Part shown: piece by piece, positions 1 through 42,946 of the stretch
Position numbering within the stretch: the first letter of the stretch is position 1
Layout: every line of letters begins with the position of its first letter
Assembly: GCA_938011245.1 (NCBI GenBank)
Contig: CALLUJ010000064.1
Coordinates: 1 to 42,946, forward strand
Reading direction: 5' to 3'
From: an uncultured Aquimarina sp.
Lineage (GTDB): Bacteria > Bacteroidota > Bacteroidia > Flavobacteriales > Flavobacteriaceae
Length of the DNA stretch: 42,946 nucleotides
The notes under the pieces: generated by a model
What the model was told of the DNA's origin: nothing
Seen by the model: only the letters and a program-made list of their open reading frames with translations
Database searches by the model: none
Position numbers and translations under genes: made by a program

Positions 1-2
1 TT

Positions 3-122
3 AATGAAAAGTATATTCAAAATTATTTCAACGAGTTTTGTTATAAATTCAATAGAAGATATTTTGGAAACCTTTTGCATGAAAGGTTGGTTGTTGCTGC
101 TATAACTAATACCTGGGATTAA
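3..122 (+). pseudogene. 3' end of an IS1595-family (ISXO2-like) transposase, cut by the window start
   Basis: The reading frame open from base 3 to the stop at 120-122 gives 39 residues. They contain YFNEFCYKFNRR, the hallmark C-terminal strand of the IS1595/ISXO2-like DDE transposase domain (usual form YLxEFxFRFNRR). Only the end of the protein is visible, so I cannot tell whether the element is intact to the left. The stop lies about ten bases from the point where a truncated acyltransferase frame on the other strand breaks off, so the right end of the insertion sequence probably falls at about 123-135. Family assignment is from the motif alone. Confidence 0.75.
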
Positions 123-132
123 TTACGGATAG

Positions 133-312
133 TCATATTACTTTTTTTAAAAAACTAAGGTCATAACTTTTATTATACGAATTAACATCCTTTTCTATTA
201 TAAAAATAGAAAGGTGATATACAACTACACTTACAATTGCTAAAAACCTTAGACCATCAATCTCTGGTAAATATTTTCCTTTTGTAATAATTCTATTGAA
301 ATTAAACTTCAT
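133..312 (-). pseudogene. Acyltransferase-3 (OafA/YrhL-like) gene, N-terminal fragment truncated by the adjacent IS
   Basis: An ATG at 310-312 opens 59 codons on the minus strand. Residues 14-34 contain YLPEIDGLRFLAIVSVV followed by YHL, the first membrane helix and signature of acyltransferase family 3, whose members O-acylate surface polysaccharides. Full members have about 350-400 residues and ten or so helices, while here the frame ends at TGA 133-135, next to the transposase remnant. The natural reading is that the IS insertion removed or displaced the rest. The remainder may lie left of the window beyond the IS. No function can be expected from this piece. Confidence 0.72.
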
Positions 313-418
313 CGCATAAAAGGTACTTATTCAAATTAAATGGTGAAAGTATAAACCCTATACGGTATAGAATTAAAAGTGACACTCAATGCCTATTATT
401 CTAGATCCACAAATAATA

Positions 419-1438
419 CTACAATGCAGATTTAAACTGTTCTAAAAAACGAATATCATTTTCATAAAACATACGGATATCGCCTATTTGGTGCAATAAC
501 ATTGCTATTCGCTCTACTCCCATTCCAAAAGCAAAACCTGTATATTCTTTAGTGTCAATCCCACAATTGGTTAATACATTAGGATCTACCATACCACAAC
601 CTCCAATTTCTAACCATCCTGTTCCTTTCGTTATTTTATAATCGGTTTCTGTCTTTAGACCCCAGTAAATATCAATTTCGGCACTAGGTTCTGTAAATGG
701 GAAATAAGAAGGTCGTAAACGAATTTTACTTTTTCCAAACATTTCTTTTGTAAAATAGAGTAGGGTTTGTTTCAAATCTGCAAACGAAACATCCTTATCT
801 ATATATAAACCTTCTACTTGATGAAAAATACAATGTGACCTTGCTGAGATATCTTCGTTACGAAACACACGCCCTGGAGAGATTGTTCTAATAGGTGGCT
901 TATTCTCTTCCATATAACGTACTTGTACCGAAGAAGTGTGCGTGCGTAGTAATACATCTGGATTTGTTTGAATAAAGAAGGTATCCTGCATATCCCTAGC
1001 AGGATGATATTCTGGTAAATTTAATGCCGTAAAATTATGCCAATCATCTTCAATTTCTGGACCTTCACTAACATTAAAACCAATGCGATTAAACACCTCT
1101 ACAATTTGATTTTTTACTAACGATATTGGGTGCCTTGAGCCCAACTCTACTGGAGTGGATGGACGTGTCAAATCTCCAAATTGATTTACTACTATCTGTT
1201 TATCTTCTAAGGCTTCTTTTAAAGTTGCTACCTTAGTCTCTGCAGTGCTTTTCCATGCGTTTATAGTTTGTCCAAACTCCTTTTTCTGTTCGTTAGGAAC
1301 TGTTTTAAATTTAGAAAAGTATTCTTTTAGTAGGCCTTTACTTCCTAATACCTTAATACGATATTGTTCTACTTCTTCTAAAGTAGTTGCGGTAAATGCT
1401 TCAGCTTCGGCTATATGTTGTTTTATTTCTTCTATCAT
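419..1438 (-). CDS. pheS: Phenylalanine--tRNA ligase alpha subunit
   Basis: This cytoplasmic class II synthetase subunit charges tRNA-Phe together with PheT, which is not in this window. At 339 residues it has the normal length. Residues 1-85 form the alpha-type N-terminal coiled coil, and the catalytic domain follows. Motif 2 lies near 190-212 (FRNEDISARSHCIFHQ) and motif 3 at 301-322 (GFAFGMGVERIAML). The ATG at 1438 begins a typical MIEEIKQHI start. A TAnnTTTG-type -7 element (TAAATTTG, minus strand, 1474-1467) sits 29 bases upstream. pheS stands alone here: the flanks are an IS scar and a conserved unknown. Identification is secure. Confidence 0.97.
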   Translation of the reverse strand: MIEEIKQHIAEAEAFTATTLEEVEQYRIKVLGSKGLLKEYFSKFKTVPNEQKKEFGQTINAWKSTAETKVATLKEALEDKQIVVNQFGDLTRPSTPVELGSRHPISLVKNQIVEVFNRIGFNVSEGPEIEDDWHNFTALNLPEYHPARDMQDTFFIQTNPDVLLRTHTSSVQVRYMEENKPPIRTISPGRVFRNEDISARSHCIFHQVEGLYIDKDVSFADLKQTLLYFTKEMFGKSKIRLRPSYFPFTEPSAEIDIYWGLKTETDYKITKGTGWLEIGGCGMVDPNVLTNCGIDTKEYTGFAFGMGVERIAMLLHQIGDIRMFYENDIRFLEQFKSAL

Positions 1439-1466
1439 TGTAATGCAGATTCGCTCTTGGTGGGGA

Positions 1467-1474
1467 CAAATTTA
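1467..1474 (-). promoter_or_regulatory. Putative -7 promoter element of pheS
   Basis: TAAATTTG on the minus strand matches the Bacteroidota sigma-factor -7 consensus TAnnTTTG exactly and lies 29 bases upstream of the pheS ATG. The -33 half is only a loose T-rich match, so this rests on the -7 element and its position. Confidence 0.45.
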
Positions 1475-1814
1475 ATGAAAAACCGCTACTTTAAAAGGTA
1501 GAGATTTAATTATACTATTTTTTTTCAAAATCATTTTACCTCTTGCATACTCTTAACCATTTTTAAGACTAACCTTACGGGTAAAAATGATGCTAACTTA
1601 ATACTCAACTTTTGAAATATTGTTAAGGCTGTTAGTACTTTAAATCTCCATTCATCAGCCTACTATGGCGTTTTTAACCACTTCTTTGGAAGTAAAATAA
1701 ACGCTTTTAAATAAATTTTTATACGATGTTTACTTTATAGTTCTTCTTTTTAGGTTTTTAAGGCTTGTTTTCGGCGAGCAGTAATAATAAATTGGTATTC
1801 TTTAAAGCCATTAA

Positions 1815-1847
1815 TTTAATTAAGGCATTTCCTATGCCTTAATTAAA
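1815..1847 (-). terminator. Perfect 14-bp hairpin, probable transcription end for the 118-aa gene
   Basis: TTTAATTAAGGCAT and its exact reverse complement flank a 5-base loop (1829-1833). It lies 46 bases beyond the stop codon of the leftward gene at 1893-2249. No strong T-run follows on that strand, so a protein-binding or processing role is also possible. Confidence 0.45.
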
Positions 1848-1892
1848 GCCGTTTTCATATTATATAACCCTGTACTTATTAAGAGGGTAAAT

Positions 1893-2249
1893 TTATTGAA
1901 TATATCCCGAGCTATAGAAATATTCTACTATAGCTTGTTTCATTAACACGGTTTGTTCTCCTGCTTTTAAATTGGGTAACTCTTCCTCAATTGTATAATG
2001 TGGCCAACCTTCTTCATCAACATAATCGAATTTGTAGTAACCAAAAGGTTCTAATAATTTACAAATGGCAATATGCATCAGATCAATCTTATCATCTTTT
2101 TTAAACTTTCTGTGTGGTTGTCCTAATTCTTGAATACCAATTAAATAAATTATAGCATCCAAATCTAAAATATCTCCTTCAGCAAATTGATTAGAAAGCT
2201 TTTCTACTACCAATTCCCATCGTTTTTTTAACTGCAAATCTCTACTCAT
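1893..2249 (-). CDS. Conserved hypothetical protein, 118 aa
   Basis: A small soluble protein without signal peptide or membrane segments. It starts MSRDLQLKKRWE, and has a predicted helical N-terminus (to about residue 65) and an acidic/aromatic segment near 70-90 (FGYYKFDYVDEEGWPHY). I recognise it as the kind of short unknown protein that recurs in Flavobacteriia genomes, but I cannot give it a function or named domain. It is divergent from cvpA with 38 bases between the starts. TACCTTTG on the minus strand (2261-2254), an exact TAnnTTTG -7 match, sits only 4 bases upstream of the ATG, which implies a leaderless or nearly leaderless transcript. Confidence 0.8.
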   Translation of the reverse strand: MSRDLQLKKRWELVVEKLSNQFAEGDILDLDAIIYLIGIQELGQPHRKFKKDDKIDLMHIAICKLLEPFGYYKFDYVDEEGWPHYTIEEELPNLKAGEQTVLMKQAIVEYFYSSGYIQ

Positions 2250-2253
2250 ACGA

Positions 2254-2261
2254 CAAAGGTA
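2254..2261 (-). promoter_or_regulatory. Putative -7 promoter element, near-leaderless start
   Basis: TACCTTTG on the minus strand matches TAnnTTTG and ends 4 bases before the ATG at 2249. Transcription would begin at or next to the start codon. Confidence 0.4.
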
Positions 2262-2287
2262 GCTACATTTTTAGTAATTTTATCGCT

Positions 2288-2830
2288 ATGAACTATTTAG
2301 ATATTATACTTGGTATTCTACTTATTATTGGTTTAATAAGAGGAATTTCAAAGGGCCTTTTTGTAGAATTAGCTTCATTAGTTGCTATAATAGCAGGTAT
2401 TTATGGAGCTATTAAATTTTCGTTTTATGTTAGCGACTTTCTAGAAGCTAAAATTAGCTTAGCCCCTCAATACACTAAACTATTGGCTTTTGGAATTACC
2501 TTTATAGGTATTATTTTAGGTGTATCTCTACTTGGAAAATTACTTACTAAAGTAGCTAAATTTGCTTTTTTAGGTTGGCTAAATCGAATTTTAGGAGGAC
2601 TATTTGGATTTCTTAAATTTGCAATGATAAGCAGTGCTATAATTATGTTTCTTGCTCCTCTAAATGACACTCTAGGTATTATAAAAAAAGAAACTTTAGA
2701 CAACGCTATTCTCTACAAACCTGTAAAAGCTATTGCTCCTGCTATTTACCCCGCAATAATAAAAAAGTATGAAGAACGAAAAGAGTATTTACCTTCCTTT
2801 AAACAAAAAGAAATGAATCAATCTGTTTAA
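2288..2830 (+). CDS. cvpA: CvpA family inner-membrane protein
   Basis: 180 residues with four predicted membrane segments (about 3-20, 25-45, 62-85 and 100-124) and a charged cytoplasmic tail. It shows the family's pattern of MNYLDIILGI at the N-terminus and RGISKGLFVELASL after the first helix. CvpA proteins were named for colicin V production in E. coli; in Bacteroidota the exact role is unknown and is best stated as envelope-associated. The gene is divergent from the 118-aa unknown and is followed directly by a decayed corA. Confidence 0.85.
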   Translation: MNYLDIILGILLIIGLIRGISKGLFVELASLVAIIAGIYGAIKFSFYVSDFLEAKISLAPQYTKLLAFGITFIGIILGVSLLGKLLTKVAKFAFLGWLNRILGGLFGFLKFAMISSAIIMFLAPLNDTLGIIKKETLDNAILYKPVKAIAPAIYPAIIKKYEERKEYLPSFKQKEMNQSV

Positions 2831-2835
2831 TTAAA

Positions 2836-3231
2836 ATTATTCATAATATAGTTTTTCAAAAAGACGAAGCCATAACCAAATTTTATAAAACGGATAACTC
2901 CTTTGTTCAAGAATCTAACCGAATATGCCTTGGAAATTTATACGAACATATTATCCAAATTATGGATCGTATTGATTGTTCAAGAAATCTTTTAGTGAAT
3001 TATACGATGATGTATTTATACCAGAAATTAGTTTTAAAATAAGTCAAGTAATGCAACTATTAATTTTAATCTCTGTTATATTTATCTTGGTTACTTTTTT
3101 AGCTGGTATCTATGGGACGAATTTTGATATAATTCCAAAATTACATTACAAACATGGGTGCCCTATTTTATTAATAATAAATGATTGCTATTACCGAAAT
3201 ATTATTGTTTAAACACAAAAAATGGTTATAG
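2836..3231 (+). pseudogene. Decayed corA (CorA-type Mg2+/Co2+ transporter), C-terminal remnant with two frameshifts
   Basis: Three frames together rebuild the C-terminal part of CorA. One frame (to TAA 3040-3042) carries LYEHIIQIMDRIDCSRNLL, matching the usual YDHxIQVIDTIExxRDxL helix. A second frame (about 3030-3212) carries the first membrane helix and LAGIYGTNF, where intact CorA has the gating motif AGIYGMNF; it continues with a degraded equivalent of MPELxWKYGYP. The first frame returns at 3208-3231 with KHKKWL and a stop, the usual CorA C-terminus. The N-terminal two thirds are gone, and the GMN motif reads GTN. The gene cannot make a working channel. Confidence 0.85.
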
Positions 3232-3265
3232 ATAGATTATTAATGTGTAAAAATTATAAAAAAAC

Positions 3266-4156
3266 ATGATCTATATAGATAAAAGATTAATTGCTGCTTG
3301 GGATAAAATTATCTCTAAAATAGAATCGTGGGTAGATTTGTTTATTCTTAGTCTTCCTAATCTTATTATTGCTGTTCTTGTTTTTACACTAGTAATATTT
3401 GCTTCCAAATACATTGGAAAATTAACACAAAAAATATTGAGCAAAACAACCATTCAACGCTCAATGAAAGATTTAATTACTAAGATAGTTTCTGTTGTAG
3501 TCGTACTTTTTGGACTATTCTTTATTCTTAGCATTCTTCACTTAGATAAAGCTCTAAATGCTATATTAGCAGGAGCAGGAGTTGCTGGTTTAGCCGTTGG
3601 TTTAGCTTTACAAGGAGCCTTATCTAATACTTATTCTGGAATTTTACTCTCTTATGTGAAAAATTTACAATATGGAGATTGGATTGAAAGTAATGGCTTT
3701 GAAGGAGAGGTTATTGATATTGATTTTAGAGTAGTAACTATAAGACAGATTGATAATAACTTAGTATATATTCCCAACAAATTAGTAGTAGAAAACTCTC
3801 TTAAAAATTATTCTCAGAACTCTAGATCTAAAGTAATTATAACTTGTGGTGTAGGTTATGAATCAAATTTACGAATGGTTAAACAATTAGCTATAGATAC
3901 CGTAGTAAATAATTTTAAGGATGTAAAATCCAAAGAGCAAACTCAATTTTTTTGGAAAGAATTTGGAGATAGTGCTATTAACTTCGAATTACGTTTTTGG
4001 ATAGATTGTAAATCTCCTTTAGAAGTTGCCTATGCCAAAAGTGAAACTGTAATGCTTTTAAAAGAAGCTTTCGATGCTAATAGTGTAAACATTCCATTCC
4101 CTATTCGTACTTTAAATTTTCCTAAAGACTTTATGAAAACAATTAAAAATGTTTAA
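3266..4156 (+). CDS. mscS: Small-conductance mechanosensitive channel, MscS family
   Basis: An inner-membrane channel that opens on hypo-osmotic shock to release solutes. The 296-residue length is that of minimal MscS. Three membrane helices are visible (about 23-50, 70-92 and 98-130). The third, pore-lining helix has the Ala/Gly-packed sequence AGAGVAGLAVGLALQGALSN, and the beta domain follows (GDWIESNGFEGEVIDID, then IPNKLVVENSLKNYS) with the alpha-beta C-terminal domain. A working channel is expected. It stands alone, with a tetR-led operon 57 bases downstream. Confidence 0.93.
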   Translation: MIYIDKRLIAAWDKIISKIESWVDLFILSLPNLIIAVLVFTLVIFASKYIGKLTQKILSKTTIQRSMKDLITKIVSVVVVLFGLFFILSILHLDKALNAILAGAGVAGLAVGLALQGALSNTYSGILLSYVKNLQYGDWIESNGFEGEVIDIDFRVVTIRQIDNNLVYIPNKLVVENSLKNYSQNSRSKVIITCGVGYESNLRMVKQLAIDTVVNNFKDVKSKEQTQFFWKEFGDSAINFELRFWIDCKSPLEVAYAKSETVMLLKEAFDANSVNIPFPIRTLNFPKDFMKTIKNV

Positions 4157-4176
4157 AAAAGGTTAAACTTGTATGT

Positions 4177-4197
4177 TATAATAGCAATACTATTATA
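4177..4197. promoter_or_regulatory. Candidate TetR-type operator overlapping the tetR promoter
   Basis: TATAATAG and its exact reverse complement CTATTATA flank 5 bases. The repeat overlaps the -7 element TATATTTG (4194-4201), 13 bases before the TetR-family start codon. Position and symmetry fit autoregulation by the downstream TetR protein; this is inference. Confidence 0.45.
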
Positions 4198-4213
4198 TTT
4201 GTAAGGCTTAACT

Positions 4214-4885
4214 ATGGAAGACTTGCAAATACATATAAAAATTAACCCAGAGTTATATACTAAAAACCCAGAGTCTTCTAATTTAGGGAGGAAAATTATT
4301 TCTAAAAGTATAGAAATGTTAAATACTTTAGGTTATGAGAGCTTCACTTTTAAAAAATTAGGCATAGAAATAGAATCTAACGAAAGTTCTATCTACCGAT
4401 ATTTTGAAAATAAACATACTTTACTAGTATATTTAGTAAATTGGTATTGGAGTTGGATAGAGTATAAACTAGTATTTGCTACAGCTAACGTAACCTCATC
4501 AGAAAAAAAATTGGAAACAGCCATTCAAATATTAACTGGTGACGTTTTAAAGGACAACACCTTTTCTTATATAGACGAAATTTCTCTAAATAAGGTTATT
4601 ATAAGAGAGTCTTCTAAAGCCTACTACACCAAAGATATTGATGTTGAAAACAAAAAGGGTTTTTATAAAACTTATAAACGTGTTGTACAACGTGTAAGCG
4701 ATATTGTATTGGAGGTAAACCCTTTATTTGAATTTCCCCATATGCTTATTTCTACTGTTATTGAAGGTTCGCATCATCAAAAGTACTTTTCCAAACACCT
4801 ACCTTCATTAACCGATTATGAAGAGGGTAAAAATAATATTGTTCGGTTTTATTCCGACTTAGTTCTTAAAACAATATCTACGTGA
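4214..4885 (+). CDS. TetR/AcrR family transcriptional regulator
   Basis: 223 residues. The N-terminal helix-turn-helix (about 28-66) has the TetR form: a helix IISKSIEMLNTLGYESFTF, then IESNESSIYRYFENKHTLL. The C-terminal ligand domain is rich in helices and aromatic residues and matches no ligand class I can name. It leads a rightward set with the small membrane protein, ABC, HlyD and TolC genes, and its stop overlaps the next start by 4 bases, so it is most likely the local repressor. An inverted repeat on its promoter is a candidate binding site. Confidence 0.9.
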   Translation: MEDLQIHIKINPELYTKNPESSNLGRKIISKSIEMLNTLGYESFTFKKLGIEIESNESSIYRYFENKHTLLVYLVNWYWSWIEYKLVFATANVTSSEKKLETAIQILTGDVLKDNTFSYIDEISLNKVIIRESSKAYYTKDIDVENKKGFYKTYKRVVQRVSDIVLEVNPLFEFPHMLISTVIEGSHHQKYFSKHLPSLTDYEEGKNNIVRFYSDLVLKTIST

Positions 4886-5199
4886 ATTTGATAAACCGTA
4901 AACATATTGCCTTATTTAAGTACTTTGTTTTCCTAATAATTACATTAGCTGTTTTAGGAAAAACAATTCAGAAAACCATAGACTCTATTTCTAATACTAA
5001 ATACGAATTGGTAGAAAACACTCAAGACGATGCTAGTGATGACGAAATAAAAAAAATAGACTTTCTAATTACTCTATTTTCATCTAACGAAATAGAGTGT
5101 CAGTGTAAAAGTAACATTACATATAAATGTACCATTCTATCCAAATTTATCCTTAAAATTTATTCCCCTCCTCCAGAATTATCTTCTTCTATTTCATAA
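4882..5199 (+). CDS. Small single-pass membrane protein of unknown function in the export operon
   Basis: 105 residues, starting with GTG inside the tetR stop region (4-base overlap, translational coupling likely). One membrane helix at about 11-27 is followed by an acidic stretch (about 45-56), three cysteines (73, 75, 83) in the second half, and a proline-rich tail (IYSPPPEL). I do not recognise the family. Coupling to tetR and the 61-base gap to the ABC gene suggest it belongs to the export operon, perhaps as an accessory or sensor subunit, but nothing in the sequence proves this. The cysteines would face the periplasm if the N-terminus is cytoplasmic. Confidence 0.65.
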   Translation: MNLINRKHIALFKYFVFLIITLAVLGKTIQKTIDSISNTKYELVENTQDDASDDEIKKIDFLITLFSSNEIECQCKSNITYKCTILSKFILKIYSPPPELSSSIS

Positions 5200-5260
5200 A
5201 ATCCAAAATTAGTTATTATATAAAAGTACAATATTGTTTAAAAGGTAATTCTTAAAATAT

Positions 5261-6913
5261 ATGAAAGAATCCAAAACACCATTACAAAGACTTTGGGGAA
5301 TATTAGAACCCGATAGACAGGACATTAGACAAATTATTTATTACGCCATATTTGCTGGTTTAGTTGCCTTATCTTTACCCCTAGGAATACAAGCTATAAT
5401 AAACCTAATTCAAGGAGCACAAATTTCATCTTCTTGGATTGTATTAGTTATTATTGTAACTCTTGGAGTAGCTTTCCAAGGAGCATTACAATTAATGCAA
5501 ATACGTTTAATGGAAAATATTCAAAAAAAGATTTTTACACGCTCTTCTTTTGAATTTGCTTACCGTTTTCCTAAAATAAAAAGTAGTGAGCTATTTAACT
5601 ATTACCCTCCAGAATTAGCCAATCGCTTTTTTGATACGCTTACCGTTCAAAAAGGTCTATCCAAAATATTATTAGATATTCCTGCAGCGTTATTGCAAAT
5701 TGTATTTGGAATTATTTTATTGTCTTTTTATCATCCATTTTTTATTATTTATGGAATGTTATTATTGCTTTTAATTTACGTTGTGTTTAAGTTTACTGCC
5801 AAAAAAGGTCTAGAGACTAGCTTGCTAGAATCTAAAAGTAAATATAAAGTAGCCCATTGGTTACAAGAAATAGCACGTTCCTTACTTAGTTTTAAATTAT
5901 CTGGAAAAACTAATTTGGCCCTTACTAGAAACGACGATTATACTTCTAAATATTTAGATGCTAGAGAAAGTCATTTTAGGATATTAATGTTGCAATTAAT
6001 ACAAATGATTGGCTTTAAAATATTAGTAACTGCTGGTTTATTAATAATTGGAGGGCTGTTAGTACTTAACCAACAAATGAATGTAGGTCAATTCGTCGCA
6101 GCAGAAATTATTATTTTATTGGTTATTAATTCTGTAGAAAAACTAGTTACTGGTTTAGAAACTTTTTATGATGTACTTACTTCTTTAGAAAAAATTGGAC
6201 AGGTTGTAGATAAAGAATTAGAACCTCAGGAAGGTATTAATCCCTTTGAAGGCAATCAAGAATTAAAAATTGAAATAGAAAATCTGAATTATATAAACTC
6301 TGAAGGAGACGAGATTTTACGCAATATTAATTTAACAATTCATCAAAAAGATTATATTTTATTAGATGGTGCTTCTGGTGCCGGAAGAAATACATTCTTA
6401 AAATTAATATCGGGTACCTTAAGGCCTAACCATGGAACTATATATATTAATGAAACTTCTATGAAGGGTATTTCACTACATTCTTATCGTAGTAACATAG
6501 GACAAGTACTTCCTAATCAGCATACTTTTGAAGGTACCATTTTAGAAAACATTACTTTCGGAAATCCCGATATTACCCAAGAGCGTATTAACGAAGTTCT
6601 TAAAAATATAGGCCTACTATCATTTGTAAAACAACAAGCTAACGGTATTCGTACTGTAATTAGTCCTCAAGGAATAGAGATTCCTTATACCGTAAGCAAA
6701 CGTATCTTAATTGCAAGAGCTATTATACATAAGCCTAAACTATTGTTATTAAGAGATCCTTTAGAACATTTCGAAATAGATGAAATGGAACGCATTATTA
6801 CCTATTTAACACGCCCAGAGCAACCTTGGGCAATTATTATAGCTTCTCGAAACGAGCTATGGAAACGCAATTGTAATCGAGTTGTAAAACTAGAGTCGAA
6901 AACTTTAAAATAG
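5261..6913 (+). CDS. ABC exporter-like protein (membrane domain plus degenerate ATPase domain), type 1 secretion context
   Basis: 550 residues: six membrane helices within about 25-300, then a nucleotide-binding domain (about 335-550). It lacks the N-terminal C39 peptidase. The ATPase motifs are all altered. Walker A is GASGAGRNT (370-378) with Arg376 in place of the essential Lys. The LSGGQ signature reads IPYTV (474-478). Walker B reads LLLLRDP with Arg498-Asp499 for the usual Asp-Glu. The H-loop His is Arg530, and the Q-loop glutamine is displaced. The frame is intact and the fold anchors (ARA after the signature, EGTI after the Q-loop) are kept, so it looks like a maintained protein that has lost normal ATP hydrolysis rather than a dead gene. 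It is followed after 6 bases by the HlyD gene. Confidence 0.85.
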   Translation: MKESKTPLQRLWGILEPDRQDIRQIIYYAIFAGLVALSLPLGIQAIINLIQGAQISSSWIVLVIIVTLGVAFQGALQLMQIRLMENIQKKIFTRSSFEFAYRFPKIKSSELFNYYPPELANRFFDTLTVQKGLSKILLDIPAALLQIVFGIILLSFYHPFFIIYGMLLLLLIYVVFKFTAKKGLETSLLESKSKYKVAHWLQEIARSLLSFKLSGKTNLALTRNDDYTSKYLDARESHFRILMLQLIQMIGFKILVTAGLLIIGGLLVLNQQMNVGQFVAAEIIILLVINSVEKLVTGLETFYDVLTSLEKIGQVVDKELEPQEGINPFEGNQELKIEIENLNYINSEGDEILRNINLTIHQKDYILLDGASGAGRNTFLKLISGTLRPNHGTIYINETSMKGISLHSYRSNIGQVLPNQHTFEGTILENITFGNPDITQERINEVLKNIGLLSFVKQQANGIRTVISPQGIEIPYTVSKRILIARAIIHKPKLLLLRDPLEHFEIDEMERIITYLTRPEQPWAIIIASRNELWKRNCNRVVKLESKTLK

Positions 6914-6919
6914 GAACAG

Positions 6920-8290
6920 ATGCTAAATATTTCAAATAACAAGAGACATACACATATAGACCTAGAACAATTTAAAGCTTTTCCAAAAGCTTTTGATAAC
7001 AGCTACTTTAAACTTTTTAATAAATTCCTATTAGCTTTTGCTATTATAGGAATTATAGGAATGTTTTTGCCGTGGACGCAAAACGTAACTGGCAAAGGGT
7101 TTATAACTACTCTAACTCCCAGCCAACGTCCACAAACTATTCAATCTCCTATTCCTGGAAAAATTGAAAAATGGTACGTAAAAGAAGGTGATTTTGTAAA
7201 AAAAGGAGACACCATATTATTTATTTCAGAAATAAAAAGTGAATACTTTGATCCTCTACTAGTGGAACGAACAAAAAACCAACGCGATGCTAAAAACCGT
7301 TCCGTTACCTCTTACGGAAATAAAATAACCGCTTTACGCAATCAACTTAGTGCAATAAAAAACGAGCAAACGCTTAAACTTAAACAAGCTAGAAATAAAC
7401 TTAAACAAAGCTATTTAAAAGTACAATCCGATAGTATTGCTTTTCAAGCAGCTAAAACCAATATCAAAATTGCTAATAGACAATACGAACGTACGTTAAC
7501 CTTACAAAAGGAAGGCCTAAAAGCCGTAACCGATGTGGAAGCCAAAAGACTAAAACAACAGGAAACTCAAGCTAAATTAATTACTCAAGAAAACAAGCTA
7601 TTAGCTAGTAAAAATAAAGTTATTAATGCTAGAATAGAAATTAATCGTATTGCTGCAGAATATGCCGATAAAATTGCTAAGTCGGAAAGTGTTTTATTCA
7701 CTGCAGAGTCTAGTCAATTTGATGCTGTAGCACAAGCCAGCAAACTAGATAATCAATCTGCCAATTACGAAATTCGAAATGCTTTACTCTATATTAAAGC
7801 ACCACAGGATGGTTTTATAAACAAAGCACTTAAAGCAGGTATTGGCGAAACTTTTAAAGAAGGAGACAAACTTGTTGGTATTATGCCTACCAATTACGAT
7901 TTAGCTGTAGAAACTTATATAGAACCTATTGATTTACCATTGATCCACTTAAATGAAAAAGTACGTATCCAGTTCGATGGATGGCCTTCTATTTTCTTTA
8001 GTGGTTGGCCCAATGCATCTTTTGGAACCTTTGCCGGTAAGGTAGTTGCTGTGGAAACTTTTATAAGTGATAATGGAAAATTTCGAATTTTAATTGCTCC
8101 AGATGCTAGTGAAAATCACAATTGGCCTAAAAATTTAAGAGTAGGCTCGGGGGCATATACTGTAGCTTTATTAGAGGATGTTCCTGTATGGTATGAATTA
8201 TGGCGAAAATTAAACGGTTTTCCTCCTAACTATTATCAACCAGAAACCAATAAAAATATAAAAGTAACCAAATCTAAAATCAAAAAATAA
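6920..8290 (+). CDS. HlyD-type periplasmic adaptor (membrane fusion protein)
   Basis: 456 residues with one N-terminal membrane helix (about 34-52), a first biotinyl-lipoyl-like half domain (about 70-108, IQSPIPGKIEKWYVKEGDFV), a long alpha-hairpin coiled coil (about 115-270), the second half domain (IKAPQDGFINKA) and a beta-barrel part. This is the architecture of adaptors that join an inner-membrane ABC exporter to a TolC channel. The stop overlaps the start of the TolC gene (TAATG), so the two are translationally coupled. The substrate is not indicated: no cargo toxin, RTX protein or peptidase gene lies nearby. Confidence 0.88.
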   Translation: MLNISNNKRHTHIDLEQFKAFPKAFDNSYFKLFNKFLLAFAIIGIIGMFLPWTQNVTGKGFITTLTPSQRPQTIQSPIPGKIEKWYVKEGDFVKKGDTILFISEIKSEYFDPLLVERTKNQRDAKNRSVTSYGNKITALRNQLSAIKNEQTLKLKQARNKLKQSYLKVQSDSIAFQAAKTNIKIANRQYERTLTLQKEGLKAVTDVEAKRLKQQETQAKLITQENKLLASKNKVINARIEINRIAAEYADKIAKSESVLFTAESSQFDAVAQASKLDNQSANYEIRNALLYIKAPQDGFINKALKAGIGETFKEGDKLVGIMPTNYDLAVETYIEPIDLPLIHLNEKVRIQFDGWPSIFFSGWPNASFGTFAGKVVAVETFISDNGKFRILIAPDASENHNWPKNLRVGSGAYTVALLEDVPVWYELWRKLNGFPPNYYQPETNKNIKVTKSKIKK

Positions 8291-9702
8291 TGGTAAAGTT
8301 AGCAACACTAATAAGTGTACTTGCCATTTATTTTTTAACCTTAATAGCAAGTGCCCAAAACACTATACAAACAAAGTTTAAAACACTTTCTTTTGAATCT
8401 TACTTGGCTTACGTAAAAAAACATCATCCTATTATTAAGCAAGCCAACTTAAAACTTAGTATTGGAGAAGCTAAGAAGCTTAAAGCAAAGGGGGGCTTCG
8501 ATCCTAAGATAAATATAGATTATAATCGCAAAAAGTTTAAGGATATTGAGTATTACGATGAACTAAATGCAACCTTTAAAATACCTACGTGGTACGGTAT
8601 AGAGTTTAAAGCCAATTTTGAAGAAAACACAGGAGAGTTTTTAAATCCTAGACTAGATGTTCCGGAAGGAGGACTTTACAGTGCAGGAGTGTCCTTTTCT
8701 TTAGCTCAAGGTTTACTTATTAACGACCGTATGGCCGATGTTAAAAAAGCTCGCTATTTTTTAGAACAAACTAAGGCCGAACGTGATTTATTAGTAAACA
8801 AACTTATTTTTGAAGCTAGTAAATCTTATTTTGAATGGCTTGAAGCCTTTAATGAACAGCAAATTCTACTCAATTTTTTGGATGTCGCCAAGCTACGCTT
8901 TAAGGGTGTAAAACGTAATGTAGAAGTTGGTGAAAAGGCCGCTATAGACTCTATAGAAGCTAAAATAAGTTATCAAAATAGACAATTAGGTTTGGAAGCT
9001 GCTAAACTTAAAACAATGAAAGCTACTTTAAAAGCTAGTAATTTTTTATGGGTAGAAGGTGTTCCTTTAGAAATAGAAGAAAATATTGCTCCAGAAGCTC
9101 CTAGCAATGCTATTATTGAAACTTCTCTGTTTTTAGAAGGTATTACCTCGAATACTGATTTTTTAACCAATCATCCTAAATTAAGAAGCTTTGATGCTAA
9201 AATTAAAAGCCTGGAAGTAGATCAATTTTTAAAGAAAAATAAATTACTTCCTAAAGTAGGTTTGGAGTACAGTTTTTTAAGCACTAAACCAGAAGAACTC
9301 AATACATTTAATACCGCAGAGTATAAAGCTGGCTTTAACTTAAGCTATCCCATATTTCTTAGAAAAGAACGTGGAGATTTGAAACTAGCTAAACTAAAAT
9401 TAAAAGATGCTAATTTTGATAGAGCTACCACCTTATTACAAATTCAAAATAAAGTAACCGCCATTACATTCGAAATTAATTCGTTACAACGCCAAAACAA
9501 AATTATTAATAATATAATTGATAATTATAAAACAATGCTTAAAGCGGAAGAACGTAAATTTTCTTTTGGAGAGAGTTCTTTGTTTTTAATCAATTCTCGT
9601 GAGCAAAAACTTATAGAAGCTTCTATAAAGGCTAATAATCTTTTTATTAAAGCATTAAAGGCAAATGCAAAACGATTTAATGTATTGGGATTGGTGGAGT
9701 AA
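8290..9702 (+). CDS. TolC family outer-membrane efflux/secretion protein
   Basis: 470 residues with a signal peptide (about 1-22, ending IASAQ) and the long helical pairs of outer-membrane efflux proteins. Recurring TolC-type features include a first helix with SYLAYVKKHHPIIKQANLKL, beta strands with alternating aromatic residues, and a second repeat starting near 290. It completes an ABC - HlyD - TolC trio and overlaps the HlyD stop by one base. It converges with the restriction-modification gene, with 30 bases between the two stops. Confidence 0.88.
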   Translation: MVKLATLISVLAIYFLTLIASAQNTIQTKFKTLSFESYLAYVKKHHPIIKQANLKLSIGEAKKLKAKGGFDPKINIDYNRKKFKDIEYYDELNATFKIPTWYGIEFKANFEENTGEFLNPRLDVPEGGLYSAGVSFSLAQGLLINDRMADVKKARYFLEQTKAERDLLVNKLIFEASKSYFEWLEAFNEQQILLNFLDVAKLRFKGVKRNVEVGEKAAIDSIEAKISYQNRQLGLEAAKLKTMKATLKASNFLWVEGVPLEIEENIAPEAPSNAIIETSLFLEGITSNTDFLTNHPKLRSFDAKIKSLEVDQFLKKNKLLPKVGLEYSFLSTKPEELNTFNTAEYKAGFNLSYPIFLRKERGDLKLAKLKLKDANFDRATTLLQIQNKVTAITFEINSLQRQNKIINNIIDNYKTMLKAEERKFSFGESSLFLINSREQKLIEASIKANNLFIKALKANAKRFNVLGLVE

Positions 9703-9732
9703 ATAACGGATAATCTAACATGAGCAAAAAAG

Positions 9733-12700
9733 CTACTCTAAATACTTTTTAAGAATAGCTTCTTTCTGTTTGGGTATTTCTGCTATTTGTTTTTCTAATG
9801 TGTCTATTTCCTTTTCAGTCTTTTCAATTTCAGATATTATTTTTTCTTGTTCCTTAATTGGTGGTAAAGGGATTTTTATTGAAGACAACAACCCTTGATT
9901 CAAGCTTTTGATATTAGAACCTTTACTGTCGGTTGTTAATTTATTTCGGACAATATCAGTTTTTAAATAATGACAAAGGAATTTAGAATTAACTTCTTTT
10001 GAGTTAACTCTAATTCTAATTGTAAAGCCTGAAAAAGAAGTTTTATCTTTTAATTCATTTATGTATAAAAATCTACCGACTAATCTAGCTGAACCATTTG
10101 ACCTTACAACTAAAATATCTTTAGGTTGTAATTCATAATCTTTATTTAAAGAGCCTTCAATTTGATTTTTTTCGAGTTTATCTAATTTAGGAGAAAAATC
10201 ATCTTTAAAATCACCAACACCAATTATCGTGACTAATTCTCCAGAGCTTTGGCGATTGTAATTCAAACCATTTTTGAAAACAGCAATATTTCCTAAAAGT
10301 AGATTTTTATGTTTTAACTGATTGAAATTTGAAAGCATCCTACTTCTTTGTAATTTAATACTCTCAATAGCTTTTTTTTCTTTGCTTTCTAGTTTCTCTA
10401 TTTCAAAAACTAGTTTTTCTTGTATATTTTTTGGGGGAATCGGTATTTTTATATTTCTAAAATCAGTTTTTTGTAAATGTTTTAAACCAACTCCTGCAAA
10501 ATAAAATTCATTAATTGAATCAATAATGTTTTCTAAAAAATAGAAAATATATTTTGTTTTGATATTATTTTCATTTTGACTATTTATAACAAATGTATCA
10601 GTAGAATAACTAGCTTTTCCATTATAATACTTTACAATAGCGTTTCCTCCAGTTGATAGAAATATATTTTCTTTTTCAACTAAATATTCATTGTATTTAA
10701 AAGTTTTTTCTCCACTTGTAAAAAAAATGAATTCACCATTTTTAGAATCTTTTGCTGTTCCTACTTTTATTTTTGATTTAGGTTGTTCATCTATAATATC
10801 TCCAATATTTACTTTATCCCATTTACTTTCAATTTTTACTTTTTTTTTAGTAGAAATCGAAATGTTTTTCTCAAAATCAACTCGGTCAAAAGTTAACATA
10901 TCAACCAAGTTTTGATAAGTTACATTCTCTTTTAGATTGTCTTCAATTTCTAAATTAAAGTTTCCATTAAAAGCATTATAAATATAGGTACTTGCTTTTT
11001 CTGGGTTTTCAAATGTAGTCGCATCATATAATTGTGTACAATCGTCTATTGTTTTACTACGTTGTATTGGGTGAATACCTTCGCTTCCTCTACGATTACT
11101 AAATTCATATCCTAAAAACGCTTTTTCTTTATTCTTTTCACCTGTTTTAATTAAAACTACTTTTTGTTTAAGTGTAATAATAAAATAGAGTAATTTATCT
11201 TGTTCTAAAGCTAAAATATTCGTCCATTTTTCTTGCTCATTTTTAGCTTTTACTTTTTTATCATATTCTTGATAAATTTCGTGATTTTTAATTGCTTCAT
11301 TCGGTGATTTTTGTAATAAGGTTTTATAATCGTCAAACGAAATGTTTTCCCAAACATGAGCAATATATTTTTGTAATGGATTTTCTATTCCGTTAATAGT
11401 AACATCTTGTAAATTAGTGAATAGTTTTTTTACTGCTTCTTCAATATTAAAAGCATCTGCATTATTTCTACGTTTTAAAAATAAGGTAACAGTATTTGTT
11501 CCTGTTGCCATAAACGTATTAGATCCCATTTCTGTAATGGCTAAAATGTCAAAATATTTTAAAATTATTTCTCTTGTTTGTGTATAGATTCCTGTATTAC
11601 TTAAAATACTACTTGGTAAAATAATGCCAGCAACTCCTCCATCTTTTAAAAGTTGTTTTGTTCGTTCAATAAACAAACATTCTATTTCACTGCTTTGGTC
11701 GGTTAATCTGTCATATAAATAAAAAGCTTTTTTTGATTTATCTTCATTCATTTGTCCTTTAAAAGCAGATACAGAATAAGGAGGGTTTGAAATAATAACA
11801 TCAAATTGTTTATTGTCCTGAGGATAGGTTTTATCTGTTTCTGTTAGTAAATCTTTAAATTGGGTAGAAGTAGAAAAATCTCCCAAGCCATCTCCGTGAA
11901 TCACTTTTGCTAAACCGTCTCCGTGTAAGTAACAACTTACTTTGGCTGTTTTTACTAAACGATAATCTTTTTCAATTCCATAAACATAATCTTCAGCCCA
12001 ATCAAATTGGTCTTCTTTCCATTTTTTTATGGCTCTTTTGGTTGTAGGATTAAATTTACTTTCATCTAAAGAATCAATATATTTTTGGACTTCTTCCATT
12101 GATTCCGTAATAAAATGTCCACTTCCAGCAGCGTAATCAATTATAGTAGGTAGTAAATCATTTTTATTTCCTTCTTCAATTTTTTTATCTGTAATTTCTG
12201 GAAAAGGAAGACTTTTAATAATAAAACGGGCAATTGGAACAGGAGTAAAGAACTGACCTGACTCTTGCTTTAACCCAGTTGTTAAAAGTAATTCAAAGAA
12301 ATCACTTAAAAATTGTTGACGATAATTATATCGAATTTGATATACTTGAAGTAATTCGACAACCTCTTTTACAACCTTTGCATTTTCTTCAAAAGAAGCA
12401 TCATCATAAACTTCTTTAATTGCAAATTCATTATTCTTTTTTAAACGAATTTCGGTTAATATTTCTTTGAATTTATCTTTGTATTGTTCCTCAACTTGTA
12501 GAAATTGTTTATCAAATTCTGAATCACTTACATCAGTAACTTTCTTTTCTAAAAGTTCTAACATTCCTCTATTGTAAAGGTCAGTTAATCTTTTTTGAAA
12601 AGAAATATGATTGTCTTGTCCTTCAATCCATTGAAAGTGGAGTTGTTCATCTTCATTTCTATTTTCGTCTACTATTTTACACAAAAAAAGAGTGAATATT

Positions 12701-13443
12701 TTATTAAAAGCATTTGGTTTGTCAGAAACTACATTATGCCTTAAAATTTCTAAAAATCGATTAAAAATATGACTACTGTCTTCTTGTTTTAAAACTTTTA
12801 AATCATTCCACGTTAATGCCTTACTTTTAAATTCATAAGGAGTCGTCCAACTGTCAAAAACACCATTCGTTTTTGGTTGCTTATTCCAACGTTCAAATAA
12901 ATCTTTTACGTTACCAGTTTGTCTGTAATCTTCTTCAATTTTTACAATTTCGTTTCTATATTGAACTTCTTTGTTATTCAATTCAGAAGCATACAACATA
13001 ATAATATCTGCATTCTTATCTTGTTGAAAATATGTAAATAATTGACCTCCGTTTTTATGAAGATTACTTAATTCCTTTTCATATTCTTTTCCCCAAGTTT
13101 TACATTCTATCATTAAGTATGCAGAACCATCATTTCGAGTAACTAAAACATCTAAACGCCCACTTGTTCCATGACCAGTTTTCCAAGTTTTTTCTAGTGT
13201 AATATTTTGAGGTTTATACCCTTTTTCAAGTAATCTATTTACACATTCTAAAACAACCCAGTTTTCAGCTTGTGAAAAATTTTGTGTCGTTTTACTTTCA
13301 GCAGTTATTTTGTTACCAAAATTGAAAAGTTCTTTTTCAAAATCAATTTCAATAGCATATTTTCCATATTTCTTTTGAAATATTCCAGAAGTATTTTCTT
13401 TAGGTGTAAATCCTAATGTCTGTATGAGTTTTTTATATTTCAC
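9733..13443 (-). CDS. Single-chain restriction-modification enzyme, type IIB/AloI-like (nuclease - N6-adenine methylase - two specificity domains)
   Basis: 1236 residues. An N-terminal PD-(D/E)xK nuclease domain of HsdR_N type carries GRLDVLV (Asp98) and IECKTW (Glu113, Lys115). The HsdM-like gamma-class N6-adenine methylase has SGQFFTP (395-401), motif I DYAAGSGHF (436-444) and motif IV NPPY (553-556). Two HsdS-type target recognition domains (about 875-1035 and 1050-1200) each end in IPIPP or IPLPP plus a coiled coil. Size and order match the AloI group of type IIB enzymes, which cut on both sides of a split site. The start is GTG; no in-frame ATG lies upstream. There is no helicase and no separate R, M or S gene, so it is self-contained. 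The recognition site cannot be read from sequence. Confidence 0.9.
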   Translation of the reverse strand: MKYKKLIQTLGFTPKENTSGIFQKKYGKYAIEIDFEKELFNFGNKITAESKTTQNFSQAENWVVLECVNRLLEKGYKPQNITLEKTWKTGHGTSGRLDVLVTRNDGSAYLMIECKTWGKEYEKELSNLHKNGGQLFTYFQQDKNADIIMLYASELNNKEVQYRNEIVKIEEDYRQTGNVKDLFERWNKQPKTNGVFDSWTTPYEFKSKALTWNDLKVLKQEDSSHIFNRFLEILRHNVVSDKPNAFNKIFTLFLCKIVDENRNEDEQLHFQWIEGQDNHISFQKRLTDLYNRGMLELLEKKVTDVSDSEFDKQFLQVEEQYKDKFKEILTEIRLKKNNEFAIKEVYDDASFEENAKVVKEVVELLQVYQIRYNYRQQFLSDFFELLLTTGLKQESGQFFTPVPIARFIIKSLPFPEITDKKIEEGNKNDLLPTIIDYAAGSGHFITESMEEVQKYIDSLDESKFNPTTKRAIKKWKEDQFDWAEDYVYGIEKDYRLVKTAKVSCYLHGDGLAKVIHGDGLGDFSTSTQFKDLLTETDKTYPQDNKQFDVIISNPPYSVSAFKGQMNEDKSKKAFYLYDRLTDQSSEIECLFIERTKQLLKDGGVAGIILPSSILSNTGIYTQTREIILKYFDILAITEMGSNTFMATGTNTVTLFLKRRNNADAFNIEEAVKKLFTNLQDVTINGIENPLQKYIAHVWENISFDDYKTLLQKSPNEAIKNHEIYQEYDKKVKAKNEQEKWTNILALEQDKLLYFIITLKQKVVLIKTGEKNKEKAFLGYEFSNRRGSEGIHPIQRSKTIDDCTQLYDATTFENPEKASTYIYNAFNGNFNLEIEDNLKENVTYQNLVDMLTFDRVDFEKNISISTKKKVKIESKWDKVNIGDIIDEQPKSKIKVGTAKDSKNGEFIFFTSGEKTFKYNEYLVEKENIFLSTGGNAIVKYYNGKASYSTDTFVINSQNENNIKTKYIFYFLENIIDSINEFYFAGVGLKHLQKTDFRNIKIPIPPKNIQEKLVFEIEKLESKEKKAIESIKLQRSRMLSNFNQLKHKNLLLGNIAVFKNGLNYNRQSSGELVTIIGVGDFKDDFSPKLDKLEKNQIEGSLNKDYELQPKDILVVRSNGSARLVGRFLYINELKDKTSFSGFTIRIRVNSKEVNSKFLCHYLKTDIVRNKLTTDSKGSNIKSLNQGLLSSIKIPLPPIKEQEKIISEIEKTEKEIDTLEKQIAEIPKQKEAILKKYLE

Positions 13444-13575
13444 AATGATTAGGATTAAATTTTCGTTTTAATTTCAGTTATAAATAGAAGGATATCAAAA
13501 TCAATTATACTCCAATATTTTTACCAAAATTAAGCTATTATTCAGTTAAACTAAAAATAAAATAAATTTTACAAC

Positions 13576-14352
13576 TTAATGCTCCTGTATAAATTGAATA
13601 GCATTATCGTTAAATACATTTGGACTTTCTACATTTACTACATGTCCACATTTAGGAATTATAAGTAGTTTTGTTTTTTGATGAATTTTCACCATTTTTT
13701 CGATTACAGGAAGGAATAAATAATCTTGTTCTCCCATAATATATAACGTTGGGATTTTAATATCCTTAGCTCTAAAAAAACGTAGCAAAGGATTAATTTC
13801 TGCCGTAAGGCGAAACCATTTAATAAATTCTTTTTGATATAGCTTTTTAGCCTCTCTAGCAAACAGCATTCGAGAGCGTTTATGATTTTTTCTGGGCATT
13901 ATAATAAAAGCAAATAACTTGTACAAAACCATATATGGCATTAGAGTTTTAAACCACGATCCTAACTTCATTAATACTTGTGATCTAAAATTCATTTTCA
14001 TAATTGCACCTCCCATAATCATACTCGCTACTTTAGAAGGATGTTTCTCGGCTAAATTTCGTATTAAAATAGTTCCCAAAGAAATTCCTATAAAATGAGA
14101 TTGTTTAATTTTTAGAAATTCTAAAACCTCAGTAATATCCTGTGTAACGGTATCAAAAGTATATCTTTTAGGGTTATTTAACATATTGGTTTTACTATTT
14201 CCATGACCTCTTAAATCTAAAACTAACACATTAAAGTGTGCTGAAAAAGAACGCAACTGTTTAAACCAAATAGTGGAACTACCTCCTGCACCGTGTACAA
14301 AAGTTACCCAGCTAGAACTGGTAGAATGCAAATAAGTAGTGTGATGTAACAA
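13576..14352 (-). CDS. Alpha/beta-fold hydrolase
   Basis: 258 residues with the complete catalytic set: oxyanion-hole HGAGG (20-24), nucleophile GISLG with Ser91, acid Asp210 in GEQDYLF and His237 in CGHVVNVESP; DLRGHGNS (46-53) is typical of the family. It has no signal peptide, so it should be cytoplasmic. The substrate is not evident. The start is TTG: no in-frame ATG exists between the upstream stop and 14352, and homologous openings of this family begin just before the HGAGG strand. It is divergent from recJ, and a -7 element (TATCTTTG, 14400-14393) lies 40 bases upstream. Confidence 0.88.
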   Translation of the reverse strand: MLHHTTYLHSTSSSWVTFVHGAGGSSTIWFKQLRSFSAHFNVLVLDLRGHGNSKTNMLNNPKRYTFDTVTQDITEVLEFLKIKQSHFIGISLGTILIRNLAEKHPSKVASMIMGGAIMKMNFRSQVLMKLGSWFKTLMPYMVLYKLFAFIIMPRKNHKRSRMLFAREAKKLYQKEFIKWFRLTAEINPLLRFFRAKDIKIPTLYIMGEQDYLFLPVIEKMVKIHQKTKLLIIPKCGHVVNVESPNVFNDNAIQFIQEH

Positions 14353-14392
14353 AATAACTATTTTTTCAAAAGTAATTTACTAATTATAGTCT

Positions 14393-14400
14393 CAAAGATA
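14393..14400 (-). promoter_or_regulatory. Putative -7 promoter element of the alpha/beta hydrolase gene
   Basis: TATCTTTG on the minus strand fits TAnnTTTG exactly, within the 113-base divergent gap to recJ. It also supports the TTG start at 14352 over a start farther upstream. Confidence 0.4.
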
Positions 14401-14465
14401 TTTAAATTTGCTTTAACCTTTATAGAATTCTATTCTATGGAAACAAACTAATATTTACTTACCCT

Positions 14466-16163
14466 ATGCGTTGGACGCTAAAGCCTAAACCTCTAAAAGA
14501 AACAGTAATTCATTTACAAAAATCTTTAGGAGTAAGTACCACTATTGCTAGTTTATTAGTACAAAGAGGTATTGAAACTTTTGAACAGGCCAAAACTTTC
14601 TTTAGACCCACATTAAACCAATTGCACGATCCTTTTTTAATGCAGGATATGGTAGTTGCTGTACAACGAATTTTTAAAGCTGTAGCAAACAATGAACGCA
14701 TTATGGTTTATGGCGATTACGATGTAGACGGTACTACTAGTGTAGCATTAATGAGTACCTATTTACAAAGTCTTTCTCCTAATGTTACATCGTATATTCC
14801 CGATCGGTATGCCGAAGGATACGGAATTTCTTACAAAGGAATTGATTATGCGAACAATAACGGTATTACTCTTATTATAGCCTTAGATTGTGGTATTAAA
14901 GCCATAGAAAAGGTAGCTTATGCTAAAGAAAATGAAATTGATTTTATTATTTGTGATCATCACAGACCTGGAAAAAAAATACCAAAGGCCATAGCTGTTT
15001 TAGATCCTAAAAGGGCAGACTGTAATTATCCATATAAAGAATTATGTGGTTGTGGTGTCGGTTTTAAATTAATAAGTGCAATACACCAAAAACTTAATAA
15101 ACCTTTTAAAGAACTGCTTCCTTTTTTAGACCTAGTTGCTACAGCTATTGGAGCAGATATTGTTCCTATAACTGGAGAAAATAGAGTATTAGCATACTAT
15201 GGTTTACAAATAATTAATTCTAAACCTAGAGCTGGTTTTAAAGCCTTAATACAACAAACCAAAAAGCAAAAATTAACTATTACCGATGTGGTTTTTACTA
15301 TAGCCCCTAGAATTAATGCTGCTGGCAGAATGAAACATGGTTTACATGCTGTAGAATTAATGGTAGAACAAAGTTTTGAGAAAGCAAAAGAATTTGCCAC
15401 AGCAATTGAAGCTTATAATTACAGTAGGAGAGAAGCCGATAAAGAAATTACTATAGAAGCCTTAACACAAATAAAAAACAATAAAGAAGAAAATTTAAAA
15501 ACTACCGTAGTTTACAAACCACACTGGCATAAAGGGGTTATTGGTATTGTAGCTTCCAGACTTACTGAAACTTATTACAGACCCACATTAGTGTTTACTA
15601 AAAGTGGTAATACATTAGCTGCTTCTGCACGATCGGTAATAGGGTTTGATGTATATAATGCATTAGAGGCAAGTTCCGAGTACATAGAACAATTTGGAGG
15701 ACATAAGTATGCTGCTGGATTAACATTAACGGAAGAAAATTATCCAAAATTTAAACAGAAATTTGAAGAAGTTGTTTCGAGTCAAATTAATCCGCAACTA
15801 TTAACCCCAGAAATACTTATTGATACTGAGATTAATTTTTCTGAAATAGATGCTAAATTTTATCGTATTTTAAAGCAATTTGCTCCTTTTGGTCCCGGAA
15901 ATTTAGCCCCTACTTTTATAACTAAAAACACAATAGATACCGGCTATGCAAAAACAGTAGGTGTAGATGGAAAACATCTAAAATGTACTTTTAAAAATAA
16001 TACTTCTAATACTCCTTTTAATGCTATTGGCTTCAATTTAGGAGAAAAATTAGGCCTTATAAAAAATAATAATCCTATTTCTGTAATATACCATTTAGAA
16101 GAAAACGAATGGAATGGAAATTGTTCTTTACAACTTAGAATTAAAGATCTTAAAATAGAATAG
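14466..16163 (+). CDS. recJ: Single-strand-specific 5'-3' exonuclease RecJ
   Basis: 565 residues, the usual RecJ length. It degrades single-stranded DNA in recombination and mismatch repair. DHH-family motifs are clear: YGDYDVDGTTS (82-92) carries the metal-binding aspartates, ALDCG (139-143) the next Asp, CDHHRPG (163-169) the DHH motif, and GGHKYAAG in the C-terminal part marks the DHHA1 domain. The OB-fold C-terminal domain follows. lspA starts 64 bases downstream on the same strand with its own promoter-like element. Confidence 0.96.
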   Translation: MRWTLKPKPLKETVIHLQKSLGVSTTIASLLVQRGIETFEQAKTFFRPTLNQLHDPFLMQDMVVAVQRIFKAVANNERIMVYGDYDVDGTTSVALMSTYLQSLSPNVTSYIPDRYAEGYGISYKGIDYANNNGITLIIALDCGIKAIEKVAYAKENEIDFIICDHHRPGKKIPKAIAVLDPKRADCNYPYKELCGCGVGFKLISAIHQKLNKPFKELLPFLDLVATAIGADIVPITGENRVLAYYGLQIINSKPRAGFKALIQQTKKQKLTITDVVFTIAPRINAAGRMKHGLHAVELMVEQSFEKAKEFATAIEAYNYSRREADKEITIEALTQIKNNKEENLKTTVVYKPHWHKGVIGIVASRLTETYYRPTLVFTKSGNTLAASARSVIGFDVYNALEASSEYIEQFGGHKYAAGLTLTEENYPKFKQKFEEVVSSQINPQLLTPEILIDTEINFSEIDAKFYRILKQFAPFGPGNLAPTFITKNTIDTGYAKTVGVDGKHLKCTFKNNTSNTPFNAIGFNLGEKLGLIKNNNPISVIYHLEENEWNGNCSLQLRIKDLKIE

Positions 16164-16180
16164 CCCCATTAACTTTTTAT

Positions 16181-16188
16181 ATATTTGA
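16181..16188 (+). promoter_or_regulatory. Putative -7 promoter element of lspA
   Basis: TATATTTG matches TAnnTTTG and lies 39 bases before the lspA ATG, in the short gap after recJ. A clear -33 partner is not visible. Confidence 0.35.
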
Positions 16189-16227
16189 AAACTTGTTAAA
16201 TTAATATTTAAAAGTGATTATAACACA

Positions 16228-16833
16228 ATGAATTTTAAAAAGGCTTCGCTATTAATATTATTGATTCTTATTATAGATCAATGGTCTAAAATATACATAA
16301 AAACACACTTTCAACTAGGAGAATCTGTAGAAGTGTTTAATTGGTTTAAAATTCATTTTGTAGAAAATAATGGTATGGCATGGGGTATGGAAATTCCAGG
16401 TTCTTACGGTAAATTATTTTTAAGTTTATTCCGTTTTGCGGCTATTGGAGCTATTGCCTACTGGTTATGGGATAGTATTCGTAAAAAAGCGCCTAATATT
16501 TTAATTATATGTATTTCATTAATATTTGCTGGAGCGCTTGGTAATCAATTGGATTCTACTTTTTATGGTTTATTTTTTGAACATAGCAATAACCAAACTG
16601 CACAATTTTTATCTGAAAATGGCGGGTATGCTCCTCTTTTTTATGGTAAGGTTGTAGATATGTTTTATTTCCCTTTATACGAAGGTGTACTTCCTAGTTG
16701 GATTCCTTTTAAAGGAGGTACTTACTTTACTTTTTTTGATCCTGTATTTAATATAGCAGACTCTGCCATATCTTTAGCGGTAATGCTTTTAATTACTTTT
16801 AATAAAACGGTATTTCCTAAGGAAAAAGAATAA
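16228..16833 (+). CDS. lspA: Lipoprotein signal peptidase (signal peptidase II)
   Basis: This inner-membrane aspartyl protease cuts prolipoprotein signal peptides before the lipid-modified cysteine. The 201 residues exceed the usual ~165 because of an insertion around 118-140, common in Bacteroidota LspA. Visible family motifs are DQWSK in helix 1, HFVENNGMAWG (about 46-56), VDMFYFP with one catalytic Asp, and FNIADSAIS with the second. The gene is convergent with the YrbL-like gene, and only 3 bases separate the two stop codons. Confidence 0.94.
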   Translation: MNFKKASLLILLILIIDQWSKIYIKTHFQLGESVEVFNWFKIHFVENNGMAWGMEIPGSYGKLFLSLFRFAAIGAIAYWLWDSIRKKAPNILIICISLIFAGALGNQLDSTFYGLFFEHSNNQTAQFLSENGGYAPLFYGKVVDMFYFPLYEGVLPSWIPFKGGTYFTFFDPVFNIADSAISLAVMLLITFNKTVFPKEKE

Positions 16834-16836
16834 TTG

Positions 16837-17433
16837 TTATTTATCAAAAAAGGTTCTAAGTTCATTTAAAGAGTTTAGCTTCTTTTTGCGATAGATTTTA
16901 TTAATCTTCATTCTCCGATAAAACCCTATGTATTCTACAAAGGGAAATATATCTTTATAGCCTACACCATCTACAATAACCAACTCTATTAATCCATTTT
17001 TTAGAACTTTACAACAAATATTTTTTCCTGTTAAATCTCTTACAATTACTTTGTGCTTAATTAATTGTTCTTTTAATTTTTTTAAGTGTTCTAAAAATAA
17101 TTTATCCGAATAAGGAGATTTATCCATTATTAAATAATCGTAAAGTGTTAACGAAATATTATTAGTGGTTTCATCCCTTATCAAATCATAAACAAATCCA
17201 GTTCCTAAGTTAGTTTCTTCTTTTTTATAAAACTTTGCTAAAAATGGGTATTCAAAATAATTACTTCTTTTATTTTGAATTCTTTCATAATATTTAATCT
17301 CTTTTTCAACACGATTATGACTATCGTTTCCTTTTATCTTAACCTTAATACATAAGTTTTGATTATTTGGATGAACATAACATTTTTGAAAATCTCCTTC
17401 TCCTATGTAATGTTCTTCTTTAAGAATTAACAT
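16837..17433 (-). CDS. YrbL-like kinase-fold protein
   Basis: 198 residues matching the YrbL (PhoP-regulatory-network) family: a glycine-rich start GEGDFQKCYVHPNNQNLCIKV, where the family has the same CYIHP then LCIKV pattern; a catalytic-loop-like VRDLTGKNI; and IVDG in the place of a kinase DFG. In enterobacteria YrbL is under PhoP/PmrA control and its substrate is unknown; elsewhere relatives sit in lipopolysaccharide clusters and may phosphorylate sugars. No such cluster is here. It starts 13 bases after the rpiB stop, so it is probably the second gene of an rpiB operon. Confidence 0.75.
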   Translation of the reverse strand: MLILKEEHYIGEGDFQKCYVHPNNQNLCIKVKIKGNDSHNRVEKEIKYYERIQNKRSNYFEYPFLAKFYKKEETNLGTGFVYDLIRDETTNNISLTLYDYLIMDKSPYSDKLFLEHLKKLKEQLIKHKVIVRDLTGKNICCKVLKNGLIELVIVDGVGYKDIFPFVEYIGFYRRMKINKIYRKKKLNSLNELRTFFDK

Positions 17434-17446
17434 TTTTATGCGTTTT

Positions 17447-17878
17447 TTAGCAACTACTTATCTTATCAACTCTTCTTTTATGGCGGCCTCCTTCAAACTC
17501 AGCATTTAAGTAAGCATCTACCATTTCTATAGCCTGAACTTCTGCAATAAAACGAGCAGGAAGTACTAATACATTAGCATTATTGTGTTGCTTAATAATT
17601 GAAGCTATTTCTTTACTCCAAGCTAATCCAGCACGCACCTTAGAGTATTTATTAGCGGTTATTGCCACTCCATTTCCTGTACCACAAAGTAAAATACCTA
17701 AATCTACCTTAGCATCACTTACTTCCTTAGATACTAAATGTGCAAAATCTGGATAATCTACACTATCATTAGTATTTGTACCAAAATTAATCACTTGATG
17801 CCCTAATTTTTCTAGATGTGTAACAATAGTTTCTTTATATGTCGTACCAGCATGGTCATTTCCTATAGCAATTTTCAT
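17447..17878 (-). CDS. rpiB: Ribose-5-phosphate isomerase B
   Basis: 143 residues, normal for the RpiB/LacAB family. The enzyme interconverts ribose 5-phosphate and ribulose 5-phosphate in the pentose phosphate pathway. NDHAG (8-12) is the substrate-binding opening, LLCGTGNG carries the active-site Cys and the anion-binding loop, and the C-terminal GGRHKRRVDKI is typical. It probably starts a two-gene transcript with the YrbL-like gene. Confidence 0.95.
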   Translation of the reverse strand: MKIAIGNDHAGTTYKETIVTHLEKLGHQVINFGTNTNDSVDYPDFAHLVSKEVSDAKVDLGILLCGTGNGVAITANKYSKVRAGLAWSKEIASIIKQHNNANVLVLPARFIAEVQAIEMVDAYLNAEFEGGRHKRRVDKISSC

Positions 17879-18169
17879 TTCTATTTTTTTTAATATTTAA
17901 TACGAAGTTACATATTCTGGTAATACCGTATTGTGTAAATTAGAGTTCATTAAATAATTTATAATTACAAATTGTATTAAAAAAACTTTATATTTTTAAA
18001 TTCTTTATAAAATTATCAATATTTTCCTTCTTTCAAAAAATTTTTAATAGGACTTTTCTCTAAAAACTCTGAACAAAGTAGGTCGATTAAGCTAATTTGT
18101 ACAAGTTTTAATGTAGATATTTGTAACGATGTAACATAATGAAATATGGATAGGAAAGAATATCCATAA
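17879..18169. other. 291-bp spacer between rpiB and bioA
   Basis: I see no gene here. It should carry the rpiB promoter on the minus strand. A weak 8-bp hairpin (18145-18152 with 18161-18168) directly follows the bioA stop and may help end the bio transcript, but no T-run follows. Confidence 0.4.
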
Positions 18170-19420
18170 TTATAGAATTTCCCAAATAGCTTCATAAATC
18201 TGTTCTAATTGAGCATTAGTAATTACATAAGGGGGTAATATATATATAGTATTTCCTAAAGGTCTTAAGAAAACACCTTTATTTTTAAAATGCAAAAATA
18301 GTTTATCTCTAGAGCTTCCATAACGATCCATTTTTTTAGTAAGCTCTAAAGCAAAAATAACTCCCATTACTCTAATATTACTTATCGTAGATTTATTTTT
18401 TAAACGATCCCTAAAATTAATATGTGCTTTATGAATTCGTTTTCTATTTTCTATAAATTCTTCAGAGGTTAATAATTCAATTCCTGCAATGGCAGCTTTA
18501 CAAGCAAGAGGATTAGCGGTGTATGTGTGGGCATGGAAAAGACCCTTAGACATATCGTTGCTGTAAAAGGCATCGAACAACTGTTGGCTACAGGTAGTAA
18601 TTGCCATGGGCAACATTCCTGCTGTAAGTGCTTTAGAAAGACAAATAACATCGGGTGGAATTGCTATTTGTTCAGAAGCAAACAATGTTCCTGTTTTTCC
18701 AAAGCCAGTCATTACCTCATCGGCTATACATATAATATCTTTTTGTTTACAAAATTGTAAAATTAGGTTTAAACCTTCTGCATTATACATTTTCATACCT
18801 GCAGCTCCTTGTACTAAAGGTTCATAAATAAATCCAGCAAGGGGCTTATTCTTATGTAATTCAGTTACTTTTTTTAGTATTTCAGCACCATTTTTTGAAT
18901 TGGGTACAGGAATTCTAACAATATCTATAAAGTGCTTTTCAAAAGGACCGTTGTATATTGATAAACCAGAAGCAGACATAGCACCAAAAGTATCTCCATG
19001 AAATGCTTCTTCAAAAGCTAGAATAGTATGCCTATTGTTTTTTTGATTAAAATGATATTGTAATGCCATTTTAATACCTACTTCAGTAGCTGTAGAGCCA
19101 TTATCAGAAAAAAACACCTTTTTTTGATTTGTAGGCAATATTGCTAATAATTTTTCTGATAACTCTACGGCAGGACTATGTGTAAAGCCGCTAAATACTA
19201 TCTGATCCAACACTTGCATTTGTGCATATACTTTATTAATAATATAAGGGTTGCAATGCCCATACATACAAGTGTACCAAGAAGCAATTCCATCAATATA
19301 AGAATTGCCATTAGTATCGTATAATAAAGCTTCTTTAGCACTTGCAATAGGCAATACTTCCGGATGTGTTTTATGTTGTGTTAACGGGTGCCAAATATTC
19401 TTTTTATCAAGTTCTTTCAT
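18170..19420 (-). CDS. bioA: Adenosylmethionine-8-amino-7-oxononanoate aminotransferase
   Basis: This PLP enzyme converts KAPA to DAPA in biotin synthesis with S-adenosylmethionine as amino donor. The 416 residues are normal length. IWHPLTQHKTHP at the N-terminus is the BioA opening, ASWYTCMYGH follows, SDNGSTATE binds the phosphate, IADEVMTGFGKTG contains the PLP-pairing Asp234, and LSKALTAGMLP has the Schiff-base Lys263. It is the last gene of the operon, 5 bases after bioD. Confidence 0.96.
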   Translation of the reverse strand: MKELDKKNIWHPLTQHKTHPEVLPIASAKEALLYDTNGNSYIDGIASWYTCMYGHCNPYIINKVYAQMQVLDQIVFSGFTHSPAVELSEKLLAILPTNQKKVFFSDNGSTATEVGIKMALQYHFNQKNNRHTILAFEEAFHGDTFGAMSASGLSIYNGPFEKHFIDIVRIPVPNSKNGAEILKKVTELHKNKPLAGFIYEPLVQGAAGMKMYNAEGLNLILQFCKQKDIICIADEVMTGFGKTGTLFASEQIAIPPDVICLSKALTAGMLPMAITTCSQQLFDAFYSNDMSKGLFHAHTYTANPLACKAAIAGIELLTSEEFIENRKRIHKAHINFRDRLKNKSTISNIRVMGVIFALELTKKMDRYGSSRDKLFLHFKNKGVFLRPLGNTIYILPPYVITNAQLEQIYEAIWEIL

Positions 19421-19425
19421 AGTAA

Positions 19426-20049
19426 TTAAAACAAATGGAGTGCCTTATGCAATTTTTCAGCTTGATAAGCTATTTCTGTGGGAGTAATGGTATTTAATTC
19501 GTCTATTCTTCCTAAAATGGAAACATTAGCCATTTTAGAGATTATCTCTTCGGTAGATTTGTTTTCTTCGCCATTAAAAAGTATTCCAATATGCTTAAAT
19601 CCTTTATTTTTCAGAATCTCAATAGATAATAGTGTATGGTTTATACTTCCTAAATAATGACGAGAAACTACTATAATTTTGTCGTTAGGTTGAATTAAGT
19701 CTAAAATTGTTTCTGTGGAATTTATGGGAACCAATAATCCTCCTGCTCCTTCAACTACTAATTTTTCATTACTTGTTAAAGGTGTTTTAATTTCCTTTGC
19801 AAACATATTAACTCCATCGATAGTTGCGGCTGCATGCGGACTCATAGGAGTATTTAAGCTAAACGAATTAGGGTGGTATTGGGTTTTAGCATTGCGAACT
19901 AGAGACTTCACTTTATCGGTATCCGAAAACTCCAAATCCCCAGCTTGGATAGGTTTCCAATAATCGGCTTCTAATGCTTCAGTAACAATAGCAGAGGTTA
20001 TTGTTTTTCCAACTTCGGTACCTATTCCAGTAATAAAATAACGCTTCAT
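19426..20049 (-). CDS. bioD: Dethiobiotin synthetase
   Basis: 207 residues. It closes the ureido ring of DAPA with CO2 and ATP to give dethiobiotin. The P-loop is GIGTEVGKT (8-16), LNTPMSPHAAA is the BioD substrate loop, and VEGAGGLLVPI (about 99-109) is the family signature. It lies 35 bases after bioF and 5 bases before bioA on the same strand. Confidence 0.95.
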   Translation of the reverse strand: MKRYFITGIGTEVGKTITSAIVTEALEADYWKPIQAGDLEFSDTDKVKSLVRNAKTQYHPNSFSLNTPMSPHAAATIDGVNMFAKEIKTPLTSNEKLVVEGAGGLLVPINSTETILDLIQPNDKIIVVSRHYLGSINHTLLSIEILKNKGFKHIGILFNGEENKSTEEIISKMANVSILGRIDELNTITPTEIAYQAEKLHKALHLF

Positions 20050-20084
20050 TTAGAATGATATTTTAGTGTTTTTTAAAAACAAAT

Positions 20085-21230
20085 TTAAGGGATAACCAAC
20101 TCGGAAACTAACTTTAATGCGCTTTCTATTTCCTTAAAACTATTGTATGAATGCAAACAAAAACGTAGGCGCTCTTTACTTGCTTTAACTGTTGGTGAAA
20201 GTATAGGTTTTATATTGTAGCCTTTATTTTGAAGAAGTATAGCTACTTTTTTTACATGTTCTACGCCACTAATAATACAACAATGAATTGCTGATTGACT
20301 AGGGATAAAATAATTTTCAAGGTTAAATTCAGAAATCTTTGAATTAAAGAAAGTAATGTTTTCTCTAAGTTTTTTTTGAAGATTAATTTCAGAAATTAAC
20401 ATATCATAACCCCCTAAAATAGTGGCTAAGGTATGGGGTGGTAGTGCTGTGGTATAAATAAAACTTCTTGAAAAATTAATAAGATAGTCTCTTAAATCAT
20501 CTGATCCTAAAATAGCAGCTCCATGACTTCCTAAACCTTTTCCATAAGTTACAATCTGAGCAAAAACCAGATGTTGGAGATTTAATTCATTAACTAAACC
20601 TCTTCCCTCGGTACCAAAAACACCAATGGCATGTGCTTCATCTACTATTAAATAGAGGTTGTTATCTAAGCAATAGTTGGCTAAGGTAGTTAAATCGGGA
20701 CTATCTCCATCCATAGAAAACACAGATTCGGTAACTACATAAATGGTTCCTTTATTTTGTGCTTTCCAGCGTTGCACTTTGTCATCTAAATCTAAAAAAT
20801 TGTTATGTTTAAAATTATTGTTTTTGGCAAGGCTCATCCGCATACCATCTCTTATAGAAGCGTGGATAAGTTCATCATAAAAAACAATATCTCCGCGTTG
20901 AGGAATACAAGAAAAAAAACCAATATTTGCAGTATAACCAGAATTGAAAATTAAGGCACTTTCTTGAGCATGAAAATTTGCAATACGTTTTTCGACAAGT
21001 TCGTATAATGCATAATTACCCGAGAGTAAACGGGATCCAGTAGCTCCATTTTTAATGGATTTACTTATATAAGTATTTGCATTTTCTTGTAAAAGTGTAT
21101 GTTGTGAAAAACCCAAATAATCATTCGAAGAGAAATCGATTCCCAATGCTTTTGTAGAAAGTTGACGGAAGGTATTAGCATACTTTCGTTGTTTTATTTT
21201 TTTTTGTAAAGATTGAGGTAGAGAGTTCAA
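20085..21230 (-). CDS. bioF: 8-amino-7-oxononanoate synthase (AONS family)
   Basis: 381 residues of the alpha-oxoamine synthase family. It makes KAPA from pimeloyl-ACP/CoA and alanine; with bioD and bioA beside it, bioF is preferred over KBL. SSNDYLG (34-40), GSRLLSGN (65-72), DEAHAIG (197-203) and YGKGLGSHGA with PLP Lys231 are all present. The start is TTG at 21230: the frame is closed just upstream, no ATG precedes the conserved part, and MNSLPQSLQKKIKQRK fits the BioF opening. It begins 10 bases after the lipoprotein stop. Confidence 0.93.
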   Translation of the reverse strand: MNSLPQSLQKKIKQRKYANTFRQLSTKALGIDFSSNDYLGFSQHTLLQENANTYISKSIKNGATGSRLLSGNYALYELVEKRIANFHAQESALIFNSGYTANIGFFSCIPQRGDIVFYDELIHASIRDGMRMSLAKNNNFKHNNFLDLDDKVQRWKAQNKGTIYVVTESVFSMDGDSPDLTTLANYCLDNNLYLIVDEAHAIGVFGTEGRGLVNELNLQHLVFAQIVTYGKGLGSHGAAILGSDDLRDYLINFSRSFIYTTALPPHTLATILGGYDMLISEINLQKKLRENITFFNSKISEFNLENYFIPSQSAIHCCIISGVEHVKKVAILLQNKGYNIKPILSPTVKASKERLRFCLHSYNSFKEIESALKLVSELVIP

Positions 21231-21240
21231 TGTATTAGTT

Positions 21241-21852
21241 TTAATCTACATCATAGGTAAATTGAAATTTACCTTCTTTTACAACAACTGATTTCCCTGT
21301 AGGAAGAAAGTTTAATTGTTCAATAAACACTGCTTCAAAGGTTCCTTTAACAATACCTATAGCAGTATCTATTTGTGTAATTGTTAATTGTCCACTTTCT
21401 AAAAATAATGCAGTCCCTGTGGATATTCTCATTAATTCTGTAAGTGATATACCTGTACCAAAACCAAAACCGGACCCTAATGATAATTCGTTTGTGCCTA
21501 GTTTTAAATCTTGTTTTTGTAAAGTAATGATTAAGTTATATCGTGCATTAAAAACATTAATATTATCTGCGGCAGTAAATGTTACAAAAGACTCTGTTCC
21601 TATAGTAAGGCTTCTAGCCTTATCTGTCCCACTAACAGTAGAAAAGCTAATTAATTTACTATTTATTATCGCAGTCGCAGGAAATTCAGACTTAGGAAAT
21701 AATTGACTTTCAGAATCATTCTCATCAGACACATTTTCAACAGGACCACCTGTTAGTTCATCAGGATTCAAATTTTCAACATCATCACAATTTTGGAATA
21801 ACAATCCAATAGATAAAATACTTATTAAAAAAAGTAATTTTGTTATATTCAT
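21241..21852 (-). CDS. Small outer-membrane lipoprotein of unknown function
   Basis: 203 residues. A lipoprotein signal (residues 1-21, ending LLFQN) precedes Cys22, and the residues after the Cys are acidic (CDDVENLNPDE), the pattern that sends Bacteroidota lipoproteins to the cell surface. The mature part from about 55 looks like one all-beta domain (ATAIINSKLISFSTVSG, then strands to GKFQFTYDV), similar in style to the calycin-like Bacteroidota lipoproteins, though I cannot name the family. It lies 6 bases after the 131-aa gene and 10 bases before bioF, so it is co-transcribed with biotin genes. Confidence 0.78.
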   Translation of the reverse strand: MNITKLLFLISILSIGLLFQNCDDVENLNPDELTGGPVENVSDENDSESQLFPKSEFPATAIINSKLISFSTVSGTDKARSLTIGTESFVTFTAADNINVFNARYNLIITLQKQDLKLGTNELSLGSGFGFGTGISLTELMRISTGTALFLESGQLTITQIDTAIGIVKGTFEAVFIEQLNFLPTGKSVVVKEGKFQFTYDVD

Positions 21853-21858
21853 ATAATT

Positions 21859-22254
21859 TTATTTAACCCAAACCCCTTTCCATTTTAGAGTAGGGATACT
21901 TTGTAAGGCATTTTCATTTATAGTATTTTTTTTAAACACAAATTTTTTATCGTAAAGTTTATTATCTAAAAAGTAAGTTACACTAAATTCATTTCTAAAA
22001 GAAATAATTGCTTCTAACATTAGTTCAATTTTTAAACTTTCATTAGGGAGAACACTCCCTAACATATGTCTAAACTTAGATGTTTTTTTATCAGGACTAA
22101 ATCCCTGAGTTACGACCATAACAGCTTCAATTGGGCTATCGTTTTGATTAATAATATAAGCATTCCAATCGTCCATTTCGTACTCATCGTTCCATTCTTT
22201 AACTACAGCAATAGAAACATTTTTTACCTTAGGGAATTCAATATCTTTCTTCAT
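21859..22254 (-). CDS. Conserved hypothetical protein, 131 aa, first gene of the bio transcript
   Basis: A soluble protein without signal peptide. It opens MKKDIEFPKVKNVSIAVVKEWN, has the aromatic/acidic EYEMDDWNAYIIN near 25-37, a central strand-rich part, and ends with PTLKWKGVWVK. The pattern is that of a short conserved unknown of Flavobacteriia; I do not know its function. It is the first gene after a 779-base spacer and is followed after 6 bases by the lipoprotein gene and then bioF-bioD-bioA, so a promoter for the whole set should lie just upstream. Confidence 0.78.
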   Translation of the reverse strand: MKKDIEFPKVKNVSIAVVKEWNDEYEMDDWNAYIINQNDSPIEAVMVVTQGFSPDKKTSKFRHMLGSVLPNESLKIELMLEAIISFRNEFSVTYFLDNKLYDKKFVFKKNTINENALQSIPTLKWKGVWVK

Positions 22255-22332
22255 TAATTTTAACTAATACTTTTTATTTAATATAACCTTATTCTTAATA
22301 ATTTTAAAAATAATATATAAGAGGAGAATTCA

Positions 22333-22370
22333 AGTTATGATATAAAAATTTTTATTTTTATATCATAACT
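22333..22370. repeat. Perfect 16-bp inverted repeat (hairpin)
   Basis: AGTTATGATATAAAAA (22333-22348) pairs exactly with 22355-22370 around a 6-base loop. The arms end in A- and T-runs on the two sides, so it could be a bidirectional terminator. The nearest upstream leftward gene ends 660 bases away, which makes that role uncertain. Confidence 0.55.
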
Positions 22371-22783
22371 AAAGATAATACATATATGCATTAGAAAATC
22401 TATTACAGTATAGGATTACTTAAAAAACGAACACTTTGTTGCACTTTTTAATTTTACCATAGTAATGCTATAATTAAATTGAGATGCACTCGTTTTTAAT
22501 GTGTTTCCAAACCTTATAACGAAGTTCTAATATTTAATATGGATTAAAAATTTAGAAGTAAACAATATGTTTATAAATGTATCATAATATTATAATACTA
22601 TGTAAAGAAAATGTTAATAACTATAGTAAGTTTTTTTGTTTTTTAAAATTGATTTTTCAATACAATTATAATTATAAACATTCCAAATTTTAATATAATT
22701 TTCGTTTCACTAATTGTTCAACTTTAAAACCGCTTTTTAAACATTAAAAATAATATGTTTATTTCAAAAAAATACATTTAATG

Positions 22784-22809
22784 TTGTTATTAACAACTGT
22801 TAATAACAA
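22784..22809. repeat. Perfect 12-bp palindrome with 2-bp centre, possible protein-binding site
   Basis: TTGTTATTAACA, then AC, then TGTTAATAACAA, which is its exact reverse complement. The very short centre argues against an RNA hairpin and for a dimeric DNA-binding protein. It is about 530 bases upstream of the bio-linked operon. Half-sites resemble BirA or DnaA sequences only loosely. Confidence 0.5.
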
Positions 22810-23033
22810 TACACTATTCTATGTTTTTCAGTACTTTAATAGTATAATAACTTGTTAATTAATTTATAAAAGACATATAAAACAAGAATACACAAATTTT
22901 AACTTTAAAAGTTATACCGCTATTCACAAGCTATAATAACACTCATTATTTTTTTTAAATTTTAAAAAGAAAAGAATTATAATTAAATATATGTTTATAA
23001 CAAAATAATAAAGGCTAACTAAACATTTTAAAA

Positions 23034-23276
23034 CTAAACTATTCTAAGATGACTTCGATTATTTTTTAATGATTCTATAATAGTTATTGTTTGTTGTACA
23101 GCATTAGGATGTACTACGAGTTCTATACCTCCTAATGCGTTAGAATAAAAAGGGGTAATACTTATCATAGTTTCATTTTTAAAAAAGAAAGGAATCTTAG
23201 CTTCTAGTAATAAATGTTTTAATACAGAATATTCGTGAGCATAAGTAAATCGTGCTACTAAAACGTAATCTTTCAT
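23034..23276 (-). CDS. DUF2007 family protein
   Basis: 80 residues with the single DUF2007 (putative signal-transducing) domain: an N-terminal strand VARFTYAHEYSVLKHLLLEAKIPFF, then NALGGIELVVHPNAVQQTITII, which is the GGIxLxVxxxDxxxA pattern. The molecular role of this small fold is not established. It is divergent from rnr. Confidence 0.8.
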   Translation of the reverse strand: MKDYVLVARFTYAHEYSVLKHLLLEAKIPFFFKNETMISITPFYSNALGGIELVVHPNAVQQTITIIESLKNNRSHLRIV

Positions 23277-23388
23277 AAAATAAATGTTACTTTTTTATGA
23301 ATAAAAGATAAGAATTTAACTTCATTTAATTAGTCTTAGGGTTAAATTCTAAATATTAGCTGTACTTTTAGCTAAATTCAAAAGTAAA

Positions 23389-25605
23389 ATGGGTAGAAGA
23401 AGCAATAGTCAAAAAAAGAAAAAAATAAGTATAGGTAATTTAGATGTTAAAATTCTTCAGGTACTTAAAAAAGTAGGTAGTAAACCCATAAATTATAAAC
23501 AAATAGCTGGAAAACTTAAAGTTACAGATGCTAGTGGACGTAATCAAATTATAAAAAAAATAGCACAATTAGCTGCTAAAAAACAAATAGAAGAAGTAGA
23601 GAGAGGTAAATTTGTTTTAAAAGTTTCGGCAAGTACTTATACAGGTAAAGTAGACGTTACTTCAAAGGGTTCGGCATATGTAATTGTAGAAGATTTAGAA
23701 GAAGATATTTTTATACCAAGTAATGCTTTAAATAAAGCTTTTCATGGCGATGTAGTAGAAGTATATTTATACCGTCGTCGCAGAAAAGGCAATCATGAAG
23801 GAGAAATAAATAATATTATTCAGCGTAAACGAACTGAATTTATAGGTGTTATAGAAATTAAAGAAAAATTTGCTTTTGTAAGTTGTCAAGATCCTAAAAT
23901 GTACACCGACTTTTTTATTCCTAAAGAAAGAATTAATGGAGCTAAAAATGGCGAATTGGTATTAGTTACTTTAGATGATTGGCCCGAAAAAGCAGATTCT
24001 CCTTTTGGATCGGTAAAGGAAGTGTTAGGAATCCCTGGAGAACATGAAACTGAAATACATGCTATATTATTACAGTATGGTTTACCTTACGAATTTCCTA
24101 AAGAAGTGGAGCATTATGCAAACGATTTAGATACTTCTATACAAGCAGATGAAATAGCTAAACGTAGGGATATGAGAAAAACCTTAACATTTACTATAGA
24201 TCCTAAAGATGCTAAAGATTTTGATGATGCTTTGTCTTTTGAAGTTTTAAAAAATGGAAATTATGAGGTAGGTGTTCATATTGCAGATGTATCCCATTAC
24301 GTACAACCTGGAACCATTTTAGATAAAGAAGCTTACGAGCGTGCTACTTCTGTATATTTAGTAGATCGCGTAGTACCTATGTTACCTGAAATTTTATCTA
24401 ATAATGCTTGTTCATTACGTCCTAATGAAGAAAAATATACATTTTCTGCAGTATTCGAAATTACTCCTAATGCTAAATTAGTAAACGAATGGTTTGGTAG
24501 GACAGTAACTTATTCTGATGCTCGTTTTGCTTACGAGGAAGCACAACAAGTAATAGAAACACAAGAAACTTTTATATCAGCTTCTATTTCTATTACAGGT
24601 GAAGAATATAATGTAACTAAACCTATTGCTAAAGCTATTTTAAAATTAGATGAATTAGCTAAAATAATGCGTACTGCCCGAATGAAATCTGGTGCGTTGT
24701 CTTTTGATAAAACAGAAGTTAAATTTAATTTAGATGAAAATAATGAACCAGTAGGAGTGTTTTTTAAGACTTCTAAGGATGCTAATAAACTTATTGAAGA
24801 GTTTATGCTATTAGCGAATAAAAAGGTCTCAGAATTTATAGGAAAGCAAAACCCTAAAAAAACTTTTGTATATCGTGTACATGACGAACCTAATGAAGAA
24901 AAATTAGCTTCGTTACAAACGGTAGTTTCTCAATTTGGACATAAACTTAATTTACAAAATAAAAATACGGTAACTTCTTCTTTAAACAAGTTACTTAGTG
25001 ATGTAAAAGGAAAAAAAGAACAAAATATGGTAGATACACTAGCTATTCGTACCATGAGTAAAGCAATTTATACTACCGAAAATATTGGTCATTATGGGTT
25101 AGCCTTTGATTATTATTCACATTTTACATCACCCATACGTCGTTATCCAGATGTAATGGCACATCGTTTATTACAACATTATTTAGATGAAGGAAAATCT
25201 GCTAACGAAACAGAGTATGAAGATAAATGTAAACATAGTAGTGAAATGGAAGGTTTAGCAGCAAATGCAGAACGAGATTCTATTAAATTTATGCAAATTA
25301 AATTTATGCAAGAACATAAACATGAAACTTTTGTAGGGGTAATTTCTGGAGTTACCGAATGGGGAATTTATGTAGAAATTATTCAAAATAAATGTGAAGG
25401 AATGATTCGTCTTCGAGATTTAAACGACGATCATTATATGTTTATTCAAGATAAATATGCGGTAGTAGGAAAACGTACAGGAAAAGAATATATATTAGGA
25501 GATGAAGTTTTAGTAAAAGTGCGTAATGCCGATTTAATAAAACGTCATTTAGATTTTACTATAGTAAATCCTAATGAACAAGAAGAGTTAGTATATACTT
25601 CGTAA
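23389..25605 (+). CDS. rnr: Ribonuclease R
   Basis: This 3'-5' exoribonuclease of the RNB family degrades structured RNA. The 738 residues carry a basic N-terminus, a winged-helix segment (about 17-75), cold-shock OB domains, the RNB catalytic core with DPKDAKDFDDAL (271-282, metal-binding aspartates), HYGLAFDYYSHFTSPIRRYPD in two adjoining motifs near 565-585, and a C-terminal S1 domain (about 645-725). All key residues are present. It is a single-gene unit: the LysE-type gene starts 109 bases downstream. Confidence 0.95.
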   Translation: MGRRSNSQKKKKISIGNLDVKILQVLKKVGSKPINYKQIAGKLKVTDASGRNQIIKKIAQLAAKKQIEEVERGKFVLKVSASTYTGKVDVTSKGSAYVIVEDLEEDIFIPSNALNKAFHGDVVEVYLYRRRRKGNHEGEINNIIQRKRTEFIGVIEIKEKFAFVSCQDPKMYTDFFIPKERINGAKNGELVLVTLDDWPEKADSPFGSVKEVLGIPGEHETEIHAILLQYGLPYEFPKEVEHYANDLDTSIQADEIAKRRDMRKTLTFTIDPKDAKDFDDALSFEVLKNGNYEVGVHIADVSHYVQPGTILDKEAYERATSVYLVDRVVPMLPEILSNNACSLRPNEEKYTFSAVFEITPNAKLVNEWFGRTVTYSDARFAYEEAQQVIETQETFISASISITGEEYNVTKPIAKAILKLDELAKIMRTARMKSGALSFDKTEVKFNLDENNEPVGVFFKTSKDANKLIEEFMLLANKKVSEFIGKQNPKKTFVYRVHDEPNEEKLASLQTVVSQFGHKLNLQNKNTVTSSLNKLLSDVKGKKEQNMVDTLAIRTMSKAIYTTENIGHYGLAFDYYSHFTSPIRRYPDVMAHRLLQHYLDEGKSANETEYEDKCKHSSEMEGLAANAERDSIKFMQIKFMQEHKHETFVGVISGVTEWGIYVEIIQNKCEGMIRLRDLNDDHYMFIQDKYAVVGKRTGKEYILGDEVLVKVRNADLIKRHLDFTIVNPNEQEELVYTS

Positions 25606-25714
25606 GAATAATTAATGCTTTATAGGTATTATAGATTAATATATTGCAAGTTTATTTAGAATATTGCATATCAAATTTAATACTCTTTACTTTGTAATCA
25701 ATACATACAAAAAC

Positions 25715-26401
25715 ATGTTTTACGAAGACATTAAATTAGCAATTAGTTTTGGTTTTATACTAGCTATTTTAGTTGGTCCTGTATTTTTTGTACTGTTAGA
25801 AACCGCTGTTATAAAAGGATTTAGAGCAGCTTTAGCTTTAGATTTTGGAGTTATAATAGCCGATGCAACATTTATTATTATAGCTTATTTAAGTACTAGT
25901 CAATTACTCGAAAAAATAAAAGATGAACCTGCATTATTTATCTTTGGAGGAGTATTGTTGATTGCCTATGGAGTAATTACATTTATTAAAGAAAAAAAAA
26001 TAAGTAATTTAAAACGGAATCTTTCTGTAGAGCTTATAAATAAGCATAATTATTTTAAATTATTTTTTAAAGGTTTCCTTTTAAATTTTATTAATATAGG
26101 AGTACTAGGCTTTTGGCTTACTATAATTATAACAGTAGGTCCACAACTAGAAATGAATATTACTAGAGTAATTAGTTTTTTTGGATTGGTTTTAGGAGTG
26201 TATTTAGTATTAGATATGGGAAAGATAATATTAGCTAAAACCTTAAAAAGAAAATTAACCCCAATACGTATTTTTTATTTAAAAAAAGGAGTAAGTATAT
26301 TAATGATTATTTTTGGAATAGTACTTTTAAGTAAAGGTTTATTTCCTAAAAGTGTTGAAAAACTTCAAAACGAAATAGAAAAAGTAAGTCCATATAATTG
26401 A
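25715..26401 (+). CDS. LysE/RhtB family exporter
   Basis: 228 residues with about six membrane segments. FGFILAILVGPVFFVLLETAVIKG at the N-terminus is the LysE family pattern, which includes exporters of amino acids and related metabolites; the substrate cannot be read from sequence. An in-frame ATG lies 17 codons earlier, but the conserved part begins at MFYEDIKLAISFG, so the later start at 25715 is preferred. A strong terminator hairpin follows. Confidence 0.85.
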   Translation: MFYEDIKLAISFGFILAILVGPVFFVLLETAVIKGFRAALALDFGVIIADATFIIIAYLSTSQLLEKIKDEPALFIFGGVLLIAYGVITFIKEKKISNLKRNLSVELINKHNYFKLFFKGFLLNFINIGVLGFWLTIIITVGPQLEMNITRVISFFGLVLGVYLVLDMGKIILAKTLKRKLTPIRIFYLKKGVSILMIIFGIVLLSKGLFPKSVEKLQNEIEKVSPYN

Positions 26402-26447
26402 TTTTTAATAATAACCTTTTAGTTAATAAAGTTATTTTAATGTTCTT

Positions 26448-26478
26448 TTATCGATTAAATAATACTTTTAATCGATAA
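26448..26478 (+). terminator. Rho-independent terminator after the LysE-type gene
   Basis: TTATCGATTAAA and its exact reverse complement form a 12-bp stem with a 7-base loop, followed by a T-rich tail (26479-26500). It lies 47 bases after the stop codon. Confidence 0.75.
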
Positions 26479-26606
26479 TTATTATTTTAATTTTTTGTTA
26501 GAGTTACTTATAATATAGTTGTTCTTTTTCTTTGTACTCAGGTTAAACAGTTTATTTTTTCCGTTTAACGTTAAAACAATGATTTATGATATATAAAAAA
26601 AGTACT

Positions 26607-27461
26607 ATGAAAACAAAGTTATTTATTTTAGTAAACTTATTTACTTTAATAAATATAGCTTTTGCTAAAAATTTAAATACAGAAAATGTTACAGCCAACC
26701 AAATGGTAAATATTGCAGGGAAGCAACGAATGTTATCTCAAAAAATGGCCAAAGTATATCTTTTTAAAGCATATGGAGCCAATTTAGCAACTCTAAATTC
26801 AGAATTAAATATTAGTAAAATAATTTTTGAAAGAAATTTAGAAACTCTAACTATCAATTCAGATAAACTTTTTTCTTCTGTTGTTCGCAAATCTATTAAT
26901 AAAGAAAAAACTACTTGGAATACATTTAAATCTATTTTAAATAAGCCTGTTAGTGAATCTAATGTTTTAAAAATTTTAGAATTATCAAGTCAATTATTAA
27001 AAGATAGTCATGCTGTTGTAGTAAAAATTAAAAAAGAAAATATAGATGCTAGTTTTGCAACTAATCCTGATTTGTTAGAAATTATTGATAAATCGGGTAA
27101 ACAGCGTATGTTATCTCAGCGTTTATGTTTGTATTTTATTGCTAAAAAGTTTGCCTTAAAAAATAAAAATAAAAATTTTAGAAATGATGTAGCTTTATAC
27201 TCTACATTTAACGAATTAGATGAATCATTAGGAAGTCTACTTAACTCAGAACTTAATAACATGAATGTAGAGGAGGCAGTAGGGCAGACTATGTTTACTT
27301 TTGAAAATTTAAGAGCACAAAAATCTGAATTTTTAGATGGTACAGCTTCCTTAAATTTAGTGTATAATACAACCAATAAATTAACTAAAGATTTTGATAA
27401 TCTTACTTCAAAATATGCAGCTTTAAAAACTAATGATGAAGGGGTAATTAGTGCTAGGTAG
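26607..27461 (+). CDS. Secreted PilJ/NarX-type sensor-domain protein without a signalling domain
   Basis: 284 residues from the preferred ATG at 26607 (an ATG 7 codons earlier would only lengthen the signal peptide). A signal peptide ends near FAKNL. Two copies of the PilJ N-terminal motif GKQRMLSQ sit at about residues 38-45 and 164-171, so the mature protein is a tandem of the helical domain that forms the periplasmic part of type IV pili chemoreceptors and nitrate sensors. No transmembrane, HAMP, kinase or methyl-accepting part follows. It may bind a small ligand or partner in the periplasm. It ends before a strong bidirectional terminator. Confidence 0.82.
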   Translation: MKTKLFILVNLFTLINIAFAKNLNTENVTANQMVNIAGKQRMLSQKMAKVYLFKAYGANLATLNSELNISKIIFERNLETLTINSDKLFSSVVRKSINKEKTTWNTFKSILNKPVSESNVLKILELSSQLLKDSHAVVVKIKKENIDASFATNPDLLEIIDKSGKQRMLSQRLCLYFIAKKFALKNKNKNFRNDVALYSTFNELDESLGSLLNSELNNMNVEEAVGQTMFTFENLRAQKSEFLDGTASLNLVYNTTNKLTKDFDNLTSKYAALKTNDEGVISAR

Positions 27462-27494
27462 TCAGTTATTATTATATCCAAGTTTTTAACAAAT

Positions 27495-27534
27495 AAAAAA
27501 GCCTTTAAGTAGTAAAATACTTAAAGGCTTTTTT
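27495..27534. terminator. Strong bidirectional terminator
   Basis: A 17-bp perfect stem (27495-27511 with 27518-27534), loop GTAAAA, with A-run and T-run at its two feet. It closes the PilJ-type gene on the plus strand and the folB/tRNA-Cys transcript on the minus strand. Confidence 0.88.
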
Positions 27535-27538
27535 TAAG

Positions 27539-27609
27539 AGGTGCCAAGCGGATTCGAACCGCTGTACATGGTTTTGCAGACCATTGCCTAACCACTCGGC
27601 CATGGCACC
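27539..27609 (-). tRNA. tRNA-Cys (anticodon GCA)
   Basis: On the minus strand the sequence folds as a 71-nt tRNA: a 7-bp acceptor stem (GGTGCCA with TGGCACC) and discriminator T, a D-arm, the anticodon loop around TCTGCAAAA giving GCA, and a T-arm with GTTCGAATC. CCA is not encoded. It lies 77 bases after the folB stop on the same strand and just before a terminator, so it may be made from a folB-containing transcript or its own promoter. Confidence 0.95.
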
Positions 27610-27686
27610 GTATATGGACGGCAAATATAGCATAATTTTATACTTATATACAAATATTCTATACTTTGATATTTAATTATCTAAAA

Positions 27687-28043
27687 TTATCTACTTTTTG
27701 TTCGCTCTATAGTTACCATTTCTACATCGCCACCAATAGGAGGGTTTATTTTAGAAACAGCAATAGTAGCAGTAGTAACTTGTATAAGTTCTTTAAAAAT
27801 ACGATTAAGGATTCGTTCGGCAACATGCTCTAATAAATTAGAACGAATAGCCATTTCTTCTTTTACAATTACATTTAAATGTACATAATCTACAGTATCA
27901 GATAATTGATCAGACTGTGCAGATCTGTTTAAGTTTGCCTTTATAATTAAATCTACACGGTAATCGGAACCTATTTTAGATTCTTCTATTAAACAACCAT
28001 GATTAGTGTGTACACGTATATTATGTAATTTAATAATTCCCAT
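27687..28043 (-). CDS. folB: Dihydroneopterin aldolase
   Basis: 118 residues, the typical length. It cleaves dihydroneopterin to 6-hydroxymethyl-dihydropterin in folate synthesis, as a ring-shaped oligomer. NIRVHTNHGCLIEESKIG (8-25) carries the conserved Glu of the pterin site, and AVSKINPPIGG near 95-105 has the catalytic Lys. It starts 38 bases after the outer-membrane protein stop, on the same strand. Confidence 0.93.
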   Translation of the reverse strand: MGIIKLHNIRVHTNHGCLIEESKIGSDYRVDLIIKANLNRSAQSDQLSDTVDYVHLNVIVKEEMAIRSNLLEHVAERILNRIFKELIQVTTATIAVSKINPPIGGDVEMVTIERTKSR

Positions 28044-28081
28044 TTTGTATTTTTAAATAAAAAAATATAACTAAATGTAGT

Positions 28082-28954
28082 TTATTTTCTATTAATTGGA
28101 GTTAGCTTATATTCTTTCTTTTTAATTTTAGAACTTTTAGAAATATTAAAAATGCCGCCAATTACAATGTTTCTTTGTAAGAAAAAGAAGTTTTGAGAAG
28201 CACTATCTGCACTGGAAGGAGTAGTAGTAATATTAGGTAAATCTATCCAACCACCTTTAAGTTCCGATTGTATAAAGAAACGCTTAAAAAAAGTAATATT
28301 TAAACCGACTACTGCATCAATACCATAACCAGATAAGTGAAATTTATTATTGCGTTCACCACCAAATAAACGAGTGTCAGTTTTTGGATATAAAATACCT
28401 GCACCGCCACCAGCTAAGTAATTAAATTGTACTTTTTTTACATCTAAAATACGATTAGAATATCGTAATTCTATGTTTGCAAAATTTAAACCATCCGTGT
28501 GTTCAAATCTTAAAAAATCTTCGGTAATTCTTATATCATCGTTGTTAAATCCACCATCAAAAGGAGTATTTGCATTAATAGTTCCCGATATTTGAGTGGT
28601 TTGATTTTGTTCTACTACATATTTCATATGATCTATACCAAAAGAAATATCCCAATGTGGTTTAAAATAATAACCTACTCTAAAATTGTATTGAGGTATG
28701 GTAATATTTCCAGGGTTAAAATATTTATCAATTGAAAATTTAGACTGTCTGTCAGTTGCTTTTACATCTTGTAACGTAAAACTATAATTATCACCTCTAA
28801 AACTAATGTCTGAATTAGTATAATTAGAACCATTCCAACCCCAATAAAAGTATAATTTTCCTTGCTGATTATAAGAATTGGTTTTTTCTTTATTCTGTGC
28901 CCAAATATTAATATAACTTAGTAATAAAAGAATCAATAGTAATTTTTTAATCAT
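28082..28954 (-). CDS. Outer-membrane beta-barrel protein of unknown function
   Basis: 290 residues from the ATG at 28954, chosen because MIKKLLLILLLLSYINIWAQ is a standard signal peptide; the ATG ten codons earlier would put a polar stretch in front. After the signal the protein alternates strands with aromatic girdles (YFYWGWNGSNYTNS, YNFRVGYYFKPHWDISFG, ending GGIFNISKS), the mark of an outer-membrane barrel of about 8-10 strands. It resembles the generic Bacteroidota porin-like or outer-membrane-protein-beta-barrel group; no specific family is claimed. It is followed by folB. Confidence 0.75.
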   Translation of the reverse strand: MIKKLLLILLLLSYINIWAQNKEKTNSYNQQGKLYFYWGWNGSNYTNSDISFRGDNYSFTLQDVKATDRQSKFSIDKYFNPGNITIPQYNFRVGYYFKPHWDISFGIDHMKYVVEQNQTTQISGTINANTPFDGGFNNDDIRITEDFLRFEHTDGLNFANIELRYSNRILDVKKVQFNYLAGGGAGILYPKTDTRLFGGERNNKFHLSGYGIDAVVGLNITFFKRFFIQSELKGGWIDLPNITTTPSSADSASQNFFFLQRNIVIGGIFNISKSSKIKKKEYKLTPINRK

Positions 28955-29113
28955 AAAAAAAGTTGAAAAATTTAGAGAGTACAAAAGTATAGCTTTTATA
29001 ATGTAATTACTTTCAGTTTTTTCTTTTTAATACTTATTTAGGAAGGAAATAAAGGATTCTTAATTCCATTAGAACTTACATATTTTATAACTTTACAGTA
29101 TATTATTATACGT

Positions 29114-31153
29114 ATGCATTTAGAACATAAATCTTTGAATTTTTTAGAACAAGTTATAGAAGAAGATCTTAAAAACGGATATAGTAAAGACGATTTAAGG
29201 TTTCGATTTCCTCCAGAACCTAATGGATATTTACACATAGGACACACTAAAGCCATTGGAATAAGTTTTGGATTAGGGGAAAAGTATAATGCTCCAGTAA
29301 ATTTGCGTTTTGATGATACTAACCCAGCTAAAGAAGAACAAGAATATGTAGATGCTATAAAAGAAGATGTAAGTTGGTTAGGGTATCAATGGGATAAAGA
29401 ATGTTATTCTTCAGATTACTTTCAACAATTGTATAATTGGGCTGTTGAATTGATAAAAAAAGGAAAAGCATATGTAGATTCTCAATCTTCCGAAGTTATT
29501 GCCAAACAAAAGGGAACACCTATAGAGCCTGGAGTAGCAGGACCATATCGTAATCGCTCTGTAGAAGAAAATTTACGATTGTTTCAAGAAATGAAAGATG
29601 GGAAGCACGAAGAAGGAACTCATATTTTACGAGCAAAAATAGATATGACATCTCCAAATATGCTTATGCGAGATCCTATGATGTATCGTATTATGTTTAA
29701 ATCTCATCATCGTACAGGTACTAATTGGTGTATTTATCCAATGTACGACTGGACTCATGGAGAAAGCGATTATATTGAAAAAGTTTCACATTCTTTATGT
29801 TCCTTAGAATTTAAACCTCATAGGGAGTTATACGAATGGTTTTTAAATCAAATAGATACAAAATACCTGTTACCTAAACAACGCGAATTTGCCCGTTTAA
29901 ATTTGAATTATACGGTAATGAGTAAACGTAAATTATTACAATTGGTAAGTGACGGCATTGTTTCTGGTTGGGACGACCCTCGTATGCCTACTATTTCAGG
30001 ATTAAGAAGAAGAGGATATACACCAGCATCTATTAAAAACTTTGTAGAAACCGTTGGAGTAGCTAAACGCGAAAATATTATAGAATTATCGCTATTAGAA
30101 TTTTGTATTAGAGAAGATTTAAATAAAATAGCTACTCGTGTTATGGGAGTTTTAAACCCTATAAAATTAGTTATTACTAATTATCCAGAAGGGAAAGAAG
30201 AAATACTCCAAATGGAAAATAATCCAGAAAAAACCAATTCTGGTACTCATGCTGTGCCTTTATCAAGAGAAATTTATATAGAAAAAGAAGATTTTAAAGA
30301 AGAAGCCAATAATAAATTTTTTAGATTAACACTAGGAAAAGAAGTACGTTTAAAAAGTGCTTACATTATTAAAGGAGAATCTGTAATAAAAGATACCAAA
30401 GGAAATATAACTGAAATTCGTTGCACATACGATCCAAAAAGTAAGTCGGGTAGTGGTACTGAAGCATCCTTACGTAAAGTAAAAGGAACGCTACATTGGG
30501 TATCCATTAAACACGCTATCCCTGCAGAAATAAGAGTGTATGATCGATTATTTACTGATGAAGCACCAGATAGTCATAAAGACAGAGACTTTATGGAATT
30601 TGTAAACCCTAATTCATTGAAAACAGTACAAGCTTTTGTAGAACCTTATTTACAAAATTCTAAAATAGGAGAGTATTTTCAATTTCAACGTTTAGGTTAT
30701 TTTACGTTAGATACCGATGCTACTATAGAAAACTTAGTATTTAATAAAACTGTTGGATTAAAAGATAGTTGGGCAAAACAAAAATCAAAAGCACAACAAA
30801 ACAGCCAATCTAAACAATTGAATAACCAAGGAAAAGGACAAGCTAAAAACCCTATTGGAGAAATTCAAAAATTAGGTAAAAAGTACACTAATCTGCCATT
30901 AGAAAAACAGCAATTAGCTAAACTTAAAATACAAGAATTAGCTAAAGAAACTACTTACGAAGATTTAGCTTCTTTATTTGGAACCGCAAAGAAAAAAGTT
31001 GGAACTCGTATTGCTGTTGTTATAGCATATGGTATTTATTTAAGCAAACCAACAGTAACTATTACAGAAGAAGGTAAACAATTTATAAATGAAGCTTTAG
31101 AAGATGCTAACAAGCTGTTGGTTAGTGAAGCTAAAACATTACATTTTGAATAA
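29114..31153 (+). CDS. glnS: Glutamine--tRNA ligase with a C-terminal extension
   Basis: Class I synthetase charging tRNA-Gln. 679 residues, against about 555 in E. coli. HIGH is at 41-44 (YLHIGHT), the KMSKS equivalent is MSKRK at 269-273, and the anticodon-binding beta barrels run to about 555. Beyond that come a Lys/Gln/Asn-rich linker (about 557-580) and an extra ~95-residue domain (NPIGEIQKLGKKY to the end). The databases often label such flavobacterial forms as GlnRS/YqeY fusions; I cannot confirm YqeY homology by eye. The extension may strengthen tRNA binding. It is followed after 16 bases by a GNAT gene. Confidence 0.95.
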   Translation: MHLEHKSLNFLEQVIEEDLKNGYSKDDLRFRFPPEPNGYLHIGHTKAIGISFGLGEKYNAPVNLRFDDTNPAKEEQEYVDAIKEDVSWLGYQWDKECYSSDYFQQLYNWAVELIKKGKAYVDSQSSEVIAKQKGTPIEPGVAGPYRNRSVEENLRLFQEMKDGKHEEGTHILRAKIDMTSPNMLMRDPMMYRIMFKSHHRTGTNWCIYPMYDWTHGESDYIEKVSHSLCSLEFKPHRELYEWFLNQIDTKYLLPKQREFARLNLNYTVMSKRKLLQLVSDGIVSGWDDPRMPTISGLRRRGYTPASIKNFVETVGVAKRENIIELSLLEFCIREDLNKIATRVMGVLNPIKLVITNYPEGKEEILQMENNPEKTNSGTHAVPLSREIYIEKEDFKEEANNKFFRLTLGKEVRLKSAYIIKGESVIKDTKGNITEIRCTYDPKSKSGSGTEASLRKVKGTLHWVSIKHAIPAEIRVYDRLFTDEAPDSHKDRDFMEFVNPNSLKTVQAFVEPYLQNSKIGEYFQFQRLGYFTLDTDATIENLVFNKTVGLKDSWAKQKSKAQQNSQSKQLNNQGKGQAKNPIGEIQKLGKKYTNLPLEKQQLAKLKIQELAKETTYEDLASLFGTAKKKVGTRIAVVIAYGIYLSKPTVTITEEGKQFINEALEDANKLLVSEAKTLHFE

Positions 31154-31169
31154 ATTATAATTTTAATAA

Positions 31170-31607
31170 ATGAATACATCACAGCTTCATTTTAAAATAT
31201 TATCATTCGAAGATTTAGAAATTATTTTGCCCTTAGCATTACAATTGAATAAAGAATATACTTCAAAAAAATTAAGTGTATATTTTTCTGAAATGTTTGG
31301 TTATAAAAATTATACTTGTTTTGGACTTTTTTTTAATAAACAAATAATAGGGTTAACAAGTGGATGGACTACAACAAAATTGTATAGTGGTAAGCAATTA
31401 GAAATAGACAATGTAATAATTGACAGTAATTATCAATCCAAAGGTTATGGAACTTATTTAGAACAAAAAATTAGTCAATGGTGTAAGGATCGTAATTATA
31501 AATCTATAGAGTTAAATACCTATATAATGAATTCTCGTTCGCATAAATTTTATTTTAACCAAGGTTATGAAATTATTGGTTTTCATTTTGAAAAAAGTAT
31601 TGAGTAA
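31170..31607 (+). CDS. GNAT family N-acetyltransferase
   Basis: 145 residues. The acetyl-CoA-binding motif is visible as IDNVIIDSNYQSKGYGTYLEQKI, containing the QxKGxGxxL form of motif A, and a typical late strand IELNTYIMNSRSHKFYFNQGYEIIGFHF. The acceptor substrate is unknown. Short spacing to glnS suggests co-transcription. A bidirectional terminator follows about 130 bases downstream. Confidence 0.88.
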   Translation: MNTSQLHFKILSFEDLEIILPLALQLNKEYTSKKLSVYFSEMFGYKNYTCFGLFFNKQIIGLTSGWTTTKLYSGKQLEIDNVIIDSNYQSKGYGTYLEQKISQWCKDRNYKSIELNTYIMNSRSHKFYFNQGYEIIGFHFEKSIE

Positions 31608-31738
31608 TTCTAAGAATTAGACAATAATAATTTCTAATAGCATTTTTTTTAACAATAACTTTTTGTAATTAAAACAAAGCTAATATAACTGCTTTTAAAA
31701 GCTAAAAAAATAATAAATAACGTAGACTTCATAAAATA

Positions 31739-31775
31739 AAAAAAGTCGCTTAAAAACTATGTAAGCGACTTTTTT
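31739..31775. terminator. Bidirectional terminator between the GNAT and SPFH genes
   Basis: A 14-bp stem (AAAAAAGTCGCTTA at 31739-31752, complement at 31762-31775) with a 9-base loop and A/T runs at its feet, lying between two convergent genes. Confidence 0.85.
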
Positions 31776-31806
31776 GTTTAAATTCTTTAATTTTAATAAA
31801 AACGTT

Positions 31807-32793
31807 TTATGAATCAGATTCAAAGTAATCTGTATTGTCGTTTTTAGATTTATTATCTGAAGATTTTTTATGGGTAATCCCTTTTTTAATATTTTCCAAT
31901 TTCATGGCTTCTCCCATTTTATTAGAAGCTAAAAAAGAAGTAGTCATTTCTGTTAACATATCGCTACCAGCATTTGGAGAATTTGGCATTAATATTAAAT
32001 TACTATTAGTATGCTCGCCAATAGATTGTAACGTGTCATAATGTTGTGTAACAACAATAAGAGCAGAGGCTTCTTGGGAGTTAATACCAACATTGTTTAA
32101 TACGTCTACAGATTCTTCTAAACCACGAGCAATTTCTCTACGTTGATCTGCAATACCTTGTCCCTGTAAACGTTTACTTTCTGCTTCTGCTTTGGCTTTT
32201 TCTACAATTAAGATACGTTGGGCATCTCCTTCGTACTGTGCAGCAATTTTTTCACGTTCGGAAGCATTAATACGATTCATAGCTTCTTTTACCTGCTCGT
32301 CAGGATCAATATCGGTTACTAAGGTTTTAATAATATCGTAACCGTAATCCATCATAGCTTCGTTAAGTTCACTCTTTACGGCAATAGCAATATCATCTTT
32401 ACGTTCAAAAACATCATCTAATTTCATTTTAGGAACTTCTGCGCGTACTACATCAAATACATACGAAGTAATTTGGTCGTGTGGGTAATCTAGTTTATAA
32501 AAAGCATCATACACCTTTTCTTTAATAACTTTAAATTGTACAGAAACTTTTAATTTTACAAATACATCATCTTTAGTTTTAGTTTCTACAATAACATCTA
32601 ACTGTTGAATTTTTAGACTAAGACGACCTGCAATACGATCTACTAATGGAATTTTAAAATGTAATCCCGACTGGCGAATAGTAGTAAATTTTCCAAAACG
32701 TTCTATAATGGCGGCAGTTTGTTGTTTTACGGTAAAGACACCTGCTGCAATAATAACTATAGCAATAAAAATAATAATAGGATACCCTAACAT
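31807..32793 (-). CDS. SPFH/band-7 domain membrane protein (HflK/QmcA-like)
   Basis: 328 residues. One N-terminal membrane anchor (about 4-20, IIIFIAIVIIAAGVF) is followed by the SPFH/prohibitin domain (IIERFGKFTTIRQSGLHFKIPLVDRI) and a long coiled coil rich in Glu/Ala/Lys (about 175-240, ASEREKIAAQYEGDAQRILI). Such stomatin-like proteins form ring or cage scaffolds at membranes and often control proteases. The C-terminus is Ser/Lys/Asp-rich. Encoded after a terminator hairpin that closes gltX. Confidence 0.9.
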   Translation of the reverse strand: MLGYPIIIFIAIVIIAAGVFTVKQQTAAIIERFGKFTTIRQSGLHFKIPLVDRIAGRLSLKIQQLDVIVETKTKDDVFVKLKVSVQFKVIKEKVYDAFYKLDYPHDQITSYVFDVVRAEVPKMKLDDVFERKDDIAIAVKSELNEAMMDYGYDIIKTLVTDIDPDEQVKEAMNRINASEREKIAAQYEGDAQRILIVEKAKAEAESKRLQGQGIADQRREIARGLEESVDVLNNVGINSQEASALIVVTQHYDTLQSIGEHTNSNLILMPNSPNAGSDMLTEMTTSFLASNKMGEAMKLENIKKGITHKKSSDNKSKNDNTDYFESDS

Positions 32794-32834
32794 GGTTGTT
32801 TGTTTTTATTTGTTAATGATGGATAAAAGGTACA

Positions 32835-32862
32835 AAAAAAGAGACGGTTAGGTCTCTTTTTT
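32835..32862 (-). terminator. Terminator after gltX
   Basis: AAAAAAGAGAC (32835-32845) pairs with GTCTCTTTTTT (32852-32862) around a 6-base loop. It lies 26 bases past the gltX stop on the minus strand and before the SPFH start. Confidence 0.75.
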
Positions 32863-32887
32863 AAATTGAGTAATAAAGTTTTTAAAT

Positions 32888-34396
32888 TTATAATTTGTTA
32901 ATAGCTTTCTCTAATCTACTAACTGTTTCATCTTTTCCTAACAAAGCAGCAATTTCATACACATCTGGTCCCTGTAAAGAACCCACTAAGGCTAATCGTA
33001 AAGGCATCATTACTTTTCCAAACCCAATTTCTTTGCTAGTAATCCAAGCTTTAATTTGAGTAGTTACATTTTCAGTAGTAAAGTCTTCAATAATTTTAAC
33101 AACATTAACTAGTTCTTGCATTAATTCAGTAGTGCTTTCTTTCCAAGCTTTTTTACTTGCTTTAACATCATATGTTGTGGGGGCTTCAAAAAAGAACTTT
33201 CCAAGCTCATATAAATCTTTAGAAAATACAGCTCGTTCTTTTAGTAAACTAACAATGGTATTTAATGGTAGGGTAGAGGTGATTCCTTTAGTTCTTAATA
33301 ATTCAGAAAAGTTTTCTGTTAACTCCTCATTACTTTTTTGTTGGATGTATTGCTGTTGAAACCATTTGTTTTTTTCAGGATCAAATTTTGCACCCGATTT
33401 GTTAACTCTTGCTAAATCAAAAGCAGTAACTAATTCTTCTAAATTAAAAATTTCTTGTTCTGTTCCAGAATTCCACCCTAATAATGCTAAAAAGTTAACA
33501 ACAGTTTCTGGATAGAAACCTGCTTCTCGGTAACCTGAAGAAACCTCATTAGATTTTGGATCGGTCCAATCTAAAGGAAACACAGGAAAACCTAATTTGT
33601 CGCCATCACGTTTACTTAATTTTCCTTTTCCAACAGGTTTTAAAATTAAAGATAAATGTGCAAATTTTGGAGCATTCCATTTAAATGCTCGGTAGAGTAG
33701 TACGTGCAATGCCATAGAAGGTAACCATTCCTCGCCACGTATTACATGAGAAATTTCCATTAAATAATCATCTACAATATTAGCTAAATGATAAGTTGGC
33801 ATACCATCACTTTTAAACAATACTTTATCGTCAAGTGTATTAGTATCTATAGAAATAGTTCCACGAATAATATCCTCCATAATCAAGGTTTCATCTTGAG
33901 GCGATTTAAACCGAATAACATAGGGCTCGTTAGCGGCAAGCTTAGCTTTAGTTTCTTCCGTAGAAAGGCTTAAAGAATTAGTAAGGCTTTTTCTGTTATG
34001 CCAATTGTAAATAAAGGTTTTCTTTTCTGTTTCATAACGTTTTCTTTCTGTATCCAATGCCTCGGCAGTATCGAAAGCGTAATAAGCATGTCCTTTAGTA
34101 ATAAGTTCTTCAGCGTAGGCTTTATATAAATGTTTGCGCTCACTCTGTTTATAAGGTCCAAATTTCTCATTTTTTCCCGGGCCTTCATCATAAGAGATGT
34201 TACACCAATCTAAAGCCTCTTTAATATAACTTTCAGCACCTTCCACAAAACGAGTTTGATCGGTGTCTTCTATACGAAGTATAAAAGTTCCATTATGCTT
34301 TTTAGCAAATAAATAATTAAATAAAGCGGTACGTAACCCTCCAATATGTAGTGGTCCTGTAGGACTTGGTGCAAAGCGAACTCTAATAGTTGACAT
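32888..34396 (-). CDS. gltX: Glutamate--tRNA ligase
   Basis: 502 residues from the ATG at 34396. Class I synthetase with HIGG at about 17-20 (PTGPLHIGGLRTALFN) and the KMSKS form KLSKRDGD near 258-265. The start is decided by two facts: MSTIRVRFAPSPTG is the standard GltX opening, and a -7 element covers the earlier ATG at 34414. With glnS in the same window, this GltX should be the discriminating type that charges only tRNA-Glu. Confidence 0.95.
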   Translation of the reverse strand: MSTIRVRFAPSPTGPLHIGGLRTALFNYLFAKKHNGTFILRIEDTDQTRFVEGAESYIKEALDWCNISYDEGPGKNEKFGPYKQSERKHLYKAYAEELITKGHAYYAFDTAEALDTERKRYETEKKTFIYNWHNRKSLTNSLSLSTEETKAKLAANEPYVIRFKSPQDETLIMEDIIRGTISIDTNTLDDKVLFKSDGMPTYHLANIVDDYLMEISHVIRGEEWLPSMALHVLLYRAFKWNAPKFAHLSLILKPVGKGKLSKRDGDKLGFPVFPLDWTDPKSNEVSSGYREAGFYPETVVNFLALLGWNSGTEQEIFNLEELVTAFDLARVNKSGAKFDPEKNKWFQQQYIQQKSNEELTENFSELLRTKGITSTLPLNTIVSLLKERAVFSKDLYELGKFFFEAPTTYDVKASKKAWKESTTELMQELVNVVKIIEDFTTENVTTQIKAWITSKEIGFGKVMMPLRLALVGSLQGPDVYEIAALLGKDETVSRLEKAINKL

Positions 34397-34411
34397 AAAT
34401 TCTATTTTTTG

Positions 34412-34419
34412 CAAATATA
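34412..34419 (-). promoter_or_regulatory. Putative -7 promoter element of gltX
   Basis: TATATTTG on the minus strand matches TAnnTTTG and lies 16 bases upstream of the preferred gltX ATG, overlapping a possible earlier ATG, which therefore would not be in the transcript. Confidence 0.45.
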
Positions 34420-34530
34420 ACTATCTATAGCATGTAGAAAATTAAATTTGTTACACGTTAATTGGCATTCCTATTCAAATATTTAGTTTTTAAACTAGTT
34501 TATGTAACTTTAGAGGTTTAATAACAATAT

Positions 34531-37500
34531 ATGTCAGCAGATTACGAAATTATTATAAAAAAGATTCAAGGTTTTGTTCAAAAATTTTATGTAAATGAAA
34601 TTATTAAAGGGGTTTTAATATTTATTACTGTAGCACTGCTGTACCTATTAAGCATTCTATTATTAGAAGACTTTTTGTGGTTTTCAATAACAACTAGGAC
34701 GGTATTATTTTGGACTTTTATAGTTTTTTCGGTTTACTTATTTATTCGTTTTATAGGTATTTCTTTAGCTAAATTAATTAAGTTAGGAAAACAAATTTCG
34801 GCCTTAGAAGCTTCAAAAATTATAGGCAATTATTTTCCAGAAGTAGATGATCAACTTATAAACTTATTACAATTAAAATCTTCTTCCATAAATTCAGATT
34901 TATTAGAGGCTAGTATTGCTCAAAAATCCAAAGAATTATCGCCAATACCTTTTAAATCTGCTATTAATTTTAAAAAGAACTTATTGTATGCTAAATATGC
35001 TTTAATTCCTGTTTTATTGTTTTTACTATTTAGTTTTTTTAAAGGATTTAGTTGGTATAAAACAAGTTTAAGTAGAGTGGTTAATTATAATATCGCTTAC
35101 GAGCCGCCAGCCCCTTTTCATTTTAAAATTATAAATGAAGACTTGAATACTTTAGAACATAAAGACTTTACACTATTAGTTACTACACAAGGAAAAATAG
35201 TTCCAAATCAAATACAAATTAACTATAATGGAGCTAATTATTTTTTAAATAAAGTAGAACACAATAGATACAGTTATATATTTAGCAATTTGAAAGATCC
35301 TGTTGTTTTTTCGTTGCAGTCTGGTGATATTAAAAGTAAAAAATATGATTTAACAATTAACGAAGCACCTTCTATTTTAGATTTTAGAATGAAGATTTTA
35401 CCTCCAAAACATGTAAATTTGTCTTCAAGAATTGTTTATAATTCTGGTACAGCCGTTGTACCAGAAGGAAGCCGTTTAGATTGGATAGTAAATAGTGAAA
35501 ATGCAAAAAATATCGATTTTGTATATAACGATTCTACATATACATTTAAAAAACAAAAAAACTTTTTTCAGTTTAACAAACGTATAAATAAAAATATAGA
35601 CTATCAAATTACCAGTTCTAACGAATATGTATCTAATTTTGATAAATTAGACTTCAATATAGAGGTTATAAAAGATAAGCACCCTCTAATTAATGTACTT
35701 TCTAAAAAAGATTCTTTAGATAATTCGAAGCAATTTTTTTACGGGAGGTTGTCCGACGATTATGGATTATCCCAATTAAGAGTTGTTTATTTTATAGCAA
35801 ATTCGCCAAAAGATAAAGAATTTAAATCTTTAGCTTTTTCTAAAGGAACTTCAAGCGAATTTACCTTTCAATTTCCAAACGACATCCAGTTAGAAGAATC
35901 AAAGAAATACTCTTTTTATTTTGAAGTATTTGATAACGATTCTTTTAATGGTGCTAAATCTTCAAAATCCGAAACCTATAATTATACGGTACTTTCCAAT
36001 ATTGAAGAGTCGCAGAATGAATCTAATTATCAAGAAAAGCAATTAGATAATTTTGAAAAGACGATTGAACAGTTTGAAGAATCTGAAGTTGATTTAGAAC
36101 AATTTACTAAACTTCAAAAACAGTCCTTATCGGTAAGTTTTAAGGAAAAAGAAAAACTAGAAAATATATTAGAAAAGCAGTTTTCTCAGCAAAAAAAGTT
36201 AGAAGAACTTTCTGAGAAATTGAAAAAAACTTTAGATAAATTAACCGATCCAGAAGTTAAAAACCCAACTAAAGAAGAGTTAGAACGCACAAAAAGGGAA
36301 TTAGCAAAGAATAAGAAAATTATAGAAGATATTAAGAAGGCGATGGAAAAACTATCGCCTAAAGAATTAAAGGATAAGGTTGATGAATTAAAGAAAGAAA
36401 ACAAAAAAGTAACTAAAAACTTAAGTCAAATATTAGAGCTTACTAAAAGGCATTATGTTATAGATAAACATCAGCGTATTGTAAAAATGTTAGAACTTTT
36501 AAGTGAAAAACAAAATGCAGAATCTTTAAAGGAAAATAATTTAGAGAATCAAAAACAGATAAATAAAGAGTTCCAAATTATTAGAGAAGAATTAGACGAT
36601 TTAAGAGATCATAATGCAAAACTTAGAAAACCTATGGTATTAGATGATGATTCTGTTTATGAAGGAAAAATTGAATCAAAACTAAAAGAAACTATAAATA
36701 ATATTGAAAAATCAAATTCGGATTTAGCCAAAAAGAAACAGTCTGTTTCGTCTGTAATGATGAAAAACTTAGCCGATAAAATGTCTAAAACAGCAGCGGC
36801 AGGAGCTTCCGAACAATTAGAGGACGACAAAGAATCTCTTAGACAAATATTGGATAATTTAGTTTTATTTTCCATAAATCAAGAAGATAATATGGATCGT
36901 TTTAATACTATTGCCACAAACAATCCTAACTATTCAAAACACATTAGAACTCAAAATAGATTAAGAGAACATTTTAACCATATAGACGATAGTTTGTTTG
37001 CCGTTTCGTCTAGGAACCCAAAAATAGGAACTAAAATTAATAGTCTAATATCCGATATTACCTATAATATGGATAGTTCTTTAGAATCTCTTACAGATAA
37101 TAAGGTAAGAGGAGGAGTTACTAAATTACGTTTTGCCATAACAAATTCTAACGACTTAGCAGTTATGCTTTCTTCCAGTTTAAAACAATTAAACCAAAGA
37201 TTAAAACCAGGAAGCGGAGAAAGTAAAAAGAAGCAACAAGGTTTTCAATTACCAGATATTATAAAAAAACAGGAATCTCTTAATAAAGCTTTTCAAAAAG
37301 CATTGCAAGCAGGACAAAAAAAGCCAGGCGATTCTAAAAAGGAGCAATCTGGTGGACAAAAAAAGATTGGTAGTTCTGGCGAAGATGGAAAAAAGGGAGA
37401 TAATGGAAAACAAGGTAGTGAAGGAAAACAAGGACAGTCTGGACAATCTGGAGAGCAAGGCAAACCAGGAGAAGGTTCTAGTAAGGGTACAAAAGGAGAA

Positions 37501-38241
37501 TCTGGAAATAATGGTTTTGGCATAGGACAAGGTAATAAAGGGCAGGGTTCGGGTAAACAAAATTCAGAAGGGGAAGGAAATAGTGATGGTAATGGTAAAC
37601 CTTCAACAGAAGCCTCTAAAAAAGGCACTTCTAAAAGTAATGGTAGAGAAGGTAAAAATGGTAAACCAAATGGCAAAGAAAGTAAAGATTCTGACGACAA
37701 AGGAAAATCTGAAAAAGAATCTAATAGTAAAAACAAATCTAATACAGTAGGAAAAGGGAAAGGAAAAGGAGATAAAAGAAATTCAAAAGAAGGTAAAACA
37801 GGAGGTACAGGTAATGGTTCTTCAGAAGATGAAAATGATTACGAACAACTTTTTGAGATATACAAACAACAACAGAATCTTAGAAATCAATTGGAAGATA
37901 AAATGTCTAAAGAAGGAGTTGTTCCTAGAACTGAAAAAAGAATTTTGGACCAAATGAAGCAAGTAGAAAACGAACTTATCGAAAAGGGGTTTAATACAGA
38001 AACTTTAAATAGAATGTTAAATTTAAAACATCAATTATTTAAATTAGATAAAGCACAATTTAAACAAGAAAAAGAGAAAAAGAGAAAAAGTAAAGCAAAT
38101 ACAGAACCTTTTATATCTAAAGATTTTGTAACACCAGAACAAATTAAAAAGTATTTTAATGCTACAGAAATATTAAATAGAGATGCGCTACCTTTGCAAC
38201 CCAATTTTAAGAAAAAAGTTAACGAATATTTTAATAAGTAG
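34531..38241 (+). CDS. DUF4175 family giant membrane protein with a Gly/Lys-rich, collagen-like segment
   Basis: 1236 residues. Two or three membrane helices lie in the first 175 residues (ILIFITVALLYLLSILL-like, LFWTFIVFSVYLFI, ALIPVLLFLLFSFF), then a large beta-rich periplasmic-type part, a long charged coiled coil (about 500-740), a low-complexity Gly/Lys/Ser/Gln run (about 892-1100) with many G-x-K/G-x-S steps reminiscent of collagen, and a short helical C-terminus. The architecture is that of Bacteroidota DUF4175 proteins, whose role is unknown. The start of ybeY is 2 bases past its stop, so the two form an operon. Confidence 0.82.
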   Translation: MSADYEIIIKKIQGFVQKFYVNEIIKGVLIFITVALLYLLSILLLEDFLWFSITTRTVLFWTFIVFSVYLFIRFIGISLAKLIKLGKQISALEASKIIGNYFPEVDDQLINLLQLKSSSINSDLLEASIAQKSKELSPIPFKSAINFKKNLLYAKYALIPVLLFLLFSFFKGFSWYKTSLSRVVNYNIAYEPPAPFHFKIINEDLNTLEHKDFTLLVTTQGKIVPNQIQINYNGANYFLNKVEHNRYSYIFSNLKDPVVFSLQSGDIKSKKYDLTINEAPSILDFRMKILPPKHVNLSSRIVYNSGTAVVPEGSRLDWIVNSENAKNIDFVYNDSTYTFKKQKNFFQFNKRINKNIDYQITSSNEYVSNFDKLDFNIEVIKDKHPLINVLSKKDSLDNSKQFFYGRLSDDYGLSQLRVVYFIANSPKDKEFKSLAFSKGTSSEFTFQFPNDIQLEESKKYSFYFEVFDNDSFNGAKSSKSETYNYTVLSNIEESQNESNYQEKQLDNFEKTIEQFEESEVDLEQFTKLQKQSLSVSFKEKEKLENILEKQFSQQKKLEELSEKLKKTLDKLTDPEVKNPTKEELERTKRELAKNKKIIEDIKKAMEKLSPKELKDKVDELKKENKKVTKNLSQILELTKRHYVIDKHQRIVKMLELLSEKQNAESLKENNLENQKQINKEFQIIREELDDLRDHNAKLRKPMVLDDDSVYEGKIESKLKETINNIEKSNSDLAKKKQSVSSVMMKNLADKMSKTAAAGASEQLEDDKESLRQILDNLVLFSINQEDNMDRFNTIATNNPNYSKHIRTQNRLREHFNHIDDSLFAVSSRNPKIGTKINSLISDITYNMDSSLESLTDNKVRGGVTKLRFAITNSNDLAVMLSSSLKQLNQRLKPGSGESKKKQQGFQLPDIIKKQESLNKAFQKALQAGQKKPGDSKKEQSGGQKKIGSSGEDGKKGDNGKQGSEGKQGQSGQSGEQGKPGEGSSKGTKGESGNNGFGIGQGNKGQGSGKQNSEGEGNSDGNGKPSTEASKKGTSKSNGREGKNGKPNGKESKDSDDKGKSEKESNSKNKSNTVGKGKGKGDKRNSKEGKTGGTGNGSSEDENDYEQLFEIYKQQQNLRNQLEDKMSKEGVVPRTEKRILDQMKQVENELIEKGFNTETLNRMLNLKHQLFKLDKAQFKQEKEKKRKSKANTEPFISKDFVTPEQIKKYFNATEILNRDALPLQPNFKKKVNEYFNK

Positions 38242-38243
38242 TT

Positions 38244-38666
38244 ATGATAAGCTTTAATTTTATTGAAGTAAAGGAAGACTTTGATGTATCTAAATTTACT
38301 AAATGGTTACAGAGAGTCTCAGAATCGGAAGACAAAAGGATAGGTAATATAACATATATTTTTTGTTCTGATGCTTATTTATTAGGTATAAACCAACAAT
38401 ATTTAAATCACGATACTTATACCGATATTATAACTTTTGATAATTCTATTGGGAATTCTATAAGCGCCGATATTTTTATATCTGTAGATCGTGTTGTGGC
38501 AAACGCAATAGATTTTGAAGTATCGTTTGAGGAAGAATTGAAGCGAGTTGTTGTACATGGTATCCTTCATTTGTGCGGTTACAAAGACAAGACAAAAGAA
38601 GATGCTACTTTGATGCGGATTAAAGAGGACGAAAAAATTAGAATGTTCCACGTGGAACAGGATTAA
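38244..38666 (+). CDS. ybeY: Endoribonuclease YbeY (rRNA maturation)
   Basis: 140 residues. YbeY is a metal-dependent RNase acting in 16S rRNA 3' maturation and ribosome quality control. The motif reads HGILHLCGYKDKT (about 109-121): the first two histidines of the HxxxHxxGYxH metal site are present, but the position usually holding the third His is Asp. The last residues MFHVEQD are encoded by a 16-bp parS-like palindrome (38644-38659). It is coupled to the DUF4175 gene and lies upstream of mnmG. Confidence 0.93.
   Translation: MISFNFIEVKEDFDVSKFTKWLQRVSESEDKRIGNITYIFCSDAYLLGINQQYLNHDTYTDIITFDNSIGNSISADIFISVDRVVANAIDFEVSFEEELKRVVVHGILHLCGYKDKTKEDATLMRIKEDEKIRMFHVEQD
38644..38659. promoter_or_regulatory. 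parS-like palindrome 1, inside the ybeY coding end
   Basis: TGTTCCACGTGGAACA, a perfect 16-bp palindrome. The Bacillus-type parS (ParB/Spo0J site) is TGTTTCACGTGAAACA, so the core CACGTG and arms agree except for two symmetric substitutions. It encodes the YbeY residues MFHVEQ. Confidence 0.75.
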
Positions 38667-38717
38667 TTCTTTTAAACTTAAGAGCTCTATTTTAATGAAA
38701 ATCTATTTTTCTATTTG

Positions 38718-38725
38718 TAGCTTTG
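38718..38725 (+). promoter_or_regulatory. Putative -7 promoter element of mnmG
   Basis: TAGCTTTG matches TAnnTTTG and lies 51 bases before the mnmG ATG, between two parS-like sites. No convincing -33 element. Confidence 0.35.
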
Positions 38726-38752
38726 TAAAATAGTTACTAATTATTATTAATA

Positions 38753-38768
38753 CGTTCCACGTGGAACA
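38753..38768. promoter_or_regulatory. parS-like palindrome 2, just upstream of mnmG
   Basis: CGTTCCACGTGGAACA. The inner 14 bases (38754-38767) are a perfect palindrome identical to site 1. It lies 8 bases before the mnmG ATG. Confidence 0.75.
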
Positions 38769-38776
38769 TTCAATAT

Positions 38777-40648
38777 ATGTTTGGACAAGAATACGATGTT
38801 ATAGTAGTTGGTGCAGGTCATGCAGGAAGCGAAGCTGCTGCTGCTGCTGCCAATATGGGTTGTAGTACATTGTTAATTACAATGAGTCTTCAAAACATTG
38901 CCCAAATGAGTTGTAATCCTGCTATGGGAGGGATTGCGAAAGGACAAATAGTAAGAGAAATTGATGCTATTGGTGGATATAGTGGAATAATTTCAGATAC
39001 TTCGGCTATACAATTTAAGATGCTTAATAAATCTAAAGGACCAGCCATGTGGAGTCCTAGAGTTCAATCGGACCGTATGCGTTTTGCGGAAGATTGGAGA
39101 TTAAAATTAGAAGCTACTCCAAATTTAGATTTTTATCAAGAAATGGTTTCGGGTCTTATTGTAGAAGGAGGAAAGGTTTGCGGAGTAAAGACTAAATTAG
39201 GTATTGAAGTTCGGAGTAAAACTGTTGTTCTTACTAATGGTACCTTTTTAAATGGACTTATACATATTGGAGAAAAACAATTTGGAGGTGGTAGGGCAGG
39301 AGAAAGAGCTGCTACAGGAATTACAGAGCAGTTAGTAAAATTAGGTTTCGAATCGGGTAGAATGAAAACGGGTACACCACCTCGGGTTGACGGACGCTCT
39401 TTAGATTATTCTAAAATGGTAGAACAACCAGGCGACGAAAAACCTGAAAAATTTAGTTATTCAACTACCACAAAAGCATTAACTAAACAAAGGTCTTGTT
39501 TTATGACCTATACTTCTTTAGAAGTTCATAATTTATTAAGAGAAGGTTTTGATAGATCACCAATGTTTAATGGGTCTATAAAAAGTCTTGGTCCTAGATA
39601 CTGTCCATCAATAGAGGATAAAATTAATCGCTTTGCAGATAAAGATCGTCATCAGATTTTTGTAGAACCAGAAGGTTGGAATACTTGCGAGGTATATGTA
39701 AATGGATTCTCTACTTCCTTGCCAGAAGATGTTCAATTTAAAGCACTGCGTTCTGTTGTAGGTTTTGAAAAAGTTAAATTCTTTAGACCTGGTTATGCTA
39801 TAGAATACGACTATTTCCCACCAACTCAATTGAAGCATACTTTAGAAACTAAATTAATTGAAGGTCTATTTTTTGCTGGCCAAATTAATGGTACTACAGG
39901 ATATGAAGAAGCAGCTTCTCAAGGGTTAATGGCAGGTATAAACGCAGCATTGCAAGTTAAAGAAAAAGATCCTTTTATACTTACAAGAGACGAAGCGTAT
40001 ATAGGAGTTTTAGTAGACGATTTAATTACAAAAGGTACCGAAGAGCCGTATCGTATGTTTACCTCTAGGGCAGAGTATAGAACATTATTAAGACAAGATA
40101 ATGCCGATTTTAGATTAACACCTAAAGCATACGTTATCGGTTTAGCTTCAGAAGCTAGATTACGCGCTATGGAAGAGAAACAAAAAAAATCTTCAGAGTT
40201 TATTAAATTTTTAAGAGAAACCAGTATTTCCGAAAAAGATGCAAATCCTATTTTGGAAAACAAAGGTTCGTCGCTAATGAAGCATAGCGATAAAATTTTC
40301 AAAGTATTATCAAGACCACAAGTCAAGCTAAAAGATTTGACAAAAGTCGATACTATTAAAACATATATGTCTAATAATAATTTAAATCAAGAAGTATTAG
40401 ATCAAGCAGAAATTCAAGTTAAATATTCAGGATACATAGAAAAAGAAAAAAATAATGCTGATAAATTATCTAGATTAGAACATGTAAAAATTCCTTCTAA
40501 TTTTAATTATAAACAATTAAAATCGCTATCATTTGAAGCCGGTGAGAAATTAGGGAAAATTCAACCTATTACTATTGCTCAGGCATCTAGAATTAGCGGG
40601 GTTTCTCCAAGTGATATTTCTGTATTGTTAGTACATTTGGGCAGATAG
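38777..40648 (+). CDS. mnmG: tRNA uridine-5-carboxymethylaminomethyl(34) modification enzyme MnmG (GidA)
   Basis: 623 residues, the standard length. With MnmE it modifies U34 of tRNAs, using FAD and folate. The FAD-binding fingerprint is [11 protein letters not shown] (11-21); further signatures are [12 protein letters not shown] (about 46-57), [12 protein letters not shown] near 197-208 and the [10 protein letters not shown](M)AGINAA segment near 375. It starts 8 bases after a parS-like site. MnmG genes often lie close to the replication origin in bacteria, which agrees with the palindromes. Confidence 0.97.
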
Positions 40649-40770
40649 TTTTGTACTGATTTTTAAACGTTCGTTTTTAAAATAGAAATCTAGTAAAGAA
40701 TACGTTTAACAATAGTAGACAAAACGATTACTTAATTATTGTAAATCAAAAATAGTAACCAACCAAAGCG

Positions 40771-40786
40771 TGTTCCACGTGAAACT
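40771..40786. promoter_or_regulatory. parS-like site 3, upstream of the methyltransferase
   Basis: TGTTCCACGTGAAACT. The left half is identical to sites 1 and 2, the right half follows the Bacillus-type GTGAAAC, and only the last base departs from TGTTCCACGTGAAACA. It lies 6 bases before the methyltransferase ATG. Confidence 0.7.
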
Positions 40787-40792
40787 AGTTAT

Positions 40793-41623
40793 ATGAAGTC
40801 AATAAAAGTAACGGATCACTCTGTTTCTCAAAAAGAGTTTGTTTTAGAGTATGATTCACTTTTTGATTGGTACAAAACCACTCCTGTACCAGAAAATATA
40901 TCCCAATATTATGAGAGCGATAATTATATTTCTCATACCGATAGAAAAAAAACAATTATAGATAAAGCATATCATTTTGTTAAAAAGAGAGCTTTAAAAA
41001 GAAAAGAAAAATTAATTTCTAATCTTATCGAAGTTTCTAATAAGTCAATATTAGACTTTGGAGCAGGAACGGGAGCTTTTTTAGAAATATTAAATAAAAG
41101 AGGTTGGCACTCTATAGGAGTAGAACCTAATGAAAAAGCTAGAGGTTTAGCAAGAGACAAAAATGCAATTTGTATGGCTTCTTCAGAAGAAATACAAAAT
41201 CATAGTTTCGATGTTATTACTCTTTGGCATGTTTTAGAACATGTACCAAATTTAAAAAAACAGTTTAAAGAATTTAGTAGATTGCTAAATACAAATGGTT
41301 TTCTAATTTTAGCGGTACCTAATTATAAAAGCTTTGATGCAAAGTATTATAAAAGCTTTTGGGCTGCTTACGATGTCCCTAGACATTTATGGCATTTTTC
41401 TGAAACCTCAATACAAAAATTAGCAGAGTCTAACGGATTCAAATTAATTAAGTCTAAACCTATGTGGTTCGATTCTTTTTATGTCTCACTACTATCAGAA
41501 AAATATAAGAAAGGAAAAATAAATTATATAAATGCTTTTGCTGTTGGATTACTTTCTAATATAAAAGCTATATTAAATAACCAATTTTCTTCAAAAATTT
41601 ACATTCTTAAAATAAAAAAGTAA
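40793..41623 (+). CDS. Class I SAM-dependent methyltransferase
   Basis: 276 residues with the Rossmann motif I LDFGAGTGAFLEIL (87-100), post-I acidic VEPN, and the motif TLWHVLEHVPN (about 142-152), the pattern of methyltransferase domain 23. A conserved AAYDVPRHLWHFSETSI region follows. No signal peptide. The substrate is unknown; relatives often methylate quinones, lipids or sugars. It follows mnmG with its own gap containing a parS-like site. Confidence 0.88.
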   Translation: MKSIKVTDHSVSQKEFVLEYDSLFDWYKTTPVPENISQYYESDNYISHTDRKKTIIDKAYHFVKKRALKRKEKLISNLIEVSNKSILDFGAGTGAFLEILNKRGWHSIGVEPNEKARGLARDKNAICMASSEEIQNHSFDVITLWHVLEHVPNLKKQFKEFSRLLNTNGFLILAVPNYKSFDAKYYKSFWAAYDVPRHLWHFSETSIQKLAESNGFKLIKSKPMWFDSFYVSLLSEKYKKGKINYINAFAVGLLSNIKAILNNQFSSKIYILKIKK

Positions 41624-41853
41624 AAAGAGCCTATTTCGTAAAGAATCTTATTTTTTATATGCTATCCTCCCGTTATCTCTATAAAGTTTCTTAAAACGCT
41701 CAATTTAGGCTTATTAATAATTTAAAAAAACTATTAATAATATAATTAATTATAAGAAAAGATTATTATAAAATTTTATTGATCTTAAAAATAGTTAAAA
41801 CTATGTACTTTAGTGCATTTCGCTTTTAGCTTCTAAAAAATTATCTTCGTATT
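41624..41853. other. 230-bp spacer, probably containing the left end of the IS200-type element
   Basis: No gene seen. A short inverted repeat TTTTAG/CTAAAA (41824-41838, 3-base centre) lies 16 bases before tnpA and may belong to the left-end hairpin of the element. The exact boundary cannot be placed. Confidence 0.35.
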
Positions 41854-42285
41854 ATGTCTTATCAACGAAGTAATGGTCATAGCGTAAGTCGACTAACAGT
41901 TCACTTAGTTTGGAGTACAAAATACAGATATTCAGTATTAGAAGGAGATATCAAACAGCGTTGTTGAACAATTTTGGTGCAGATTTTTGAATCTGAGGAT
42001 GTTAATATCTTAAAAGGAGTAATTTCAACTAATCATGTTCATATGCATGTTGAATATCGTCCATCATTATCGATAAGTGATTTGGTTAAGAAATTAAAAG
42101 GAAGAAGTTCAAGAAAATTACAACAAGAGTTTACAGAGCTAAATAAGCGTTACTGGGGTCGTCATTTCTGGGGTATAGGATATGGTTGTTGGAGTACGGG
42201 AAATATTACGGATGAGATGGTTAACGAATATTTAGAGCATCATCGAAAGCCTAATGATGATGGTTCAAGTTTTATATTAGAATGA
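41854..42285 (+). pseudogene. tnpA: IS200/IS605-family transposase tnpA, inactivated by one in-frame stop
   Basis: The frame from ATG 41854 to TGA 42283-42285 is intact apart from codon 38, TGA at 41965-41967; a single change from CGA (Arg) explains it. Past that codon the protein has the HUH histidines H61-V-H63 (TNHVHMH) and the catalytic tyrosine Tyr126 (NEYLEHHRKPND), and ends FILE. These are the Y1-transposase hallmarks of an element that moves as single strands using terminal hairpins. A downstream GTG could give a 103-residue product lacking the N-terminal strands. The hairpin at 42304-42326 marks the right end. Confidence 0.9.
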
Positions 42286-42303
42286 CTTTCAGTCGCAAAG
42301 GAA

Positions 42304-42326
42304 ACTATGGACTTGAAGTCCATAGT
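42304..42326. repeat. Subterminal hairpin of the IS200-type element (right end)
   Basis: ACTATGGAC, loop TTGAA, GTCCATAGT: a perfect 9-bp stem about 20 bases after the tnpA stop. IS200/IS605 transposases recognise such hairpins near the ends. Confidence 0.75.
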
Positions 42327-42407
42327 GGTTCATTTATATTTAGGCGTATTCAGAAAATGCGTAATCCCTTGTAAATACGAGGTTTTTGTTGTAAATTGAA
42401 GTAAATA

Positions 42408-42449
42408 AAAACCCCGAAAACAGCTATTGAGAGCTAAAAACGGGGTTTT
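42408..42449. terminator. Hairpin in front of the following transposase, likely protecting it from read-through
   Basis: AAAACCCCG (42408-42416) pairs with CGGGGTTTT (42441-42449), with an inner AGCT/AGCT pairing in the loop. It ends 15 bases before the next transposase ATG. Terminator-like structures at IS ends block transcription from outside. Confidence 0.6.
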
Positions 42450-42464
42450 ACATTTACGTTATTT

Positions 42465-42946
42465 ATGAAATTACAAAGAATAAGTGAGTTTCAGCATGAA
42501 TTTTCGTTTTTATCTTCTCAAGAAAATTTAGATTCTTTCTACGCCCGTTTTTTGCAGAGTGATTTGGGTAAAACATATGTAGCTCTTCCTTGGGATTCTC
42601 TAGTTGAAAGATTGAATATTAAAGAAAAGCAATTGGGTTCTAAAATGATGTTTAGCCCTAAAGGTAGAATAGGTTTAGTGTTTTTAAAGCATTATAGTTG
42701 TTGTTCAGATAAAAAACTGATAGAGCAACTCAACGGTAATATAGATTATCAATTCTTCTGTGATATTCATTTAGGTTTTAATCGTCTTACCAACTTTAAA
42801 ATAGTAAGTCAAATACGTTGCGAATTAGCAGCTAATCTAGATATCGATGCTTTAGAGAAAGACTTGTTTGCACATTGGAAGCCTTATATCGATAGTAAGA
42901 ATCAAATTACAGTAGATGCCACTTGTTATGAAAGTGAACTTCGTTA
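42465..42946 (+). mobile_element. Transposase of an IS1182/IS5-like element, 5' part only (runs off the window)
   Basis: ATG at 42465 opens a frame of 160 complete codons to the window end without a stop. It contains PKGRIGLVFLKHY and IEQLNGNIDYQFFCDI in the N-terminal DUF772-type domain and ends VDATCYESELR, where IS1182-type transposases have the first catalytic Asp (VDATxxES). The element lies directly after the IS200-type remnant. Whether the gene is complete cannot be told here. Confidence 0.8.

Follow-up and report, generated by a model that had tools for sequence, protein, structure and literature searches.

A probable parS centromere bracketing mnmG in an uncultured Aquimarina and its relatives in the Flavobacteriaceae

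In the standard ParABS scheme, ParB loads on parS sites and ParA moves the resulting complex. The parS sites of several bacteria offer a basis for comparison. In Pseudomonas aeruginosa, parS2 and parS3 are bound by ParB in ChIP-seq, whereas sequences with two mismatches were not bound in vivo (PMC5098823). The parS consensus of Myxococcus xanthus, TGTTCCACGTGGAACG, is bound in vitro (PMC3899335). A Hi-C study of the OMM12 gut bacteria, which include Bacteroidetes, defined ori by parS clusters together with GC skew, placed ori not always at dnaA, and found no known condensin in Bacteroides caecimuris and Muribaculum intestinale (PMC10197239). Nearer to the organism discussed here, Ori-Finder placed oriC near mnmG, matching the GC skew, in Mariniflexile litorale and Algorimicrobium bowmanii, according to passages of the two genome reports (PMC11278836, PMC12843772); in the first of these, a figure legend has the labels of ori and ter swapped. 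Among the titles, abstract openings and some passages covered by our search, no report of parS at mnmG or ybeY in flavobacteria was found.

The stretch of DNA analysed here, referred to as the window, is a contig of 42,946 nucleotides from an uncultured Aquimarina sp. (assembly GCA_938011245.1, contig CALLUJ010000064.1). The features discussed are collected in Table 1. Elsewhere in the window, an ORF at 9733-13443 on the minus strand (1236 aa) has a translation resembling a DNA methylase that is linked to specificity domains, with an NPPY motif.

Table 1. Features of the window around mnmG and upstream of rnr; assignments to parS and oriC are predictions.
Feature	Position	Strand	Remark
AT-rich gap containing the block	22255-23388		upstream of rnr
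Two head-to-head DnaA-box-like words, TTATTAACAACTGTTAATAA	22787..22806	.	
Conserved oriC-like block	22901..23002	+	within the gap of the first row
AT-rich tract of the block	22949..22969	+	candidate unwinding element
ybeY, rRNA maturation RNase	38244..38666	+	C-terminal tail encoded by parS site 1
parS site 1, TGTTCCACGTGGAACA	38644..38659	.	within the last ybeY codons (encodes ...MFHVEQ...)
TAGCTTTG	38718..38725	+	fits TAnnTTTG; site 2 would then fall within the mnmG leader
parS site 2, CGTTCCACGTGGAACA	38753..38768	.	ybeY-mnmG gap, ends 8 bp before the mnmG start codon
mnmG (gidA)	38777..40648	+	flanked by sites on both sides
parS site 3, TGTTCCACGTGAAACT	40771..40786	.	gap between mnmG and the methyltransferase gene
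Methyltransferase-domain gene	40793..41623	+	downstream of site 3

An earlier note on this DNA had reported three parS-like palindromes around mnmG, at 38644, 38753 and 40771, and all three are present; the third lies 122 bp past the mnmG stop codon and 6 bp ahead of the next start codon. The core that the note described is common to all of them, but its wording has to be amended, because site 2 starts with C, which makes the shared core GTTCCACGTG(G/A)AAC. The note had seen no further copy in the 43 kb, and indeed a search at up to three mismatches returns three matches in the window; dinucleotide shuffles (n=100) give a mean of 0.05 matches, and none of them has three. Its expectation of few, clustered copies genome-wide was likewise borne out, as a search of the full assembly (2.99 Mb in 151 contigs, 99% complete) for the 14-bp core GTTCCACGTGGAAC with up to two mismatches hits nothing but these three sites. 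The reversed pattern, used as a control at the same tolerance, hits two places. What goes beyond chance is therefore the clustering and the near-perfect match, not the genome-wide count at two mismatches. Finally, the likeness to parS noted earlier stands, although the comparison with the Bacillus-type site does not give the closest relatives: the Pseudomonas and Myxococcus parS are closer in sequence.

The identity of the sites is best judged together with the proteins that would use them. Site 1 equals P. aeruginosa parS2/parS3 letter for letter. Site 3 differs from site 1 by two mismatches, and the lack of in vivo binding to two-mismatch sequences in P. aeruginosa counts against the centromere reading here. 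The ParB partition family has a single match in the genome, encoded immediately downstream of a ParA ATPase gene; the two ORFs are on the same strand, 5 bp apart, and thus form one canonical parAB operon. The ParB carries the ParB_N, HTH_ParB and ParB_C domains (N-terminal, HTH and dimerisation), and the solved chains closest to it are ParB, Spo0J and Noc proteins. The appearance of Noc proteins among these relatives gives some ground for the idea that the sites, though of parS type, chiefly serve a Noc-like paralogue in the control of division and not ParABS. This is very improbable, since the only ParB family match in the genome directly follows parA and since Noc sites differ from parS. The genome combines 16-bp palindromes that match a proven parS exactly or almost exactly, a three-domain ParB with a ParA ATPase in the same operon, and few sites clustered near the inferred oriC, a position on which the cruder skew measures discussed below agree less. 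The three palindromes are very probably the chromosomal centromere of a ParABS system, lying near oriC and detached from parAB.

Conservation was followed across the family, the class and the phylum. The motif, searched as the degenerate core GTTYCACGTGRAAC, is found in 197 of 199 family genomes, with exactly two copies in 168 of them, and, across the phylum, in 359 of 392 genomes; the same core read backwards is matched in four of the 199. As the search pattern fixes 12 of 14 positions, conservation of the letters alone is no evidence. A look at the region in other Flavobacteriaceae, proposed earlier as a check, puts sites at mnmG: in all 29 family loci cut around a site, the site adjoins mnmG, at 5-75 bp from its start or stop in 27 and at 423 and 472 bp downstream in two. 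The nearest MnmG matches include Bizionia, Olleya and Algibacter, which points to Flavobacteriaceae as the family. The 80 best loci fetched with MnmG are the closest of at least 589 and take in a few other families as well as some short contigs. A site stands at mnmG in 79 of them (both sides in 66, upstream only in 10, downstream only in three), so that a downstream site is present in 69. Many sites in these best 80 stand 5-17 bp ahead of mnmG and others in the upstream gap of the next gene. The one locus of the 80 without a site at mnmG belongs to Capnocytophaga (L301). The two family genomes in which the motif was not found (G004, about 90% complete, and G107, whose sequence is partly masked as N) are no counter-examples, because neither gives an mnmG match and G107 is partly masked.

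Beyond the family, the comparison took in 30 loci that belong to other families in the class. Sites occur at mnmG in 23, and the remaining seven hold none of the genes of the window. All sites listed for the 23 lie on one side of mnmG, except one in L152; this locus has a parS-like site within the mnmG coding sequence, at about 2106. Larger clusters were also seen in some Flavobacterium loci: L249 has six extra sites about 1 kb upstream of mnmG, and L251 and L252 have six and seven sites upstream. It looks as though two-sided bracketing is a trait of Flavobacteriaceae and their nearest kin, and the tie between parS and mnmG is a wider one. A chance origin of the palindromes was considered and rejected in view of the shuffles, the whole-assembly search and the family-wide conservation.

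The sites also reach into genes. In 42 loci a site overlaps the ybeY frame at its end, and YbeY ends in a tail like MFHVEQ or MFHVEH in 40 of 77 loci with an upstream ybeY, one of which (L302) is doubtful as it reads through stops. From this overlap and these tails it follows that parS encodes the YbeY tail, which in the window reads RMFHVEQD. In two loci without an upstream site by pattern (L256 and L283), the last residues of YbeY are FHMEQ, reminiscent of a parS-encoded tail after decay of the site. Such tails, and the Capnocytophaga locus without a site, are what one would expect if the palindromes were a mutational leftover or a product of chance, an inherited family without present function. 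We regard this as extremely improbable in view of the mean of 0.05 matches in shuffled sequence and of the conservation, in hundreds of genomes, of copy number, place and scarcity elsewhere.

A word fitting TAnnTTTG, which we take to be the Bacteroidetes -7 promoter element, precedes the nearest upstream site by no more than 120 bp in 21 of 73 loci. The controls give it in about 5% of shuffles and in 35 of 1460 coding windows, and this excess indicates that in those 21 genomes the site probably lies in a transcribed mnmG leader. The promoter-like words, and the many sites placed shortly ahead of mnmG or in the gap before the next gene, would also suit operators for local control of the ybeY, mnmG and methyltransferase genes by a regulator, a CACGTG-binding factor that would sit in the mnmG leader. 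However, sites also occur inside the coding part of ybeY and directly at the stop codon of mnmG, some Flavobacterium loci have clusters of six or seven upstream sites, the locus is near the inferred origin in relatives, and the identity with ParB-bound parS sites is exact. Control by such operators is accordingly an improbable explanation, and the centromere remains the preferred reading.

Whether the sites mark the origin region had to be addressed in relatives, as the assembly is too fragmented for a skew plot. Twenty 20-kb samples per genome were scored in three ways (four-fold-site skew, raw GC skew and gene-strand bias); the latter two disagreed with each other, and four-fold-site skew was the measure relied on. 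By this measure the origin range contains parS in three of four one-contig genomes, and in the fourth (G052) parS is at the edge of the range. Raw GC skew agrees with parS in G052 and is off by 0.2-0.4 Mb in G124, by about 0.4 Mb (best fit) in G148 and by 0.5-0.7 Mb in G131; the gene-strand fits, made on the same sparse samples, agree in G052 only. The strands on which the rRNA genes lie would fit an origin at parS. In the contiguous sequence of G052, parS lies at 359-361 kb, the strand-corrected minimum at about 376 kb (about 15 kb off) and the raw minimum at 404 kb, 43 kb from parS. Skew pooled over 12 genomes aligned on mnmG is about zero to the left of about -17 kb and positive to the right, so that the change some 15-17 kb upstream of mnmG is soft and not a clean one from negative to positive.

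These results bear differently on what had been claimed earlier. The skew switch expected at the sites is seen with the four-fold-site measure in all four one-contig relatives, but the raw GC and gene-strand fits partly disagree. The suggestion of a segregation centre near oriC gains support from the scarcity and clustering of the sites and from the four-fold-site skew switch in relatives. The nearby parAB that had been anticipated was not found. Sites adjoining parAB are common, though not defining, for a ParABS centromere, and here parAB is on another contig; in the four one-contig relatives the parS pair lies 0.65-1.4 Mb from parB and 1.0-2.0 Mb from dnaA, distances that take the records as circular, two of the four being numbered from dnaA. 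Closeness of parS to parAB or to dnaA, with 0.65-2.0 Mb in between, was therefore rejected. The distant parAB is no refutation of the centromere.

Upstream of mnmG, all 11 relatives compared keep the order ybeY, DUF4175-like gene, gltX, and eight of the 11 have rnr and rpiB within 40 kb. The gap between rnr and rpiB is AT-rich (GC 0.17-0.33) and contains a block common to nine genomes, including that of the window, where it lies about 16 kb from the parS sites. In the window three bio-like genes, named from reading translations, and two ORFs stand between the gap and rpiB, which adjoins the gap in most relatives examined. A small ORF at 23034-23276 on the minus strand, between the block and rnr, has relatives in L206, L207 and L219 and no Pfam match. 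A sequence model of the block finds 115 of 119 family genomes at E <= 0.1 (102 of these 115 had no part in building it) and 106 of 119 at E <= 1e-4; the four of the 119 without a match are G020, G080, G112 and G123. In the class sample, nine of 147 genomes match at E <= 0.001, six of them of the family itself and three weak ones elsewhere. All of the 30 best block loci have rnr or rpiB beside the block, and 20 have both.

The block is conserved and AT-rich, with a single copy that clearly stands out per genome, as would be expected of an oriC. The distance between block and parS is 3.8-62.4 kb in 20 of the 21 genomes with both on one contig, where mnmG served as a proxy for parS in two; in the other one, G114, the block match is 878 kb from parS. 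In G015 and G121 block and parS are on different contigs. Moved or divergent origins are possible in G114 and in the four genomes without a match. In G052 the block is at 388 kb, 27 kb from parS and between the corrected and the raw skew minimum. We infer that the block is oriC and that replication most likely starts there, upstream of rnr and about 16 kb from the sites.

Candidate DnaA-binding words in and around the block give a mixed picture. Across the 30 best block loci TTATCCACA was counted 17 times, in every case no farther than 350 bp from the block, a result that is partly by construction because the block model ends in a box-like word. The copy in the window has box-like words such as TTATTAACA; the candidate oriC there shows no TTWTNCACA box and no TTATCCACA at one mismatch. 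A search for DnaA boxes by consensus found no excess in the window (seven against 6.0 expected; 11 against 12.0 at one mismatch), and no cluster of three within 600 bp was found in 440 kb of G052. A DnaA-trio array was also considered and set aside: the block has a three-base rhythm but did not fit the trio consensus.

ParB binding, clamp loading, spreading and segregation would take place at the mnmG sites. In the scheme we propose, ParB made from the distant parAB operon would load on the three parS sites and build a partition complex that covers mnmG and its surroundings. ParA would then pull the freshly replicated DNA near the origin towards the ends of the cell. With the candidate origin about 16 kb away, the centromere would be copied soon after initiation. 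A ParB-SMC-ScpAB loading site would call for a standard SMC in the genome. None of six family genomes exceeded the cut-off of the TIGR02168 profile, against 10 of 14 control genomes, in a search made with that profile of standard SMC; this agrees with the two Bacteroidetes of the OMM12 study, for which no known condensin was found (PMC10197239). The usual link between ParB and SMC may therefore be missing or replaced. A more speculative and rather doubtful extension is that the centromere includes the transcribed ybeY-mnmG unit, with flanking ParB clamps held over or pushed by the gene, giving an SMC-independent organisation of the origin region by ParABS, which may also tune mnmG. If true, the sites would be kept at both ends of mnmG and within ybeY because the gene unit is part of the centromere.

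Regardless of that extension, the analysis gives Flavobacteriaceae an easily tested map of where segregation is centred and where replication probably starts; in the four relatives measured, dnaA and the parS locus are 1-2 Mb apart. It raises the questions of how ParB-parS works without standard SMC and why the sites stay at the ends of one gene when parAB and dnaA lie elsewhere.

Compared with known systems, the locus is a known kind of element in an unusually fixed place, and this assessment is well supported. Among the closest systems is the set of parS1-4 in P. aeruginosa, where the 16-bp site 1 has its equal in parS2/parS3 and four bound sites lie near oriC, as given in passages on these sites (PMC5098823); here, in contrast, the cluster brackets mnmG, overlaps ybeY and is far from parAB. 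The M. xanthus cluster shares the consensus type and a position near the origin, but the portion of the report concerned gives 22 sites near parA (PMC3899335), whereas the window has three and parA is elsewhere. Bacteroides caecimuris and Muribaculum intestinale are of the same phylum and have parS clusters; the relevant passages of the OMM12 study do not describe a position of the sites at mnmG/ybeY, or flavobacteria (PMC10197239). Mariniflexile litorale and A. bowmanii belong to the same family, and parS is not mentioned in the passages on their origins (PMC11278836, PMC12843772). Unlike those Ori-Finder predictions near mnmG, the block proposed here belongs to the rpiB/rnr stretch, and in the window about 16 kb separate it from mnmG.
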